From positions 124,001 through 188,000 of the forward strand of contig CAKTTY010000002.1 in the NCBI GenBank assembly GCA_934617065.1: 64,000 nt of DNA, given 5' to 3'. The notes below the pieces were generated by a model, which worked only from the letters and a program-made list of their open reading frames with translations, was not told the origin of the DNA and did not search any database. Each line of letters starts with the position of its first letter. Position 1 is the first letter of the stretch. Shown here in pieces: positions 1-64,000 of this stretch. The stretch is from an uncultured Eggerthellaceae bacterium. GTDB taxonomy: Bacteria > Actinomycetota > Coriobacteriia > Coriobacteriales > Eggerthellaceae. Made by a program: the position numbers and the translations under genes.

Positions 1-561
1 GATAACTACGACAGCTTTTCCTACAATCTGTATCAGCTGATAGGCGAAGTGAATCCCGCTATTGAAGTTCTTCGAAACGATGCGCTTACGGTCGAAGAGC
101 TTGAATCGAAAAACCCCGAAGCGGTGATTCTTTCCCCCGGCCCTGGGCGCCCTGCTGATGCAGGCATTTGCGAAGAAGTGGTGCTGAAGCTGTCTGGCAA
201 GGTTCCTATCTTGGGCGTGTGTTTGGGGCATCAGGCCATATGCGAAGCATTCGGAGGCACGGTGGGGTATGCCAAGGAGCTGATGCACGGCAAATCGTCC
301 CTAGTGGAGATTGATGCGCAATCGCCCCTGTTCAAAGGCTTGCCAGCCAAGGTTCGGGTTGCTCGCTACCACTCGCTTGCAGCTGACGAAGAAAGCCTTC
401 CTGAATGCTTGCAGCTTATTTCCCGCGCCGATGACGGGGAAGTGATGGCTGTGCAGCATGCCGAGTTCCCCACCTTTGGCGTTCAATTTCATCCCGAATC
501 GATCCTCACTCCCGATGGCCGTGCGATGATCGAGAACTTCTTGGCCATAGCAGCGAAGTAA
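1..561 (+). CDS. trpG: Anthranilate synthase glutamine amidotransferase subunit TrpG (5' truncated by window edge)
   Basis: The reading frame is open from base 1 and begins with DNYDSFSYNLYQ, the usual TrpG start region, so only a few N-terminal residues lie outside the window. The protein is a class I glutamine amidotransferase that supplies ammonia to TrpE for anthranilate synthesis. The nucleophile motif GVCLGHQAI and the catalytic His/Glu in FHPESIL are both present. It is followed after 39 bases by trpD with a good GAAAGGA ribosome site, so it belongs to the trp operon. TrpE would be expected just upstream, outside the window. Confidence 0.95.
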   Translation, partial: DNYDSFSYNLYQLIGEVNPAIEVLRNDALTVEELESKNPEAVILSPGPGRPADAGICEEVVLKLSGKVPILGVCLGHQAICEAFGGTVGYAKELMHGKSSLVEIDAQSPLFKGLPAKVRVARYHSLAADEESLPECLQLISRADDGEVMAVQHAEFPTFGVQFHPESILTPDGRAMIENFLAIAAK

Positions 562-600
562 TACGCGGCGGTCGCGCCGATTGTCCGAAAGGAACCAACC

Positions 601-1626
601 ATGATTAGGGAAGCAATTTTTAAGCTGGTAGATAAGCAGGATCTAACCTACGACGAGGCCTACGATGTGATCAACGAGATCATGTCGGGCGAAACCACGC
701 AGGTGCAGACGGCGGCATTCCTTTCCGCCCTTTCCACGAAGTCGACCAAGAGCGAAACCATCGCGGAAATTGCCGGTTGCGCTGCTGCCATGCGCAGTCA
801 CGCTACCAAGGTCGATTACGATAAGCCGCTGCTCGAGATCGTGGGCACAGGCGGTGACAAAGCCGGCAGCTTCAACATCTCTACCACTGCAGCGCTCATT
901 ATCGCAGCAGCTGGGGCGAAGGTTGCCAAGCATGGAAACCGCGCGGCATCAAGCAAGTCGGGTACGGCCGATTGCCAAGAGGCTTTGGGCGTGAACATCG
1001 AGCAGACCTCCGAGCTGTGCAAAAAGCTGCTTGATGAAGTGGGCATGTGTTTCTTCTTCGCCCAGAAATACCATACGGCTATGCGCTACGTGGGGCCTAT
1101 TCGCAAGGAGCTGGGTTTCCGCACCGTGTTCAACATCTTGGGCCCGCTCACCAACCCTGCATCACCTGAAATGATGATCCTCGGCGTATATGACGAATCT
1201 CTGGTGCAGCCTTTGGCGCGTGTGCTGGTGAGCTTGGGCGTGAAGGACGGCATGGTGGTGTACGGACAGGATTGCCTGGACGAGCTTTCCACAGCATGCC
1301 CCACCACGGTATGCGAATTTCACGGTGACGACTATTTGTCCTACGTGCTCACGCCCGAGGAATTGGGTATGAAACGCTGCGCAAAAGAAGACCTTCAGGG
1401 CGGATCGCCAGAGGAAAATGCGCAGATCACGCGCGATATTCTTTCTGGCAAAGAAACAGGAGCAAAGCGCGATACCGTTTTGATGAATGCCGCTGCGGGT
1501 CTTTACATTGCTGGTTTGGCCCCCTCCTTGAAGGATGGCGTTGCAAAAGCTCAAGAGCTCATTAGCAACGGCAAAGCTGCTGAAACGCTCGAAGCGTACA
1601 TTCGCGTATCAAATCAGGAGGTTTAA
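601..1626 (+). CDS. trpD: Anthranilate phosphoribosyltransferase TrpD
   Basis: A 341-residue protein of normal TrpD length. It transfers phosphoribose from PRPP to anthranilate, the second step of the tryptophan branch. The glycine-rich PRPP-binding motif [14 protein letters not shown] is near residue 82, followed by [12 protein letters not shown], both family hallmarks. It starts at ATG after GAAAGGAACC. Its TAA stop is directly followed by the GTG start of trpC with no intervening base, so translation is probably coupled. Confidence 0.97.
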
Positions 1627-2448
1627 GTGACCATTCTTGATGAAATAGCGGCCTACACGCGTCAGCGTATGGCAGCTGAGGAGGGGCAGGTGCCAACCGC
1701 TAGCCTTCGGCAGCAAGCTTTCGCCATGGCATCGGCGGAGCGTGAGGCGAATGGCGGAGCGTTTCCCTTTCGGTTCAGCGCCGCGTTGGCAGAGCCGGGT
1801 CTTTCCTTTATCTGCGAGGTCAAGAAGGCGTCGCCCTCGAAGGGCGTTATAGCCGAAGAGTTCCCGTATCTCGATATTGCGAAGAGCTACGAAGCGGCAG
1901 GAGCGGCAGCGGTTTCTTGCTTAACCGAGCCAAAATGGTTCATGGGCGCCGATGCTTACTTGGCTGAAATAGCGGCCGAAACGTCTGTGCCTGTGCTGCG
2001 AAAGGATTTTGTGGTATGCGAGCGCATGATTTATCAAGCCAAAGTGCTCGGCGCTTCTGCAGTGCTTCTGATCTGCGCTATTTTGAGCGACGAGCAACTT
2101 GTTGCCTATCGCGAGCTTGCTGAAAGCCTGGGCCTCTCGGTTTTGGTTGAGGCACATGACGAAGAAGAAATTGCCCGTGCGGTTGAATCGGGTGCAAAGA
2201 TCGTTGGTGTGAACAATCGGAATCTGAAGGATTTCAGCGTCGACTTCGATAACGCCCGTTGTCTTCGCTCATGCATTCCTGAAGGCGTTTTGTATGTGGC
2301 GGAATCAGGTGTGGCAAGCGCTGATGACGTTGCGGCTATCGCCCAGCTGGGTACGGATGCTGCGCTGATCGGGGAAGCGTTGATGCGCGCCGAAGATAAG
2401 CTGGCAACACTGGCGGAATTCCGTACTGCGGCAGAGGTGGCGCAATGA
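1627..2448 (+). CDS. trpC: Indole-3-glycerol-phosphate synthase TrpC
   Basis: A 273-residue TIM-barrel enzyme that closes the indole ring of CdRP to give indole-3-glycerol phosphate. The motif CEVKKASPSKG contains the catalytic lysines, VLRKDF is the conserved strand motif, and GVNNRNLKDF and VAESGV are further family signatures. It starts at GTG immediately after the trpD stop, preceded by a CAGGAGG ribosome site inside trpD. Its end overlaps the trpF start in an ATGA arrangement. Confidence 0.96.
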   Translation: MTILDEIAAYTRQRMAAEEGQVPTASLRQQAFAMASAEREANGGAFPFRFSAALAEPGLSFICEVKKASPSKGVIAEEFPYLDIAKSYEAAGAAAVSCLTEPKWFMGADAYLAEIAAETSVPVLRKDFVVCERMIYQAKVLGASAVLLICAILSDEQLVAYRELAESLGLSVLVEAHDEEEIARAVESGAKIVGVNNRNLKDFSVDFDNARCLRSCIPEGVLYVAESGVASADDVAAIAQLGTDAALIGEALMRAEDKLATLAEFRTAAEVAQ

Positions 2449-3173
2449 GTCCGGCAAGCCGTCAGCATCAGGCACGAGAATGGTTGCTGTCGCCGCAGGG
2501 GGTAGGGCGGCCTTATGTGAAGCTGTGCGGGATGTCGCGCGAAGGAGATATACGCGCAGTTGCCCAGGCGCGTCCCGATATGTGCGGTTTCATCGTGAAC
2601 TTTCCCCAATCGCACCGAAGCATTTCGACAGGGCGTTTGGCAGAATTGTGCGAGCTGCTGGACGAAGAGGATGCCAAGGTTGCAGCGTGCATGGCAACGA
2701 GCGGTAATCCGGTGAGCCTCCATCCGATATGGCGGATAGGCGTGTTTGTCGATGAGCCGCTCGGTTCCCTGATCCGCATCGTTTCGACGGGCGCGATTGA
2801 TCTGGTGCAGCTCCACGGGAATGAAAGCAACGCCTACATTTCCGAGCTGAGGCATCGAACCCGAGTGGGAACCATCCAGGCTTTTCGCGTGAACAGCAGC
2901 GAAGATGCCTCCTATGCTGAAGGGAGCAGTGCCGACATGATCCTGCTCGATAGCGGTCAAGGCTCGGGTAGGACATTCGATTGGGACATTGTTTCCTCTG
3001 TTCATCGCCCGTTTATTTTGGCCGGTGGGCTTACCCCAGAAACCATCGGCAAAGCACTAACGGAAGTGGATCCCTGGGGCGTTGATATGAGTTCCGGCAT
3101 CGAAACCGACAAGGTGAAGGATCCCGCGAAAATCGCGGCAGCTGTTGACGAAGTCCGCCGATGGCGGTTGTAG
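2445..3173 (+). CDS. trpF: Phosphoribosylanthranilate isomerase TrpF
   Basis: A 242-residue protein that isomerises phosphoribosylanthranilate to CdRP. The N-terminal VKLCGMS, the central VQLHGNE and the C-terminal LAGGLTPETIGKAL motifs are diagnostic. It is longer than many TrpF proteins (about 200-210): there is an N-terminal extension of about 20 residues and a loop insertion around residues 70-95 (DEEDAKVAACMATSG region). The start ATG overlaps the trpC TGA. In many bacteria trpF lies between trpC and trpB as here, but the following 274-bp gap before trpB is unusual for an otherwise tight operon. Confidence 0.93.
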   Translation: MSPASRQHQAREWLLSPQGVGRPYVKLCGMSREGDIRAVAQARPDMCGFIVNFPQSHRSISTGRLAELCELLDEEDAKVAACMATSGNPVSLHPIWRIGVFVDEPLGSLIRIVSTGAIDLVQLHGNESNAYISELRHRTRVGTIQAFRVNSSEDASYAEGSSADMILLDSGQGSGRTFDWDIVSSVHRPFILAGGLTPETIGKALTEVDPWGVDMSSGIETDKVKDPAKIAAAVDEVRRWRL

Positions 3174-3447
3174 TCCTTCCGGCGCTGATCAAGACGCTGA
3201 TCGCTTCAAGGCCCCCGTTCCGCTGTTTGGTTTTGAATCTGCGATTCAAAACCTGCATGCGCTGCACTGCTTCATGCATCTAATTGAAGATTTGCTATCG
3301 CAAATCTATCAGGAATGGTGTTCAGAGGGCCTTTCAGCGTTCAACGCCTCGATCAGCGCGGACAGTTCTAGCGTGCTGATAAATCAGCGGCTTATCCATT
3401 TAAGTAGAACCATCAGGCCCAGTGCCTGATTTATGAAAGGAAACATT
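3174..3447 (+). promoter_or_regulatory. Hairpin-rich intergenic gap inside the trp operon
   Basis: No gene is visible here. Four short perfect dyads are readable: 3229-3253 (11-bp arms GGTTTTGAATC, TGC loop), 3289-3306 (GATTTGC arms), 3375-3388 (GCTGA arms) and 3412-3430 (ATCAGGC arms, just before the trpB ribosome site at about 3436). None is followed by a convincing T-run, and neither a T-box signature nor a Trp-rich leader peptide was found. It could be an RNA processing or attenuation region, an internal promoter, or remnants of small palindromic repeats. Confidence 0.45.
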
Positions 3448-4632
3448 ATGACGAAGGGAAGATTCGGCATCCATGGTGGGCAGTACATGCCTGAAACGCT
3501 GATGAATGCCGTTATCGAGCTCGAGGAAGCTTACGACCACTACAAAGATGATCCAGAATTCAAGGCAGAGCTGAACACTCTTCTGAACGAATATGCCAAC
3601 CGTCCTTCGCTTCTGTACTATGCCGAGCGTCTGACCAAGGCGTTGGGTGGCGCAAAGATCTACCTGAAGCGTGAAGATTTGAACCATACTGGTGCGCATA
3701 AGATCAACAACGTGCTCGGGCAGGTTCTGCTCGCCAAGAAGATGGGCAAGACGCGCGTTATCGCCGAAACGGGCGCAGGTCAGCACGGTGTTGCCACGGC
3801 TACGGCGGCTGCGCTCATGGACATGGAATGCGAAGTGTTCATGGGTAAGGAAGACACCGAACGCCAAGCTCTGAATGTATACAAGATGCGCTTGCTGGGT
3901 GCTAAGGTGCATGCCGTGGAAACGGGGACGGCAACACTGAAAGATGCCGTGTCGGAAACCATGCGCGAATGGACTAACCGCATTGCCGATACGCATTATG
4001 TGCTTGGTTCCACCATGGGTCCTCATCCTTTCCCCACCATCGTGCGTGATTTTCAGGCGGTAATCTCGCAGGAGATCATCGATCAATGCATGGAAAAGGA
4101 AGGCCGTCTGCCTGATTGCGTGCTTGCTTGTGTGGGCGGCGGTTCAAACGCTATGGGTACCTTCTATCATTTCATCGATCATCCCGAAGTCCAGCTTATT
4201 GGATGCGAGGCGGCTGGTCGCGGCATCGACACCTTCGAAACGGCGGCAACCATTAACACGGGCAGCCTTGGTGTGTTCCATGGCATGAAATCGTATTTCT
4301 GCCAGGACAAGTACGGTCAAATCGCGCCAGTGTACTCCATCAGTGCCGGGCTCGATTACCCCGGAATCGGGCCTGAGCATGCATGGTTGCACGATACCGG
4401 TCGCGCTCAGTACGTGCCCGTTACCGACGATGAGGCGGTGGACGCTTTCGAGTATCTGAGCCGCATGGAAGGCATTATCCCCGCTATCGAAAGCGCGCAT
4501 GCGGTGGCTTATGCCTGCAAGATCGCGCCGAAGATGAGCAAAGATCAAATCATGGTAGTCACGCTTTCCGGTCGTGGCGACAAGGACTGCGCCGCTATTG
4601 CCCGTTACCGAGGAGAAGATATCAATGAGTAA
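3448..4632 (+). CDS. trpB: Tryptophan synthase beta chain TrpB
   Basis: A 394-residue PLP enzyme that condenses indole with serine to form tryptophan. The PLP lysine is in HTGAHKINN, the phosphate-binding loop is [10 protein letters not shown], and the chain has normal TrpB1 length. An upstream in-frame ATG exists at 3433, but ATG 3448 has the GAAAGGAAA ribosome site six bases ahead and gives the usual [19 protein letters not shown]-terminus, so it was chosen. The end overlaps trpA by 8 bases. Confidence 0.97.
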
Positions 4633-5404
4633 CCCCCGCATCAAAGCTGCTTTCAAGGATGGCAAAGCCTTTATTCCCTTTGTAACCTGCGGCGATCCAA
4701 GCCTGGAAACCACCAAGAAGATCATCGCTGAGCTTGCGCAGGCAGGTGCTGCCGTTATCGAGCTGGGCATTCCGTTTTCCGACCCTACGGCAGAAGGGCC
4801 AGTAATCCAATCGGCCAACATGCGCGCCCTCGAGGCGGGGACCACCACCGATAAGGTGTTTGATATGGTTGCCGATCTGCGTAAAACCATCGATACGCCT
4901 TTTGTGTTCATGACCTACGCAAACGTGGTGTTCCATTACGGCATCGAAGAGTTTTGTTCTCGCGCAGCCGAGGCGGGTGTGGATGGTCTCATCCTTCCCG
5001 ATGTCCCCTTTGAGGGAAAAGAAGAGTTCGCAGGCTCGTGTCGTGACCATGGCATGGATCTTGTCAGCATGATTGCGCCCACATCTGAAGAGCGCATCGA
5101 TATGATTGCACGCGAGGCGGAAGGCTTTGTGTACTGCGTGAGTTCGCTGGGCGTTACGGGCACCCGTTCGAGTATTACTACCGATCTGGATTCCATCGTG
5201 GCGCGCATTCGTGCAGTTACCGATACCCCCATCGCCATCGGGTTCGGCATCTCCAATCCCGAGCAAGCGGCAGCCATGGCGGCAAAGAGCGATGGCGCCA
5301 TTGCCGGTTCCGCTATCGTGAAGATTATTGCCGCGGAAGGTGAAAATGCCGTTCCGGTTGTTGGCGAATTTGCCCGCAAGATGGTCGAGGCCGTTCGCGC
5401 ATAG
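4625..5404 (+). CDS. trpA: Tryptophan synthase alpha chain TrpA
   Basis: A 259-residue TIM-barrel subunit that cleaves indole-3-glycerol phosphate and channels indole to Trp[28 protein letters not shown] and the GVTGTRS phosphate loop are intact, including the catalytic Glu and Asp. The chosen ATG lies inside the trpB end after GAGGAGA, consistent with translational coupling. A strong terminator-like hairpin follows about 40 bases after the stop, so trpA is the last gene of the operon. Confidence 0.97.
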
Positions 5405-5442
5405 CTGCCAGGTATTCATCAAGCAACAACCCCATCCGCTCA

Positions 5443-5474
5443 AACGGACCCGGAGCTTTGCCTTCGGGTCCGTT
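5443..5474 (+). terminator. Terminator-like hairpin after the trp operon
   Basis: Perfect 10-bp arms AACGGACCCG / CGGGTCCGTT around a 12-base loop, followed by ATTTG. The T-run is weak but the position, 38 bases after trpA, fits operon termination. The rest of the gap up to 5731 shows no gene or clear signal. Confidence 0.7.
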
Positions 5475-5731
5475 ATTTGTTGGGAGAGGGCGGGTTGTTG
5501 CGGCACTCCCTTAACCGAGGATTGCCGCTGCCGAAGCGCTTGATTGCGAGAGCTGGTCCGTTTCGTTGCATAGACTCGGAGCTTCTTGAAAGAACGTGCA
5601 TGGATTCGGCGTGATTATCAAGCGATGAAACGGTGACGGCTTGGTCAAGAATGAGTGAAGAGCGCGTGGAAGGGGTGGCGCTCTGCATTCAGGCTGCTAG
5701 GTTGGAAAGCCGAGAGAAAGGAAACGCATCG

Positions 5732-6718
5732 ATGGCGAATTCGATTCAGCAAAGTGGCGATGGCGCTAAGAAGGGCAAGCTGGCAGTTCTGTTTGAGGAT
5801 CTTTCGATTGCTCAGGTGATTGCTGGTGCTTTGGCGGCTGCAACGGTGTTTTTGCTGTCTTCCGTTATCGGCGTTGCTGGCTCTTTGATTGGTGCGGCGG
5901 TTGGCTCGATCGTTTCTGCCGTTTCCTCCCAGGTGTATAAGAAAATGCTATCCGCTTCCGCTGACAAGATTCGCGATGTTGCGCCAGATGGAGCATCGGC
6001 AAATCAGGCGGATCCCGACGAAACGCGTTTGATGGAGCCTGTTTCGTCGAGTGAAACCCGCGTTATCGATTCGGGGAAGGTTGCCGCAAGTGAGACGAAG
6101 ATTATGGGCGCCGATGACATCCGTTACCAAGCCCACGCTTCATCGAATGAGTCGGTAGATCCTGCGCTGCAACGTGCGCATGTGCGCCGCCGTCGTAAGG
6201 CCCGCGTTCAGCGGAGCGTGATCATTGTCTCCATCGTTTCCGCTTTGATAGCCATTGTGATTTCGGCAGGGCTTATCCATGTGTTCACCGATGGTCAGGG
6301 CATCGGTGAAAAAACGGAGCCTATTTTCACGGCAAGCGAAGCATCCCAGGCAAAACAGGGTTCTTCGGCTAACAACGGCGCTGCGAAGGGGGAAGCTGCC
6401 AATGAATCGACGTCCTCCAAGTCGAACGAAGGCTCGTCTCAGTCGGGGGAATCCTCGAGTGCCGATTCGTCGAACTCCTCTACTTCGGCTAGTGGCAGCG
6501 GTTCCAGTTCGGGATCTTCGGGCTCTTCCGGTTCCTCGAATGGTGGATCATCGTCTTCTGGCAGCAGCTCGGAGAATGTTGGGTCTTCATCGAATTCGGG
6601 CTCTGGCTCATCGGGCAGTGGCAATTCGGGGTCTTCTTCTGGGAGCGGCTCCTCTGGTTCCGGTTCGTCTTCGGGCTCTTCTGGCAGCGGTTCCTCCTCT
6701 GCCGATTCTGGCAATTAG
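5732..6718 (+). CDS. Membrane protein with repeated ETRxM motifs and Ser/Gly-rich tail
   Basis: A 328-residue protein of unknown function. Residues about 29-64 form a Gly/Ala/Ser-rich hydrophobic stretch resembling a glycine-zipper hairpin. Residues 94-126 carry three similar motifs, DETRLM, SETRVI and SETKIM, with threonines at 98, 109 and 122. An Arg-rich patch precedes a second membrane segment (about 163-185). Residues about 225-328 are almost only Ser, Gly, Asn and Thr, which suggests a long flexible tail, probably outside the cell. ATG 5732 follows AGAAAGGAAA at good spacing; the frame is open further upstream but without a better start. The Thr motifs would suit kinase phosphorylation and FHA binding, which is only an inference. 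Confidence 0.75.
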   Translation: MANSIQQSGDGAKKGKLAVLFEDLSIAQVIAGALAAATVFLLSSVIGVAGSLIGAAVGSIVSAVSSQVYKKMLSASADKIRDVAPDGASANQADPDETRLMEPVSSSETRVIDSGKVAASETKIMGADDIRYQAHASSNESVDPALQRAHVRRRRKARVQRSVIIVSIVSALIAIVISAGLIHVFTDGQGIGEKTEPIFTASEASQAKQGSSANNGAAKGEAANESTSSKSNEGSSQSGESSSADSSNSSTSASGSGSSSGSSGSSGSSNGGSSSSGSSSENVGSSSNSGSGSSGSGNSGSSSGSGSSGSGSSSGSSGSGSSSADSGN

Positions 6719-6863
6719 TAAGCATCAGGCAACGAAGGCATAATTGCGGTTATGGTTCGCCTTTATTGCCTGATTAGGCTTTTACGGCTTTCATTTCCCT
6801 TACATCGGCACTTGCGACATGTGGAAAAGGGTATGATGGTAGTTCTAAAGAAAGGAACACCCC

Positions 6864-7205
6864 ATGGCTCTTGTTGCCCGACTTCTTCAGTCGTTACCGC
6901 TTGTCATAGTGCTGGTCATTTTGGCCCTGGTCATCTATTTTGTGGTGTCGTGGGCTCGTTCACCTGAGCGCGCAAAGGAAGTGCTCATCAAGTTTTTCAC
7001 CGTGTTCAATTCGATTCTTTCGATTTTCTTCCTTCTGGCCACTGCGTATGCGTTCTTCGAGGGCAATCAGCCAGTATTGGAACTTACGGTTTCGTTCCTG
7101 GTGGTTGCGGTGTTGGCCCTTGTTATCACCCGCATCTGCCGCTGGCGCTTCGTGAAGAACCACCCTCATTACATGGATAAAAGTCAGAGGGTTACTTTCT
7201 TATAG
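6864..7205 (+). CDS. Small membrane protein, unknown function
   Basis: A 113-residue protein with three hydrophobic segments (about 9-30, 45-63 and 73-93) and a basic C-terminal region RWRFVKNHPHY. The start ATG follows AAGAAAGGAACACCCC. No enzymatic motif is visible. It is followed at 7244 by an intrinsic terminator and appears to be its own transcription unit, 145 bases after the Ser/Gly-rich membrane protein. It is not identified to a characterised family; a Coriobacteria-restricted family is plausible. Confidence 0.75.
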   Translation: MALVARLLQSLPLVIVLVILALVIYFVVSWARSPERAKEVLIKFFTVFNSILSIFFLLATAYAFFEGNQPVLELTVSFLVVAVLALVITRICRWRFVKNHPHYMDKSQRVTFL

Positions 7206-7243
7206 AAAAAGGCGACCCTGCCTGAATCAAGTCCGTAATGTTT

Positions 7244-7278
7244 GACCCGGAATGAGGATTCATTCTGGGTCTTTTTTT
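7244..7278 (+). terminator. Intrinsic terminator
   Basis: Twelve-bp stem starting GACCCGGAATGA with one G-U pair, a short loop, then seven T residues. It ends the small membrane protein gene at 7205. Nothing else is visible between here and 7563. Confidence 0.9.
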
Positions 7279-7563
7279 GCGTTAGGGTGAGCTGAAACAT
7301 GTGATTGATTGTGTGGTTGCCGACCGTTTGGCGTATGCGGTGCGCTCTGCCCTCACGGTTGTCTTTCTCTTGGGTGCCGTTAAACGTTTCCAGCAAAGTG
7401 TTGGGTTTTTGAGGGCTTGGACAACAGGATGCTTTCATACGGGTAACCGAACCGTCTGGGCTTGCAGAAGGATGCTGGCAGAGCGTCATACTGATGGTTA
7501 TAAGGTGGGTGACCGAATGCAAGCGAGCGAAGCTTGCTCATCTATTGCCAAGGGGGAATAACC

Positions 7564-8157
7564 GTGAGCACCGTTGATAAGAAACTCATGGGGCAAATGC
7601 TCCGATTTGCCAAAACCGTCGTAATCACCAGCGCGAATGCGAAGGAAGGAACTTCGGTTTCCGATTGCGAAAAGCCCGGTAAACGCGATGCTCAATACCT
7701 ACGCGCCATCATGGAGCGAGGGCTTCGTACCCTGCCCCTTGAGCAGCGCGTCCTTTCTGAGGCTGCCTTTGACAAGCGCGCATTCGACCTGGGCAAAGTG
7801 TTCGTTATTCGCCAGCTGGGCATTTGGGAAATGATGAGCTACGAAACCTTGCGTCGCGATAGCGAGTACGTGGCTTTTCCTGAATTGCTTGATGGCATGG
7901 AAAAAGAAGGCCTGGTAAAACGCGTTGTCGATACCGTCGATGGGGAAGACAACGACGTGGTTATGCTTACCGAAGCGGGCAAGCAGATGTTCTCCGAGCA
8001 AGAAGAAGCTCTCGAAAAGCGTGCTGAAGAATTGTTTGGCGATCTAACCGAGGGCGAGAAAATGCAGCTTTATCTGCTGCTGCGCAAGGTTCAGGGAACC
8101 CCTGCATACGAACCGGAATCTCCTTCCGATGTGCGTAAACAAGCAGGAATTGCATAA
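7564..8157 (+). CDS. MarR-like winged-helix regulator
   Basis: A 197-residue protein. The second half looks like a MarR winged helix: a recognition-helix region around SYETLRRDSEYVAFPELLDGMEKEGLVKR, a wing VDTVDGEDNDVVMLTEAG, then a long dimerisation helix ending LTEGEKMQLYLLLRKV. The first 60 residues have no recognised domain. GTG 7564 was chosen because AAGGGGGAATAACC lies just upstream; an upstream in-frame ATG at 7534 has no such site. The target genes and ligand are unknown. It is convergent with pepF, with a shared terminator between them. Confidence 0.7.
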   Translation: MSTVDKKLMGQMLRFAKTVVITSANAKEGTSVSDCEKPGKRDAQYLRAIMERGLRTLPLEQRVLSEAAFDKRAFDLGKVFVIRQLGIWEMMSYETLRRDSEYVAFPELLDGMEKEGLVKRVVDTVDGEDNDVVMLTEAGKQMFSEQEEALEKRAEELFGDLTEGEKMQLYLLLRKVQGTPAYEPESPSDVRKQAGIA

Positions 8158-8226
8158 GCGTCAAAGTAAAGCAGCGGTCTTGCTGATTTAGATAAGCCTG
8201 GTCTAATAAGCTCGGGGCTGGGAGAA

Positions 8227-8264
8227 ACGAAGGGCTTTAGGGGAGTTTCCCTAAAGCCCTTCGT
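8227..8264. terminator. Bidirectional terminator between convergent genes
   Basis: Perfect 16-bp arms beginning ACGAAGGGCTTTAGGG with a 6-base loop, placed between the MarR-like gene (plus) and pepF (minus). The minus-strand side continues TTTCTCCC, so it probably serves pepF mainly. Confidence 0.85.
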
Positions 8265-8286
8265 GGTGCTTGGTAAACGCGTTTTG

Positions 8287-10104
8287 CTAGCGCTTCTCAG
8301 CCTTGAGCTTGTGGCAGGCTTCGGCCATCTCGTCCACCATCTCGTTGAACAACGTCAGAGCATCTTCGACGGGCTGGGGGCTGAGCATGTCAACGCCGGC
8401 ACCGCGCAAAAGGTCGATTGGGGGCTTGGAGCTGCCGCCCTTCAGGAAGCCCAGGTAGTCTTCGCGTCCCTGTTCCCCCAAGTCCAAAATACGCTGAGAG
8501 AGCGCAATAGCGGCTGCGAAGCCCGTGGCGTATTGGTACACGTAGAAGCGGTAGTAGAAGTGCGGGATGCGCGCCCATTCAAGGGCAATGTTCTCGTCGA
8601 GCGCAATGCCATCGCCGAAGTACTGTGCGTTCAGCTCCTTATAGATGCCGCAGAGCGCATCGGCGGTAATGCCAGCGCCCTGCGCGGTGAGCTCGGCCAC
8701 CTTCAGCTCAAATTCGGCGAACATGGTTTGGCGGTACAGCGTTGCGCGGAACTGCTCCAAGAAATGGTTCAGGAAGTAGGCGCGTTCGCGCTCGTTTTTC
8801 GCGTGGTCAAGGAGATAGCGCGTAAGCAGCGCTTCGTTGCAGGTAGACGCTACTTCAGCCACGAAGATGACGTAGTCGGAATAGCACACGGGCTGGTTGG
8901 CGCAAGAGAGATACGTATGGATTGAATGGCCCATTTCGTGGATCAGCGTGAACACATCATCGAGCTTGCCCTGGAAGTTGAGCAGAATTACCGGGTGCAT
9001 GCCGTAGCCGCCAGCCGAATAGGCGCCACTACGTTTGCCCGGCGTTTCGTATACGTCGATCCAGCGTTCGGAAAGGCCACGGCGCACCAGGGCCAGATAG
9101 TCTTCACCCATGGGGCGCAGCGCTTCTAAGATGATGTCGCAGGCTTCTTCGTAAGTGAAGGTGAGTTCCACATCATCGACGATGGGTACGTACAGGTCGG
9201 AGAAACGCAGTTCGTCTACGCCCAGAAGCTCCTTGCGCAAGGCAACGTACTTGTACATGGCGTCCATATTGTTATGCACGGTTTCAATGAGATTCGTGTA
9301 CACCTGGGTTGGCACTTCGTTGGCAGAGAGCGCTGCTTCCAGTGCCGAGTCGTAACGACGAGCTTCCGCAAAGAACTTCAGCTGCTTGTTCTGAGCGCCT
9401 AGTGTCGCAGCAAAGGTGTTGCGGAATTGGCGGTAGCTGGAATAGAGCGACTCATAGGCGGATTCACGAAGCGTTCGGTCGGCCGACATCATAAGGGGGA
9501 TATAGCTGCCGTGGGTTACCGGATGCGCAGCGCCTTCGGCATCGTGAGCATCGGGGAAGGTGAGATCGGCATCGTTGAGCAAAGAAAAGATGTTGTCGGG
9601 CTGGTTGGCCATGTCTCCTGCGGCAGCCAAGAGCTTTTCTTCGGCGGGGGAGAGCACGTGCTCGCGCCTGCCGAAGATGACATCTAAGCAGCGGCGGTAC
9701 AGTTCCAGTCCGGGTTCCTGCGAGTAAAACCCTTCCATTTCCTGTTCGCTTAAGCTAAGCAGCTCGGAGGTAAACCAGGAAGAAGCGCTGGAGAGCGAAA
9801 CCCAGAGCGTCATAACCTGGCTTGAGTAGTCCTGGTAGCGCGATTCGCGTGTGTCTTCGTCGCTTTTTCGCTCGGCGTAGTTCACCAGCTTGGTGAGGAT
9901 CAGTCCCGCTTCGTCGTCGAGCTTCAGATAAGCAAGCAGATTGGCTGCCGAAGCGCTGATTTTCCCCTGGAACGATGCGAATTGGGGAGGAAGCTTCTTT
10001 GCTTCTTCAAGCGCGGCCAAAAAGGCTTCGTCGCTTTCGAAGATGCTGGAAAGATCCCAGCGATACTGCTCGTCGATTTCTTCGCGGGAAGAATACGTTG
10101 TCAT
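8287..10104 (-). CDS. pepF: Oligoendopeptidase F (M3 family)
   Basis: A 605-residue cytoplasmic zinc metallopeptidase of M3B length. The HExxH zinc motif is in TLIHEMGHSIH, with the third ligand Glu in the downstream helix around FVAEVASTCNEALL, as expected for PepF. The N-terminus YRWDLSSIF is typical of the family. It cleaves medium-size oligopeptides during peptide use. The start ATG has AAGGAGC seven bases upstream. It sits alone on the minus strand after elp3, 119 bases away. Confidence 0.95.
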   Translation of the reverse strand: MTTYSSREEIDEQYRWDLSSIFESDEAFLAALEEAKKLPPQFASFQGKISASAANLLAYLKLDDEAGLILTKLVNYAERKSDEDTRESRYQDYSSQVMTLWVSLSSASSWFTSELLSLSEQEMEGFYSQEPGLELYRRCLDVIFGRREHVLSPAEEKLLAAAGDMANQPDNIFSLLNDADLTFPDAHDAEGAAHPVTHGSYIPLMMSADRTLRESAYESLYSSYRQFRNTFAATLGAQNKQLKFFAEARRYDSALEAALSANEVPTQVYTNLIETVHNNMDAMYKYVALRKELLGVDELRFSDLYVPIVDDVELTFTYEEACDIILEALRPMGEDYLALVRRGLSERWIDVYETPGKRSGAYSAGGYGMHPVILLNFQGKLDDVFTLIHEMGHSIHTYLSCANQPVCYSDYVIFVAEVASTCNEALLTRYLLDHAKNERERAYFLNHFLEQFRATLYRQTMFAEFELKVAELTAQGAGITADALCGIYKELNAQYFGDGIALDENIALEWARIPHFYYRFYVYQYATGFAAAIALSQRILDLGEQGREDYLGFLKGGSSKPPIDLLRGAGVDMLSPQPVEDALTLFNEMVDEMAEACHKLKAEKR

Positions 10105-10223
10105 TGCGTGCTCCTTGCGTATGCTCGGCAGCCTTTCTGCCCGTTGAGTTGTTCGGCTTCAGCGGTAAGGCTGCGGTTCTCGGCGGGAATGGCTGCCGAG
10201 TGATTATCTTTTCGCAAGCAATA

Positions 10224-12179
10224 CTACGACATTGGCTGCAACATGCGTTGCTGGTATAGCCCATTGTCATAGAAACCGAGTTTTCGGTAATATCCACGCG
10301 TTCCCACGGCGCTGATAACGTTGATGCGTTGGTATCCCGCCCGAGAGGCAAGCTCGCAAGCGCGGTTTACCAGCTGGGTGCCCAGGCCGCGATGTTGGGC
10401 GTTGTTGATGCCAGCGTGCTGCAGCTTTTCCACGCGGCCATAAACGTGCACTTCGCGAATCATCGCTTCGCCCGCTTGGAGGGGGAAGGGGAGGGCGCAG
10501 GTTTGGTTAACCGTCTTGGATGTTGCCGCTTCGTACTCTTTTTCCAGCTGAGCTATCGCATTGGCGTGAGGGAGCGAAAGACGCAGGAAACCCGCGATCT
10601 TCCCCTGCGGCGTTACCCATTGAAGGAAGCGTTCGCTGGTGGCGGTGGTTTCGTACTCAACCACCTCAAGCGAAAGGTCTTCGGCGGCAACGTTGGCAAG
10701 GCTCACTTCGCGATGGCGGATTTCCGCCGTGGCAAGACCCTTGGAATCGATTCGCTGCTCAACCAGCTGGCGCAGGTTCACCTTTTTATTGCCCGCTTTG
10801 ATGTCAGGCGCTGATATATCTCGGATCATGCGGGAAATGCGCGTAAATGCGGGTGTTGCGCAGGTATCGGAGACCAGCACGTCTACCAGGCTGGGTTCAG
10901 GGTAAGGCTGCCAGGTGCGATCTTCGAAGCGTTCGCAGAGTCCGGTTCCCTCAACGAGGACGCATGGATAGAGCTTCACCTCATCGGGCTGGAACGCGGC
11001 ATCGTTGCAAAGGCGTAGGTAGTCGGCTTTATCCGATTCCGGTGTGGCGCCCAGCAAATTCACCATGGCATGCACGTGGGTTTTGAAACCGAACAAGCGC
11101 AGCAGCTCGAATGCGCGTTGGATTTGCTGCGTGGAGGTATGGCGATCGTTGAGCGTACGCACGTTTTCGTCCAGGCTTTGAATGCCCATTTGGACTTTGG
11201 TGCAGCCCATGCGACGCAGCGCGGCCAGGTGGGTGGGCGTTATGCGTTCGGGCCGTGTTTCTATCACCAAGCCTACTACGCGGTGCTGCCCGTCGACATT
11301 GGCATTGTGCTCGGCTTCGAGCTCTTCCCACGTTGCCTTTTGCCATTGGGCCACCGATGACCACGCAGCATTTTCGCCGTAGAGACGGTCGAAAGCCTGG
11401 TTGTACGTTGTTTCTCGGTTGTCGATACGACGCTGCTCTTCGGCAACGAATGCTTTAAGGGGCTCCGGGTCGCAAGAGATCCCTGCCAATTCGTAGGCAC
11501 GCTTGCGCGCGGGGAGGTTCTCGATCGCTCGGGAGCCATCGTTCAATGCACGGAACAGTTCACGGATGAACCAGATCTGGTAGTTTTCCGGATAATCGCT
11601 CCAGGTGCCGCCCAAAACGATGAGCTCGACTTTGTCGGTGACGTGGCCCATTTCGGTGAGGGCTTTAAGGCGTGCGGCAACCTGCAGGTAGGGATCGAAG
11701 AAGGTGCGCTCGGCGCGTTGGCATGCAGGCTCGTCTGCCAGATAACTTTTGGGCATGCGCAAGTCGTTGGGGCAGTACAAGCAGTTGCTGGAGCACTTCC
11801 ACGGCTTGGTGAGTACGGTGATAGTGGCAACGCCTGAAGCGGTGCGACGGGGTTTCATCTGCAGAGTGCGGACAAGACGGCGCTGCTGCTCATCGCTTAA
11901 ACCCCAACTATTCCAACGCTCAGGCTGGTTCTTCTGCACGTCAAGATAGAAGGCCATGAGTTGGCGCTTCGAGAGAGGGCGTGCTTTCGCCGGTTCCGAA
12001 GACGCGGATGCGTGGTTTTGGGTGTTTTCGTCAGCGGCGTTCGGCTTGGCGCAGTTGGCGGTGCGTTGCGCTTTAAGGATGCGCTTGTTGTGGCGGTTGA
12101 TTATCTTTGTGAGTTCGCGCTCGTCAAGGCGCTCCTTTGCCTTGAGCGCGTCAAGTATGTCGAAAAGAGCTTGTTCCAT
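10224..12179 (-). CDS. Elp3-type radical SAM / GNAT tRNA U34-modifying enzyme
   Basis: A 651-residue protein with the Elp3 architecture: an N-terminal tRNA-binding region, a radical SAM domain with Cys129, Cys133 and Cys136 in KCSSNCLYCPNDLRMPKSY, and a C-terminal acetyltransferase domain containing HRGLGTQLVN and the final GYYRKLGFYDNGLYQQRML. Elp3 uses acetyl-CoA and radical chemistry to install a carboxymethyl group at wobble uridine 34. Characterised examples are eukaryotic, archaeal and a few bacterial (Dehalococcoides), where it acts without other Elongator subunits. No other Elongator gene is nearby. The ribosome site is weak. An alternative later start is possible, since residues 41-70 are low-complexity. 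Confidence 0.93.
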   Translation of the reverse strand: MEQALFDILDALKAKERLDERELTKIINRHNKRILKAQRTANCAKPNAADENTQNHASASSEPAKARPLSKRQLMAFYLDVQKNQPERWNSWGLSDEQQRRLVRTLQMKPRRTASGVATITVLTKPWKCSSNCLYCPNDLRMPKSYLADEPACQRAERTFFDPYLQVAARLKALTEMGHVTDKVELIVLGGTWSDYPENYQIWFIRELFRALNDGSRAIENLPARKRAYELAGISCDPEPLKAFVAEEQRRIDNRETTYNQAFDRLYGENAAWSSVAQWQKATWEELEAEHNANVDGQHRVVGLVIETRPERITPTHLAALRRMGCTKVQMGIQSLDENVRTLNDRHTSTQQIQRAFELLRLFGFKTHVHAMVNLLGATPESDKADYLRLCNDAAFQPDEVKLYPCVLVEGTGLCERFEDRTWQPYPEPSLVDVLVSDTCATPAFTRISRMIRDISAPDIKAGNKKVNLRQLVEQRIDSKGLATAEIRHREVSLANVAAEDLSLEVVEYETTATSERFLQWVTPQGKIAGFLRLSLPHANAIAQLEKEYEAATSKTVNQTCALPFPLQAGEAMIREVHVYGRVEKLQHAGINNAQHRGLGTQLVNRACELASRAGYQRINVISAVGTRGYYRKLGFYDNGLYQQRMLQPMS

Positions 12180-12257
12180 GCGCCTGATTATAGGCGAAGG
12201 CGGAATTCGCTACAGCGGTGTGCGGGTGCGCCTCGGGGCAATGCGCACCCCGATGCC

Positions 12258-13307
12258 CTATGCGAACATCATGAACAGGTGGGCAAGGAGGAAGCCGATA
12301 AGGCCGCAAGCGGGGAAGGTGAGTACCCACGCAAGAACCATGTTGCGCGCAATTCCCCAGTTAACGCGCTTGAACGATTTGCTGGCACCGACACCCATGA
12401 TGGCCGAGGTGTTGCAGTGGCCGGTGGAAACGGGCATGCCGGTAAGGCTGGCGAACAGCAGCGTGAAAGTGGTGGAGAAGTTGGCGGCTACGCCTTGGTA
12501 CTTCTCGAGCTTGACCATGTCCATGCCAACCGATTTGATGATACGTTTGCCGCCCACGATGGTGCCAAGCGAAATGGCGAGCGAGCAGATGATCATGAGC
12601 CACATGGGGAACCCGTCGGAATCGGGGGTCGAGTTGCCGAAGGAAAGGGCAACGCCCAGCATGGCGATGGACATGAACTTCTGGCCGTCCTGAGCGCCAT
12701 GCAAAAACGAGAGAGCCACGGCGCATACGTCTTGGATTCCGGTAAAAGCATGGTTTGCTGCTTGGCGGTTTACATGCGTGCAGACCTTTTCGATGACCTT
12801 GACGAACAGCCAGCCAAGGAAGAAGCCCGCTACCAGCGAAAATACCATGCCGTAAATAACCTTGGCCCATTCTGCGGGAACCACGCCCGCAAGGCCGTTC
12901 AGAGCAATGGCGCCACCCGTTACGCCGGCGATAAGGCTGTGCGACTTCGAGCAGGGAATGCCGAAGAACCAACAGAAAATACCCCATAAAATGGCGCCAA
13001 TCATGGCCGCCATCAGGGCATAGAGGGCCGCATCGGTATTGCCCGAGAAGTCGACCATTCCGAACATCGTTTTAGCTACGGCGGTTGAAATGTAGGTCAT
13101 TCCTACAAGACCCACGAAATTGAATACCGCAGCCAGCCCGATGGCAACGTTGGGCTTTAAACAGCGAGTGGAAACAACGGTGGCAATAGCGTTCGGCGCA
13201 TCGGTAGCGCCCGAAACGGCGGTAACGCCGATTACTAGAATCAAAATGACGAAGAGGCTGGGTTGAGCCATAGCCTGAGAGATGAAATCAACAAAAGAAA
13301 GCGCCAT
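12258..13307 (-). CDS. PiT-family inorganic phosphate transporter
   Basis: A 349-residue integral membrane protein of the PiT family, which imports phosphate with H+ or Na+ (often as a metal-phosphate complex). The duplicated family signature is visible as VSGATDAPNAIATVVSTR near residue 30 and as the C-terminal repeat STGHCNTSAIMGVG. About ten hydrophobic segments can be counted. The start ATG follows AAGGAAC. No PhoU-like gene accompanies it, unlike many pit loci. It is 78 bases upstream of elp3 on the same strand and may be cotranscribed with it. Confidence 0.92.
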   Translation of the reverse strand: MALSFVDFISQAMAQPSLFVILILVIGVTAVSGATDAPNAIATVVSTRCLKPNVAIGLAAVFNFVGLVGMTYISTAVAKTMFGMVDFSGNTDAALYALMAAMIGAILWGIFCWFFGIPCSKSHSLIAGVTGGAIALNGLAGVVPAEWAKVIYGMVFSLVAGFFLGWLFVKVIEKVCTHVNRQAANHAFTGIQDVCAVALSFLHGAQDGQKFMSIAMLGVALSFGNSTPDSDGFPMWLMIICSLAISLGTIVGGKRIIKSVGMDMVKLEKYQGVAANFSTTFTLLFASLTGMPVSTGHCNTSAIMGVGASKSFKRVNWGIARNMVLAWVLTFPACGLIGFLLAHLFMMFA

Positions 13308-13655
13308 TACGTTCCTTATATTTCCTTGTATGATCGCAATTCAACATTGCTTTTTTGTAACATTCGGGGGTCGTATTTGACCAATTGTTAACAATGCTAC
13401 CCTACGTGCGCCCTTCAAATGATTGCAAACTGGACGCTTTCAATAATTTCCTGCTATTTGGCTTGTTTTGCCCATCGTTTCTCTTCATATGTTGCATTTT
13501 CAGTCGGACTAGCGCGGGATCTTTGCCAAGGGCGGAGGGCACGAGTGCTTGCGGGGTTGATGCCTCAGGGTTCCGTGCTGCCGCTCGACCTGATCGGCAT
13601 TGAGGGTGCGCGCGTCTTTCGCAAAAATATGCTTCGTTACGACGATCCGTCTCGC

Positions 13656-13842
13656 AAAAACAAAAATTTCGACTTTTGTGCAACTTTTTTGCGATTACGG
13701 ACTCCCTTCCGTCCTCTGCAAGGCGGAAATGGGCCGCCGTGCGTCCGATTTGCCGCTTTTTCGGGCTTCAATCCGCGTTTTGACGCTCCGCGACAATTCG
13801 CAATCGCAAAAAAGTTGCAATTTCGGGCGTATTTCTGTTTTT
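13656..13842 (+). repeat. Dispersed terminal-inverted-repeat element, copy A
   Basis: About 187 bp with imperfect 41-bp terminal inverted repeats. The inner 16 bp (CAACTTTTTTGCGATT at 13681-13696 against its exact complement at 13802-13817) match perfectly and the outer ends read AAAAACA. The interior resembles copy C in the same orientation (GGCGGAAATGGGCCGC) and copy B in reverse (ACGGACTCCCTTCCGTCC). No target-site duplication was recognised. The frame that starts at AAAACAAAAAT on the plus strand is open across the whole element, as in the other two copies. Confidence 0.85.
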
Positions 13843-13945
13843 GGGCACCCGGATTGGCCCCATGCTGGTGTCGCGGGCGGGGTGTCCCTGGCGCAGCGCC
13901 TTTGTGGACGACTTTGGGCAGCGCTGTGGGCGGGGCGGGCTTGCG

Positions 13946-13996
13946 GGATGTGCCTGGCGTGCGATGCGGGGGATGCTCCTGGCGGTGCGATGCGGG
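13946..13996 (+). repeat. Imperfect tandem duplication, unit about 25 bp
   Basis: Two adjacent units, 13946-13970 and 13971-13996, share the pattern GGATG-N2-CCTGGC-GTGCGATGCGGG with a few substitutions and a one-base insertion. It sits about 100 bases right of repeat copy A in GC-rich non-coding DNA. Confidence 0.7.
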
Positions 13997-14363
13997 CGGA
14001 GGGAAGGCCCGGAAGACGTGATGCTGCGGATGGAGCGCACCCAGCGCAGCTCCATGGGTGGCTGAATCAACTCCGCGAGGCGGCACCTAGAACAGCGCTA
14101 CGGGATGGCGTAAGAAGTATTGCCGTTGCCTGCGTCCTCCCATGAGGGCAGGCTCATTTGCTGGGTGGAATATTGGCGCTTTGCCCACTTTGCTCGATAT
14201 TATTCGCTTGCCGCATCTGCGGGCGCTCTTGCCCTCATCCCATCGCAGCGCCAGCTGCACTGCGGTATCATGATAAGAACTGTTTCAAAAGAGCTTTGAA
14301 GTGCATTTTGCGTTCAAAACAAGCAGGAAAAGGCACCCAGCATAATAAAGAAGGGTAGGATTC

Positions 14364-17300
14364 ATGGTTTCTCGCATTTATGTTGAGAAAAAGCCCGGTT
14401 TCGATGTCGAGGCGGGGCAGCTCTTGCACGAGCTGCAGACGATCTTGGGCGTGAAGGCGCTTGCGGGTCTGCGCCTTGTTAATCGCTACGATGTCGAGGG
14501 CATTTCCGATGAGCTGTTCAAGCAGTGCATCCCCGTGGTATTCAGCGAACCTCAGGTAGATACGTCTTGCGAAAGCTGCCCCGAGGTTGAGGCTGCCCTG
14601 AAGGGCGAAAGCCCTGCGGGCCAGACGGTTTTCGCCATCGAGTTCCTTCCCGGTCAGTTTGACCAACGCGCTGATTCCGCAAGCGAATGCATCCAGCTCA
14701 TCAGCCAGGGTGAACGCCCTGCGGTTCGCAGCGCCAAAGTATATGTGCTGGAAGGCGAACTTTCCGAGGCGGATGTTGCCGCCATCAAGCATTACGTTAT
14801 TAACCCGGTAGAAGCGCGCGAAGCTGCGCTCGAGGCACGCGAAACGCTCGAGATGCAGGTGCCCGAACCCGAGCCGGTAGAGGTTATCGAAGGCTTCACC
14901 GAGCTCGACAACGCGGGTCTTGCCCAGTTCCGTGAAGAGCGCGGCCTTGCCATGGACCAGGCGGATATCGAATTCTTCCAGGCTCACTTCAAGGAAATTG
15001 GACGCAACCCCACTATCACCGAGGTTCGCGTTGTCGATACGTACTGGTCCGATCATTGTCGTCACACCACGTTCGGCACTGAGCTTACCGACGTCAAGAT
15101 CGACGACGAGACGGTGCAGCTTGCATTCCAGAAGTATCTTGCTATGCGCTCCGAGCTGGGTCGCGAGCATAAGCCGGTATGCCTGATGGATATGGGCACC
15201 ATTGGCGCCAAGTACCTGCGTGCGCATGGCGGCCTTCAGGGGCTCGACGAGTCCGACGAGGTTAACGCCTGCACGGTAAAGTGCAAGGTCGACGTTGACG
15301 GCGAAGAGCAGGATTGGCTGTTCCTGTTCAAGAACGAAACCCACAACCATCCCACGGAAATCGAGCCCTTCGGCGGCGCAGCAACGTGTGTGGGCGGCGC
15401 TATCCGCGACCCTCTTTCGGGCCGCAGCTATGTATATCAGGCAATGCGCGTAACCGGCGCAGGCGATCCGACCGTTCCCGTCTCCGAGACGCTCGAGGGC
15501 AAGCTTCCCCAGCGCAAGCTGGTTACCACCGCTGCTGCCGGCTATTCTTCTTACGGCAACCAAATCGGCCTTGCTACCGGTCAGGTTCACGAGCTGTACC
15601 ATCCGGGCTATGTCGCCAAGCGCATGGAAGTGGGCGCGGTAGTGGGCGCAACGCCCGCTAACCACGTTCGTCGCGAAGAGCCCGCTCCGGGCGACAAGAT
15701 TGTTCTGCTGGGCGGTCGCACTGGTCGCGACGGCATCGGCGGTGCAACCGGTTCCTCCAAAACCCAGAACGTTGAAAGCGTGGAAAAGTCCGGTGCGGAA
15801 GTGCAGAAGGGCAACGCTCCGGTAGAACGCAAGATTCAGCGCTTGTTCCGTCGCGGTGAGGCATGCCGTCTTATCAAACGATGCAACGACTTCGGCGCTG
15901 GCGGCGTTTCCGTTTCCATCGGCGAGCTGTGCGATGGTCTGCTCATCGACCTGAATGCTGTTCCTAAGAAGTACGAAGGCTTGGACGGCACCGAGCTTGC
16001 AATCTCCGAAAGCCAGGAGCGCATGTCGTGTGCTCTTGCTGCGGAAGATGTCGAAGAATTCATTGGCTATGCGCACGAGGAAAACCTCGAGGCAACGGTT
16101 GTCGCTACGGTAACCGAAGAAAAGCGCTTGCGCATGGAATGGAACGGCGAGGCTATCGTTGACATCAGCCGTGCTTTCCTCGACACCAACGGTGCTCCGA
16201 AATATCAGGACGTTCACGTTCAGGCGGGCGAGTCCTATGCTCCCGCATGGGAAGGTTCCACGCTTGAAGAGCGCATGACTTCGCTGGTTACCGACCAGAA
16301 CATCTGCTCGAGCAAGGGCTTGGGCGAACGCTTCGACTCCACTATCGGTGCGGCTACCGTGCTCATGCCCTTCGGCGGCAAGCGCCAGCTCACGCCTTCG
16401 CAGGCTATGGTTGCCAAGTTCCCCGTCGATGGCGAGACCACCACGGCAAGCGCTATGGCATGGGGCTTCAATCCGTATCTTTCCGAGAAGAACCAGTTCA
16501 AGGGTGCCTACCTTGCTGTTGTGGAAAGCGTAGCGCGTCTGGTTGCCACGGGCTTCACTCGCGAATCGGCTTATCTTTCCTTGCAGGAGTACTTCGAGCG
16601 CCTGCGTGACATCCCCGAGCGTTGGGGCAAGCCCACTGCTTCTGTTTTGGGCGCTTTGATGGCTCAGGTTGATTTGGGCATTGGCGCCATCGGCGGCAAA
16701 GACTCCATGTCGGGCAGCTTCGAAGAGGGCGATACCGAAATCCACGTGCCTCCTACGCTCATAAGCTTTGCGGTTTCCACTGGCTCTATCGACCGCGTGG
16801 TTTCCCCTGAGTTCAAACGTGCTGGGTCGCGCATCATCAGCATTGCGCCTGCGTTCTACGATATGGATTCCCTGGTTCCTGAAGCGGATGGCATGAATGC
16901 CGCATTTAGCCTGGTTGAAACGCTCATCGGCGAAGGCAAGGTTGCTGCTGCGGCAACCTTGGGTTACGGCTGCGCTGCCGAGGCTCTGTTCAAGATGAGC
17001 GTTGGTAATGGCGTAGGCGTAAAGCTTTCCGATGAAGTTGAGGCAGACGACCTGTTCAGCCTGGCCTATGGCAGCTTCATCGTCGAGCTCGCCGACGGTG
17101 TTGAGATTCCCGCCAATACCGATCTGGTAACCGTTTCCGAACTTGGCTGCACCACCGAAGCCTACGAGTTTGCGGCATGCGGTGAGGTCGTCAACATGGC
17201 GAAGCTGCAGGAAGCTTGGGAAGGCGGCATCGAATCCGTATTCCCGTATCGCGGTGAAGGCGAAAAGGTCGAACAGGTTAATTGGTCGGAAAAGCTTCCT

Positions 17301-18122
17301 CTGGTTTGCGGCGAATCGTTTGCGAAGCCGCGCGTTATCATTCCGGTATTCCCTGGTACCAACTGCGAATACGATACTGCCCATGCCTTCAAGCGCGCTG
17401 GCGCCGAACCTGAGATCCTGGTGATCAACAACCTTACGCCTGCAGCGGTTGCCGAAAGCACCGATGCGTTGGTGAAGGCTATCAACAACAGCCAGATCGT
17501 TATGCTTCCCGGTGGCTTCTCCGGCGGCGACGAGCCCGATGGTTCCGCGAAGTTCATTACGGCATTCTTCCGTGCGCCTGCCGTTACCGAAGCGGTACGC
17601 GAACTGCTTCAGAAGCGTGATGGCTTGATGCTGGGTATTTGCAATGGTTTCCAGGCGCTTATTAAGCTCGGTCTGGTTCCCTATGGTGATATCGTTCCTG
17701 CAACGCCCGAGGCACCCACGCTTACATTCAACACTATCGGTCGCCATCAGAGCGGTTTGGTTCGCACGCGCATCGCCTCGAGCCTTTCTCCTTGGCTATC
17801 TCGCTGCAACGTTGGCGATATCCACACGGTTGCCATCAGTCACGGTGAGGGTCGCTTCGTGGCAAGCCCTGAAATGGTTGCTCAACTTGCTGCAGCGGGT
17901 CAGATTGCTACGCAGTACGTTGATGAAGCGGGTAACCCTTCGATGGATCTTTCGGTTAACCCCAACGGTTCCATCTTGGCAATTGAAGGCATTACCAGCC
18001 CTGATGGTCGCGTTCTGGGCAAGATGGGTCATACCGAGCGTTCTGGTAACGGCCTGTACAAGAACGTTCCCGGCAATCTGTACCAGCCTCTGTTCGAAGG
18101 CGGCGTAGAGTATTTCAAGTAA
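14364..18122 (+). CDS. purL: Phosphoribosylformylglycinamidine synthase, single-chain PurL
   Basis: A 1252-residue large-type FGAM synthase. It converts FGAR, ATP and glutamine into FGAM in purine synthesis. The N-terminal PurS-like and linker regions are followed by two AIR-synthase-type ATP domains (YWSDHCRHTTFGTEL near residue 228; FKNETHNHPTEIEPFGGAATC near 320) and a C-terminal glutamine amidotransferase domain with GTNCEYDTAHAF and the nucleophile in LGICNGFQALIKLG. It is therefore the fused form and needs no separate PurQ or PurS. ATG 14364 follows GAAGGGTAGGA. No purine riboswitch was recognised upstream. A bidirectional terminator follows. Confidence 0.97.
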   Translation: MVSRIYVEKKPGFDVEAGQLLHELQTILGVKALAGLRLVNRYDVEGISDELFKQCIPVVFSEPQVDTSCESCPEVEAALKGESPAGQTVFAIEFLPGQFDQRADSASECIQLISQGERPAVRSAKVYVLEGELSEADVAAIKHYVINPVEAREAALEARETLEMQVPEPEPVEVIEGFTELDNAGLAQFREERGLAMDQADIEFFQAHFKEIGRNPTITEVRVVDTYWSDHCRHTTFGTELTDVKIDDETVQLAFQKYLAMRSELGREHKPVCLMDMGTIGAKYLRAHGGLQGLDESDEVNACTVKCKVDVDGEEQDWLFLFKNETHNHPTEIEPFGGAATCVGGAIRDPLSGRSYVYQAMRVTGAGDPTVPVSETLEGKLPQRKLVTTAAAGYSSYGNQIGLATGQVHELYHPGYVAKRMEVGAVVGATPANHVRREEPAPGDKIVLLGGRTGRDGIGGATGSSKTQNVESVEKSGAEVQKGNAPVERKIQRLFRRGEACRLIKRCNDFGAGGVSVSIGELCDGLLIDLNAVPKKYEGLDGTELAISESQERMSCALAAEDVEEFIGYAHEENLEATVVATVTEEKRLRMEWNGEAIVDISRAFLDTNGAPKYQDVHVQAGESYAPAWEGSTLEERMTSLVTDQNICSSKGLGERFDSTIGAATVLMPFGGKRQLTPSQAMVAKFPVDGETTTASAMAWGFNPYLSEKNQFKGAYLAVVESVARLVATGFTRESAYLSLQEYFERLRDIPERWGKPTASVLGALMAQVDLGIGAIGGKDSMSGSFEEGDTEIHVPPTLISFAVSTGSIDRVVSPEFKRAGSRIISIAPAFYDMDSLVPEADGMNAAFSLVETLIGEGKVAAAATLGYGCAAEALFKMSVGNGVGVKLSDEVEADDLFSLAYGSFIVELADGVEIPANTDLVTVSELGCTTEAYEFAACGEVVNMAKLQEAWEGGIESVFPYRGEGEKVEQVNWSEKLPLVCGESFAKPRVIIPVFPGTNCEYDTAHAFKRAGAEPEILVINNLTPAAVAESTDALVKAINNSQIVMLPGGFSGGDEPDGSAKFITAFFRAPAVTEAVRELLQKRDGLMLGICNGFQALIKLGLVPYGDIVPATPEAPTLTFNTIGRHQSGLVRTRIASSLSPWLSRCNVGDIHTVAISHGEGRFVASPEMVAQLAAAGQIATQYVDEAGNPSMDLSVNPNGSILAIEGITSPDGRVLGKMGHTERSGNGLYKNVPGNLYQPLFEGGVEYFK

Positions 18123-18159
18123 GGCTAAGCGGGATACTAGGGTATTCTCTGTTCCCTTA

Positions 18160-18196
18160 AAGAAAGGCTGGCACCCGATGGATGCCAGCCTTTCTT
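18160..18196. terminator. Bidirectional terminator between purL and the MetE-like gene
   Basis: Perfect 14-bp arms (AAGAAAGGCTGGCA and complement) with a 9-base loop. A-rich and T-rich ends on both sides suit termination in both directions of the convergent genes. Confidence 0.88.
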
Positions 18197-18219
18197 ATTG
18201 CTGCGGTATGAAGAATCGG

Positions 18220-19353
18220 TTAGCCCCAAACCTCTTTGGCGATTTCCTGCACCAGGGCGATTTTTGCCCACTGCTCATCTTCGGTGAGCTTGTTGCCGAT
18301 TTCGCAGCTGGCAAAGCCACACTGTGGAGAAAGGCACAAATGGTCGAGGGGAACGTACTTTGACGCTTCTGCGATGCGGGCCTTTACCGTTTCCTTGTCT
18401 TCGAGGCCTGGTTGCTTGGAGGTGATCAGTCCGAGTACCACATATTTGCCATCAGCAATGTGTGCCAAAGGCTCGAATCCACCAGCGCGCGGCGTATCGA
18501 ACTCCAGGTAGAAGGCGCGCACATCTTCATTGGCGAACAAATACGGTGCGATAGGGTCGTAGCCGCCTTCAAAAGCGTAGGTAGAGTGATAGTTGCCACG
18601 GCATACATGGGTGTTGATTACCAGATCGTCGGGCTGACCTTCAATAGCTGCATTGTTCAGACCTACGCCAAGCTCGGATATCTTCTGGATGTCGACGGGC
18701 TTTAGACCGGTTTTTGTTGTGAAGTTCTTGTCGCAGTAGATGCCCCAAGTGCAGTCGTCGAACTGGATGTTACGGCATCCCGCTTCGTATAAATCAGCGA
18801 TTACCTGGCGATATGCCGCTGCTATAGCATCGGCAAGCGCTTCATCGGTGGGGTAGACGGCGCGCAGGCTTTCGATTTGCCCATCGCACCTATCAAGCGT
18901 TACTTCTGCAAACGTTTGAATGGGGGCGGGCATGGTCTGGCGGGCAATGTGGTCTTCATCGGAGAGGGCATTGACGAACTTGAAATGCTCAACGAAAGGA
19001 TGGTTTTCCCCAGTGATAGGGCCTGCAACCACTGCCGTGTCGGCTGTGGTCTCTTCGTCATGGAACTGATAACCCTCGCGGCTGGTGCGACGTTCGATAC
19101 CTTGGAAGCCCCACATGAAGTCGAGGTGCCAGTAGCTGCGGCGGAACTCGCCGTCGGTGATCACCTTCAGCCCAGCGGCTTTTTGCTTTGCCACCAAATC
19201 GCGAATAGCGATGTCTTCGACGGTTCTAAGCTGATCGACGTCGATGGTGCCTGCCTCGAAATCGGCACGTGCCTGCTTCAGCACGTCAGGGCGTAGAAAA
19301 CTGCCTACGATATCGCAGCGAAACGGTGCATTCTTTCCAAATGTGATAGCCAT
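18220..19353 (-). CDS. Cobalamin-independent methionine synthase-like protein (MetE C-terminal type, YxjG/YxjH-like)
   Basis: A 377-residue protein matching the catalytic half of MetE only. Family features are DIVGSFLRP at the N-terminus, TDGEFRRSYWHLDF, the zinc-ligand region INTHVCRGNY, and LSPQCGFAS near the C-terminus (His, Cys and Cys ligands). It is expected to methylate homocysteine or a related thiol; the methyl donor of such short forms is uncertain. ATG 19353 has AAGGAAATCAAT upstream; the open frame extends further 5' without a start signal. It lies 106 bases downstream of a LysR regulator on the same strand, which probably controls it. Confidence 0.88.
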   Translation of the reverse strand: MAITFGKNAPFRCDIVGSFLRPDVLKQARADFEAGTIDVDQLRTVEDIAIRDLVAKQKAAGLKVITDGEFRRSYWHLDFMWGFQGIERRTSREGYQFHDEETTADTAVVAGPITGENHPFVEHFKFVNALSDEDHIARQTMPAPIQTFAEVTLDRCDGQIESLRAVYPTDEALADAIAAAYRQVIADLYEAGCRNIQFDDCTWGIYCDKNFTTKTGLKPVDIQKISELGVGLNNAAIEGQPDDLVINTHVCRGNYHSTYAFEGGYDPIAPYLFANEDVRAFYLEFDTPRAGGFEPLAHIADGKYVVLGLITSKQPGLEDKETVKARIAEASKYVPLDHLCLSPQCGFASCEIGNKLTEDEQWAKIALVQEIAKEVWG

Positions 19354-19414
19354 ATTGATTTCCTTACTCGTTTGATTCGAAGTAACGAAACAAAGTATGG
19401 CGAGGGAGTTTGCA

Positions 19415-19430
19415 ATTGTGAAATACCAAT
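19415..19430. promoter_or_regulatory. Possible LysR operator upstream of the MetE-like gene
   Basis: The sequence ATTGTGAAATACCAAT is an ATTG-N8-CAAT dyad of the size and shape typical of LysR half-sites, 62 bases upstream of the MetE-like start and between it and the LysR gene. On the minus strand TTCACA and CATACT separated by 17 bases could be a promoter. This is pattern evidence only. Confidence 0.35.
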
Positions 19431-19459
19431 AATGCGGCAACAGCGATAGATATTTCCTA

Positions 19460-20359
19460 TTACGAGATGTGACGCTTTAGGGCTTCAAGATAGGCGGAAC
19501 CGTAGCGGCTTCGCTGTGTTCCCTTGCGGAAAATGACGCCGATTTCCATATACTCGTCAATTTCGAGTGGCACCGATATGATGGAGGGCCCGTTCAGCTC
19601 AGCAGAAATGACGCCCGAGCAAACGGTATAGCCGTTTAGACCTATGAGCAGGTTAAATAAAGTAGCTCGGTCGCGAACGCGGATGTTTTTGCTGCGGTCG
19701 ATCGTGGTGGTTAATTCCTCTGAGTAATAAAACGAGTTGTAGCTTCCTTGCTCGTAAGAAAGGAAAGGGTAATCCTCCATATCCTCGAGCGTTACTGATG
19801 TTCGTTTTGCCAAAGGGTGGTTGGAGCAGATGAATACGTGTGGATCGGCTCTGAACAAGGGTTCAAATACCAGGTTGTTGGCAGTGATCATCTTGCCTAT
19901 AACATCACGGTTTCGCGCGGAAAGGTACAGAACGCCCAGCTCGCTTTTCATATGGGCAACGTCTTCGATGATTTCATGCGTCTGCTCTTCGCGGATGGTG
20001 AAGTCGTAGCTTGCCGAATCGAATTCTCGGATCACGTCTACAAATGCGTTTACGGCAAAGGAATAGTGTTGACAGGAGACACTGAAATGAGGCGCTTGCT
20101 GCGATTGGCCCTTATAACGCGATTCCAATAAGTCGGCTTGTTCGAGCACTTGCCGCGCGTATCCCAGGAACGTTTCGCCTTCCTCCGACACTATGACGCC
20201 CTTGTTGGTGCGGTCGAAGATGCGCACGTCCATTTCCCGCTCGAGGTCACCAATAGCGGCGGTTATGGACGGTTGGGACACAAACAGCTTGCGGGATGCC
20301 TCGGTAATGCTTCCGCATTCTGCCACTTTAACGGCGTAGATAAGCTGTTGCAGTTTCAT
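19460..20359 (-). CDS. LysR-family transcriptional regulator
   Basis: A 299-residue regulator with an N-terminal winged helix-turn-helix (MKLQQLIYAVKVAECGSITEASRKLFVSQPSIT region; residues 1-60) and a periplasmic-binding-protein-like effector domain. The start of the effector domain, SVSCQHYSFAVNAF followed by REEQTHEIIEDV, resembles LysR regulators of sulfur amino-acid genes in Firmicutes (CmbR/MetR type), which agrees with the adjacent MetE-like gene. ATG 20359 follows GGAGAACA and gives the standard LysR N-terminus. Regulation of the MetE-like gene by this protein is inferred from position. Confidence 0.9.
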   Translation of the reverse strand: MKLQQLIYAVKVAECGSITEASRKLFVSQPSITAAIGDLEREMDVRIFDRTNKGVIVSEEGETFLGYARQVLEQADLLESRYKGQSQQAPHFSVSCQHYSFAVNAFVDVIREFDSASYDFTIREEQTHEIIEDVAHMKSELGVLYLSARNRDVIGKMITANNLVFEPLFRADPHVFICSNHPLAKRTSVTLEDMEDYPFLSYEQGSYNSFYYSEELTTTIDRSKNIRVRDRATLFNLLIGLNGYTVCSGVISAELNGPSIISVPLEIDEYMEIGVIFRKGTQRSRYGSAYLEALKRHIS

Positions 20360-20640
20360 TGTTCTCCGTTCAGTTTCAATGGTTGGCTTTATGATACCGC
20401 GATGACTTAAAGGCAATCGTTCCAGGGCATGGCGTTTATGCCGCATGCCTTCGTTAAGGGAAAGCAAAGGTTGCGCAATTGCGAGCATTGCAGCTGCTTG
20501 GCCTCTAGGGGTCTCGCCTGCCGTTTCGGTGGCAAGGGGGTTTCGCTAATGATGCCCTTTGGTGAAATCAAACGAATATAGGATAATGAAACAAGTATGC
20601 ACATTGCTGGCCACCAGCATCCCTCGTGAAAGGAATCTTT

Positions 20641-22320
20641 GTGGCTGAATTCATTTACCAGATGTATCAAGCACGCAAAGCCCATGGCGACAAGGTCATC
20701 TTGGACGACGTGACGCTTTCGTTTTACCCTGGCGCCAAAATCGGCGTAGTGGGCCCCAATGGCATGGGCAAATCCACCTTGTTGAAGGTCATGGCTGGCC
20801 TCGAAGAGGTTTCCGCGGGCGACGCACGCCTTACCCCTGGTTACACCGTTGGCATTCTTCAGCAGGAGCCCCCGCTCGACGAAGAGGCTACGGTAATTGA
20901 GAACATCCGTATGGCGTTTGCCGACGTGCTTGCCAAGGTTGAACGCTTTAATGCCATCGGTGCGGAAATGGCTGATCCCGATGCCGATTTCGATGCCCTG
21001 ATGGAAGAAATGGGCGCGCTTCAAAACGATATCGATGCTGCAAACGGATGGGATTTGGACAGCCAGCTTTCCCAGGCAATGGATGCTCTGCAGTGCCCCG
21101 ATCCTGATGCTCCCGTTAAGGTGCTTTCCGGCGGCGAGCGCCGTCGCGTTGCGCTGTGCAAGCTCCTGCTTGAAGCGCCCGACCTGCTTCTTTTGGACGA
21201 GCCCACCAACCATTTGGATGCTGAATCGGTGCTGTGGTTGGAGCAATTCCTCCATCGTTACCCTGGTGCAGTACTTGCGGTAACGCACGACCGCTACTTC
21301 CTCGACAACGTCGCCGAATGGATCTGCGAAGTTGATCGCGGTCATCTGTATCCCTACAAGGGCAACTATTCCACCTACCTGGAAACCAAGGCTGCCCGCC
21401 TGGAATCGCAGGGTCAGCAGCAGGCTAAGCTGGCAAAGCGCATGAAGAACGAGCTGGAATGGGTTCGTTCCAGCCCGAAGGCGCGCCAGGCAAAGAACAA
21501 GGCCCGCCTTGAGCGTTATGAGCAGATGGAGGCTGAGGCACGTAGCGCCAAGAGCGTCGACTTCACTGACATCACGATCCCCGTTGGTCCTCGCTTGGGC
21601 TCTAAGGTCCTTGAGGTCGAGCATTTGCACAAGCAGTTCGGCGATCGTGTTCTTATCGACGATCTTTCATTCAGCTTGCCGCGTAACGGCATCGTGGGCG
21701 TTATCGGCCCCAACGGTGTTGGTAAGTCGACCCTGTTCAAGATGATTGTGGGCAAAGAACCGGTTTCTGGCGGCACGCTTGAGTTGGGCGAAACCGTACA
21801 GATTTCCTACGTTGACCAGAATCGTGAAGGTCTTGACCCGAAAAAGACGCTTTGGGAAGTGGTTTCTGACGGGTTGGATTACATCCGTGTAGGCGAAACC
21901 GAGATTCCCAGTCGTGCGTATGTGGCGAACTTCGGCTTTAAGGGCTCTGACCAGCAAAAGCCTGCCGGCGTTCTTTCCGGCGGCGAGCGTAATCGCTTGA
22001 ACCTTGCCCTCACGCTGAAGCAGGGCGGCAACCTGCTCCTGCTCGACGAGCCTACGAACGACCTTGACGTAGAGACGCTTGAAAGCCTCGAAGAAGCGTT
22101 GCTGGCGTTCCCTGGCTGCGCAGTAATCACTAGCCATGACCGTATGTTCCTCGACCGCATCGCCACGCATATTCTTGCGTGGGAGGGTACCGATGAAAAC
22201 CCCGGCAATTGGCATTGGTTCGAAGGTAACTTCGATTCTTATCAGAAGAACAAGATCGAACGTCTGGGCGAAGAAGCTGCAAAGCCCCATCGCCTGCATC
22301 GCAAGCTTACGCGCGATTAG
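20641..22320 (+). CDS. ettA: ABC-F ATPase EttA (energy-dependent translational throttle)
   Basis: A 559-residue ABC-F protein with two ATPase domains and no membrane segments. Walker A motifs are GPNGMGKST and GPNGVGKST; signature motifs are LSGGERRRVALCKLLL and LSGGERNRLNLALTL; Walker B DEPTNHLD and DEPTNDLD. The arm-linker region (KLAKRMKNELEWVRSSPKARQ) and total length match EttA, which binds the ribosomal E site and gates the first peptide bond according to the ATP/ADP ratio. GTG 20641 is preferred: it follows GTGAAAGGAATCTTT and gives the normal AEFIYQMYQ N-terminus. Confidence 0.95.
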   Translation: MAEFIYQMYQARKAHGDKVILDDVTLSFYPGAKIGVVGPNGMGKSTLLKVMAGLEEVSAGDARLTPGYTVGILQQEPPLDEEATVIENIRMAFADVLAKVERFNAIGAEMADPDADFDALMEEMGALQNDIDAANGWDLDSQLSQAMDALQCPDPDAPVKVLSGGERRRVALCKLLLEAPDLLLLDEPTNHLDAESVLWLEQFLHRYPGAVLAVTHDRYFLDNVAEWICEVDRGHLYPYKGNYSTYLETKAARLESQGQQQAKLAKRMKNELEWVRSSPKARQAKNKARLERYEQMEAEARSAKSVDFTDITIPVGPRLGSKVLEVEHLHKQFGDRVLIDDLSFSLPRNGIVGVIGPNGVGKSTLFKMIVGKEPVSGGTLELGETVQISYVDQNREGLDPKKTLWEVVSDGLDYIRVGETEIPSRAYVANFGFKGSDQQKPAGVLSGGERNRLNLALTLKQGGNLLLLDEPTNDLDVETLESLEEALLAFPGCAVITSHDRMFLDRIATHILAWEGTDENPGNWHWFEGNFDSYQKNKIERLGEEAAKPHRLHRKLTRD

Positions 22321-22354
22321 TGTTCAGCGGGTAGTTTTTCGAGCACTCAAACAG

Positions 22355-22387
22355 AGAGGCAGCCTCTTTCGGGGCTGCCTCTTTTTT
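22355..22387 (+). terminator. Intrinsic terminator of ettA
   Basis: Ten-bp perfect stem AGAGGCAGCC / GGCTGCCTCT with an 8-base loop followed by six T residues, 35 bases after ettA. Confidence 0.93.
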
Positions 22388-22488
22388 GTCGGCCGCATTA
22401 CTGAGGCTGCTTTGGCTTGGTGCTAAGTGCAAACTAAGCCCAGCGGTGCAGTAGCGGCAATCGGAAAACTTGAAGATGCGAACAAACA

Positions 22489-22518
22489 AAAAGGCAACCT
22501 CGAAAGAGGTTGCCTTTT
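22489..22518 (-). terminator. Intrinsic terminator of gpmA
   Basis: Thirteen-bp perfect stem (AAAAGGCAACCTC and complement) closed by a GAAA tetraloop; on the minus strand it runs into a T-rich tract (TTTTTGTTTG). It lies 37 bases after the gpmA stop. Confidence 0.93.
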
Positions 22519-22554
22519 CATGCGTTAGCTTGCTGGGATTGAGGCAAGCGAAAC

Positions 22555-23313
22555 TTACTTGGCCTTGCCTTGGTTTGCTACCGCGTTGATTTTGGCGTTG
22601 ATGGTTTCTTCGTCGCCAACGTACTTCTTGTCAAGAACGTTGAAGTCCTGGTCGAAGGTGTAAACCAGCGGCACACCCGTGGGGATGTTTACGCCTACGA
22701 TTTCATCGTCGGAAAGCTTATCGAACTGCTTCACCAGAGCGCGCAGAGAATTGCCATGAGCAACGATGAGCACACGCTTGCCGGCGCGCATCTGAGGTTC
22801 GATTTCCTCTTCGAAGTAAGGCCATGCGCGAGCGATGGTGTCCTTCAGGCATTCTGCCAGGGGCATTTCGTCAGCAGGAGCGTTGCGGTAAGGAGCCATA
22901 AGGCGAGGATTGCGCTCGTCAGTTTCCTCCAGTGCGGGAGGACGTACGTCGAAGCTGCGGCGCCAGATTTTAACCTGGTCTTCGCCGTATTTTGTAGCGG
23001 TTTCAGCCTTGTTCAGACCCTGAAGAGCACCGTAGTGACGCTCGTTCAGACGCCACGTCTTGTTGACGGGCAGCCATTCGCGATCCATTGCCTGAAGAAT
23101 GTGGTTCAGCGTGTGGATAGCGCGCTTGAGGTACGAGGTGTAGCACACATCGAAGTCAAAGCCAGCTTCGGCAAGGGCGCGACCGCCATCGGATGCTTCT
23201 TTGCGGCCCGTATCGGTAAGGTCGACGTCCATCCAGCCGGTGAAAAGGTTCAGCTTGTTCCATTCGCTTTCGCCGTGGCGAACCAAGACGAGTTGCATGG
23301 TCGAATCAGTCAT
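22555..23313 (-). CDS. gpmA: 2,3-bisphosphoglycerate-dependent phosphoglycerate mutase
   Basis: A 252-residue glycolytic enzyme that interconverts 3- and 2-phosphoglycerate. [12 protein letters not shown] contains the phosphohistidine (RHGE), [14 protein letters not shown] the substrate loop, and [12 protein letters not shown] the second active-site His. The C-terminal tail beyond VPLVYTFD is intact, as in dPGM enzymes. ATG 23313 has GAAGGA five bases upstream; an internal ATG five codons on is a weaker option. It is monocistronic. Confidence 0.96.
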
Positions 23314-23591
23314 GATTCCTTCTCTTTCTCGTAGTAAGCGGGTTGCCCCGAGTTTATTCGTAATGCGCGTTATGCGCTAAGCAAAGAGAGCAGAGAGCAC
23401 AGGCGCAGCATATTTAGTATGACGTTTCGGCGAGCGTGTGGGGCACTGGTCGGGGAGCGTTACCGTGCTTTCGTTGGGCGGTGCGTTTGAGCTGAATGCG
23501 CCACTTCTCTGTCCTTTGTGCTGTACACGCAGCGTGGCGATGGGTTGGTATGATGGAGCGAAAAGGAATCTGCGCTTTAAGGAGCTTACGC

Positions 23592-25241
23592 ATGAACGAA
23601 ATTAAATGCCCACACTGCGGAAAGGTGTTCCAAGTCGACGAGCGCGGTTTTGCCGATATTTTACGTCAGGTGCGCACTGCTGAATTCGATAAGGAAATAG
23701 CCCAGCGCGAAGGCATGCTGCAGGAGCAGAATGCCCAGGCGGTAAAGCTTGCCGTTGCCGAGGCCCAACAGGATGCTCAAGCGGAAACCGCTCAACGCGA
23801 TGCTCGTATTGCAGAGCTGGAAACGCGTCTTGCTGCCGAAAAACGCGAACGCGAACAGGCGGAAAAGTCTTCTCAGCTTGAACATGCCAACGAACTTGAG
23901 GCGGCGCTTGCGAAGAAGCAAGCCGAAATCGCCCAGCTGCAGGCGGACGTGGAAAAGCTCTCGGCCGACCACGATGCGCAAAATCGCGTTGCTAAGGCAG
24001 AGCATGAACGCTTGCTTTCCGATGCAACCGCGCAGCGCGATGCGGAAATTGCGGCATTGCGCCAGCAGATTTCCTCCCAGGAAAGCGCCTTCAAGCAGCA
24101 GCTTGAGTCGCAGGTTCAGCAATACTCCCAGAAGATGGCCGCCGATAAAGCGGAAAGCGCTCGTGTGGCCGCCGAGGAATCGGCAAGGCTTCAGCAAACC
24201 ATCGTTGCGCAGAAGCAGCAGCTGGAATCGCAAACTCAGCAGTTCAAAGCTGAAAAAGAGCTTGCAGTAAGCGAAGCTCGTGCCACTGCCGAGCGTCAGC
24301 GCGACGAGCTGGCTGCCCAGGTTAAGCTCCAAGAAGCTCAGGCGGCTCAGGAGCAGGCTGCCTTGCGTGAGAAGATGACCAATGAACTTGCTGCGAAAGA
24401 CGAGCTCATCAAGTACAAGGACGAAGAAATTGCTCGTGTTAAGGAAATGAAGGCGCGCCTTTCCACCAAGATGGTTGGTGAATCGCTCGAACGTCATTGC
24501 GAGACCGAATTCAACAAAATCCGTGCTACGGCGTTCCCTCATGCGTATTTCGAAAAAGACAACGATGTGGTCGACGGCACCAAAGGCGATTTTGTCTTCC
24601 GCGAAACCGATCCCGCAACGGGCGAAGAAGTGGTTTCCATCATGTTCGAGATGAAGAACGAAAACGACGAAACGCGCACCAAGCACAAGAACGAGGATTT
24701 CTTCGCCAAACTCGACTCTGACCGCAAGAAGAAGGGCTGCGAGTATGCGGTTCTATGCACCATGCTCGAACCCGACAATGAGCTCTATAACGAAGGCATT
24801 GTCGATGTGAGCTACCGATATGAAAAGATGTACGTCATTCGTCCGCAATTCTTCATACCCATCATTTCCATTTTGCGCAACGCTGCGCTGTCTGCCCTGC
24901 AGTATAAAACCGAGCTTGCCGAAGTGCGCAACCAGAATATCGACATCACAAACTTCGAAAACTCGATGGAAGATTTCAAAACAAAGTTTGCGCGCAATTA
25001 CGACCTTGCTAGCCGCAAGTTCCAGACGGCTATAGATGAAATCGATAAGACCATCGACCATCTGCAGAAAACGAAAGAGGCACTGCTGGGTAGCGAAAGG
25101 AATCTGCGCCTGGCAAACGACAAGGCGCAAGACCTTACCATCAAAAAGCTCACGCGCAAGAACCCTACGATGAAGGCGAAGTTTGCTGCGCTGAAGGAAG
25201 GGGAAAACGCCTTGCCCGAGGCTGCCGATCAAGAGGATTAG
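23592..25241 (+). CDS. DUF2130 coiled-coil protein with N-terminal zinc ribbon
   Basis: A 549-residue protein of three parts: a short CPHCGKVF zinc-ribbon-like start, a very long Glu/Gln/Ala-rich coiled coil (about residues 30-290), and a C-terminal DUF2130 domain starting around [18 protein letters not shown] and containing [12 protein letters not shown] and [20 protein letters not shown]. The DUF2130 domain resembles restriction-endonuclease-fold proteins (the D-x-K-like arrangement in KGDFVF and FEMKNE), but no activity is established. ATG 23592 follows AAGGAGCTTACGC. It has no obvious functional partner nearby. Confidence 0.88.
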
Positions 25242-25369
25242 AAAACCATCACGCGCTTCTTCCGTTTTTGTAAATCTTTCCCGAATAGCCCGAAAGGGGA
25301 AAGCAGTAGGGCTTGCTTCGGCTTAGAATGGCTTCGTTTTGTTTAAGAGCGGAGTTTCAGGAGCGCTTG

Positions 25370-26554
25370 GTGACCCAGAAAATGACAGGTAAGCAATGGC
25401 TCGCCCTTGCAGGCATCGCTGTGGCGGCGTTTGTGTTCAATTCTTCGGAATTCATGCCAGTAGGCTTGCTTACCGATATCGGCAAGACATTCGGAACCAA
25501 CGAGGCTACGACGGGCATGTTGGTTTCGGTGTATGCGTGGGCGGTGATGCTTCTTTCCGTGCCATTGATGATTATCGCAACGCGCCTGGACTTTCGTAGG
25601 CTGCTCTTGGTGGTTATCGTGGTGTTCCTGGTTGGGCAGGTGCTTACGTCGCTGTCGACAAGCTATTGGATGCTTATGGCGGCGCGCATGGTAGTTGCTT
25701 GCGCGCATTCGGTATTCTGGGCCATTGCCGCGCCTATTGCGGTTCGCTTGGTGCCGAAAAACAAGCGCGCTCTTGCTTTGAGCGTTGTCGAGACGGGCAC
25801 TGCTGTTGCAGCTATTGTTGGCTTGCCGTTGGGCCGTGCTATTGGCTTGGCTGTTGGGTGGCGCCTGACGTTTGCCATTGTTGCAGTAATCTCTGCGCTT
25901 TTGCTGGTGTACCTGCTTATCACCTTGCCTTGGGTTCCTGGCGCAGAACCCTTCAGCATTGGGCAGTTGCCAGGGCTATTCCAGAACAAGGGCTTAGTGG
26001 CACTGTTTATTCTTACGGCGCTGTATGCATGGGGGTATTACACGGGCTACAGCTATATTGAGCCATTCTTGCTACAGGTGGCGGGGTTGGAAAACGATGT
26101 GGTCACCTTGGTCCTTTCCGTGTTTGGTGTTGCAAGCATCATCGGCAGCATAATGTGTTCCAAGCTGTATCCCCGTTTCCGTTTCCCGTTCTTTAGGGCT
26201 ATTACCATCGGTGTGCCAGTAGCCTTGCTGCTGATGCATGCGGCGGCGGGTTTGGGCCTCGCGGCAATATTTGGCGTTGTTGTTCTGTGGGGTATAAGTG
26301 CGGCTTCGGTGAGCGTTGTGTACCAGGCAGAAATCATCAATGTTTCTTCCGACGAAGAAGAAACGGTTGCCATGGCGTTTTTCTCGGGCATCTTCAACTT
26401 CGGCATCGGCACTGGTGCGCTTTTGGGCGGCCAGGTGGTTAACACGCTGGGTATTGCGAGTGTGTTTTATGCAGGCGGCATCATCGGCGTGGTCTCCATC
26501 CTGTTCTGCTTGGCGGTGGCGGTTGGGCGTCTTAAGCGCTATTCCGTGAAATAG
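25370..26554 (+). CDS. MFS efflux transporter (AraJ/SotB sugar-efflux type)
   Basis: A 394-residue, 12-segment major facilitator. The early motif FNSSEFMPVGLLTDIG and the middle SVFWAIAAPIAVRLVPKNKRALALS are characteristic of the AraJ/YdhP/SotB sugar and drug exporters. The frame extends upstream, but GTG 25370 has CAGGAGCGCTT ahead and fits the family N-terminus. It is 128 bases after the DUF2130 gene. The substrate cannot be told from the sequence. Confidence 0.85.
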   Translation: MTQKMTGKQWLALAGIAVAAFVFNSSEFMPVGLLTDIGKTFGTNEATTGMLVSVYAWAVMLLSVPLMIIATRLDFRRLLLVVIVVFLVGQVLTSLSTSYWMLMAARMVVACAHSVFWAIAAPIAVRLVPKNKRALALSVVETGTAVAAIVGLPLGRAIGLAVGWRLTFAIVAVISALLLVYLLITLPWVPGAEPFSIGQLPGLFQNKGLVALFILTALYAWGYYTGYSYIEPFLLQVAGLENDVVTLVLSVFGVASIIGSIMCSKLYPRFRFPFFRAITIGVPVALLLMHAAAGLGLAAIFGVVVLWGISAASVSVVYQAEIINVSSDEEETVAMAFFSGIFNFGIGTGALLGGQVVNTLGIASVFYAGGIIGVVSILFCLAVAVGRLKRYSVK

Positions 26555-26598
26555 CCTGAAGCGCTTGGTTTCCGCTTGGCGCTTTGAGGGGGGAGCGT

Positions 26599-26692
26599 GG
26601 CGGCTCCCGTGGGCGCCGCCACGCCGTATGGTACGCGCCGCCCGCCCGGCACCACGCTGCGCAGTATGCGGTTGCCGCTCACGGGAGCCGCC
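26599..26692. repeat. Large GC-rich inverted repeat (94 bp)
   Basis: Perfect 13-bp arms GGCGGCTCCCGTG (26599-26611) and CACGGGAGCCGCC (26680-26692). The interior also has partial self-complementarity (CCGTATGGTACGC against GCGCAGTATGCGG), so the whole could fold into one long imperfect hairpin. It lies 45 bases after the MFS gene and 73 bases left of dispersed repeat copy B. It has no T-run, so it is not a simple terminator. Confidence 0.75.
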
Positions 26693-26764
26693 ATGAAGCC
26701 GCTTACGATGCTACGCTGGGTCCGCCCTGACCAAATTGTCATCCCGAAGCTATTCCGAGAGTCC

Positions 26765-26950
26765 AGAAACATAAATCTCGACTTTTTTGCAACTTTTTTG
26801 CGATTAGGGATTGTTCCGAGCTTTCCAACCAGGGATTGAGGCGCAAAAGCGCAGGTAATCGGTTGCATGACGGCCTGTTTTCGCTTTGTGGGGACGGAAG
26901 AGAGTCCGTAATCGCAAAAAAGTTGCAAAAACGCCTCAATTTTTGTTTTC
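26765..26950 (-). repeat. Dispersed terminal-inverted-repeat element, copy B (inverted)
   Basis: About 186 bp with the same terminal arms as copies A and C: TTTTTTGCAACTTTTTTGCGATTA at the left (whose complement is at the right, 26908-26929) and GAAAACAAAAATT as the outer right end. Reading the minus strand, the interior matches copy A closely (ATTACGGACTCTCTTCCGTCC, then GCGCTTTTGCGC), so this copy is in the opposite orientation. The same frame is open from GTG at 26952 (minus) to beyond the other end. Confidence 0.87.
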
Positions 26951-27125
26951 ACGATGGGTGGATTGCCCCAACGGGTAGATATCGCAATGGGGTCGGGTGC
27001 GCAGGTCTTTGCTCATCAGGCTTTATTTCATTTCTGTTTCGAAAATATCCAGACTCTGTGACGATGCGAAATTAATCGGTGTTGAACAATTGCAACTTTT
27101 GCTGAAAGGACGAATATAGAGCCAT

Positions 27126-27286
27126 CGAACGCAGAGGGCGTTCGGAATAAGCGCTTCGGTGCTTACGCGTTAGGACGAACTTTTGAATTACCGCAACCTG
27201 CATACAGAAATTATCAGCTCCATTATTTAGGGCTCGGGTTGCTTGAATCAGCTGCCCGAACCCTAATCGGGCAGCTGATGGTTTTG
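27126..27286 (+). promoter_or_regulatory. Structured 5' leader of the MHS transporter gene (unidentified riboswitch/attenuator candidate)
   Basis: Several hairpins precede an intrinsic terminator within the leader of the downstream transporter: 27126-27144 (CGAACGC arms), 27148-27165 (TAAGCGC stem with a UUCG tetraloop), a GCAACC/GGTTGC pairing (27193-27198 with 27237-27242), and a 13-bp perfect stem 27247-27279 (ATCAGCTGCCCGA). The element ATCAGCT occurs at 27213 and again at 27247, so either copy could pair with AGCTGAT at 27273, which permits alternative folds. No known riboswitch class was recognised. Confidence 0.55.
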
Positions 27287-27328
27287 AATCCGGAGGCTGT
27301 TTAAAGAAACGGCTTCCGGATTTTTTTT
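27287..27328 (+). terminator. Leader terminator upstream of the MHS transporter
   Basis: Twelve-bp stem AATCCGGAGGCT / GGCTTCCGGATT (two G-U pairs) followed by eight T residues, 105 bases before the transporter ATG and far from any upstream plus-strand gene end (26554). A strong intrinsic terminator in this position suggests transcription attenuation. Confidence 0.85.
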
Positions 27329-27433
27329 ATTCCTCTATCATTTGATTTCTTCCGTGTTGCTTTCTTCAAACAGCCTTTTGATTCCAGACCTTGATTCATC
27401 GGTTCACGGATTGAAGGAAAAGAAGGAAACGTA

Positions 27434-28768
27434 ATGTCAAGTACGGCAGCAGCAGCATCGGCAATGGCGCCTGTGGGCGTCGGGTCGAAGGGGAAGAACT
27501 CAACGGCTGAAATTGTGGCAGCTTCGATGGTGGGAACTGCCATCGAGTTCTACGACAACTATTGCTACAGCATCGCAGCGGCGAGCTATTTTGGACTGAT
27601 CTTCTTTACCGATGTCGCGAAGTCCGATCCGGTGCTGGCGACGCTGCTTTCGTTTGTGACCTTCGCTGTTTCGTTTTTGGCTCGTCCATTTGGCTCGTTG
27701 ATATTCGGTCATTTTGGCGACAAGCTTGGCCGCAAGAAGACGTTGGTGGTTGCCCTGATGCTCATGGGTATCGCAACGTTTGTGGTGGGTCTGCTTCCTG
27801 GGTATGAGGTTCTTGGCCCGACTTCCGTTGTCCTTTTGTGCGTATGCCGCGCCTGTCAGGGCTTGGGTCTTGGCGGCGAATGGTCTGGTGCTGCCTTGGT
27901 AGCAACCGAAAATGCTCCGAAGGGAAAGCGAGCTCTGTATGGCGCATTCCCCAACATGGGTGCTCCGATTGGCTTCTTCTGCGCATATGGCGTAAACCTG
28001 CTGCTCGATTCTTCCTTGCCTGCCGATGCGATGGTTGCGTGGGGTTGGCGCATCCCGTTCCTGCTTTCCGCATTGTTGGTAGTAGTTGGACTGGTTGTGC
28101 GTTTGCGCATGACGGAAACACCGATATTCCAGAAGGCCCAGCGCGAAAACCGCACGGTGAAGATGCCGCTTGCTATGCTGCTTCGCCACAATTGGAGACA
28201 GGTCGTGCTCGGTACCTGCGCAGTTAGCATCACCTATACGCTGTTCTATGTGCTGGGAACCTGGTCGCTTTCCTACGGGGTGTCAACCCTGGGCTTTACC
28301 CAGCAGCAGTATCTGGGAATGCAGATGGTATCGGTGTTCTTCTTTGCGGGCTTTATCGTTGTTGGTTGCTTGAGCGCTGATCGTTTTGGCAGGAAGCCCG
28401 TTGTTGCTCTTGCCACGGTGGCTACTTTGGTGTTTGCGCTCTTTGCTCCCATGTTGCTTTCAGTTCACAGCGCCTTGAACGTGATGCTCTTCCTCTGCAT
28501 CGGTTTTATGTGCATGGGTGCCGTTTTCGGTCCAACTGGTTCGTATCTTCCCGAGTTGTTCCCGGCTCGTGTTCGCTATTGTGGTTCTGGACTCTCCTAT
28601 AACTTGGCGGCAATTGTTGGCGGTGCCTTTGCTCCCACCATCGCTTCAGCGCTTGTTATGAATTTCGGCATCATGTCACTAGGTTGGTACTTGGGAGGCA
28701 TGGCGGTTGTTTCCCTTGTCGCCCTGTTCTTCTTCCGCGAAAGCAAGGATGTTAACTACGAGGAATAA
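27434..28768 (+). CDS. MFS transporter, metabolite:H+ symporter (MHS) family
   Basis: A 444-residue, 12-segment MFS protein of the MHS branch (ProP, ShiA, KgtP relatives). GTAIEFYDNYCYSIAAA in the first helix, the loop motif FGDKLGRKKTLV, RACQGLGLGGEWSGAAL in helix 4-5, and RPFGSLIFGHF are family signatures. It should import a small organic acid or osmolyte with protons; the exact substrate cannot be assigned. ATG 27434 follows GAAGGAAACGTA. The upstream leader with its terminator suggests ligand- or factor-controlled read-through. A terminator follows the gene. Confidence 0.9.
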   Translation: MSSTAAAASAMAPVGVGSKGKNSTAEIVAASMVGTAIEFYDNYCYSIAAASYFGLIFFTDVAKSDPVLATLLSFVTFAVSFLARPFGSLIFGHFGDKLGRKKTLVVALMLMGIATFVVGLLPGYEVLGPTSVVLLCVCRACQGLGLGGEWSGAALVATENAPKGKRALYGAFPNMGAPIGFFCAYGVNLLLDSSLPADAMVAWGWRIPFLLSALLVVVGLVVRLRMTETPIFQKAQRENRTVKMPLAMLLRHNWRQVVLGTCAVSITYTLFYVLGTWSLSYGVSTLGFTQQQYLGMQMVSVFFFAGFIVVGCLSADRFGRKPVVALATVATLVFALFAPMLLSVHSALNVMLFLCIGFMCMGAVFGPTGSYLPELFPARVRYCGSGLSYNLAAIVGGAFAPTIASALVMNFGIMSLGWYLGGMAVVSLVALFFFRESKDVNYEE

Positions 28769-28797
28769 CGGTAGCCATCGGTCTGAGTAGAAGATGA

Positions 28798-28839
28798 GGA
28801 TGCCTCTCGATGCAAAGTTGCGTCGAGGGGCATCCTTTT
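28798..28839 (+). terminator. Intrinsic terminator of the MHS transporter
   Basis: Seventeen-bp stem beginning GGATGCCTCTCGATGCA with one or two wobble pairs, a 4-base loop and four T residues, 30 bases after the transporter stop. Confidence 0.9.
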
Positions 28840-28923
28840 ACTTGATGGGGCAGAGTTGCTTACGGGGATGCTATTATGGTGTACATAAAAGTTCCCAGTG
28901 GTGGTTCGGGTGAAAGGGTAGTC

Positions 28924-29904
28924 ATGGCAACTACGGCTCAGAAACTCAAGCTTATGTATTTGGCAAAGCTCTTAGAGAATGAAACCGATGACGATCATGG
29001 CCTTACTGGTCCGCAGATCATTCAACGCTTGGCTGAGTTAGGCATTGCGGTTGAGAGGAAGACGCTCTATCGCGACTTGGATTGTCTGCGCGAATTCGGC
29101 TACAACATTGTGAAGTACCAGCGCTCGCCCATCGAATATGGTCTTGCCTCGCGCGAGTTTCAGGAAAGCGAACTGCTGTTGTTGGCCGATGCGGTGCAGT
29201 CTTCCCGTTTCCTTACCGAACGTAAATCGAATGCATTGGTGAAGGCCATCGGTAAGCTGGGTAGCAAATATTTGGCAGACGATCTAAGAAGGAACCTCCA
29301 TGTTGAGGGGCGTATCAGGTCGCAGAATGAATCGGTGTTCTACAACATTGACGCTATTCAACGAGCTATTTCCGCTAAGAAAAAAGTGCGCTTCCGCTAT
29401 TTCAAATATGACAATCGGAAAAAGAGGGTTCTACAGCACGACGGGCGTTTCTATGAGGAAACGCCGTTGCACTTGGTGTATATGGACGACTGTTATTACC
29501 TGGTTACCTGGAGCGATAAGCACCAGAGCACCACTAACTATCGTGTGGACAGAATGCTGAACATCGATGTATCCGAAGAAGACGCAACGAGTAATGAGCA
29601 AACGGCCGAATTTGATGCGGCAAAGTATCAGAAGAGGGTATTCGGCATGTACAGCGGCGAGGCAGTTGCGGTTACCCTGCTTGTGAAGCCGGAGGCAATC
29701 AGTACGGTAATCGACCGCTTCGGCGAAGCGGTCGATGCTGAAGCGGTCGAGGATGGTTCGATGCGTGTGCGCGCCAAGGTTATGCAGGCGCCTACGTTCT
29801 ACGGCTGGTTGGCAACCCTGGGAACCAACGTGATAATCGAGCAGCCGCAATTCTTGAAAGAGGAGTATCGAATGTACCTCCAAGGGATTATTGAACAGTA
29901 CTGA
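28924..29904 (+). CDS. WYL-domain transcriptional regulator
   Basis: A 326-residue regulator with an N-terminal winged helix-turn-helix (about residues 5-60; the recognition region reads VERKTLYRDLDCLREFGYNI) and a WYL effector domain in the middle (VRFRYFKYD, EETPLHLVYMDDCYYLVTW, YRVDRM) followed by a WCX-like C-terminal extension (AVTLLVKPEA...). Such proteins sense nucleotides or nucleic-acid ligands in several defence and stress systems. ATG 28924 follows GAAAGGGTAGTC. It is convergent with the HIRAN gene pair, only 16 bases apart, with no obvious terminator between. Confidence 0.9.
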   Translation: MATTAQKLKLMYLAKLLENETDDDHGLTGPQIIQRLAELGIAVERKTLYRDLDCLREFGYNIVKYQRSPIEYGLASREFQESELLLLADAVQSSRFLTERKSNALVKAIGKLGSKYLADDLRRNLHVEGRIRSQNESVFYNIDAIQRAISAKKKVRFRYFKYDNRKKRVLQHDGRFYEETPLHLVYMDDCYYLVTWSDKHQSTTNYRVDRMLNIDVSEEDATSNEQTAEFDAAKYQKRVFGMYSGEAVAVTLLVKPEAISTVIDRFGEAVDAEAVEDGSMRVRAKVMQAPTFYGWLATLGTNVIIEQPQFLKEEYRMYLQGIIEQY

Positions 29905-29920
29905 GCGCGTGCGGTGTTCA

Positions 29921-30181
29921 TCACATATCCTCCCATTTCCAAGAATCAATAAACTCGTTAACACGAAGTGACATATGGGAAGTGAGTCCCGTCATGCACC
30001 TAAGAGCGTTTACATAGGCAACCTTAAGGGGAAGGTCGCGCTCGGTTCTGAAGTCTTCGGGTTCTCTAATTTCGTGTTCCAGTTCGTCGATAAGGTAGTT
30101 CAGGTCGTCCCTGATGCTGACGAGCTCATCGAATTCTCGGTCATCGAGCGTTTTGAGGAACTTAGTTGGTGATTCGAACAT
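29921..30181 (-). CDS. Small acidic helical protein downstream of the HIRAN gene
   Basis: An 86-residue soluble, acidic, mostly helical protein of unknown function (starts MFESPTKFLKTLDDREF, ends FIDSWKWEDM). ATG 30181 has AAGGTAGG six bases upstream, located at the end of the HIRAN gene, and the two genes are separated by five bases, so they are translationally linked. The open frame runs further upstream through the HIRAN gene in another frame, but that part is a shadow. No domain was recognised. Confidence 0.8.
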   Translation of the reverse strand: MFESPTKFLKTLDDREFDELVSIRDDLNYLIDELEHEIREPEDFRTERDLPLKVAYVNALRCMTGLTSHMSLRVNEFIDSWKWEDM

Positions 30182-30186
30182 GATGC

Positions 30187-30519
30187 CTACCTTGGTCGAA
30201 TATCGGTTACGTACATGCCAACACGAACCTGCTTCCAAGGAGCAGCTTCTTTGTCGACTTGAAGAATGCGGCATTCGAGGATGTCCCTGTGGCCAAAGTG
30301 GAACAAGGTGGAGGCCAGGCTGTTCTGGTCGGCGGGAACATAGCCGATCATGACGCCATTGAAGTGCAAGGCAATTGATTCTGGGTCGTAGGGATTGTCC
30401 GGTTCGGGGCAAAGCTCGATGCTGTCGCCAATGCTCATCTGATTAATAACGAGTGCGCCATCGTGGTGCTGGAATCCTGCGACAAAGAATGTTGAGAGAT
30501 GTCGGCTGGGCTGATACAT
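30187..30519 (-). CDS. Stand-alone HIRAN-domain protein
   Basis: A 110-residue protein that is almost entirely a HIRAN domain: FFVAGFQHHDGA, then the signature LCPEPDNPYDPESIALHFNG, and MIGYVPADQNSLAS. In Rad5/HLTF-type proteins HIRAN binds 3' ends of single-stranded DNA; stand-alone bacterial HIRAN proteins have been proposed to act in DNA damage or mobile element contexts but are poorly characterised. The ATG follows AGGAGGAAGCC, a near-perfect ribosome site. It is cotranscribed with the small acidic protein. Confidence 0.88.
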   Translation of the reverse strand: MYQPSRHLSTFFVAGFQHHDGALVINQMSIGDSIELCPEPDNPYDPESIALHFNGVMIGYVPADQNSLASTLFHFGHRDILECRILQVDKEAAPWKQVRVGMYVTDIRPR

Positions 30520-30557
30520 GGCTTCCTCCTTAAAACGGCTGGGATGGCAAGAGGCGA

Positions 30558-30584
30558 GGGGCTGGTAAGGTGCCAGCCCCTTTT
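30558..30584 (+). terminator. Orphan plus-strand terminator-like hairpin
   Basis: Perfect 8-bp stem GGGGCTGG / CCAGCCCC with a 7-base loop and four T residues on the plus strand. There is no plus-strand gene ending here, since the genes to the left run on the minus strand. It could end an antisense or small RNA, or be fortuitous. Confidence 0.5.
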
Positions 30585-30760
30585 GTCGACCACAGCAAGC
30601 AAATTCGAAAGGATGAAAGAGAACGTAATGAAAGGAGCTTGCTTTGCTTGTATGTGGCGGCCTCGGTAGGAATGGCCTCTTGATGGTTTGAATAATACGC
30701 AGATCGCAGCTTGTGTGTGGGTACCGCAGTGGACATCAAGTAAAAATTTGGGAAAAGAAA

Positions 30761-30786
30761 GAAAAAGGCTCGCGTTGGCGAGCCTT
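30761..30786 (-). terminator. Terminator-like hairpin downstream of the zinc-ribbon protein gene
   Basis: Nine-bp stem AAGGCTCGC / GCGAGCCTT with a 4-base loop; on the minus strand it continues TTTTTCTTTCTTTTCCC. It probably ends the transcript of the zinc-ribbon membrane protein (stop at 30937). The space between 30585 and 30760 shows no supported gene. Confidence 0.75.
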
Positions 30787-30833
30787 CGATGGTTGCAAGT
30801 ATGAATGGTTCCGCTTAGCGCATTGTGCGTGAG

Positions 30834-30920
30834 CTGGCGTGTTTGCGCAGATGGGAACAGGAATGCGGATCAAACGGATAGGCGGGGCCCACTGGCGTGT
30901 TTGCGCAGATGGGAATAGGA
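30834..30920. repeat. Two 29-bp direct repeats in a 3' untranslated region
   Basis: CTGGCGTGTTTGCGCAGATG and following nine bases occur at 30834-30862 and 30892-30920 with one mismatch, 58 bases apart start to start. They lie just after the stop of the zinc-ribbon protein (minus strand). Two copies only, so not a CRISPR array. Confidence 0.8.
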
Positions 30921-30936
30921 GTCGGCTCCGCTGCTT

Positions 30937-31416
30937 CTATTGTCCGATCTTCGATCCGCAAGCGATGCAGAAAGCGTTTTCGGGGTCTTGTCTTGTTCCG
31001 CACTTAGGGCAGTACTGAACGGACGGATCAATAGCAGGTTGCTCCTTTGCTGCGGGTGCTGCGGTTTCTGGGTTCTTCTTCGGGACTTCTTGCGGCGCTG
31101 GAGCTTTCGGGGCTTCCTGTGGTGCCGAAGCGGCTTTGGCTGAAGCGGTGGCAGCGGCTTTGGCTTTCGGTGCTGAAGAGGCTGAAGGGGCTGCGCTGTC
31201 TGCGTTTGAGCCCTCGGCGGAAGATTGCGCTGCTTTCTGCTCCTTGTTGTACGCAATCCTTTCGAAGATGAGGCCCAAGATAGCAGGGAAAAAGAACCCG
31301 ATGGTTTCGAACAGCGCCGGTCCGCTGCTGAAGTCGATGAACTCTTGCCCTGTGATGAGGGCGCAAATAATTGCGAGTGCCTGGATAACGTAGAGGACGA
31401 TGGCTGCTGTTTTCAA
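30937..31416 (-). CDS. Membrane protein with C-terminal zinc ribbon
   Basis: A 159-residue protein: two hydrophobic segments (about 5-22 and 33-52), an Ala/Pro/Lys-rich linker (about 60-130), and a C-terminal double-CxxC zinc ribbon (CPKCGTRQDPENAFCIACGSKI). The arrangement resembles many Coriobacteria small membrane proteins with a cytosolic zinc ribbon; no function is known. The start is TTG at 31416, chosen because AAGGAGCAACC lies just upstream and the first residues KTAAIVLYV begin the membrane segment. Confidence 0.78.
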   Translation of the reverse strand: MKTAAIVLYVIQALAIICALITGQEFIDFSSGPALFETIGFFFPAILGLIFERIAYNKEQKAAQSSAEGSNADSAAPSASSAPKAKAAATASAKAASAPQEAPKAPAPQEVPKKNPETAAPAAKEQPAIDPSVQYCPKCGTRQDPENAFCIACGSKIGQ

Positions 31417-31451
31417 GGTTGCTCCTTCTGGTTGTGTATGCGTTGCGGGAA

Positions 31452-32207
31452 CTATTGTTTTGCCAGGTCTTTTGCGACTTCGGCGCCGATAGCCAAGCCC
31501 ATCGCCGCAGGAACGAAGGCGTTGCTGCCAGGAACGCTGCGTCGGTCAAGGCAGGTACGCTCGCTGTTGGGCGGGCACACGCACCCTGCGGCACAGCCGG
31601 TCCTGCCGTCTCCTTCGGGCTTTACGGTAGGTTCTGGCGAATAAGCAACCTTCAAATTATGGATGCCGCGTTTGCGTAGCTCTTTACGGATAATGCGTGC
31701 TAGGCGGCAAATTGAAGTTTCTGAGATATCGGCGATGCGAATGGCTGTGGGATCAAGTTTGTTGCCAGCACCCATAGCGGAGATAATGGGCGTTCCTGCC
31801 GCCTTTGCCTGGGCGACCAGATGAAGCTTTGCCGTTACCGTGTCGACGCAATCGACGATATAGTCGTATTTCGAAAGGTCGAATTCGCTTGCCGAATCGG
31901 GTAGGTAGAAGCATTTGTGCTTGGTAATTTTGCAGCTGGGGTTTATGTCGAGCAGGCGCTCTTCCATGGCATCGACTTTATCCATGCCGACGGTTTTCCA
32001 GGTTGCAATTATCTGGCGGTTTATATTTGTCAGGCATACCTTGTCGTCGTCAACGATGTCGATGGCGCCCAACCCACTGCGCACGAGCGATTCGCAAACA
32101 TAGCCACCTACGCCACCGCAGCCGAACACGATAACGTGGGCCTTCTGCAGCGATTCGACGCCGTTGCTGCCAAGTGTCAAACGAGTGCGTGAAAACTGAT
32201 CGAGCAC
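31452..32207 (-). CDS. tcdA: tRNA threonylcarbamoyladenosine dehydratase (TcdA/CsdL, ThiF family)
   Basis: A 251-residue E1-like adenylating enzyme that cyclises t6A37 of tRNA to ct6A using ATP. The N-terminal nucleotide-binding motif VIVFGCGGVGGYVCESLVRSG, DDDKVCLTNINRQ and VDCVDTVTAKLHLV match TcdA. Cysteines cluster near GRTGCAAGCVCPPNSERTC. It starts at GTG 32207 after GGGAAGGTATACC. It is just downstream of the hydrogenase terminator and upstream of the zinc-ribbon membrane gene on the same strand. Confidence 0.93.
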   Translation of the reverse strand: MLDQFSRTRLTLGSNGVESLQKAHVIVFGCGGVGGYVCESLVRSGLGAIDIVDDDKVCLTNINRQIIATWKTVGMDKVDAMEERLLDINPSCKITKHKCFYLPDSASEFDLSKYDYIVDCVDTVTAKLHLVAQAKAAGTPIISAMGAGNKLDPTAIRIADISETSICRLARIIRKELRKRGIHNLKVAYSPEPTVKPEGDGRTGCAAGCVCPPNSERTCLDRRSVPGSNAFVPAAMGLAIGAEVAKDLAKQ

Positions 32208-32260
32208 GGTATACCTTCCCTAAATTTCGACAAACCACTGGTAAACGTTGCCATTGTAGA

Positions 32261-32292
32261 ACAAAAGAGCCTGCTCGAACGAGCAGGCTCTT
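32261..32292 (-). terminator. Intrinsic terminator of the hydrogenase operon
   Basis: Perfect 13-bp stem AAGAGCCTGCTCG / CGAGCAGGCTCTT with a 2-base centre (a tetraloop in practice), running into TTTTGTTC on the minus strand, 23 bases after the hydA stop. Confidence 0.9.
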
Positions 32293-32315
32293 CATGTGCG
32301 CTATGCAGGCGATGC

Positions 32316-34049
32316 TTATTGTTGACGTGCCGCAGGCATTCCCCAGGCAAAGTGGTCGGAATGCATCAGCTGCTCTGCCTTTTCGGAGTTCGGTTCGCCG
32401 AAGTACTTTTCGTAGCATTCAACGACCGAGGGATTCTCGTGGCTGAAGCGCAGCTTCGAATTGGTGTCGATGTCGCGCAGGATGAGCTCACGTTCAGCTG
32501 CGCATTCGCGGCCTTCATGGATGGGTTGGCCGCCGCCGCCAACACAGCCACCAGGGCAAGCCATAACCTCGACGAAGTCGTAATCAACCTCGCCGTTTTC
32601 GATGGCGTTGCACAGGTTGTCAGCATTCTGAAGACCGCTGACGATGGCAACGGTAAGCTCTTTGCTTGCCAGGTTGTAGGTTACCTCGCGCCAGCCTTCG
32701 TAGCCGCGTACGGCGCTGAAAGCGTCGGGATCAGGGTTTTCGCCGGTGACCAGGAAGTGGGCGCTGCGAAGAGCCGCCTCCATTACGCCGCCGGTGGCGC
32801 CGAAGATGTGGCCTGCACCAGTGGCTTCGCCCAAGGGCATGTCGAACTCTTCTTCAAGCAAGTTCTTTACGTTGATGAACTGGGCATTCAGCATGCGTCC
32901 GAGTTCGCGCGTGGTAAGCACTACGTCAACATCGGGGCCGGTTCCGGTGGTGTCCATGTCTTCGTAAGCGCATTCTGCCTTCTTGGCAACGCACGGCATG
33001 ATGGACACCACGGCAATCTTCGCAGGGTCGACGCCCAGGATTTCCGCGTAGTAATTCTTCGCAATGGCGCCGAAGATCTGCTGCGGCGATTTCGTGGTGG
33101 AAAGATGCTTCACCAGACCGGGATGCTTTGCCTTTAGGAAGCGCACCCAACCGGGGCAACACGAGGTGAACATGGGCTGACCGGGCTCTTCTTTCAGATG
33201 ATGGAGAAGCTCGGTGCCTTCTTCCATGATGGTCATGTCCGCCGCGAAGTCGGTATCAAAGACATAATCGAAGCCCAGCTTGCGCACGGCGGCAACCATG
33301 CGGCCCATCGTGGCTTCTTCCTTCGAAAGGGATACGGATTCACCCCAGGCCGCTCGGATGGAGGGCGCAATCTGAACGATGGCGATGCGCTCAGGGTCGG
33401 CGATGATGTCGAATACCTTCTGGGTGTCATCGCGCTCGGAAAGAGCACCGCAGGGGCAGTGCGTGATGCACTGGCCACACAGCGAGCAGGCTGCTTCGGA
33501 TATGTTGCGGCAACCCGCAGCACCCACATGGGCATTCGAACCCGTGCGTGTGAGATCCCATACGTTCAGGTTCTGAACCTTGCTGCATTCACTTACGCAG
33601 CGCATGCAGCTGATGCATTTGGAGGCATCGCGAACGAGCGGGAAATCGGCGGGGTTCTTCTGCTGGTCGTATTCGACGGGATAGGGGATGTTGGTGATGT
33701 TCAGTGCGGCTGCGTTGCGCTGAATCATACAGTTACCGTTGCGCGTGCATGTGGTGCATTCGCTCTTATGGCGCGAAAGAATAAGCGCCATCGTTTCGCG
33801 GCGGGAGGCAACAACACGGGGGCTCATGGTGTTTACCACCATGCCTTCGGCAACTTCGTTGTTGCACGAGGAAACGAGCTTGTCCGTGCCTTCAACCTCC
33901 ACAACACAGATGCGGCAGGCGCCGATTTCGTTAATGTCTTTCAGGTAGCACAGCGTGGGGATCATGGAGCCTGCCTGATAGGCGGCATTCAGGATGGTGG
34001 TGTGCTCGGGAACGGAGACTTCCTTCCCGTCGATGGTCAACGTTACCAT
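32316..34049 (-). CDS. hydA: [FeFe] hydrogenase catalytic subunit, group A
   Basis: A 577-residue monomer-type catalytic subunit for reversible H2 formation. In order: a plant-type [2Fe-2S] domain (Cys34, 45, 48, 62), a His-ligated [4Fe-4S] (His94, Cys98, 101, 107), two ferredoxin [4Fe-4S] clusters (CISCMRCVSEC near 145; CSLCGQCITHC near 188), and the H-cluster motifs TSCCPGW (297/298), MPCVAKKAE (353) and MACPGGCVGGGGQP. All ligands are intact. ATG 34049 overlaps the end of the upstream fusion gene by 7 bases, so the pair is one operon and probably one complex. Location is probably cytoplasmic: no signal peptide is seen. Confidence 0.96.
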   Translation of the reverse strand: MVTLTIDGKEVSVPEHTTILNAAYQAGSMIPTLCYLKDINEIGACRICVVEVEGTDKLVSSCNNEVAEGMVVNTMSPRVVASRRETMALILSRHKSECTTCTRNGNCMIQRNAAALNITNIPYPVEYDQQKNPADFPLVRDASKCISCMRCVSECSKVQNLNVWDLTRTGSNAHVGAAGCRNISEAACSLCGQCITHCPCGALSERDDTQKVFDIIADPERIAIVQIAPSIRAAWGESVSLSKEEATMGRMVAAVRKLGFDYVFDTDFAADMTIMEEGTELLHHLKEEPGQPMFTSCCPGWVRFLKAKHPGLVKHLSTTKSPQQIFGAIAKNYYAEILGVDPAKIAVVSIMPCVAKKAECAYEDMDTTGTGPDVDVVLTTRELGRMLNAQFINVKNLLEEEFDMPLGEATGAGHIFGATGGVMEAALRSAHFLVTGENPDPDAFSAVRGYEGWREVTYNLASKELTVAIVSGLQNADNLCNAIENGEVDYDFVEVMACPGGCVGGGGQPIHEGRECAAERELILRDIDTNSKLRFSHENPSVVECYEKYFGEPNSEKAEQLMHSDHFAWGMPAARQQ

Positions 34050-35872
34050 GCTCGGCTCCTTCCGCCCTTGAATGCACCGTAGCCGAAGTGATCGCACCCC
34101 AGGCAGCGGCCTGCTTCTTGCATCATTTCCTCTTCAGACATGCCGATTTCGCACAGCTCGAAATCGCAGCTGCGCTCAGCGCCGGGGCGCTCCTTCATGG
34201 TTACGCGGCCGCAGGGAACGCGATCGGCCAGGTTGGGAGCGGGGATGTCCACGTCGCAACGGATTTCGTGGTTGCCGCCCAGGTAGGTGTCGATTGCACG
34301 TGCTGCAACCTTGCCGCCCTCAATGGCACGAATGACGGTTGCCGGGCCCCAGCTGCAATCGCCGCCGGTGAAGAAGCCGGGCTTTTCAGGAATGCTGGAA
34401 TCGGGCTGGGCCTGGATTTCGTTCCACTTGCAGGGCAAGCCGAATTCCTCGAATGCGCCAGAGTCAATGTTCTGACCGATGGCAACAATGATGGTGGTTG
34501 CGGGAATGCGAACCTCGGGCTTGCTTGCCGCCTTGGGAGAGGGGCGGCCACCGCGTACCGTGGAAATCATCTGGGGCTGACCCCAAAGTGCCACAGCGTT
34601 GCCTTCGTCGTTAACTTCGACATGCACAGGGGCAACAAGCTCCATGAGTTCGCAGCCATCTTCGATGGCTCCGTCGATTTCTTCGGCGAGTGCTGTCATG
34701 TCGGCGCGGCGACGACGGTAGACGATCTTTACCGACTTGGCTCCCATGCGGCGCGCGCTGCGGGCGGCGTCCATGGCAACGTTGCCGCCGCCAACCACGA
34801 CAACGTCTTGGCCGGAGAGGTCGGCGATAGTGCCGTCGCCGATTTTGCGCAGCATGGCAACGGCGGGAACTACGCCCGGTGCGTCTTCGCCCTCGATGCG
34901 GAGTTTCTTGTCTGAGTGAGCGCCGATGCATACGTAAACGGCATCAAAGTCGCGCTCGAGGTCGGCGATTGCAACGTCCTTGCCAACGGAAACGCCCAGC
35001 TTAACCTCTACCCCCAAAGAGGTGATGTGCTCGATTTCAGTGTCGAGCAGGGTTTTGGGCAGGCGATAGTTGGGGATGCCGTAGCGGAGCATGCCACCGA
35101 GCTTGGCGCGCTGCTCGTATACCGTTACGGAATGACCCATGCGGGTGAGGTAATACGCTGCGGTAAGACCGCCAGGACCGCCACCGATAACGGCAACCTT
35201 CTTGCCGGTGGGTTCTGCCACTGTGGTGGGACGGTTGGGCGTTTCGTGGTCGCAGGCATAGCGCTTCAGGCCGCGGATGTTGACAGCGGAATCAACGAAG
35301 CTGCGACGACAGGTGTTTTCGCAGGGATGCTCGCAGACATAGGCGCAGGCGCTTGGGAAGGGGTTGTCTTTGCAAATGAGTTCAATGGCATCGTCGAAGC
35401 GGCCAGCTTTTACCAGCGCGATGTAGCCAGGAACATCGACATTTGCGGGGCAGCCCTGAACGCAGGGGACAGGGTGGTCGGACGTGCACAGGCAGCGGCC
35501 TTCTGCGTGGAGCTCGTAGTCTTCGCGGAAGGCGCGTACTCCAGTAAGGGCCATTTCGGCAGCTTGGGTACCGATTGCGCAATCTGCCGAAATGCGCACG
35601 TTTTCAGTGAGTGCCTCGATTCGCGCAAGGTCGGCTTCGGTTGCCGTTCCTTCCAGCACGCTGTCGAGCAGCGATTCGATCTGCGCCAAGCCGATGCGGC
35701 AGGGAACGCACTTGCCGCATGTTTGCGTGCGACACAAGGCGATAAGGCCGCGCGTCACATCAACGGGACAGGTACCTTGAGGATGCGAAACAAGACGGCG
35801 AGCCATGTCTTGACATACGCCGCGCACGGTCTTCTCCGCTTCGCTCGAGGTGCGGATTTCCAATGGGCTCAT
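34043..35872 (-). CDS. NuoF C-terminal / GltD-like fusion oxidoreductase, hydrogenase partner
   Basis: A 609-residue multidomain Fe-S flavoprotein. Residues about 1-125 match the C-terminal N3 [4Fe-4S] domain of NuoF (Cys52, 55, 58 in CGKCVPCRIG and Cys98 in CAIG) but lack the FMN/NADH part. Residues about 127-210 are the GltD/DPD-type double [4Fe-4S] domain (CVQGCPANVDVPGY; CAYVCEHPCENTC). Then come an FAD Rossmann fold (KVAVIGGGPGGLTAAYYL), an NAD(P) site (VVVVGGGNVAMDAARSARRMG) and a GGDCSWGPATVIRAIEGG motif. It ends with another Cys group (EAGRCLGCDH). It likely carries electrons between NAD(P)H and the hydrogenase. ATG 35872 has GAGGAGAATTCC. The arrangement fits the 'glutamate synthase-linked' hydrogenases called group A2; that label is an inference. 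Confidence 0.9.
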   Translation of the reverse strand: MSPLEIRTSSEAEKTVRGVCQDMARRLVSHPQGTCPVDVTRGLIALCRTQTCGKCVPCRIGLAQIESLLDSVLEGTATEADLARIEALTENVRISADCAIGTQAAEMALTGVRAFREDYELHAEGRCLCTSDHPVPCVQGCPANVDVPGYIALVKAGRFDDAIELICKDNPFPSACAYVCEHPCENTCRRSFVDSAVNIRGLKRYACDHETPNRPTTVAEPTGKKVAVIGGGPGGLTAAYYLTRMGHSVTVYEQRAKLGGMLRYGIPNYRLPKTLLDTEIEHITSLGVEVKLGVSVGKDVAIADLERDFDAVYVCIGAHSDKKLRIEGEDAPGVVPAVAMLRKIGDGTIADLSGQDVVVVGGGNVAMDAARSARRMGAKSVKIVYRRRRADMTALAEEIDGAIEDGCELMELVAPVHVEVNDEGNAVALWGQPQMISTVRGGRPSPKAASKPEVRIPATTIIVAIGQNIDSGAFEEFGLPCKWNEIQAQPDSSIPEKPGFFTGGDCSWGPATVIRAIEGGKVAARAIDTYLGGNHEIRCDVDIPAPNLADRVPCGRVTMKERPGAERSCDFELCEIGMSEEEMMQEAGRCLGCDHFGYGAFKGGRSRAW

Positions 35873-35972
35873 GGAATTCTCCTCGGTCTGTATGGTTGAG
35901 CTGGTGTTTTCCAGCCTTGTGCATACGGCTCCGCCAAAATAAATCGGCGCTTTGTCCTGTGAGCGCGCATGC

Positions 35973-35987
35973 TTATACAAAGTATAA
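35973..35987. promoter_or_regulatory. Dyad in the hydrogenase operon promoter region
   Basis: TTATAC-AAA-GTATAA is a perfect 6-bp dyad about 100 bases upstream of the fusion gene start. On the minus strand it overlaps TTGTTATACT, where TATACT could be a -10 box. It may be an operator for redox or H2 control; no regulator is assigned. Confidence 0.4.
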
Positions 35988-36039
35988 CAACGGGCAAGGG
36001 TGAGCGGGGTTGGTTTACCGATGAGCGGCAACAAAATGA

Positions 36040-36078
36040 AATTGCGTCCATGGATAGCGGATACCCATGGGCGCAATT
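36040..36078 (-). terminator. Terminator-like hairpin after hydF
   Basis: Fourteen-bp stem AATTGCGTCCATGG with one G-U pair and an 11-base loop, followed on the minus strand by TTCATTTTGTTG. It lies 22 bases after the hydF stop and separates hydF from the hydrogenase operon. Confidence 0.75.
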
Positions 36079-36099
36079 GCCAACTGTAAGGCTGTGGTC

Positions 36100-37518
36100 T
36101 TAGCGCCGGTTCTCTTCCAGGAATTGTTCCATACCAGGGAACGCCTTGATGGAGCGATCGAATACGCCCATTAAATAGGCAAGGGTTAAGCCGTAGTTGG
36201 ATACCGGCACGCCCGCATGCACGCATGCTTGGATGCGGGAGAGTACGGCGCGGCGGTTAAAGGTGCAGCCTCCACAGTGAATTACCAGGTCATAGCTTGA
36301 AAGATCCTCCGGGAAGTCTACGCCTCGCACGTTTTCGATGGTAAGCCCTTGTCCGATGCGAGCGCGTAACAGACGAGGGATCTTCACGGTGCCGATATCT
36401 TCTTCGATGGGGTGATGGGTGCAGGCTTCTGCTATGAGCACACGGGAGTTTTCGGTGAGCTTGTCGATGGCAAGCGTCCCTAAGGCTTGGGTGGGCAAGT
36501 CTCCTTTGAAGCGGGCAAACGCAACGGAAAAGCCGGTAAGGGGAACGTCTTCTGGCACGATTGCCGCCACCTTATCGAACGCTTGGGAATCGGTAACCAC
36601 CAGGGCGGGCGGTTCTTTCAACGCCGCCAAAGCGCGCGGCAGTTCCTCGTCGGTAACGCAAAGCGAAAGGCAGCTGGAGTCGAGCAAATCGCGAATGGCT
36701 TGAACCTGGGGGAGGATAATGCGCCCTTTCGGTGCTTCTTTGTCGATGGGGATAACCAAGATAACCACCGAGCCTGGATCAACGATGTCTCCGATGATTT
36801 TCGGGTCGTTCACGAACTCTTCGGGCGCGTTGTCGAGCAGGGCTTGGCGCAGCTCAAGCACGCCTTCTTGTTTTGCCGCGCACATGCAAACCAGAGGTTT
36901 TTGCTGGAGGTCATGGGGAAGGGCGCTGCGGCATGCTGCGATAAGCGCTTCTTGTTGAGAGTCGATGACGGTTCCTCGCGGTGTGCGGCTTTCAGCCGAG
37001 CTGGGTGAGTTGGAATTGGACCCTTGGACGCCAACGGGAAGCAGATCCGTTTTGTTGCACACAATGACGAAGGGGATGCCTCGGTTGGAAAGCTGGGAGG
37101 CAATTCCCTCTTCATAGGGGCCCCAGGTACCTGCCTCGGTTACGATGACGCCCATATCGCAGCGGTCAAATACTTTTTTGGTGCGTTGGGTGCGCAGCTC
37201 GCCAACGGTTTCCTGATCGTCGTCGATGCCTGCGGTATCGACGAACAGCACTGGCCCTAAAGGCAACAGCTCCATAGGTTTGTCAACGGGGTCGGCGGTG
37301 GTGCCTGCGACAGCGGAAACGATGCTGGTTTGCTGGTTGGTAATGGCGTTCAGTACGCTTGATTTGCCCACATTGCGACGCCCGAACAGGCCAATTGCCA
37401 TACGCATGCCCTTGGGGGTACGCATAAGGGCGGGGCCGCTTTCTCTGAGGAGGGGCTTGCCCGCAGAGGATGATTGTGGCGTTGGCCCCTGTGCGCGGCT
37501 GTTTTGCGCGATGCTCAT
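36100..37518 (-). CDS. hydF: [FeFe] hydrogenase maturation GTPase HydF
   Basis: A 472-residue GTPase scaffold on which the H-cluster 2Fe subcluster is assembled and from which it is delivered to HydA. The G1 motif is GLFGRRNVGKSSVLN (about 43-57), G3 is VDTAGIDD, and G4 VCNKTD. The C-terminal cluster-binding motif is VIHCGGCTFNRR; the His ligand is HHP in EACTHHPIEED. It has a 35-residue low-complexity N-terminal extension and a Ser-rich insertion near 175-195 (SNSNSPSSAESRT). ATG 37518 follows GGGAAAGGGTTCGT. It is divergent from hydG. Confidence 0.94.
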   Translation of the reverse strand: MSIAQNSRAQGPTPQSSSAGKPLLRESGPALMRTPKGMRMAIGLFGRRNVGKSSVLNAITNQQTSIVSAVAGTTADPVDKPMELLPLGPVLFVDTAGIDDDQETVGELRTQRTKKVFDRCDMGVIVTEAGTWGPYEEGIASQLSNRGIPFVIVCNKTDLLPVGVQGSNSNSPSSAESRTPRGTVIDSQQEALIAACRSALPHDLQQKPLVCMCAAKQEGVLELRQALLDNAPEEFVNDPKIIGDIVDPGSVVILVIPIDKEAPKGRIILPQVQAIRDLLDSSCLSLCVTDEELPRALAALKEPPALVVTDSQAFDKVAAIVPEDVPLTGFSVAFARFKGDLPTQALGTLAIDKLTENSRVLIAEACTHHPIEEDIGTVKIPRLLRARIGQGLTIENVRGVDFPEDLSSYDLVIHCGGCTFNRRAVLSRIQACVHAGVPVSNYGLTLAYLMGVFDRSIKAFPGMEQFLEENRR

Positions 37519-37652
37519 ACGAACCCTTTCCCGTACGTCTTTTTTAGGAATGTTCCCATTGTATTGTTTCGTTTCTTTAACAGATTATGGTGCCGTTTGT
37601 AGATGAACGTGGTTTTTGGTGAGCGGCTGAGCCCGATTAGCGCTAAGTTAAA

Positions 37653-37681
37653 CATAGTTGTGCATAAGTACAATAACTATG
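37653..37681. promoter_or_regulatory. Dyad operator candidate between hydF and hydG
   Basis: CATAGTT-N15-AACTATG is a perfect 7-bp dyad, and inside it TTGT-N8-ACAA makes a nested dyad that loosely resembles NADH-sensing Rex sites (TTGTG...CACAA type). It lies 72 bases before the hydG ATG and 135 bases before hydF, so it could serve both divergent promoters. No regulator gene is adjacent. Confidence 0.4.
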
Positions 37682-37752
37682 CCTGTGGTAAAAGCGGTGC
37701 CCGTCTGTTTTTACCGTTTGTTTCTATAGAAGACAAAGCGAAAGAAGAGCTT

Positions 37753-39207
37753 ATGACGGAATTCCGCTACGATCCGAAATCGCTTCGCGCCGACGAGTTC
37801 ATTTGCCACGAAGAGATCCTCGATTCCATTGCCTATGCTGATGCGCATAAGGATGATATCGAGCTATGCCGTCGCATTTTGGACAAGGCACGTGCCAACT
37901 TGCATCCTTCGGCAGATCATGGTGCGGTCATAACCCATCGCGAGGCAAGCGTTCTTTTGGCGTGCGAAGATCCGCAGATCAACAAGGAGATCAAAGAGCT
38001 GGCGCGTCAGATAAAGCTGGCCTATTACGGCAATCGCATTGTTCTTTTTGCGCCGCTGTATCTTTCGAATTATTGCGTGAACGGCTGCTTGTATTGCCCG
38101 TATCACGCAAAGAACCGGACCATTCCCCGCAGGAAGCTCACTCAGGAAGAGATTCGCGCTGAGGTTATTGCCTTGCAAGATATGGGCCATAAGCGCTTGG
38201 CTATCGAGGCAGGCGAAGACCCGAAGCACAACCCCATCGAATACATCCTGGAAAGCATGGAAACCATCTACTCCATCAAGCACCGAAATGGCGCAATCAG
38301 GCGTGTAAACGTGAACATTGCCGCAACCACGGTCGAAGAGTACCGCATGCTTAAAGAAGCGGAAATCGGCACGTACATTCTGTTCCAGGAAACGTACAAC
38401 AAGAAGGGCTACCAGGAGCTGCATCCCACAGGCCCGAAGAGTGATTACGATTGGCACACTGAAGCGATGGACCGCGCCATGGAGGGCGGCATTGATGATG
38501 TGGGCCTGGGTGTATTGTTCGGACTGCAGGGGTATCGCTACGAGTTCGCCGGCTTGATCATGCACGCTGAGCACCTAGAGGCGGTGCACGGTGTGGGCCC
38601 GCACACCATCAGCGTTCCGCGCGTTAAGCCTGCGATGGATATCGACCCTGAGGTGTTTGACAACGGCATTCCCGACGAGATATTCGAGAAGATCATTGCC
38701 CTTATTCGCATTACCGTGCCCTATACCGGCATTATCATTTCCACGCGTGAGAGCGAACTGGTGCGCGAACATGCTTTGCAGTATGGCGTAAGCCAGATTT
38801 CCGGTGGGTCCCGCACCAGTGTCGGCGGCTACAACGAGCCTGAGCGCCCGCACGATACCGAGCAGTTCGACGTGTCGGATCAGCGAACGCTCGATGAGGT
38901 TATCAGCTGGCTGATGGACAATAACCATATTCCCAGCTTCTGCACGGCTTGTTATCGCGCTGGGCGTACGGGCGATAGGTTCATGAGCTTCTGCAAAAAC
39001 GGTGAGATCCTTAACTATTGCCATCCAAATGCCCTGATGACGCTCACGGAGTACTTGGCCGATTACGCCACTCCCGAAACCAAGGAAAAGGGCCTTGCCA
39101 TGGTAAAGCGTGAACTGCTGAACATTCCTAACGAAAAGACGCGTCGTATTGCCGAGCAGCATGTTGGCGAAATCCTTGCAGGAACGGGAAATGATTTCAG
39201 ATTCTAA
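37753..39207 (+). CDS. hydG: [FeFe] hydrogenase H-cluster radical SAM maturase HydG
   Basis: A 484-residue radical SAM tyrosine lyase that makes the CO and CN ligands of the H-cluster. The SAM cluster motif is NYCVNGCLYCPYHAKN (CxxxCxxC), and the C-terminal second-cluster ligands are in CTACYRAGRTGDRFM and FCKNGEILNYCHPNA. Length matches HydG. ATG 37753 was chosen after AAAGAAGAGC; the frame is open upstream without a better start. The third maturase gene hydE is not in this window. Confidence 0.95.
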   Translation: MTEFRYDPKSLRADEFICHEEILDSIAYADAHKDDIELCRRILDKARANLHPSADHGAVITHREASVLLACEDPQINKEIKELARQIKLAYYGNRIVLFAPLYLSNYCVNGCLYCPYHAKNRTIPRRKLTQEEIRAEVIALQDMGHKRLAIEAGEDPKHNPIEYILESMETIYSIKHRNGAIRRVNVNIAATTVEEYRMLKEAEIGTYILFQETYNKKGYQELHPTGPKSDYDWHTEAMDRAMEGGIDDVGLGVLFGLQGYRYEFAGLIMHAEHLEAVHGVGPHTISVPRVKPAMDIDPEVFDNGIPDEIFEKIIALIRITVPYTGIIISTRESELVREHALQYGVSQISGGSRTSVGGYNEPERPHDTEQFDVSDQRTLDEVISWLMDNNHIPSFCTACYRAGRTGDRFMSFCKNGEILNYCHPNALMTLTEYLADYATPETKEKGLAMVKRELLNIPNEKTRRIAEQHVGEILAGTGNDFRF

Positions 39208-39224
39208 AGAGCGATAAGATTATG

Positions 39225-39256
39225 TGCGGGCCGGCGATTGTCGACCCGCATTTTTT
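39225..39256 (+). terminator. Intrinsic terminator of hydG
   Basis: Eleven-bp stem TGCGGGCCGGC / GTCGACCCGCA (wobble and one weak pair), a 4-base loop and six T residues, 18 bases after hydG. Confidence 0.88.
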
Positions 39257-39280
39257 GTTTCATGACGAAAGAGGTGCATC

Positions 39281-40684
39281 ATGCGGGCAACCGAGGAAGA
39301 CATCGAGGCATTTGTTGCGGAGCAGTGGCCGGCTTTTTTGGCTGATGCCGAACGCTTGATTTCCATTGACAGCTCGCTTGATGCCGAGCATGCGGCACCT
39401 GGTGCGCCTTTCGGCCCACGGCCCCGCGCGGCGCTTGACGAAGCCCTTGCCATTGCGCAGCGTATGGGGTTGGAGCCCCATGATGGAGATGGGTATGCCG
39501 GTTTTGCCGATTTGCCAGGCGAAAGCGGGCAGCAGATTGGCGTTATCGGCCATGTTGATGTGGTTCCCGCCGGAGAGGGCTGGGATTTTAACCCGTTCGG
39601 TCTTACCCGTAAGGAGGGCGTGCTCATCGGACGTGGCACATCCGATGACAAGGCTCCGTTGCTCACGGCGTTGTATGGCTTGAAATTCTGGCTTGATCGT
39701 GGTGCGAATCTGCGCCATGGGGTACGTTTCATTTTCGGCTGCAATGAGGAGTCGGGGATGGGCGATGTCCCTTACTACTTGGAGCACAACGATGCCCCTG
39801 ATTTCTTGTTCACCCCCGATGCCGAATTCCCCTTGTGCTATGGCGAGAAAGGGCAATTTGGGGCAACGCTAACCTCTGGAATCATTGAGGGCGCTATTGC
39901 CTCTTTTATGGCAGGAACGGCTCCCAATGCGGTGCCCGGTATAGCGCGTGCTGTGGTTTGCGTTGATGCAGGGAGACTGCCAAAGGCCGATCGCATAGAA
40001 GTTTTCCCTTGCGAAGAAGGGGCCCTTGTTGCTGCAACGGGTATTGCGGGGCATGCCTCGCTCCCCGAAGGCGCGTTGAATGCTATCGGCATCCTGTGCC
40101 GCTATCTTCTTTCTGCTGGTGTGTGCTCTGGCGAAGAAAATGCATGGTTGCAATTTGCTGCCAGCATGGCTGAATGTACCGATGGGAAAATTGCCAATAT
40201 TGCCTGCTCGGATGCCGATTTTGGTAATCTGACCAGCGTTGTTGGCATGATGAACAAGGTCAATGGCGCTTTTGTCATGACCGAGGACATTCGCTTCCCC
40301 GCGGCAATTACCGGCAGCGAGCTCAGCACTGCATTTGAGGTATTGTCACATGCCCAAGGTGCTTCGCTTGCCGTTACCGCATGCAAGGATCCTTTTGTGG
40401 TGAACCCCGATACGGCTCCTGTCCGTGCGCTCATGGATGCGTATTGCTCCACCACGGGCAAACAGGTGCGTCCTTTCACCATGGGAGGCGGCACCTATGC
40501 TCGCGAGTTTCCCAATGCCGTAAGCTTTGGCCCCGCGGAAGAAGGGGCTTATCCTGTGCCGAGTTGGGTAGGGGGCATGCATGCTGCTAATGAGGGAATT
40601 GCCGAAGAAGAGTTGAAGCGCGCTTTGCGTATCTATATCAGGGCGTTCGGCAATCTTGCAGAAGTGGAAGACCTGCACAAATAA
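39281..40684 (+). CDS. M20-family dipeptidase, PepV-like
   Basis: A 467-residue metallopeptidase of PepV (Xaa-His dipeptidase) length. Zinc ligands and catalytic residues are in IGVIGHVDVVPAGEGW (His and Asp), IGRGTSDDKAPL (bridging Asp), NEESGMGD (Glu-Glu) and the C-terminal MHAANEGI (His). The N-terminal DPFxx-like entry and the lid-domain insertion are as expected. It should cleave dipeptides in the cytoplasm, with two metal ions. ATG 39281 follows GAAAGAGGTGCATC. Confidence 0.92.
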   Translation: MRATEEDIEAFVAEQWPAFLADAERLISIDSSLDAEHAAPGAPFGPRPRAALDEALAIAQRMGLEPHDGDGYAGFADLPGESGQQIGVIGHVDVVPAGEGWDFNPFGLTRKEGVLIGRGTSDDKAPLLTALYGLKFWLDRGANLRHGVRFIFGCNEESGMGDVPYYLEHNDAPDFLFTPDAEFPLCYGEKGQFGATLTSGIIEGAIASFMAGTAPNAVPGIARAVVCVDAGRLPKADRIEVFPCEEGALVAATGIAGHASLPEGALNAIGILCRYLLSAGVCSGEENAWLQFAASMAECTDGKIANIACSDADFGNLTSVVGMMNKVNGAFVMTEDIRFPAAITGSELSTAFEVLSHAQGASLAVTACKDPFVVNPDTAPVRALMDAYCSTTGKQVRPFTMGGGTYAREFPNAVSFGPAEEGAYPVPSWVGGMHAANEGIAEEELKRALRIYIRAFGNLAEVEDLHK

Positions 40685-40790
40685 GCTTATTGCTTATGAC
40701 GGAAAACGCCTGGTTGCAGGGATGGGCGGTTGCTCAAAATGCTTCCGTCAGGCAATTCGCGGCACCGCCGAAAGCGCAAAATGCCTGAGA

Positions 40791-40829
40791 AGAAGCGGCA
40801 TCTGGTTTTGGCGGGTGCCGCTTCTTTTT
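40791..40829. terminator. Terminator between the PepV-like and PHP genes
   Basis: Ten-bp perfect stem AGAAGCGGCA / TGCCGCTTCT with a 15-base centre that can pair further, then TTTTTA on the plus strand. It lies between two convergent genes. Confidence 0.85.
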
Positions 40830-40843
40830 ATGCCGATAGCGGG

Positions 40844-41650
40844 CTAAATGCTTTCGATGCTTATGCTGCGCCAATCTCCTTGGGCGGTTGGCGCGTCGAT
40901 GGAGGCGTACCCTATGCGGTGGGCGTAGCGATAGGCTTCAAGGATGCTGTCGCCAATACGGCTTGCGTGGTGGGCGTCAGAGCCCACGGTCAGTGGCACG
41001 CCTGCCCGGAAAAAGCGTTCAAGCAAGGGCTCCTGCGGATAAAAATCGGCAAAGTCTTTGGCTAAACCTGCCGTGTTGATCTCAACGTGCACTTTACCCT
41101 CGCGTGCTGCTTGCGCCATGGAATCGAATAGCGGAGCAAGGTCGAGCGAAGGTGCATAGCCGGAAAGGCTGAACAGGCGCGGTAGGTCGGGATGTGCCAT
41201 GGAATCGAACAGGCCGCTGGTTGCCGCCTTGCACCATTCTTCGACGTAGAGCTGCCAAAGCTCGTTTGCCCCCAGCTCTTCCCAGATGCGCATATCTTCA
41301 TCCCAGTCGAGTGCCTTTTCCTGAAGGTAGTGGATGGATCCAAGAAGGAACGTTGCGTTGCCGCGTGTTTCCGCCAAATCGGTGCTGCAGCCTGGGTACC
41401 AGTCCGCTTCCAGACCGTGCACAATTTCGAGTTCGGGAAATTCGCCGCGTACGCTTTCAATTGCGGAAGCGTACTGCTCGAGCTTGCCTTCTTCGACGGA
41501 GCAATCGATGAAGTCGGGCCTGCCCCAATGGTCAGTGCAGACTATAGTGGTTATTCCCTTCGCTGTGGCTGCATGCATGTTTTCCTGAAAAGTGCTTTTT
41601 CCGTCGGAGAACACGGTGTGGGTGTGGCAATCAACCAGTTCGATGGGCAT
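40844..41650 (-). CDS. PHP-domain phosphoesterase, histidinol-phosphatase (HisJ/HisK) type
   Basis: A 268-residue PHP-fold metal-dependent phosphoesterase. Metal ligands are in VDCHTHTVFSDG (HTH), CTDHWG, GLEADW, ahead of LLGSIHYL, AHPDL and VGSDAHH. Length and motifs match histidinol-phosphatase of the PHP class, the last phosphatase step of histidine synthesis. No other his gene is nearby, so the assignment rests on the family and is not certain. ATG 41650 has AAAGGAACGTT. Confidence 0.85.
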   Translation of the reverse strand: MPIELVDCHTHTVFSDGKSTFQENMHAATAKGITTIVCTDHWGRPDFIDCSVEEGKLEQYASAIESVRGEFPELEIVHGLEADWYPGCSTDLAETRGNATFLLGSIHYLQEKALDWDEDMRIWEELGANELWQLYVEEWCKAATSGLFDSMAHPDLPRLFSLSGYAPSLDLAPLFDSMAQAAREGKVHVEINTAGLAKDFADFYPQEPLLERFFRAGVPLTVGSDAHHASRIGDSILEAYRYAHRIGYASIDAPTAQGDWRSISIESI

Positions 41651-41670
41651 AACGTTCCTTTCGAGGCAGG

Positions 41671-42528
41671 TTATTTCGACTTAATGCCGCTTGTTGCTAT
41701 GCGGATGGCTTCTTCATGGCTGTCGGTAACGGTGAACAAGTCGATGTCGGATTCGCTGATCATGTTCTGCTTAAGCAAGGGGCCCTTGATCCAGCTGACT
41801 AGATCTTGCCAGTATTCGGTGCCGAACAGCACGATGGGCATGTTCCCGATCTTATGCGTTTGCGCCAGCACCAGCACCTCGAACATCTCGTCAAGCGTGC
41901 CAAAGCCGCCAGGGAAGAAGATAGCACCCGAAGAGTACTTTACGAACATGGTTTTGCGGACGAAGAAGTAGCGGAACTCGATTCCGAGATTGACCCAATC
42001 GTTGGTGGTTTCTTCAAAGGGAAGTTCGATGGAAAGACCTACCGAAGTGCCACCCGCAAGTGCTGCTCCACGGTTTGCCGCTTCCATAATGCCGGGGCCA
42101 CCGCCGGTGATAACGGCAATGTCCCGATTGGCAAGCTTGCCTGCGATTTGCATGGCGTGTTCATAGTAAGGGTCGGTTGGTTCGGTTCGGGCTGATCCGA
42201 ATATGGATACTGCTGGCCCTAATTTGGCAAGAGCGTCAAAGCCGTCCACGAACTCGGACTGGATGCGCAGTGTGCGCCAAGGGTCGGCATCGCGCCAATC
42301 AGTGCCCGGCTCTTCGCTGATCAGTTTTCCTGTGGTGCTGTAGCGAGGGACCATCTTTCCGCGTAGGGTTACCGAGCCACGGCGGTAGGGCGTTCCGAGG
42401 GGCGAAGTGTCGCCGCCTTGTTTTTCCTCGTCAGTATTAAGAGTGCTTGAAAGGTACTTTTCCAAGGCATTTTCGACGGCTGCCTCGGTTGCCTTCCTTG
42501 CCTGTTTTTTCGTAATCTTCTTTGCCAT
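41671..42528 (-). CDS. LOG-family nucleotide phosphoribohydrolase-like protein (TIGR00730)
   Basis: A 285-residue Rossmann-fold protein. The key motifs are GGGPGIMEAANRGA and FFPGGFGTLDEMFEVL (the PGGxGTxxE active site of LOG enzymes), with SIFGSARTEP earlier. LOG-type enzymes release the base from cytokinin or AMP-like nucleotides; the bacterial role is usually unknown. The N-terminal 60 residues are a Lys-rich, non-conserved extension. It lies 20 bases upstream of the PHP gene on the same strand and may be cotranscribed. Confidence 0.9.
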   Translation of the reverse strand: MAKKITKKQARKATEAAVENALEKYLSSTLNTDEEKQGGDTSPLGTPYRRGSVTLRGKMVPRYSTTGKLISEEPGTDWRDADPWRTLRIQSEFVDGFDALAKLGPAVSIFGSARTEPTDPYYEHAMQIAGKLANRDIAVITGGGPGIMEAANRGAALAGGTSVGLSIELPFEETTNDWVNLGIEFRYFFVRKTMFVKYSSGAIFFPGGFGTLDEMFEVLVLAQTHKIGNMPIVLFGTEYWQDLVSWIKGPLLKQNMISESDIDLFTVTDSHEEAIRIATSGIKSK

Positions 42529-42686
42529 TGCGGTCCCTTCCCCTCGCGCCGATGCGCTCTTTCAGCATACCCGATGAAGCGCTTTAAATGCACCGAGCGG
42601 TACCATACTGCTACACTGGCATGAAAGCCGTCGTTTCGTCGGAGGGAAGGTCTGGAGCGGCGGACCGAGGGGGGAAGAAGATTACC

Positions 42687-43394
42687 ATGGGAAGCATCGC
42701 AGCAGGGGAAGGCAAGACGGCCACAACCCGCTCTATGCCTTTGCGCATAGCCATATATCTTGGTGGCATTTTGATTTTGGGTGTAGGCGTTGTCTTGAGT
42801 GCTCGAAGTGATTTTGGCGCGCCGGCATTTCAGTCGGTACCGCTGGTGTTCAGTGAAGGCACCCACCTGCTTACCTTGGGGCAATCGTGCATATGTCTAT
42901 ACTGCATCGATATCCTTATTCAGGTTCTGGTGTTTCGAACGCTCAATGTCAAAATCGCTCTTCAGATTCCTTTTGCCTTTGCATTCGGTTGCCTTATCGA
43001 CCTGTTTGACTTCGTGTTGGGGCTTGATTTCTTCTGGTTTTGCCATGATCCAAACCTGCTTACCAGCTGCATTATGTTCACGATCGGCATCACACTTATC
43101 GGTATTGGGGTAAGCGCCATGGTGGCTATGGATTTCGTTCTGAACCCCGCCGATGGCTGCACGCAGGCCTTTATGAAAATCACCCATCTTCCCTTCGGCA
43201 AGGCGAAGATCATCAACGATGTGCTGCGTTTTTCCATCGCATGTGTAATGGCGCTTGCGATGACCGGCCATTTGTTCGGCGTGGGCGTTGGCACGGTTAT
43301 TTCGATGGTTGCCATTGGCGCTATATGCCAGGTGGTATCCGATGGCGCTCGCGGATTTTACCGTCGCGCCTATGTGCCTGCGAGCTTTGCATGA
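42687..43394 (+). CDS. YczE/YitT-like membrane protein, first of two tandem paralogues
   Basis: A 235-residue membrane protein with five or six hydrophobic segments. Shared family features are the start MPLRIAIYLGGILILGVGV, a RSDFGAPAFQSVP loop, LQIPFAFAFGCLIDLFDF, and NPADGCTQAFMKITHLPFGKAKI. The next gene has the same features in the same order. Function is unknown; the family (YczE/YyaS/YitT) is suspected of transport or regulation. ATG 42687 follows GGGGGAAGAAG. Earlier in-frame ATGs lack a ribosome site. Confidence 0.85.
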   Translation: MGSIAAGEGKTATTRSMPLRIAIYLGGILILGVGVVLSARSDFGAPAFQSVPLVFSEGTHLLTLGQSCICLYCIDILIQVLVFRTLNVKIALQIPFAFAFGCLIDLFDFVLGLDFFWFCHDPNLLTSCIMFTIGITLIGIGVSAMVAMDFVLNPADGCTQAFMKITHLPFGKAKIINDVLRFSIACVMALAMTGHLFGVGVGTVISMVAIGAICQVVSDGARGFYRRAYVPASFA

Positions 43395-43617
43395 TGCCTA
43401 ACTTCTTGCTTTCCACGTACCGATGTCGCTTTCGAAGAAGCGGAAGGAGGGTCAAAGCGTCCTTTCCGATCTTTCGTCGGGCTGCGTTTCGTCTTTGTGA
43501 AACCAAGATTAATCCGGCGGAAAAATGTAGTCCCATAATGCGAACGGTGCTATAACGATCGTGCTATAGGAAAGGGCAGGTTGCCCTGAAGGGGATTTGC
43601 ATAATAGGGGAACGATG

Positions 43618-44352
43618 ATGGAGCGGTTGGGCGCATTGAAGGGGACAAGCCAAAAGACCTCAACAAGGACGCGTTCGGGCGTCACCCATTCGATGCCTTT
43701 GCGTATTGTCATTTATGCTGTTGGGGTACTGCTCCTGTCTATCGGCGTGGTGTTTACCACTCGAAGCGATTTAGGTGCTTCGACGTTCAATGCAATACCG
43801 CTGGTAATCAGCGATGCAACGCATTTGGTTACGCTGGGTCAGGCGTGCATTATCATCTATGCCCTTGATGTGGTAATCCAAGTCGTTGTTTTTCGTCGCC
43901 TTACCACGCGTATGGTTCTGCAGATTCCTTTTGCTTTTGCCTTTGGCATGCTCGTTGACGTGGTTGATTTTGCTCTTGCTTCCGACTTGTTCCCGATGTT
44001 CCATGATCCAGATTGGGTCATGGGTGCCGTCATGCTTGTTCTTGGGCTTTTTGCCACGGGCGTGGGGGTAAGCATGGTTATGAATATGAATTTTGTCCCA
44101 AATCCGCCTGATGGCTGCACGCAGGCCGTTTGCAAGCTGACAGGTTTGCCGTTTGGGCGCGCGAAGTGGCTCAACGATGCCATTCGCTTTTGCGTTGCCT
44201 GTGCTCTCGGGATGCTGCTTATGGGCCAAATCTATGGTGTTGGTATTGGCACGGTAGCTGCAGTGTTCTGTATTGGCAACATCTGCCAATTTGTCGACGA
44301 TCACGTATCGGGCTTGTATCGAAAGGTGTACGTCCCTGCAAACCCCGCATGA
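43618..44352 (+). CDS. YczE/YitT-like membrane protein, second of two tandem paralogues
   Basis: A 244-residue paralogue of the preceding gene: THSMPLRIVIYAVGVLLLSIGV, TRSDLGASTFNAIP, LQIPFAFAFGMLVDVVDF and NPPDGCTQAVCKLTGLPFGRAK can be aligned directly. Both proteins end with a RR/RKxYVPA-type tail (VYVPANPA against AYVPASFA). This indicates a local duplication followed by divergence. ATG 43618 lies seven bases after AGGGG; ATG 43615 is an equally possible start. A separate transcript is likely, since 223 bases separate the two genes. Confidence 0.85.
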   Translation: MERLGALKGTSQKTSTRTRSGVTHSMPLRIVIYAVGVLLLSIGVVFTTRSDLGASTFNAIPLVISDATHLVTLGQACIIIYALDVVIQVVVFRRLTTRMVLQIPFAFAFGMLVDVVDFALASDLFPMFHDPDWVMGAVMLVLGLFATGVGVSMVMNMNFVPNPPDGCTQAVCKLTGLPFGRAKWLNDAIRFCVACALGMLLMGQIYGVGIGTVAAVFCIGNICQFVDDHVSGLYRKVYVPANPA

Positions 44353-44570
44353 TGCTTTGAACCACTTATTTCATGCGTGTTAACTCTTGAAATCTGCTTT
44401 GTTACGTATCGAAACGAAGCCAAAAGCTGCCTGCCGAAGGCGGTACCTTGTTTGCTAGCGAATTATCCCCACCTTTCTTAAAACGGGAAAGGCAAACGGT
44501 TCGCGAAAGTCGTTGAGCGGAGAGGACAAGCACCCAACGGCTTTTCGATTGTGAGAGTGAGAGGTTCAGA

Positions 44571-47500
44571 ATGCAAACACGGAACGTGCCTGCGCAAAGC
44601 GGGCTGTATCGTCCTGAGTTCGAGCATGATGCGTGCGGTATTGGCGCGCTGGCACATCTGAAGGGTGTGCGCTCGCATCAGATGATCGACGATGCCCTTT
44701 CGGTCCTTGTCAATCTGGAGCATCGCGGTGGTAAGGGTTTGGAACACAATACGGGCGATGGCGCCGGTATCTTGTTCCAAGTTCCGCACCACTTCTTCCG
44801 CAAGGAAGCGCAGAAGTACGGTCACCTTCTTCCCGATGAAGGCGACTATGGCGTGGCTATGCTCTTTTTCCCCCAAGCCGAGCGTGGCGTAGAGGTTTCC
44901 AAGCGCATTTTCGAAGAAGGTTGTGCGAAGGCTGGTTTGCCCCTGCTGTTTTGGCGCGAGGTTCCCATCGATCCCCACGATTTGGGTTCCACCGCACGCG
45001 CCTGCATGCCTACCATCCTGCAGGCATTCGTAGGTCGCCCCGAAGACGTTGAGCGTGGCGAGGCGTTCGAGCGCCGTCTGTATGTATGCCGCCGTATGGT
45101 GGAAAAGGCTGCCGATGCCGAACATGCGCTGAAGGGCCATATCTTCTACGTATGCTCTTTCAGTGCGCGTACCATTGTGTACAAGGGCATGCTTGTTGCT
45201 ACCCAGATGCGCCGTTTCTACCTGGACCTTTCCGATGCAGCGGTGAAGACCGCAATCGCGTTGGTTCATTCGCGCTACTCCACGAACACCACCCCCTCGT
45301 GGGAGCGCGCTCATCCGAATCGCTACATCATTCATAATGGCGAAATCAACACGCTGAAAGGCAATGTGAACTGGGTTCGTGCCCGCGAACCAAACCTGTA
45401 CTCGCCGGTTCTGGGCAAGGATCTGGAATCTGTTCTGCCTATCATCAACAAAGAGGGCTCCGACTCCGCCATCCTCGATAATGTGCTCGAGTTCTTGGTG
45501 ATGAATGGTCGCGATATGACCCGCGCCGTTTCCATGTTGCTGCCCGAGCCGTGGGACCACAACGAAACGCTTCCTGCTCGTCGTCGTGCCTATGACGAAT
45601 ACCAGTCCATGCTCATGGAGCCGTGGGATGGTCCTGCCGCTATCGCCTACACCGATGGCTCCACGTTCGGTGCTGCGCTCGATCGCAACGGCCTGCGTCC
45701 TGCCCGCTACTACGTCACGCGTGACGATCGCTTCCTGCTTTCCTCTGAAGTTGGAACCATCGAAATCGAGCCCTCTAACATCCTTACCGCAGGCTGCCTT
45801 GGTCCTGGTGAAATGGTGGAGATCGATACTACGGCCGATCGCGTTATCTGGAATGACGAGCTGCGTGCCCGTTATGCAAAGGAAAAGCCCTATAGCGATT
45901 GGGTAAAGGAAGAGAAGATCGAAGTTTCCGATCTTGATGCCCCCGCCCAGACCGATGCTGCGCGCGATGCCGAGGTCCCCATGACCGTACGCATGGCTAA
46001 GCTGGGCTACCACTGGGATGACGTGGATGAAGTGGTTCGCGCCATGGCTGAAAAGGGCGGTGTGCCCCTGGCCTCCATGGGCATCGATGCTTCCCTCGCG
46101 TGCCTCTCGAAGAAGAACCGTTCCTTCTTCGATTACTTCTATCAGCTGTTTGCCCAGGTAACCAATCCGCCTATCGACGCTTTGCGTGAGAGCCTGGTTA
46201 CCTCGAGCGTGCTCTATATTGGCAACCACGGCAATCTTCTGGAAGATTCCCGCACGGCTTGCCAGCTGATTCGACTTGATGGCCCCATGCTGACGAAGGA
46301 TCAGTTCGATCGCATTTGCGCAGTTGATCGCGTTGGCTTCAAGGCTCAGCGATTCAGCGCTACGTATCGTCGCGAAGACGGCGAGAACGCGTTGGAAGAG
46401 GCACTGGAAAACTTGGCATGCAGTGTTGAAAAGGCTGTGCGCAACGGGGTAAGCATTATCGTGCTTTCCGACCGCGCCGCAGAAGGCGAGGTCCCCATTC
46501 CTTCGCTTCTGGCGGTTTCTTCTGTTCACAACCACCTTATTCGTGTGGGCGTTCGCACCTTTGCCGACTTCGTGGTCGAGACAGGCGACGCCATTTCCGC
46601 ACACGACTTTGCTGCTTTGGTTGGTTATTCCGCTTCGGGCATTTACCCCTATATGGCCCATGAGTGCATCGTTGATTTGGCAGCAAAGGGCGCTTTGTCC
46701 GTATCCGCCGAAGAGGGCATTGCGAACTACAACAAGGCAGTAACCGCGGGAATCACCTCAATCATGTCGAAGATGGGTATTTCTACGGTTCAGAGCTACC
46801 ATTCCGCTCAGATCTTTGAGGCTGTTGGCTTCAAACAGGAATTCGTCGATCAGTATTTTGCTGGCACCGTTTCCCGTGTGGGCGGCTTGGGCGTTGCCGA
46901 TGTTCAGCGCGAAGAGAATCAGCGCTACGACGATGCCGTGGCTATCCTCAGCACGCCGGCACCCGAGCAGCTGCCCTCCTTGGGCCTTACCAAGTGGCGT
47001 CCGCAGGGCGGTGAAGAGCATCTTATCGATCCGCAGACCATCTACCTGCTGCAACATGCTTGCCGTGAGGGCAACTATGAGATGTTCAAGGAATACAGCG
47101 ATCATCTGCACCAGGAAGGGCGTGCGATTCGCTTGCGCGATCTGCTCGACTTCGTAACTGATCGCACCCCTGTTCCGCTGGAAGAAGTTGAGTCTGCCGA
47201 GAGCATTGCCAAGCGTTTCAACACGGGCGCTATGAGCTACGGTTCCATTTCCGAGGAAGCCCACAAGTGCATGGCTATTGCCATGAACCGTCTGGGCGGC
47301 CGTTCGAACTCTGGTGAAGGCGGTGAAGACCCGAAGCGCGAGACTCCGCTGCCCAACGGCGATTCCATGAACTCCGCTATCAAGCAGATTGCCTCCGGTC
47401 GCTTCGGTGTAACGAGCCGTTATCTTTCTTCGGCTATCGAGATTCAGATCAAGATGGCCCAGGGCGCAAAGCCTGGCGAAGGTGGTCACCTGCCTGGTAA

Positions 47501-49175
47501 GAAGGTATATCCCTGGATCGCCGAAGTTCGTCAGTCTACGCCGGGCATTGGCCTGATTTCGCCTCCGCCGCATCATGACATCTACTCCATCGAAGACTTG
47601 GCCGAGCTGATCTTCGACTTGAAGAATGCAAACCCCAATGCGCGCGTTTCCGTGAAGCTCGTTTCCGAGGCTGGCGTTGGCACCATTGCAACCGGCGTTG
47701 CCAAGGGCGCTGCTGATAAGATCCTGATTTCTGGCCACAATGGCGGTTCGGGTGCTGCTCCGCGCGACTCCATCTGGCATGCAGGCTTGCCTCTTGAGCT
47801 TGGCATTGCCGAGGCCCAGCAGACGCTGTTGCAGAACGGTCTGCGTTCCCGCGTTGTTCTTGAAGCTGACGGCAAGCTGATGGACGGCAAAGATGTTGCC
47901 GTCGCCTGCCTGCTCGGTGCTGAAGAGTTCGGCTTCGCGACGATGCCGCTCATCGCTATGGGTTGCCTGATGCAGCGCGACTGCCAGCAGGATACGTGCC
48001 CCGCTGGTATCGCCACGCAGAACTGCCGCTTGCGCAAGTGCTTCCGCGGCAAGCCCGAGCATGTGGTGAACTTCATGCTCTTCGTTGCCGAACAGCTGCG
48101 TGAGGTTATGGCATCGCTCGGCTTCCGTACGGTAGATGAAATGGTTGGCCATCCCGAGTGTCTGCGCCAGGTAGAGGTGCCGGGCAACTGGAAGGCGAAC
48201 CTGCTCGACCTTTCTTCGGTGCTTGCCAATGGCGAATGTGAGTTTGGTGCCCATATTCCCGGTGCAGCTGGTCGTCACTTCTTGCCTCAGATGAAGTACG
48301 ACGTGGAGCTGGAGAAGTCGCTTGACTCAACGCTGTTCCTGCCCATGACTGAGCAGGCTCGCAAGCATATGACCCCGGTTCGCTTCCGTGCCGATATCGC
48401 CAACGTAAATCGTTGCGTGGGTACCATCTTGGGCGCTGCGGTAACCAAGGCGCACCCCGAAGGCCTGCCCGATGGCTCGGTAACGGTCGACTGCGAAGGC
48501 TCTGCCGGCCAAAGCTTCGGCGCCTTCATTCCGAAGGGCGTTACGCTCAACGTTACGGGCGATGCGAACGACTACTTCGGCAAGGGTCTTTCCGGCGGTA
48601 TCCTTTCGGTTCATCCTTCCGAAGATGCCACGTACAAGTTCGACGAGAACACCATCGTGGGCAACGTTGCCTTCTTTGGCGCAACGTCGGGCCGCGGATT
48701 TGTGAACGGTCTTGCTGGTCAGCGCTTCGGCGTGCGTAACTCCGGCGCCACCATCGTGGTTGAGGGCGTTGGCAACCATGGCTGCGAATACATGACCGGT
48801 GGCACTGCCCTTATCTTGGGTGAAGTCGGTTTGAACTTTGCAGCGGGCATGACTGGTGGCGTGGCCTACGTGTACGACGAGTACGGCACGTTGGAAAGCC
48901 GCTGCAACATGGGCTCGGTAAAGCTCGAAGTTCCCACCGATGCCGAGATTGAGCTTATCCACAGCCTTATCGAAGAGCATGTCGGTTATACGCAGAGTCC
49001 GCGTGGCATTAAGATGCTGTATCGCTTCGAGGCTATGAAGCAGCACTTCGTAAAGGTTATTCCGGTTGAATATGAGCGCGTTCTGCAGATCGTTGCCGAG
49101 GCAGAGGCCGAGGGCAAGAGCCATGAGGAAGCGCTTGAAGAGGCATACGAGATTGTAGGAAAGGGGCGCCAGTAA
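44571..49175 (+). CDS. gltB: Glutamate synthase large subunit GltB
   Basis: A 1534-residue multidomain enzyme making glutamate from glutamine and 2-oxoglutarate. The class II glutaminase nucleophile is Cys22 in HDACGIGALAH, preceded by a 21-residue propeptide. The FMN/synthase domain includes MSYGSISEEAHKCMAIAMNR, GEGGHLPGKKVYPWIAEVR and SGHNGGSGAAPRDS. The 3Fe-4S cysteines lie in MQRDCQQDTCPAGIATQNC. The C-terminal GXGXG beta-helix domain is complete. ATG 44571 has GAGAGGTTCAG. It overlaps gltD by one base. Confidence 0.97.
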   Translation: MQTRNVPAQSGLYRPEFEHDACGIGALAHLKGVRSHQMIDDALSVLVNLEHRGGKGLEHNTGDGAGILFQVPHHFFRKEAQKYGHLLPDEGDYGVAMLFFPQAERGVEVSKRIFEEGCAKAGLPLLFWREVPIDPHDLGSTARACMPTILQAFVGRPEDVERGEAFERRLYVCRRMVEKAADAEHALKGHIFYVCSFSARTIVYKGMLVATQMRRFYLDLSDAAVKTAIALVHSRYSTNTTPSWERAHPNRYIIHNGEINTLKGNVNWVRAREPNLYSPVLGKDLESVLPIINKEGSDSAILDNVLEFLVMNGRDMTRAVSMLLPEPWDHNETLPARRRAYDEYQSMLMEPWDGPAAIAYTDGSTFGAALDRNGLRPARYYVTRDDRFLLSSEVGTIEIEPSNILTAGCLGPGEMVEIDTTADRVIWNDELRARYAKEKPYSDWVKEEKIEVSDLDAPAQTDAARDAEVPMTVRMAKLGYHWDDVDEVVRAMAEKGGVPLASMGIDASLACLSKKNRSFFDYFYQLFAQVTNPPIDALRESLVTSSVLYIGNHGNLLEDSRTACQLIRLDGPMLTKDQFDRICAVDRVGFKAQRFSATYRREDGENALEEALENLACSVEKAVRNGVSIIVLSDRAAEGEVPIPSLLAVSSVHNHLIRVGVRTFADFVVETGDAISAHDFAALVGYSASGIYPYMAHECIVDLAAKGALSVSAEEGIANYNKAVTAGITSIMSKMGISTVQSYHSAQIFEAVGFKQEFVDQYFAGTVSRVGGLGVADVQREENQRYDDAVAILSTPAPEQLPSLGLTKWRPQGGEEHLIDPQTIYLLQHACREGNYEMFKEYSDHLHQEGRAIRLRDLLDFVTDRTPVPLEEVESAESIAKRFNTGAMSYGSISEEAHKCMAIAMNRLGGRSNSGEGGEDPKRETPLPNGDSMNSAIKQIASGRFGVTSRYLSSAIEIQIKMAQGAKPGEGGHLPGKKVYPWIAEVRQSTPGIGLISPPPHHDIYSIEDLAELIFDLKNANPNARVSVKLVSEAGVGTIATGVAKGAADKILISGHNGGSGAAPRDSIWHAGLPLELGIAEAQQTLLQNGLRSRVVLEADGKLMDGKDVAVACLLGAEEFGFATMPLIAMGCLMQRDCQQDTCPAGIATQNCRLRKCFRGKPEHVVNFMLFVAEQLREVMASLGFRTVDEMVGHPECLRQVEVPGNWKANLLDLSSVLANGECEFGAHIPGAAGRHFLPQMKYDVELEKSLDSTLFLPMTEQARKHMTPVRFRADIANVNRCVGTILGAAVTKAHPEGLPDGSVTVDCEGSAGQSFGAFIPKGVTLNVTGDANDYFGKGLSGGILSVHPSEDATYKFDENTIVGNVAFFGATSGRGFVNGLAGQRFGVRNSGATIVVEGVGNHGCEYMTGGTALILGEVGLNFAAGMTGGVAYVYDEYGTLESRCNMGSVKLEVPTDAEIELIHSLIEEHVGYTQSPRGIKMLYRFEAMKQHFVKVIPVEYERVLQIVAEAEAEGKSHEEALEEAYEIVGKGRQ

Positions 49176-50635
49176 TGGGCAAAGCAGGAGCATATCTCGA
49201 GCACGATCGCATTGCTCATGGTGAACGTGCGGCGTTGGAGGCTATCGAAGACTTCAAGGAATTCGCCTTGCCTCTTTCCGAAGAGGAGCAGCAGGTCCAG
49301 GCGAGCCGCTGCATGATGTGCGGTGTGGCGTTCTGCCAGGCCGGCTACAGCTTCGGCAAGGCTCGCCCTTCGGGCTGCCCGCTGCACAACCTTATTCCTG
49401 AATGGAATGATTTGGTGTATCGCGGTTTGTGGGATGAAGCGGCCGAACGACTGTCGCTCACCAATCCGTTCCCTGAGTTCACGGGTCGTGTGTGCCCGGC
49501 ACTGTGCGAGGCTGCTTGCAACCTTGCCTCTATCGAGGGTCCTACCACCATTCGCGACAACGAGCGTGCCATTTCCGATCATCAGTGGGCAGCGGGCGGT
49601 CCTAAGCCCTTGCCGAAACCTGCTGCCGATGCGCCGAAGGTTGCAGTGGTCGGCTCTGGCCCCTGTGGTTTGGGCGCTGCTTGGCAGCTTGCCGAAGCGG
49701 GCATTCGCGTAACCGTATTCGAGCGCCACGACCGTGCTGGCGGTTTGCTGATGTACGGCATCCCGAACATGAAGCTGCCGAAAGAAATCGTTGATCGTCG
49801 CATCAAGTTCCTCGAGGAAGGCGGTATTTCGTTCGAGCTGAATACTGATGCATCTGAAGAAGCGGTGGCAGCGCGTCTGAAGTCCGACTTCGACGCGGTT
49901 GTTGTTGCCGTTGGTGCAGCGGCTCCGCGTGGCCTTGCCGCTCCTGGCGCCGACCAGAAGGGCGTGGTGTTCGCGGTTGATTACCTCACTTCTTCCACGA
50001 AATCGGTAATCAACGGCACTGAACCGGCAATTTCTGCCAAGGATCTGGACGTTGTTGTTATCGGCGGCGGCGACACGGGCACCGACTGTATCGCAACGGC
50101 TCTTCGCCAGGGCGCAAAGAGCGTGCACCAGCTGGAGTACAACGCTGCGCCTCCCGAGGTGCGCGCTGCTTCCAACCAGTGGCCCGAATGGCCTTTCGTG
50201 AAAAAGACCGACTACGGCCAACGTGAGGCAATCGAGCATTTCAAAGAAGATCCGCGCTCGTTCGCTGCCGATACGGTAGAGGTTCTGGGTGAAGAAGGTC
50301 ACGTAACTGGCTTGCGCGTGGTTACGCTTGATTGGAGCCAGGGCGCTCCTCAGCGTCAGATGGACACCGAGCGTGTTATGCCTGCTCAGCTGGTTCTTAT
50401 TGCGTGCGGTTTTACCGGACCTGAACGTGGTATCTATGATGCTCTGGGTGCTGAGGTTGTCGACGGACGCGGAGTTCGCCCCGTTATGGTTGAGGGCACG
50501 CATCGCGTTAAGCATGAGGGCGATACGCCCATCTACGCTGCAGGTGATGCGAAGCATGGTTCCACCTTGGTGGTCAATTCGCTCGCCGACGGCTTGGCTT
50601 GCGCAAAAGAAGTAGCTTATGACCTGCTGAAATAG
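49175..50635 (+). CDS. gltD: Glutamate synthase small subunit GltD
   Basis: A 486-residue NAD(P)H-oxidising subunit that passes electrons to GltB. The N-terminal double [4Fe-4S] region has CMMCGVAFCQAG, GCPLHNLIPEWND and CPALCEAACNLA. The FAD fold is KVAVVGSGPCGLGAAWQL and the NAD(P)H fold VVVIGGGDTGTDCIATALRQGA; the C-terminus has the IYAAGDAKHGSTLVVNSLADG motif. Its start is in a TAATG overlap with gltB, so translation is coupled. An intrinsic terminator follows. Confidence 0.97.
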   Translation: MGKAGAYLEHDRIAHGERAALEAIEDFKEFALPLSEEEQQVQASRCMMCGVAFCQAGYSFGKARPSGCPLHNLIPEWNDLVYRGLWDEAAERLSLTNPFPEFTGRVCPALCEAACNLASIEGPTTIRDNERAISDHQWAAGGPKPLPKPAADAPKVAVVGSGPCGLGAAWQLAEAGIRVTVFERHDRAGGLLMYGIPNMKLPKEIVDRRIKFLEEGGISFELNTDASEEAVAARLKSDFDAVVVAVGAAAPRGLAAPGADQKGVVFAVDYLTSSTKSVINGTEPAISAKDLDVVVIGGGDTGTDCIATALRQGAKSVHQLEYNAAPPEVRAASNQWPEWPFVKKTDYGQREAIEHFKEDPRSFAADTVEVLGEEGHVTGLRVVTLDWSQGAPQRQMDTERVMPAQLVLIACGFTGPERGIYDALGAEVVDGRGVRPVMVEGTHRVKHEGDTPIYAAGDAKHGSTLVVNSLADGLACAKEVAYDLLK

Positions 50636-50648
50636 TATTTAGTGAAGC

Positions 50649-50680
50649 AAATGGGGCTCCCTGACGGAGCCCCATTTTTT
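50649..50680. terminator. Terminator between gltD and sdhB
   Basis: Twelve-bp perfect stem AAATGGGGCTCC / GGAGCCCCATTT, 5-base loop and a T-run on the plus strand. The minus strand ends TTTGCTTC, so it may also serve the convergent sdh operon. Confidence 0.92.
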
Positions 50681-50703
50681 ATGCGCTGGTATCGGATTTT
50701 GCG

Positions 50704-51474
50704 TTAAGCATCGCTTCCGAAAACATTTCGGATGCTCTGCACCGTGGTGTCGCGGTTCATCTGGGCGATAGAAGTGGTAAGGGGGATGTCTTTGGGGCAT
50801 ACTCGAACGCAATTCTGGGCATTGCCGCAGCTGGTTATGCCATCGGCTCCCATGATCGAGCGCAGACGCTCTTGCTTGTTCAGCTTGCCGGTGGGGTGGG
50901 CATTGAACAGACGGACCTGGGAAATGGCAGCAGGTCCAACGAACTTATTTGCATGCCCAGTATTGGGGCAGGCTTCGAAGCAGCAGCCGCAGGTCATGCA
51001 GCGAGACAGCTCATATGCCCAGCTTTGAGTGCGCGCAGACATGCGGGGCCCTGGTCCTAAATCGAAAGGACCATCTATGTCAATCCAGGCATGGGTCTTT
51101 TTCAGCGCGTCAAACAAAAGGGTTCTGTCCACTTTCAGGTCGCGCACCAAGGGAAACTTGGTTAGTGGTTCCAAACGAATGGGCTGCTTTAGATCGTCGA
51201 TAAGAGCCGAACAAGCTTGGCGTGGCGTGCCGTTGATGATCATGGTGCAGGCCCCGCAAACTTCTTCGAGGCATACGCTTTCCCAAACCACGGGGGTGGT
51301 TGGTTTGCCTTGAGCGTTTACGGGGTTCTTCCTGATTTCCATCAGGGCCGACACCACGTTCATATGCGGTTGATAGGCAACGCTGAATTCTTCCCAATGC
51401 GGTTTTGCATCGGGGCCCTCTTGTCGCTTGATGATGAGGCGAATAGGATCATGAACTGCGGTTTCATCATTCAT
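50704..51474 (-). CDS. sdhB: Succinate dehydrogenase/fumarate reductase iron-sulfur subunit
   Basis: A 256-residue subunit. The [2Fe-2S] ligands are in CLEEVCGACTMIINGTPRQAC, the [4Fe-4S] in CMTCGCCFEACPN, and the [3Fe-4S] in CGNAQNCVRVCPKDIP. It carries electrons between the flavoprotein and the quinone site. ATG 51474 has AGGAGGATCGCT directly upstream and lies 13 bases after the sdhA stop. It is the last gene of sdhCAB. Confidence 0.95.
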   Translation of the reverse strand: MNDETAVHDPIRLIIKRQEGPDAKPHWEEFSVAYQPHMNVVSALMEIRKNPVNAQGKPTTPVVWESVCLEEVCGACTMIINGTPRQACSALIDDLKQPIRLEPLTKFPLVRDLKVDRTLLFDALKKTHAWIDIDGPFDLGPGPRMSARTQSWAYELSRCMTCGCCFEACPNTGHANKFVGPAAISQVRLFNAHPTGKLNKQERLRSIMGADGITSCGNAQNCVRVCPKDIPLTTSIAQMNRDTTVQSIRNVFGSDA

Positions 51475-51487
51475 AGCGATCCTCCTC

Positions 51488-53233
51488 CTAATGAGCTTTC
51501 GTGTAATCGCGTTTACGGGGCGCAATGAGCGAGGTGTCTACCTTTTCGTAGCTGAGCAGCGGGCTGCGCGAAGCAGCGTCGTAACGCGCGATAGTGGTTT
51601 TCAGCCATTCTTCATCGTTGCGATCGGGGAATTCCGGTTTAAAGTGGCTTCCCCTGCTTTCGTTTCGTTCCAGCGCGCCCTTTGTGATGACCTTGGCAAG
51701 ATCAACCATGCCATGAAGCTGGCGAACGAACGGCACATTTGCATTGCTCCAGGTTGCTTTGTCTTGAATGCCGATACGGGAAAGTCGCTCATCGATCTCT
51801 TCGAGCTTAACCAGCGTTTCGGCCAAATCCGCATTGTTGCGAACTACGGTGACATTCTTTGTCATCAGCTCGCCCATTTCCTGATGCAGGCGATAGGCGT
51901 TTTCGCTGCCATCAAGCTGCAAAATGCTTCGGTAATCCGATTCGTCCTTTGCGGTGGCTGCTTCATAGACGCTTTGGGGGATGTTCTGGTCTTCTGGGAG
52001 CCCCTTGGCGTAGGCGGCGGCATTTGGCCCGGCGGTCATGCCAGCGAATACGGCAGAGAGAAGGGAATTCGCTCCAAGGCGGTTTGCTCCGTGCTGGGTA
52101 AAGTCGCATTCGCCTGCGGCAAACAGGCCTGGAATGCTTGTTTGCTGATCGAGCCCTACCCAAAGCCCGCCCATTGAGTAATGGACGCTGGGCGCCACGC
52201 GCATGGGAACCTTGCGTGGGTCGTCGCCTACGAACTTTTGGTAGATATCCAATATGCCTTCCAGCTTTGCGTTCAAGACGGATGCAGGGATATGGGAAAC
52301 GTCCAGATACACCACGTTTTCGCCGTTGATACCCAGGTGCTGGTTCACGCATACGTCGAAGATCTCACGCGTGGCAATATCGCGCGGCACCAGATTGCCG
52401 TACGCGGGATACTTTTCCTCCAGGAAATACCACGGCTTTCCATCCTTATAAGTCCAGACCCTGCCGCCTTCGCCGCGCGCCGATTCGCTCATTAGGCGAT
52501 TTTTATCAAAGCCAGGAATCGCGGTGGGGTGGATCTGGATGAACTCGCCGTTAGCATAGAGCGCTCCTTGTTGGTAGCAACGAGCTGCAGCGTAGCCGGT
52601 GTTGATGGTGGAGTTGGTTGATTTGCCGAATACGGCACCGCAGCCTCCAGTTGCGACAACAACCGCATCGGCGGGGAAGGCGCGTATCTCCATGGATGAA
52701 AGATCCTGTGCGGTGATTCCGCAGCATACGCCGTTATGGATTATGGTGGAAACAAATTCCCATCCAACATAGGTGCGCACCTTGCCTTCGACCTCAAGGA
52801 CGCGCACTTGTTCGTCGAGCGCATAGAGGAGCTGTTGACCGGTTGTGGCACCGGCAAAAGCGGTACGTCGTTTTTGCGTACCGCCGAATCTGCGCAGGTC
52901 AAGCAAGCCTTCAGGGGTTCTATTGAACATTACGCCCATGCGGTCGAACATGTTGACGATTTTTGGGGCGGCTTCGCACATGGCGCGTACCTGCGGTTGG
53001 TTCGCCAAAAAGTCGCCACCGTAAATGGTGTCGTCGAAGTGCTCGTCTATCGAATCACCTTCGCCTTTGGTGTTCAGCGCGGCGTTTATGCCCCCTTGCG
53101 CACAGGCGGAATGCGAGCGCTTGAAGGGAACGAGTGAAAACAAGTCGACGCTCAAGCCCGCTTCTACGATTTTCAAAGTTGCCATCAGCCCCGCAAGGCC
53201 TCCGCCAACAACTGCGATTGATCCTTTGCCCAT
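51488..53233 (-). CDS. sdhA: Succinate dehydrogenase/fumarate reductase flavoprotein subunit
   Basis: A 581-residue flavoprotein. The dinucleotide fold is IAVVGGGLAGLMATLK; the covalent FAD histidine is in RSHSACAQGGINAA; active-site motifs are IQIHPTAIPG and SESARGEGGRVW, with the C-terminal GANRLGANSLLSAVFAG. The type fits the B. subtilis/Wolinella class that uses a diheme SdhC. In an anaerobe with menaquinone it may act mostly as fumarate reductase; direction cannot be read from sequence. ATG 53233 follows AAAGAGGCTGTT. Confidence 0.95.
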   Translation of the reverse strand: MGKGSIAVVGGGLAGLMATLKIVEAGLSVDLFSLVPFKRSHSACAQGGINAALNTKGEGDSIDEHFDDTIYGGDFLANQPQVRAMCEAAPKIVNMFDRMGVMFNRTPEGLLDLRRFGGTQKRRTAFAGATTGQQLLYALDEQVRVLEVEGKVRTYVGWEFVSTIIHNGVCCGITAQDLSSMEIRAFPADAVVVATGGCGAVFGKSTNSTINTGYAAARCYQQGALYANGEFIQIHPTAIPGFDKNRLMSESARGEGGRVWTYKDGKPWYFLEEKYPAYGNLVPRDIATREIFDVCVNQHLGINGENVVYLDVSHIPASVLNAKLEGILDIYQKFVGDDPRKVPMRVAPSVHYSMGGLWVGLDQQTSIPGLFAAGECDFTQHGANRLGANSLLSAVFAGMTAGPNAAAYAKGLPEDQNIPQSVYEAATAKDESDYRSILQLDGSENAYRLHQEMGELMTKNVTVVRNNADLAETLVKLEEIDERLSRIGIQDKATWSNANVPFVRQLHGMVDLAKVITKGALERNESRGSHFKPEFPDRNDEEWLKTTIARYDAASRSPLLSYEKVDTSLIAPRKRDYTKAH

Positions 53234-53261
53234 AACAGCCTCTTTCTTGTAGCGTGCGGGT

Positions 53262-53879
53262 TTAGCCGACAAAGGCGAACAGTGCCTTTAGGCCAAACGC
53301 AGCGAATGCGATAAACAGGGCGAACAGTACGTAGCCTGATATTTTTTGGGAGCGGGGTGAAACGGTGATTCCCCAGGTAATAAGGAACGTCCAAAGGCCA
53401 TTACAAAAGTGGTAGATGCTGCAAAGAAGGCCTATGGCGAACAGCGCAAGCCCGATTGGCGTGGCAACGATTCCCGCCACCATGGCGTAGTTCGGATCGA
53501 CGCCGGTAAGCTCAACTTGCAGCTTAGTGCCATAGAGGTGCCATATCACAAAGAGCAGCGTGACGATGCCCGCTATACGCTGCAGTACGTAGCACCAGTT
53601 GCGGAAGTAGCGGTAGCGTTTCACGGTAACGCTTGAGGAAAAGGCGATGTAGACGCCGTAGAGGGCATGGAATAAAAGGGGCAGGAAAATCACGAATGTT
53701 TCCAGCACGATCTTGTAGGGCATATGGGCCATAAATGAGCCCATGGTGTCGTATGGGGCGGTACCCCAGTTTGCGGAGTAGTTTACGCACATATGGAAGC
53801 AGAGAAAGATTCCCAGTGGAAATACGCCCGCGAACGAGTGCAGTTTCCGTAGGAAGTTGGCGCGGCGGTCTTTGTCCAT
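53262..53879 (-). CDS. sdhC: Succinate dehydrogenase/fumarate reductase cytochrome b subunit
   Basis: A 205-residue membrane subunit with five hydrophobic segments. Histidines placed as heme ligands in the family are in RKLHSFAGVFPLG, FLCFHMCVN, LLFHALYGVY, VIWHLYG and SIYHFCNGLW, as expected for a diheme B-type SdhC. It anchors SdhAB and reacts with menaquinone. It is the first gene of the operon; the promoter should be right of 53879, where TATACT on the minus strand near 54015 is a possible -10. Confidence 0.93.
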   Translation of the reverse strand: MDKDRRANFLRKLHSFAGVFPLGIFLCFHMCVNYSANWGTAPYDTMGSFMAHMPYKIVLETFVIFLPLLFHALYGVYIAFSSSVTVKRYRYFRNWCYVLQRIAGIVTLLFVIWHLYGTKLQVELTGVDPNYAMVAGIVATPIGLALFAIGLLCSIYHFCNGLWTFLITWGITVSPRSQKISGYVLFALFIAFAAFGLKALFAFVG

Positions 53880-54388
53880 GATCCCCTCGATTCCGTCGCC
53901 TTTTGGCTGTTAGACGGTTTGCGTTCAGGCGGGCACTGCGATTCCCCATGCAGCTGCCAGCTTGATGCAGAAGCTGGGCCTCAACGCAAAATCCCAGCTC
54001 ATCTTTAAAAAGTATACCCTTATCCTTGTGGGCGTTCGCGGAGCGACCGGTGCCGATTCATTGCATTTTTTCGGCGATTCATACATTGGTGACCAGGTAA
54101 GGTTCGTTCTTGTGATCAGGGTTGGTCACTGTGCTTTAGCGGTGTCGCAAGCTGAGGGCGATGTGAAACAGGGAGGGTAAGAAGCTGATTGGTCCAACAA
54201 GGCGCCTTTGTTGAGTGGAGGAGTGGCGTGGGCGAACTTCATTAGCAAAATAGGAGTGCGTAGCTGCCCAGGGGGGCTTCGATAGGGGCCAGCGGCGAAT
54301 CGAATTCCATCAACAGCATGGTGACCGTTGGTTTTTAGCGGGCTTGAACAGGGGTATTCTTGTGAATGGAAAAAACGAGGGGGTACCC
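53880..54388. other. Intergenic region between sdhC and the patatin-like gene
   Basis: Divergent promoter region of about 500 bases. It holds a minus-strand TATACT-like box near 54013 and a GTGACCA/TGGTCAC dyad (54089-54095 with 54123-54129). The short plus-strand frame at 53962-54180 has no ribosome site and no family resemblance and was not called. Confidence 0.5.
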
Positions 54389-55291
54389 ATGAAGAAAGCT
54401 AACTTCCATGCAGCTAATACCGTGTTGATGTTCGAAGGCGGTGGGATGCGTGCCAGCTATACGGCAGCAATGGCGTCGCTTCTGCTTGAGCAGAATATAA
54501 CCTTCGGTCATGTGTGCGGTATTTCTGCTGGTTCAAGCCATACCGTGAACTACCTTTCGGGAGACATCTGGCGCACTCGTGCCAGCTTTACTGATTTGGT
54601 AATGGAGCCCGAATTCGGTGGCGCTAAAACATTTGCCCAGGGCAAGGGTATGTTTTCCGCCCATTGGATCTACGAGGAAGCGGGTTTGCCCGAGGGTGTG
54701 TTGCCGTTCGATTTTGAGGCGTTTGCGCAGAATCCAACCCCTTGCTCAATCCAGGCATTTGATCGCGATACCGGCGAATCGGTGGTCTGGCACAAGGAAG
54801 ACATGGCTACGTTGAAGGACGTGATGGTGCGTGTGCGTGCTAGCAGCACCCTTCCGGTGGTAATGCCGCCGGTTCATATAGGCGATCATGTCTACTACGA
54901 TGGCGGCTTGGGCGTTGGTGCTGGTATCCCGTTGCAGCTGGCGCTTGATTCAGGATGCCCTCGTATCCTTGCCATCCTCACGCGATCTAAGGGCTTCCGC
55001 AAGCCTGTTGACGACATCGGCACAAGTGCCAAGGCAATCGCCAACAGCTATCACCGGTACCCGAAGGTGAAAGAAGCCCTGCTTACGCGCAATGAGCGCT
55101 ACAATGCCGAGCTCGAAAAACTCGAGGCGTTGGCAGAGGAAGGGAAGGCATATATCGTATATGCCGACAAGATGGCCGTAAGCAACAGCACCACCGATTT
55201 GGAGCGTTTGCGCGCCAGCTACTTCGACGGGTACAACCAGTATCAAGATCAGCTGCCAGAAATCTTGGAATGGCTTAAAGCCGGGGAATAG
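54389..55291 (+). CDS. Patatin-like phospholipase family protein
   Basis: A 300-residue protein of the patatin family (YjjU-like). The oxyanion loop is FEGGGMRASYTAAM, the nucleophile serine is in CGISAGSS (GxSxG), and the catalytic Asp is in YYDGGLGVG. Such enzymes hydrolyse acyl lipids, but substrates are unknown for this branch. ATG 54389 has GAGGGGGTACCC upstream; GTG 54362, nine codons earlier and preceded by AGGGGTATTCTT, is a real alternative. It ends three bases from the convergent metal permease. Confidence 0.88.
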   Translation: MKKANFHAANTVLMFEGGGMRASYTAAMASLLLEQNITFGHVCGISAGSSHTVNYLSGDIWRTRASFTDLVMEPEFGGAKTFAQGKGMFSAHWIYEEAGLPEGVLPFDFEAFAQNPTPCSIQAFDRDTGESVVWHKEDMATLKDVMVRVRASSTLPVVMPPVHIGDHVYYDGGLGVGAGIPLQLALDSGCPRILAILTRSKGFRKPVDDIGTSAKAIANSYHRYPKVKEALLTRNERYNAELEKLEALAEEGKAYIVYADKMAVSNSTTDLERLRASYFDGYNQYQDQLPEILEWLKAGE

Positions 55292-55294
55292 CAC

Positions 55295-56251
55295 CTACAT
55301 AAAGGTGATGCCCAGCGCTTGGAACAGGAGTCCCCACGCAACGCCTGTGGCATAAAGTCCCGCGAGGATTGCCACGTTTTGCCCAAAGCGACGATTTTCG
55401 CCGAAGAGCACCAGGATGCCTACTCCTGCAGATACCAGCAGGCCAGAAAGCATGGCGCCCGTACCAAGCATGCCATCAAGGTACAGCTGGGTTATCACTA
55501 CGCTCGCTCCGCAGTTGGGGATAAGCCCAACCAGTGCCGAGCCGAAGATCGCAAGCCCAGGGTTTGAGGCAAGGAACGTGGCAACTGCCTCTTCGCCGGC
55601 AACCTCCATAACGGCAACCAGTGCGAGCGAGATAAGAAACACGATTATCGAGACTTCAAGAGTGTGCTTAACTGCGCTTACTGCTATTTCAGCCCAGCCA
55701 GTATGCGCGCTGGCGCAATGGCAGCTGGGGTTGTGACAATGGTCTGGTCCGAAAGCGTGCTCTTCGGCATGTTCGTGTTTGCAGTTGCAGAAACGGGCGT
55801 GTTCGTGGTTGTGCTCTTGTGCTGCTTTGGTTTGGGCAAGATGGAGGCGGAAACGCAAAACTCCATCAATTGCAAAGCCCATGATCATGCCGATGGCAAC
55901 TTTTACACCAACAATGCCTGCCATTATGTGCCAGTCAACCTGTTCGGCGATGAACAGCGGCAGCATTTCATCGGATGTGGAAAGCAGCACCGCAAAGAGG
56001 GTGCCCAGAGTGATAGCCCTGCTGGAAAACAGTACAGCGCCAGCGGCAGAAAAGCCGCATTGGGGAATGGCGCCCAGCACGGCGGCCACGGCGGGGCCGA
56101 GCTTGCCTGCTTTCTGCACCAATTCTTCGGTTCGGTTGCCAGCTTTGTGTTCAAGGGCTTCAAGAAGGAAATACGTCACCAGCAAAAACGGAACAAGATA
56201 GATGGTGTCTTCGAAGGCATGTTCGAGAAGATGGGGGATAAGCTCGATCAT
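55295..56251 (-). CDS. Putative manganese/metal permease with a His/Cys-rich loop
   Basis: A 318-residue membrane protein with about nine hydrophobic segments in two repeated halves: GAIPQCGFSAAGAVLFSSRA in the first half and GLIPNCGASVVITQLYLDG in the second, the paired P-x-CG motifs of the ArsP/SO_0444-like permease family often annotated as a putative manganese transporter. The central loop (about residues 140-180) is packed with His and Cys (HNHEHARFCNCKHEHAEEHA, then HCHNPSCHC), which suggests metal binding. It starts four bases after the Fur-family gene and is in its operon. Metal export is a reasonable inference. Confidence 0.85.
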   Translation of the reverse strand: MIELIPHLLEHAFEDTIYLVPFLLVTYFLLEALEHKAGNRTEELVQKAGKLGPAVAAVLGAIPQCGFSAAGAVLFSSRAITLGTLFAVLLSTSDEMLPLFIAEQVDWHIMAGIVGVKVAIGMIMGFAIDGVLRFRLHLAQTKAAQEHNHEHARFCNCKHEHAEEHAFGPDHCHNPSCHCASAHTGWAEIAVSAVKHTLEVSIIVFLISLALVAVMEVAGEEAVATFLASNPGLAIFGSALVGLIPNCGASVVITQLYLDGMLGTGAMLSGLLVSAGVGILVLFGENRRFGQNVAILAGLYATGVAWGLLFQALGITFM

Positions 56252-56254
56252 CCG

Positions 56255-56683
56255 CTACTCACCGCGCTTTGCCAGGCATGCTTCGCACAGGCCGTACAGC
56301 ACCGTTTTCGTGGGGTTGATGCGTACGTGGTGGTGCTCGATAACATGCTCGTAGAGTTTCTGTAGCTCACCGCAATCGATGGGCGAAAGATTTCCGCACT
56401 CTTCGCACTTCAGGAAGAAGTAGACGTCTTCAGGGGCATCGGGAAGAAAACGGTAGCAAATGCTGGATGTGCCTTCGATGCTGGTGCGGGCGATGATGCC
56501 CTCTTCTTCAAGACGCTCAAGATTGCGATACACCGTGGCGGTTCCCACTTTGGTGCCCTGGTCGGCCAAGGCGTTTACGATGTCCTTGCTTGTGAAGAAG
56601 GCGCCTTGATGCGCCTGGATGCAGGAAAGGATAAGTTCCTTTTGCTTGGTGCGGTATTGCTTGGTGTTGCCTGTGCTTGCCAT
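56255..56683 (-). CDS. Fur-family metal-responsive repressor
   Basis: A 142-residue Fur/Zur/Mur-type regulator. The winged helix has TVYRNLERLEEEGII, and the metal sites include CEECG and CEACLAKRGE (two CxxC zinc-site pairs) and HVIEHHHVRI. Whether the effector is Fe, Zn or Mn cannot be decided from sequence; the linked permease makes Mn or Zn plausible. Fur-box-like dyads lie 50-130 bases upstream, so it probably regulates itself and the permease. Confidence 0.92.
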   Translation of the reverse strand: MASTGNTKQYRTKQKELILSCIQAHQGAFFTSKDIVNALADQGTKVGTATVYRNLERLEEEGIIARTSIEGTSSICYRFLPDAPEDVYFFLKCEECGNLSPIDCGELQKLYEHVIEHHHVRINPTKTVLYGLCEACLAKRGE

Positions 56684-56733
56684 GCCTTATCTTTCGTTAG
56701 TGTGCGCGGATGCGCCCCCCAGAGGGTTGGTGC

Positions 56734-56813
56734 ATAAAATGAAAACGAATCTCATTTTATTGGCGGAACGAGGTTAGTCAATAGAAATGAGAAAAGTTCT
56801 CATTTCTGAGAAC
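56734..56813. promoter_or_regulatory. Fur-box-like dyads upstream of the Fur-family operon
   Basis: Three dyads in 80 bases: 56734-56760 (ATAAAATGA / TCATTTTAT), whose core TGAAAACGAATCTCA (56740-56754) fits a 7-1-7 Fur box; 56783-56807 (11-bp arms AGAAATGAGAA, AAG centre); and an overlapping 56796-56813 (GTTCTCA / TGAGAAC). This is a dense operator region between divergent directions. Confidence 0.75.
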
Positions 56814-57101
56814 TTTCGATAACACATGCAAGCATGTTCAAATGAGGGCGTGTTGTTGTGAAGTGGATATGCGTGAGACGTCTACCTGGCATTTCCGTGG
56901 AGCTAAGGCAAATTGCGAACTATTTGCCAGGCGGTCCCCGTTGAACCTCTACCTCTATATGATTGCCTCATATTTTAATGGGTGGCGATTGTGCAGCGTG
57001 CGATACGACGAAGGTGTTAGACGTGCGTGCGGGCAGGGCCCAAAGCTTGTTCGCGGTTTCGGGGCGGTTATAAGGCGCTGGCCGCATGCCCAGACTGGGA
57101 G

Positions 57102-57326
57102 CTACTCCTGGTTCGTTGGGTCTTGGTCGTTTCCCGAATCGTCGCTTTTGTTTTTGTCAGCTTTCTTTTTGGCCAACTTTGCCCAGGCCGAATCGGAGCA
57201 AATAAGAAGCGCGCCTAGTATGAACCAGACGGCAGGGTGGATGCCCAGCACGGGAGCTTGCCCGGCAAGGTCGACGATTCCGATGCATATCATCGCAAAG
57301 CCAAGAATTACCGACCCGATCTTCAT
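57102..57326 (-). CDS. Small two-helix membrane protein
   Basis: A 74-residue protein with hydrophobic segments at about 3-20 and 28-46 and a charged Lys/Asp/Asn-rich cytosolic tail (AKKKADKNKSDDSGND). The ATG has AAAGGAGCAAACTC upstream, a strong ribosome site, which supports it as a real gene. No family was recognised. The open frame on the opposite strand (56842-57369) was rejected in its favour. Confidence 0.72.
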   Translation of the reverse strand: MKIGSVILGFAMICIGIVDLAGQAPVLGIHPAVWFILGALLICSDSAWAKLAKKKADKNKSDDSGNDQDPTNQE

Positions 57327-57581
57327 GAGTTTGCTCCTTTCTGTGTCTGCGCTGTTATTTGCGGGTTAGCTCCCATGATAGGACTTTATGGGGAATCGTT
57401 TCTCCCATATCGGCAAAGGATCTGGTAATCTCGTGCATTCCCCGTGCGCGTTTCCTGTTGCATTCCTTCGGGCGGCTCGGCGCGGAGTTGAGGGATCTAT
57501 ACTTATTGAAGCGCAGGTTATTCTGCGTTTGTGATATTTGCGCTTTCGGCGCCGCACAAAGAAAGGCTAGCTTCTATCAGC

Positions 57582-59123
57582 ATGCAGGGAAGACACGCGA
57601 AGAATACGCAAGGCGGTCAATCCTTCAGGGAGCGCGCACGCACCGCTGCGCAGCAGGCGAGCAAAAGGGACTCGACGGTTTCTTTTGCCGATACCTTCCG
57701 CGAAACGTGCGGCAACGGCAGACGTCGGCAGCGGCCCGATAGCAAACCCCGCAAACCCCGCAAGATGAATCCGGTCAAAAAGGCGGTCAACAATTGGTGC
57801 AACCGTCTTCTGGGCGTTGTTTCTGAAGGGTCGTTCGACCAGGAAGAAGAATTTGCTTCCCATAAAACAACGCGCGATTACATTTGCAACACCATCGGCA
57901 CGGGTGCATGGGGCATGGTGTTCCCTATCCTGACTATTGTGGTAACGCAGCTGTGTGGTGTCGAGCAGGCGGGCATGTTTTCCATGGCGTTCATCATCGG
58001 CACTCTGCTGATGATCATCGGCAATTACGGTATGCGCACCTACCAGGTTTCCGACATCAAGGAAACGCATTCGTTCTCGGACTACCAGATCAGTCGCGTA
58101 ATCACGTGCATCGCGATGATGGCAGTGGCCTATGTGTACTGCGGAATTCGCGGATACAGCGAGCAGATGTTCACCATCTGCATGGGCGTGTGCGTGTACA
58201 AAATGATCGACGGCTTGGCCGACGTGTACGAAGGGCGTCTTCAGCAGAAAGACAAGCTGTACCTTGCGGGAATCTCTCAGGCATTTCGCTCGGTAGTTGT
58301 GTTCGTGGTGTTCTCGCTATTCCTGCTGGTAACGCGCGACTTGGGGGTCTCCAGTATCGCAATGGCAGTGGCAGCCATCGCTACGTTCTTGGTGCTTACG
58401 TTCCCCTTGGCGTTGCTGGAAACGCCGAAATCGCGTAGGCAGAGCACCCAGAGCATCATCGCTCTGTTCAAACAGTGTTTCCCAGTGTTCATCGCGCTGT
58501 TCATGTATGCCCTTATCGACAACATGCCGAAGTTCGTTATGGAAACGGCGCTCAGCTATGACAACCAGCTGTATTTCAATGCGTTGTATTTTCCCGCACA
58601 GGCTATCTTGCTTACGGTTGGTTTTGTGTATAAGCCATTGTTGGTACGCATGGCACAGATGTGGGCTGATGCCGAAAAGCGCAATCGGTTCCATCTGGTT
58701 ATCCTTGCCATTGTGGCCATGGTTATCGCGCTAACGTTGGTGGTTATCTTCCTTATGGGTTGGATCGGCATCCCCATCATGAGCTTTATGTACGGCATCG
58801 ATTTTGAGCAATTCAGGGGCTTGAGCTTCATCATGATCGCCGCAGGTGGCGTAACGGCTATTATCGACTTCCTGTATCAGGTAATCACGGTACTGCGTCG
58901 CCAGAAGTCGGTTATGAAACTGTACGTTATTACCTTTGGCTTTTCGCTGTTCGTGCCCATCTTGCTCATTGATTTCACGGGCTTGCCTGGTGCGGTGATT
59001 GGCTATCTTATTGTTATGACCATCTTGATGGTTTTGCTGGTGTGGGAGTACATCAGCATCTGCCTCGACCTTTCCAAGCACCCCGTTTCGCAAGAGCCTG
59101 TCTCTGTTGCTGCCGACGAATAG
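57582..59123 (+). CDS. Polysaccharide/lipid flippase-like membrane protein (MOP superfamily)
   Basis: A 513-residue protein with a basic, probably disordered N-terminal 60-80 residues and about 12-14 hydrophobic segments from residue 90 on (VFPILTIVVTQLCGVEQAGMF; TLLMIIGNYGMRTYQVSDI). Pattern and length match Wzx/MurJ-like oligosaccharide flippases of the MOP superfamily. Substrate and pathway are unknown and no glycosyltransferases are adjacent. The start is uncertain: GTG 57531, ATG 57582 and ATG 57765 are all in frame; ATG 57582 was chosen because AAAGAAAGG precedes it, although 15 bases away. Confidence 0.8.
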   Translation: MQGRHAKNTQGGQSFRERARTAAQQASKRDSTVSFADTFRETCGNGRRRQRPDSKPRKPRKMNPVKKAVNNWCNRLLGVVSEGSFDQEEEFASHKTTRDYICNTIGTGAWGMVFPILTIVVTQLCGVEQAGMFSMAFIIGTLLMIIGNYGMRTYQVSDIKETHSFSDYQISRVITCIAMMAVAYVYCGIRGYSEQMFTICMGVCVYKMIDGLADVYEGRLQQKDKLYLAGISQAFRSVVVFVVFSLFLLVTRDLGVSSIAMAVAAIATFLVLTFPLALLETPKSRRQSTQSIIALFKQCFPVFIALFMYALIDNMPKFVMETALSYDNQLYFNALYFPAQAILLTVGFVYKPLLVRMAQMWADAEKRNRFHLVILAIVAMVIALTLVVIFLMGWIGIPIMSFMYGIDFEQFRGLSFIMIAAGGVTAIIDFLYQVITVLRRQKSVMKLYVITFGFSLFVPILLIDFTGLPGAVIGYLIVMTILMVLLVWEYISICLDLSKHPVSQEPVSVAADE

Positions 59124-59184
59124 CGTTGGCGGAGTCCTGATGGGCCTTGTTGCGATTGGGGAGGAAGACATATTCTCGGATTAA

Positions 59185-59225
59185 AAAGGAGCGGCATCCG
59201 CGTTGACTGCGGATGCCGCTCCTTT
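59185..59225. terminator. Strong bidirectional terminator
   Basis: Perfect 17-bp stem (AAAGGAGCGGCATCCGC and complement) with a 7-base loop, flanked by AAAA and TTT, between the convergent flippase and SDR genes. Confidence 0.93.
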
Positions 59226-59259
59226 AGTAGCTAGCAGCTTTGAGGTTAAGGTTTTGCCG

Positions 59260-60009
59260 TTAAGAACGTGCCAAGCCGTCCACGGAAAGAACCACGCCGG
59301 AGATGTAGCTTGCCATGTCCGAGGCAAGGAATACGTAGGCGTTGGCAATGTCTTCCGGTTCGCCCATGCGGCCAAGCGGAATGGTGGCAATAAGAGGATC
59401 AATAACTTCTTTGGGCAGAGCATCTACCATGTCGGTGTGCGTAACGCCTGGTGCCACTGCGTTGACGCGAATCTGGTCAGCGGCAAGCTCGCGCGCGAGG
59501 GACTTCGTCAGGCCGTTTACCGCAAACTTGGATGCGGGGTAGGCGCAGCCGGAAGGCTGACCGTAGATGCTCACCATAGAGCTTGTGTTGATAATGGCGC
59601 CGCCGCCCTGGGCGCGCATGAAAGGTGCAACTGCCTTGCAGCAGTAGAACACGGCATTGACGTTGAGTGCCATGGTTTTATCGAACGCGGCGGGGTCGTA
59701 GTCGTAGATGGATTCGCGGGCGGAAACGCCAGCGTTGTTGCCAAGGATATCGATTCGGCCGAAGGCTTCGTTTACCTTCGCGAATTCAGCGGCAATGGAG
59801 TCGGGATCCGTCATGTCGGGCCAGATGCCCATTACCTCATAGTCGGGGTTGATCGCCTTCAGCTTTTCAACGGCTGCGCTTGCCGTTCCTTCGCGCGAGC
59901 CGCACAGAGCAACTTTGGCCCCGTTGTCCAGAAACGCCTTAACAATAGCGAATCCGATACCGCGCGTACCACCAGTAACGATTGCAGTTTTTCCCTTGAG
60001 CAATTCCAT
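59260..60009 (-). CDS. SDR-family NAD(P)-dependent oxidoreductase
   Basis: A 249-residue classical short-chain dehydrogenase. The cofactor loop is TGGTRGIG (about 12-19), followed by CGSREGT where an Arg may favour NADP; ILGNNAG, the catalytic Ser in NTSSM, and YPASK (Tyr/Lys) are intact, and VAPGVTHTDM follows. It resembles FabG-type and hydroxysteroid or hydroxyacyl-CoA dehydrogenases; substrate cannot be assigned. ATG 60009 has AAGGAGGATGAC. It is divergent from the MaoC-like gene. Confidence 0.9.
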   Translation of the reverse strand: MELLKGKTAIVTGGTRGIGFAIVKAFLDNGAKVALCGSREGTASAAVEKLKAINPDYEVMGIWPDMTDPDSIAAEFAKVNEAFGRIDILGNNAGVSARESIYDYDPAAFDKTMALNVNAVFYCCKAVAPFMRAQGGGAIINTSSMVSIYGQPSGCAYPASKFAVNGLTKSLARELAADQIRVNAVAPGVTHTDMVDALPKEVIDPLIATIPLGRMGEPEDIANAYVFLASDMASYISGVVLSVDGLARS

Positions 60010-60471
60010 GTCATCCTCCTTGGAGCGGAATGGGTACCTTTTTATTTTTTCATTCAGCCATAGGGAGCGGAGGGGTGTTTGGAGCGAGTGGGGGAAGTTC
60101 GCGGCTGTCGGTTGGTTATCCAATTCGAGAATAATTGCGTTTGCTGCCTGCTTGTTCGCTCGATTGACGCCGTCTGTTGTGGCATTGATTGCCTGTTTGC
60201 GTGGCTCCTCTCTGGCTGCACAAGCTGGGCACCAGCCCGGCGCAGCCCTTGCCGCGTATGCCTGTCGCCGGATTGGCGCCGGCAGCTCTAGTGAGACGCC
60301 GCTGGGTAAAGTTAACCGACGTCATGTAGGAAAAGGCGCCGAAACCCCTCGATTTCGTTGTCTTGACCACTACTAACCATTATCTAGCGATGTGCTTTCC
60401 CTGGTAGGTAGGCATAATTCGCGCTAATGCTGCCGCGTAAAGGCAGTTGAGGATCTGGGAGGAGAGAAAGA
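60010..60471. other. Intergenic region between SDR and MaoC-like genes
   Basis: A 462-base divergent promoter region. No gene is supported: the overlapping open frames at 60079-60376 have no ribosome site. It contains some small GC-rich dyads near 60230 and 60280 (GCCGGATTGGCGCCGGC). The MaoC-like gene has its own ribosome site GGGAGGAGAG. Confidence 0.5.
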
Positions 60472-61350
60472 ATGGCTATTTCGACTGAGATCGTAGGCAA
60501 GACCTTCGGACCGTTTGTGCGCGATTACACCTTCAAGGATTTGGAGATTTGCGCGTTGGGGTGCGGTGCCGGCTGGGACGGCCGCGTCGATCTGGACTAC
60601 GTGAACGAAGGGGATGCGAAAAACCCTGAACTTAAGGTTCTGCCCATCTTTGCAGTACCGCTAACCGTTAACGAGGAGATGACTACCACGCTCGATTACG
60701 GTTTCGATTATTCCGGATCGCTGCATTACGGCATCGACGTTCATTTCCATGCGCCGTTCAAGATGGCTGACCATATTGAGACTTATGTCATCCAGGAAGC
60801 CATTTGGGATCGTGGCGAGGGACGAGGGTCTCTCTCCAAACAGGTTGGCAAGTCCTATTCTTCCGACGGTACGCATCTGTGCACGGTGGATACGTACGAC
60901 TGCTGCATCTATGATGGCGGCTGGGGCGGCGAGCAGCCTCCGAAGGATGTTGTTGAGTATCCTGACCGTGAGCCTGACTTTGTTTACGAGGAAACCTATG
61001 GCTTGAACTGGCCTCTCGTATATCGCTTGATGGGCGACTGGCATCAGCAGCACATCGATTGGTCTTACACCGAGCAGACTGGCCTCGAGCGCCCCATCGC
61101 TCACGGTGTAAGCAGCGCTGGTGTGGCAATGCGTCATGCGATTTCCCTGCTGTTCCCTGGCCATCCCGAGGCAATGACCCGCTTTAAGTGTCGTTTCACA
61201 TCGCCGGTTCTTCCTGGCGTTCGTCTGCGCACTGAGGTTTGGAAGACCGCCGAGGGCGAGGCAAGGTTCCGCATGGTTAACGCCGATGCTCCCGATTCTA
61301 AGCCGTTCCTGAACAGCTGCATCGTGGAGTGGGATGCCTCGATCGCATAG
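60472..61350 (+). CDS. MaoC-like hot-dog hydratase
   Basis: A 292-residue protein with the two-hot-dog layout of hydratase-2 (MFE-2/MaoC) enzymes. The N-terminal half has ICALGCGAGWDGRVDLDYVNEGD, and the C-terminal half HQQHIDWSY and ERPIAHGVSSAGVAMRHAI, which corresponds to the hydratase D-x4-H-like motif region (PIAHG), then SPVLPGVRLRTEVW. It should hydrate or dehydrate enoyl-CoA or a related thioester. With the divergent SDR it could form a hydratase-dehydrogenase pair. The ATG follows GGGAGGAGAGAAAG. Confidence 0.85.
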   Translation: MAISTEIVGKTFGPFVRDYTFKDLEICALGCGAGWDGRVDLDYVNEGDAKNPELKVLPIFAVPLTVNEEMTTTLDYGFDYSGSLHYGIDVHFHAPFKMADHIETYVIQEAIWDRGEGRGSLSKQVGKSYSSDGTHLCTVDTYDCCIYDGGWGGEQPPKDVVEYPDREPDFVYEETYGLNWPLVYRLMGDWHQQHIDWSYTEQTGLERPIAHGVSSAGVAMRHAISLLFPGHPEAMTRFKCRFTSPVLPGVRLRTEVWKTAEGEARFRMVNADAPDSKPFLNSCIVEWDASIA

Positions 61351-61369
61351 CGATTTATCTTTTTAGAAG

Positions 61370-61400
61370 GGTCTGCCGAGAAGTTTCGGCGGACCTTTTT
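61370..61400 (+). terminator. Intrinsic terminator of the MaoC-like gene
   Basis: Ten-bp stem GGTCTGCCGA / TCGGCGGACC with one G-U pair, a 6-base loop and five T residues, 20 bases after the stop. Confidence 0.9.
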
Positions 61401-61478
61401 GTCTTGCGTGCCGTATCTGTATTGCGGCCCCTTGTCTTGCGGACCCACTTTATCTTGTATCCCTCCATCGTGAGATTT

Positions 61479-61758
61479 GCCCCGCCATCGTTGCTGGGGG
61501 CCGTGTGGGTTTTTGCGGGGGTCTGCTCCGCTGTCGTTGCAGGTGGCGCGCCCTGCGCCTTTCACTGAGTCTGTCCTGTCGGCCTCGCTGGGACTTGTGT
61601 GTTTCTCGTGCTCTGCCCCGCCGCCGTTGCTGGGACCCTGTGCCTTTCGCAGATTCTGCACTGTTGGCCTTGCTGGCTCATGTGGTTTTGCCTTCTTGCT
61701 TGGTGGTCTGCTCTTTTGCCCTCGCTAGGGGAGTCCACGCGTTTTTCGTAGGGTCTTG
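61479..61758 (+). repeat. Degenerate tandem repeat array, about six units of 42-52 bp
   Basis: Units end in TCTG (the last in TCTTG): 61479-61525, 61526-61573, 61574-61615, 61616-61658, 61659-61710, 61711-61758. A shared core reads approximately CCGCCGTCGTTGCTGGG, then CC-x-TGTG, a TTT run, and TCTG. Units 1 and 4 are the most alike. The array is directly followed by dispersed repeat copy C. It is poor in A on the plus strand. Confidence 0.7.
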
Positions 61759-61784
61759 TTCCTGTCGTAGTGATCTGCCCGTTG

Positions 61785-61973
61785 TGAAAACAAAAATCTC
61801 GCTCTTTTTGCAACCTTTTTGTGATTGCGGATCCTTGTCTACCCCCAAAGGGCGGAAATGGACCGCTAAACAAAGAATATTGCTGCGCTTTTGCAGCGTT
61901 ATTGGCATTCAAGAGTCTCGCAACAATCCGCAATCGCAAAAAAGTTGCAGAAAACCCGGAATTTTTGTTTTCA
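61785..61973 (+). repeat. Dispersed terminal-inverted-repeat element, copy C (best preserved)
   Basis: About 189 bp with 53-bp terminal inverted repeats, TGAAAACAAAAATCTCG at the left and its near-complement at 61957-61973, continuing inward to GTGATTGCGGAT and ATCCGCAATCGC. Interior blocks shared with A and B are GGCGGAAATGGACCGC and TGCGCTTTTGCAGC. The frame from GTG 61784 is open through the whole element and stops at TGA just past the right end. Confidence 0.9.
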
Positions 61974-62230
61974 GTCTCCCGGGATGACTTCTGGGTAGTG
62001 CTTTGGGTGGGGTGGGGCGACTCGGCTGTGGCACGCGCATCGTCGGGAAGTTCAGCAAAGTGAGGCTATGGGAAAAGTGGGCCATAGGACAAAAAGCGTG
62101 CCTGGCTGGTTTGTCGCACACCCATAGGGCAGTTTAGGGTAGGGCCCGGAATGGCCCTAAGAGTCAAAATGGCCCGAGACGCACTTTTGCTCTATAGCTC
62201 GTACTTTTTAACTTGCTAGCCAGAAAACAA

Positions 62231-62257
62231 AAAAGCCTGCAACCGAAGTTGCAGGCT
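62231..62257 (-). terminator. Terminator of the tRNA pair
   Basis: Ten-bp perfect stem AGCCTGCAAC / GTTGCAGGCT with a CGAA loop; the minus strand continues TTTTTTGTTTTC. It lies 11 bases after tRNA-Glu. Confidence 0.93.
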
Positions 62258-62267
62258 GAACACTTGG

Positions 62268-62341
62268 TAGCCTCGATCGGATTCGAACCGACGATCTCCG
62301 CCTTGAGAGGGCGGCGTCCTAAACCGCTAGACGACGAGGCC
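62268..62341 (-). tRNA. tRNA-Glu(CUC)
   Basis: Reading the minus strand, the acceptor stem GGCCTCG pairs with CGAGGCT (first pair G-U), the T loop is GGTTCGAATCC, and the anticodon loop CTCTCAA between CCGCC and GGCGG gives anticodon CTC for glutamate GAG codons. The length is 74 bases with discriminator A; CCA is not encoded. Confidence 0.95.
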
Positions 62342-62356
62342 ATGAGCGCATATTGG

Positions 62357-62427
62357 CTGGGGTGGAAGGAGTCGAACCCTCACATACGGTACCAGAAACC
62401 GCTGTCCTACCATTAGACGACACCCCA
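62357..62427 (-). tRNA. tRNA-Gln(CUG)
   Basis: On the minus strand the acceptor stem TGGGGTG pairs with CACCCCA, discriminator G. The anticodon loop TTCTGGT gives CTG, reading CAG (glutamine). The T arm is AGGGTTCGACTCCT. It is 15 bases upstream of tRNA-Glu and probably cotranscribed with it. Confidence 0.95.
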
Positions 62428-62731
62428 ATGAGTTGTGCGTTGCTTTCGCATCGCTTCCTCGGTGGTGTTACCCTTTGCCAAGGCGCGAATCAGTATATTA
62501 CGGATCGGGGCACCCTCCGTCAACCCCCTTTTTTGAAAAAATTTGCTGTTATTGGAGGTAATTTACAAAACCCCAGGTGAGCGTGGTGCAGGTGGGTCTT
62601 TTATGAAAAACCCCCGCAGCGTGGTGCGTTCGCGTACGATGAAACCATCTACCCACCGTTGCGTGGGTAGTTTGCTGTTTGTCGTTCATTGCTAGGCAAA
62701 TTGCATCAAGCACTCTATAGAAGGGAAGCGC
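62428..62731. other. Divergent promoter region between the tRNA pair and uppP
   Basis: About 300 bases without a gene. A perfect 8-bp dyad CTACCCAC / GTGGGTAG (62649-62670) followed by TTTGCTGTTT is terminator-like and lies in the uppP leader. No tRNA or riboswitch signature was recognised. Confidence 0.5.
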
Positions 62732-63676
62732 ATGTCGCCTGACATTCTTATTGAAGCCCTTAAGGCGTTGCTGCTCGGCATTACCGAGGGCATCACCGAA
62801 TGGCTTCCTATTTCCTCGACGGGTCATATGATCTTGGTCGACGAATTCGTGAAGCTCAATGTAAGCGATAAGTTCCTGGAGCTGTTTTTGGTGGTCATTC
62901 AGATTGGCTCCATCATGGCGGTTGTGGTTACCTTCTGGCATAAGCTGAATCCCGTTTCGCGTACAAAGGACGAAACCGAGCGCCGCAACACATGGCATAT
63001 GTGGGGCATGGTTGTTATCGGCAGTATTCCCGCTGCGGTTTTGGGCCTTGCTCTGGACGACTGGGTTCATGACCATTTCTATAACGCCTATACTGTTGCC
63101 GCCATGCTTATCCTGTACGGCGTCATCTTCATTGTCCTGGAAGCGCACAACCGCAAGCGCGCTCGTGCGGTTATCGAATCGGCGGAGCAGCCGCGCGGCA
63201 AGCACGCCCGTAAAATCGACGCCTCCGACCCCGAGTCAGTTGAGAGCGCCCTGTTCCGCATCACTGACCCTTATGACATGGATTGGGAAACTGCCCTGAA
63301 GATCGGCTTCTTTGAAGTTTTGGCAATTGTTCCCGGCACCAGCCGTTCGGGTGCCACCATCATCGGCGGTATGTTGTGCGGCTGTTCCCGTACTGCTGCG
63401 GCTGAATTCACGTTCTTCTTGGCTATCCCTGTAATGTTTGGCTGGGGCATGGTTAAAGCCATCAAGTTCTTCTTGGCGGGCATTGCCATGACGCAGGTTG
63501 AGATTGTCGTTCTGGTGGTTGGCATTGTTTCTGCCTTCGCCATGGGCATGATCGCCATCCGTTTCTTGATGGGATACATCAAGCAGAACGACTTCACCGT
63601 TTTCGGTGTGTACCGCATTTTTATTGGCTTGGTTGTGTTGGGTTACTTTGGCACCAAGGCCCTTGGTATTTTCTAA
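62732..63676 (+). CDS. uppP: Undecaprenyl-diphosphatase UppP (BacA)
   Basis: A 314-residue membrane phosphatase that recycles undecaprenyl pyrophosphate for peptidoglycan synthesis and confers some bacitracin tolerance. The two conserved active-site segments are GITEGITEWLPISSTGHMIL near the N-terminus and PGTSRSGATIIGGMLCGCSR near residue 205. The chain is longer than the usual 260-280 residues because of a charged cytosolic insertion (about 145-185). ATG 62732 follows GAAGGGAAGCGC. Confidence 0.96.
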   Translation: MSPDILIEALKALLLGITEGITEWLPISSTGHMILVDEFVKLNVSDKFLELFLVVIQIGSIMAVVVTFWHKLNPVSRTKDETERRNTWHMWGMVVIGSIPAAVLGLALDDWVHDHFYNAYTVAAMLILYGVIFIVLEAHNRKRARAVIESAEQPRGKHARKIDASDPESVESALFRITDPYDMDWETALKIGFFEVLAIVPGTSRSGATIIGGMLCGCSRTAAAEFTFFLAIPVMFGWGMVKAIKFFLAGIAMTQVEIVVLVVGIVSAFAMGMIAIRFLMGYIKQNDFTVFGVYRIFIGLVVLGYFGTKALGIF

Positions 63677-63700
63677 GGCGTTGAATGGTATCCTTAAACC

Positions 63701-63943
63701 ATGAGCGAAGGAAGAAAACATACTCGACGCAGAGCTCTTTCCGAAGAGGAAAAGGAGCAGTTGCGGGAACGGTCCAATAAGTGCATTTCCCGTTACTGCA
63801 ATTACGCTGCGCTTGTCATCATTCTGGTGGCGCTCGCTTCCTATGTGGTGGGGAAGGGCGATGCATTCTTCTGCCAGTTCGGCATCATGGTTTCCATCGC
63901 GCTGTTGGCCATAGCGGCTATTAACGATCCAGCACGAAAATAG
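63701..63943 (+). CDS. Small membrane protein downstream of uppP
   Basis: An 80-residue protein with a basic, charged N-terminus (RKHTRRRALSEEEKEQLRERS) and two hydrophobic segments (about 32-48 and 57-75). It starts 24 bases after uppP and ends just before a terminator, so the two genes are probably cotranscribed. Its ribosome site is weak. No known family was recognised. Confidence 0.72.
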   Translation: MSEGRKHTRRRALSEEEKEQLRERSNKCISRYCNYAALVIILVALASYVVGKGDAFFCQFGIMVSIALLAIAAINDPARK

Positions 63944-63954
63944 AACTATTCCAG

Positions 63955-63975
63955 CGGCCCTTCGGGGCCGTTTTT
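63955..63975 (+). terminator. Intrinsic terminator of the uppP operon
   Basis: Six-bp stem CGGCCC / GGGCCG with a TTCG tetraloop and five T residues. Confidence 0.9.
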
Positions 63976-64000
63976 CGTATAAACGGGTTCTAATGTTTCC

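Follow-up and report, generated by a model that had tools for sequence, protein, structure and literature searches.

Helically phased three-site palindromic elements in Eggerthella and a candidate member family in a 64-kb stretch of Eggerthellaceae DNA

Palindromic elements of several families and species carry three helically phased sites, and from family to family their arms change in matched pairs. The 187-bp repeats that occur three times in the 64-kb stretch of DNA analysed here (the window) are candidate members of this group, their membership being the weakest link in the argument. From the observed architecture we infer mobility and protein bridging, and the explanation we favour, at a little short of an even chance, is a non-autonomous, MITE-like element in which proteins connect three sites along the same face of the DNA. 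Searches of the literature, covering open-licence PMC papers, gave no description of these elements.

The window copies and their family in the nearest genome

All three copies reported in an earlier note were confirmed, namely A (13655-13843, forward strand), B (26764-26951, reverse strand) and C (61785-61973, forward strand). The inner arm said to be common to them is a 19-bp sequence, TTGCAACTTTTTTGCGATT, that constitutes exactly both arms of each copy. At up to three mismatches it occurs six times in the window, whereas 100 dinucleotide shuffles average 0.03 occurrences and never exceed 1, which leaves chance no room. The interiors, all in a single orientation, can be aligned with few gaps, in agreement with the earlier description, and the outer ends are shared to the extent that an outer shell is present in A, B, and C, but copy A starts with CAAAAAC rather than GAAAAC. 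The gene-free setting also holds, as each copy occupies a long interval between protein genes (1056, 909, and 1381 bp for A, B, and C, respectively, by a home-made gene caller), the gap of copy C additionally containing two tRNA genes (62265-62427).

It is the inner core, TGCAAC...GTTGCA, that is homologous to elements of other genera, the remainder of the 187 bp being the outer shell (GAAAACAAAAAT) of the window/G001 family, which adds ∼24 bp to each end of the core (table 1). Weakly similar degenerate repeats extend beyond the 187 bp on both sides. On the left flank of copy C, additional HMM matches extending back to 61459 are non-significant (E about 2-3). GC-rich degenerate repeats are found on both sides of the cores in this family (window 61717-61784 and 13844-13917; L084 and L092), the left units differing from the right, with a unit length of ∼35-45 bp judged by eye and a number that varies per copy.

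Table 1. Positions of the palindromic elements and their parts (window coordinates unless a locus is given)
Feature	Position	Strand	Remarks
Copy A, TG...CA core	13679..13819	+	141 bp; best centre match only 9/13, offset 68
Copy A, outer shell	13655..13678	+	
Copy A, outer shell	13820..13843	-	
Copy A, surroundings (core and right flank)	13645..14166	.	6 bases instead in G001
Copy B, TG...CA core	26788..26927	-	140 bp; orthologue G001:C7:92315-92505
Copy B, central site TACCTGCGCTTTT	26845..26857	-	10/13, offset 70
Copy B, outer shell	26764..26787	-	
Copy B, outer shell	26928..26951	-	
Copy C, TG...CA core	61809..61949	+	141 bp; orthologue G001:C7:55455-55645
Copy C, left arm	61809..61832	+	
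Copy C, right arm, inverted	61926..61949	-	
Copy C, central site TTGCTGCGCTTTT	61880..61892	+	weak match, 8/13, offset 71
Copy C, left outer shell TGAAAACAAAAAT...	61785..61808	+	seen in window/G001 family
Copy C, right outer shell	61950..61973	-	
Copy C, left degenerate repeat flank	61717..61782	+	HMM match, E 1.5e-7
Copy C, right degenerate repeat flank	61976..62049	+	HMM match, E 1.4e-7
Second G001 palindrome family	L098:5996-6127		
Second G001 palindrome family	L098:8552-8683		
Second G001 palindrome family	L077:3432-3561		
Second G001 palindrome family	L094:7633-7773		
Second G001 palindrome family	L089:6919-6980		

The window is collinear with contig C7 of its nearest genome, an Eggerthella-like MAG (G001), in reversed orientation and at about 90-95% identity; orthologues of B and C are present there and A is absent. 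A covariance model was built from 17 copies aligned over their whole length (14 from G001 and the three of the window), and the family thereby grew from the three copies of the earlier note to 20 places in G001, comprising 17 at full length and three that are diverged or partial. Nor was a match to a known family found: Rfam gave none for the window at gathering scores or for three loci up to E 0.1, and the phage and plasmid sets contained no match to the elements. The outcomes that the earlier note named as refuting it thus did not occur. Overall identity among the G001 copies is mostly about 70%, the arms being nearly invariant, and additional remnants carry internal deletions. The most alike pair in G001, at 95% identity, consists of C3:7916 and the orthologue of B, two loci that also have about 40 and 145 bp of flank in common beyond the 187-bp unit.

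Searched over 59 relatives and 138 genomes of the family, the covariance model gave only weak matches outside G001, in five genomes; these belong to other genera and are palindromes with other arms, through which a wider superfamily was recognised. Three distant congeners, ∼70-73% identical in most matched genes, yielded zero matches. In the empty-site comparison with G002-G004, genes that are neighbours in the window have matches that lie apart or, for the most part, are ∼70-73% identical. The exact 19-mer arm is found in 26 stretches of GTDB genome contigs, 19 of them in G001, with L055 outside that genome showing one arm only (by eye), and in two stretches of viral contigs, neither of which has a paired arm (by eye).

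In 6/22 scanned G001 stretches (L077, L082, L083, L085, L090, and L094) an element or remnant has a tRNA gene no farther than about 0.4 kb away, and in five of these six the element is on the 3′ side of the tRNA gene. On contigs C1, C4, C12, and C14 of G001 elements sit near contig ends, as if the assembly had been broken by repeats. G001 also contains a second palindrome family (GGGAATATAGGGACAGGTCCC...; table 1), mostly of about 130 bp, with three TG-ended copies spanning 130-132 bp and the central motif described below (11/13) at position 51 in one copy.

Shared anatomy and helical phasing

Equivalent elements in Eggerthella lenta DSM 2243 (G094) and its congener G035 have different arms and the same anatomy, which consists of TG...CA ends, inverted arms of ∼24 bp, and a central site near GACCWGGBGTTTT. 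Both TG and CA are present in 38/41 of the G094 and G035 elements. G035 has a family of its own (13 copies used; arms TGGCAAGTTTTTTCGCGATTGCGG) whose interiors have the central motif in common (its eighth letter was scored as C, G, or T, hence B), and a de novo palindrome scan revealed several arm subfamilies in the single genome of E. lenta, one of which (subfamily a) has TGCAACTTTTT in its arms in common with the window/G001 family. De novo scans of 400 kb each recovered only two palindromes in G003 and one in G004. At one orthologous gap G035 and G094 have elements with similar centres and different arms; at a second (L226/L275) the elements are again different-armed, with centres that are not clearly alike. 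Within copies of the G035 family the left and right arms match each other at 292/312 bases versus 281.1 expected (permutation p = 0.005; p = 0.016 without one near-duplicate). The arm matching is weaker for G001 and the window together (p = 0.02, rising to 0.07 once orthologues and the duplicate are removed), in a test from which three G001 places, diverged or partial, were omitted.

The central site scores at least 11/13 in 24/37 G035 and G094 elements versus 6/740 shuffled interiors, and its distance from the TG end is mostly 39, 49-50, 59-61, 71, 81-82, 91-92, or 102 bp. Centre positions at scores of at least 11 give R = 0.967 in 13 classes, and admitting scores of 10 adds the off-phase positions 53 and 77 and brings R down to 0.793. 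On the cleaned list R is 0.95 in 18 classes, a value reached by 0/20,000 random sets, with the omission of L139 (77), g (53), L207:19526 (92), and three centres scoring below 10 (81, 72, and 26). A motif-plus-arms scan made 24 matches in 800 kb of the 3.63 Mb of G094 versus 3 and 7 with control motifs, 6 in G035 versus 0 and 2, and 7 in G001 versus 4 and 1. When all G094 scan matches are kept, R is 0.556 for lengths and 0.722 for centres, lower values that we attribute to the 4/24 matches that look spurious, as does 1/6 in G035.

Element lengths are phased as well, clustering at 120, 130, 141, 151, 162, 172, and 183 bp, that is, in steps of one helical turn; the window cores (140-141 bp) fit this phase, and lengths in G001 hardly vary (139-141 bp). 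Ends were assigned by a single rule, the outermost TG followed by G or C and mirrored in the other arm, and values were collapsed into classes. By this rule the G035 and G094 palindromes fall into 27 classes with R = 0.76 at 10.5 bp (p ∼1.7e-7), and all genomes, G001 added, into 36 classes with R = 0.776 (p ∼4e-10, best period 10.35), in a set that keeps chance and off-phase palindromes (e.g., 93, 101, 149, and 176 bp). The cleaned list gives R = 0.891 in 23 classes with a best period of 10.5-10.6, again equalled by 0/20,000 random sets, and steps within subfamilies of 10.2-12 bp. In this list values within 3 bp were merged, so that the one off-phase copy, of 149 bp, was averaged with 151. Matches likely to be due to chance, coding, or without a usable end were excluded, comprising nine palindromes (L205:3412, L266:7561, L202:15467, L207:7251, L208:418, L208:4924, L211:8954, L216:12936, and L225:4955) and the motif-plus-arms matches L213 (two), L214, L267:3467, and L219, as was copy L200:19492, whose arms need a gap. 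The classes are not fully independent.

Whole-turn spacing of the sites is thus observed, mainly in Eggerthella. Insertions and deletions between the sites amount to whole turns of ∼10.5 bp, which keeps all three sites facing the same side of the helix. That subfamilies differing in their arms maintain this phase points to double-stranded DNA bound by protein and argues against an RNA gene. In the window/G001 family the equivalent of the centre is ACCTGCGCTTTT at 69-71, which scores 10-11 of 13 there in 8/20 copies; the other 12/20 have a lower score or their best centre position elsewhere. Given this weak centre match, the assignment of the family to the superfamily relies mainly on arms, TG...CA ends, and length.

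Two further loci were noted in the scanned genomes. At L100:1490-1720 (G154) one pair of GCACCGTTTTTTCGATTGTGGC arms encloses another, giving nested palindromes, and L237:344-525 (G003, a true congener) spans 182 with the centre GACCTGGGCTTTT at 91 and partly diverged arms, the latter being the single match of a G003 scan that did no better than its control counts of 1 and 0.

Mobile element or chromosomal site

Under the explanation that we favour, each copy would present three putative protein sites, a terminal arm of ∼24 bp starting from TG, an asymmetric centre, and an inverted arm ending in CA. Proteins on both arms and the centre may draw the 120-184 bp together as a compact loop, and in this folded complex the element could be copied or mobilised by trans-acting machinery. 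We envisage that the arms are replaced over time as a matched pair while the central site is retained, and that the window/G001 family is a branch with an additional outer shell bordered on either side by degenerate repeats.

The elements are short, non-coding, and dispersed and have terminal inverted repeats, as is typical of MITEs. Of the options raised earlier, a MITE-like element is supported by the TG/CA ends, by flanks that are unalike (not above the 99% null level) in 118/128 same-subfamily pairs, and by presence/absence at orthologous gaps (copy A and L135, where the edges are not exact, and L275:6579). Copy A is missing from its orthologous place in G001 (table 1), and the edges of the difference are off the TG/CA core, so that insertion and deletion both fit. 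Flank similarity exceeds the 99% null level in the remaining 10/128 pairs, strongly in four, so some copies owe their origin to duplications that reached past the element. The absence of a target duplication noted for the window extends to the 41 G094 and G035 elements, in which the longest direct repeat at the edges is 2 bp, as by chance. Searches for a gene enclosed by arms up to 6 kb apart, covering 800 kb of G094, 394 kb of G035, and 434 kb of G001, found no such pair and hence no mobilising enzyme; the arms in the DNA searched occur as short pairs or as singles, several of the latter being elements with one diverged arm. With neither a target duplication nor, in the DNA searched, an autonomous partner found, the status of a plain MITE is unproven.

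The main rival, which we consider unlikely though deserving of serious attention, holds that the elements are host sites for chromosome architecture or regulation, with arms and centre binding nucleoid or segregation proteins and copies kept in place by selection. This would agree with the near invariance of the arms in G001, set against the overall divergence of the copies, and with the retention of B and C in both species, but differences between the B and C orthologues amount to 6/96 in the arms versus 20/186 in the interiors, such that the arms are not clearly slower. The several arm types within one genome and the different arms in sister species also argue against this rival. The rival draws further support from the surroundings of the elements in E. 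lenta, where parS is present in 13/28 element-bearing gaps versus 5.75 in length-matched gaps (p = 0.0014; p = 0.003-0.025 in three restricted versions), 12/31 elements lie within 150 bp of parS, and convergent gaps are enriched among element-bearing gaps (11/28 versus 47/285, p = 0.008). In G035, 4/13 copies are within 150 bp of parS. The association is real in Eggerthella and not general, as a parS-like site is near only one copy in the G001 DNA searched and the window has none. Part of the link may moreover reflect shared duplication, since L258 and L269:7192, both near parS, have a common flank. The elements may thus be chromosome-organising palindromes, as proposed in the earlier note, the association with parS being seen in Eggerthella and in one case in G001.

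At up to one mismatch, parS sites (TGTTTCACGTGAAACA) number 155 in E. lenta, 113 in G035, and 9 in G001, versus 0 for a reversed-pattern control. There is usually a handful of parS sites per genome, and the Eggerthella counts are far above this. L258:8952 and L269:7192 of G094 have nearly the whole of a 40-bp flank in common and are both near a parS site, as if element and parS had been co-copied.

A more speculative reading, to which we give a small share of our confidence, is that of a new class of phase-locked three-site loops organising the Eggerthellaceae chromosome, in Eggerthella jointly with its unusually numerous parS sites; the arms of these loops would co-evolve with a fast-changing binding protein and be pair-swapped at fixed places. 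If true, such chromosome-organising loops would be a bacterial counterpart of rapidly turning-over centromere and hotspot motifs.

Structured RNA, also among the earlier suggestions, fares considerably worse. A family of structured RNAs or transcription terminators would be in keeping with the long hairpin that the elements could form, with the outer A-runs and T-runs of the window family, which look like terminator tails by eye, and with the frequent position of elements behind gene ends. Against it stand the lack of Rfam matches reported above, an element orientation that looks independent of neighbouring genes (by eye), and length steps equal to the DNA helical repeat, which are unexpected for RNA and persist across different-armed subfamilies, leaving this reading very improbable.

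Slightly less probable still are REPINs moved by RAYT, a Y1 tyrosine transposase, via a single-stranded hairpin. The elements are REPIN-like in their conserved inverted ends, less conserved spacer, intergenic location, and matched arms (the G035 permutation test above), but single-stranded hairpins are not expected to give helical phasing. The Y1_Tnp domain (PF01797) was not found in G001 (80% complete), G024 (98%), G094 (100%), or G035 (99%), which makes RAYT-driven REPINs unlikely. We therefore rejected this candidate, which is largely refuted in E. lenta. The same result extends the earlier failure to attach a transposase to the family, as Y1/RAYT is missing from G001, E. lenta, and G035. 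G154 has two Y1_Tnp. Finally, an invertible DNA switch using the arms as recombination sites is barely credible: the inverted arms are close and in phase, as we infer a recombinase would need, but B and C have kept their orientation, as has the L136/L207 pair, and no promoter-like centre was noticed.

Comparison with known repeat elements

If the phased, protein-bridged interpretation is right, some small bacterial palindromic repeats are phased nucleoprotein modules and not just hairpins or dead transposon scraps, with a code that can be seen in their arms, their centre, and their whole numbers of helical turns. Since E. lenta DSM 2243 is cultured and has a closed genome, the binding proteins, mobility, and the ParB link are directly testable.

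Among known elements, the Correia/NEMIS repeats of Neisseria are MITEs of ∼107 and ∼155 bp with an IHF site in the longer form, and are listed with TA ends and a target duplication (PMC2229807). They resemble the present elements in being short inverted-repeat elements with an internal protein site (for IHF, in the longer Correia form), and differ in that here we find TG...CA ends in most elements (38/41), no duplication, one centre combined with several types of arm, and helical-turn lengths. A REPIN carries a GTAG- or CGTC-tagged palindromic REP at each end. REPINs, known from Pseudomonas and others, have two conserved inverted ends, a less conserved spacer, and compensatory changes (PMC3116915). 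Inverted conserved ends around a variable spacer are found here too, but the elements have no RAYT in the four key genomes and possess a conserved centre and phasing.

The BIME-1/RIP elements of E. coli comprise inverted repeats flanking a bending-protein site. The present elements differ in that they fall into several families, their lengths are phased, and to the eye their arms do not resemble REPs. ERIC (127 bp) and RUP (107 bp) are dispersed inverted-repeat elements (PMC2229807); here there is no TA target and no helper IS was identified. Inversions in E. lenta have been described at inverted repeats of 16 and 39 bp with no recombinase gene beside the breakpoints, the 39-bp repeat being ascribed to an IS1595-family transposase (PMC13174815). 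The repeat sequences quoted there are unlike the arms found here, a comparison made by eye only. Set beside these systems, the elements are more structured than a plain MITE, and the phasing is the surprising result.
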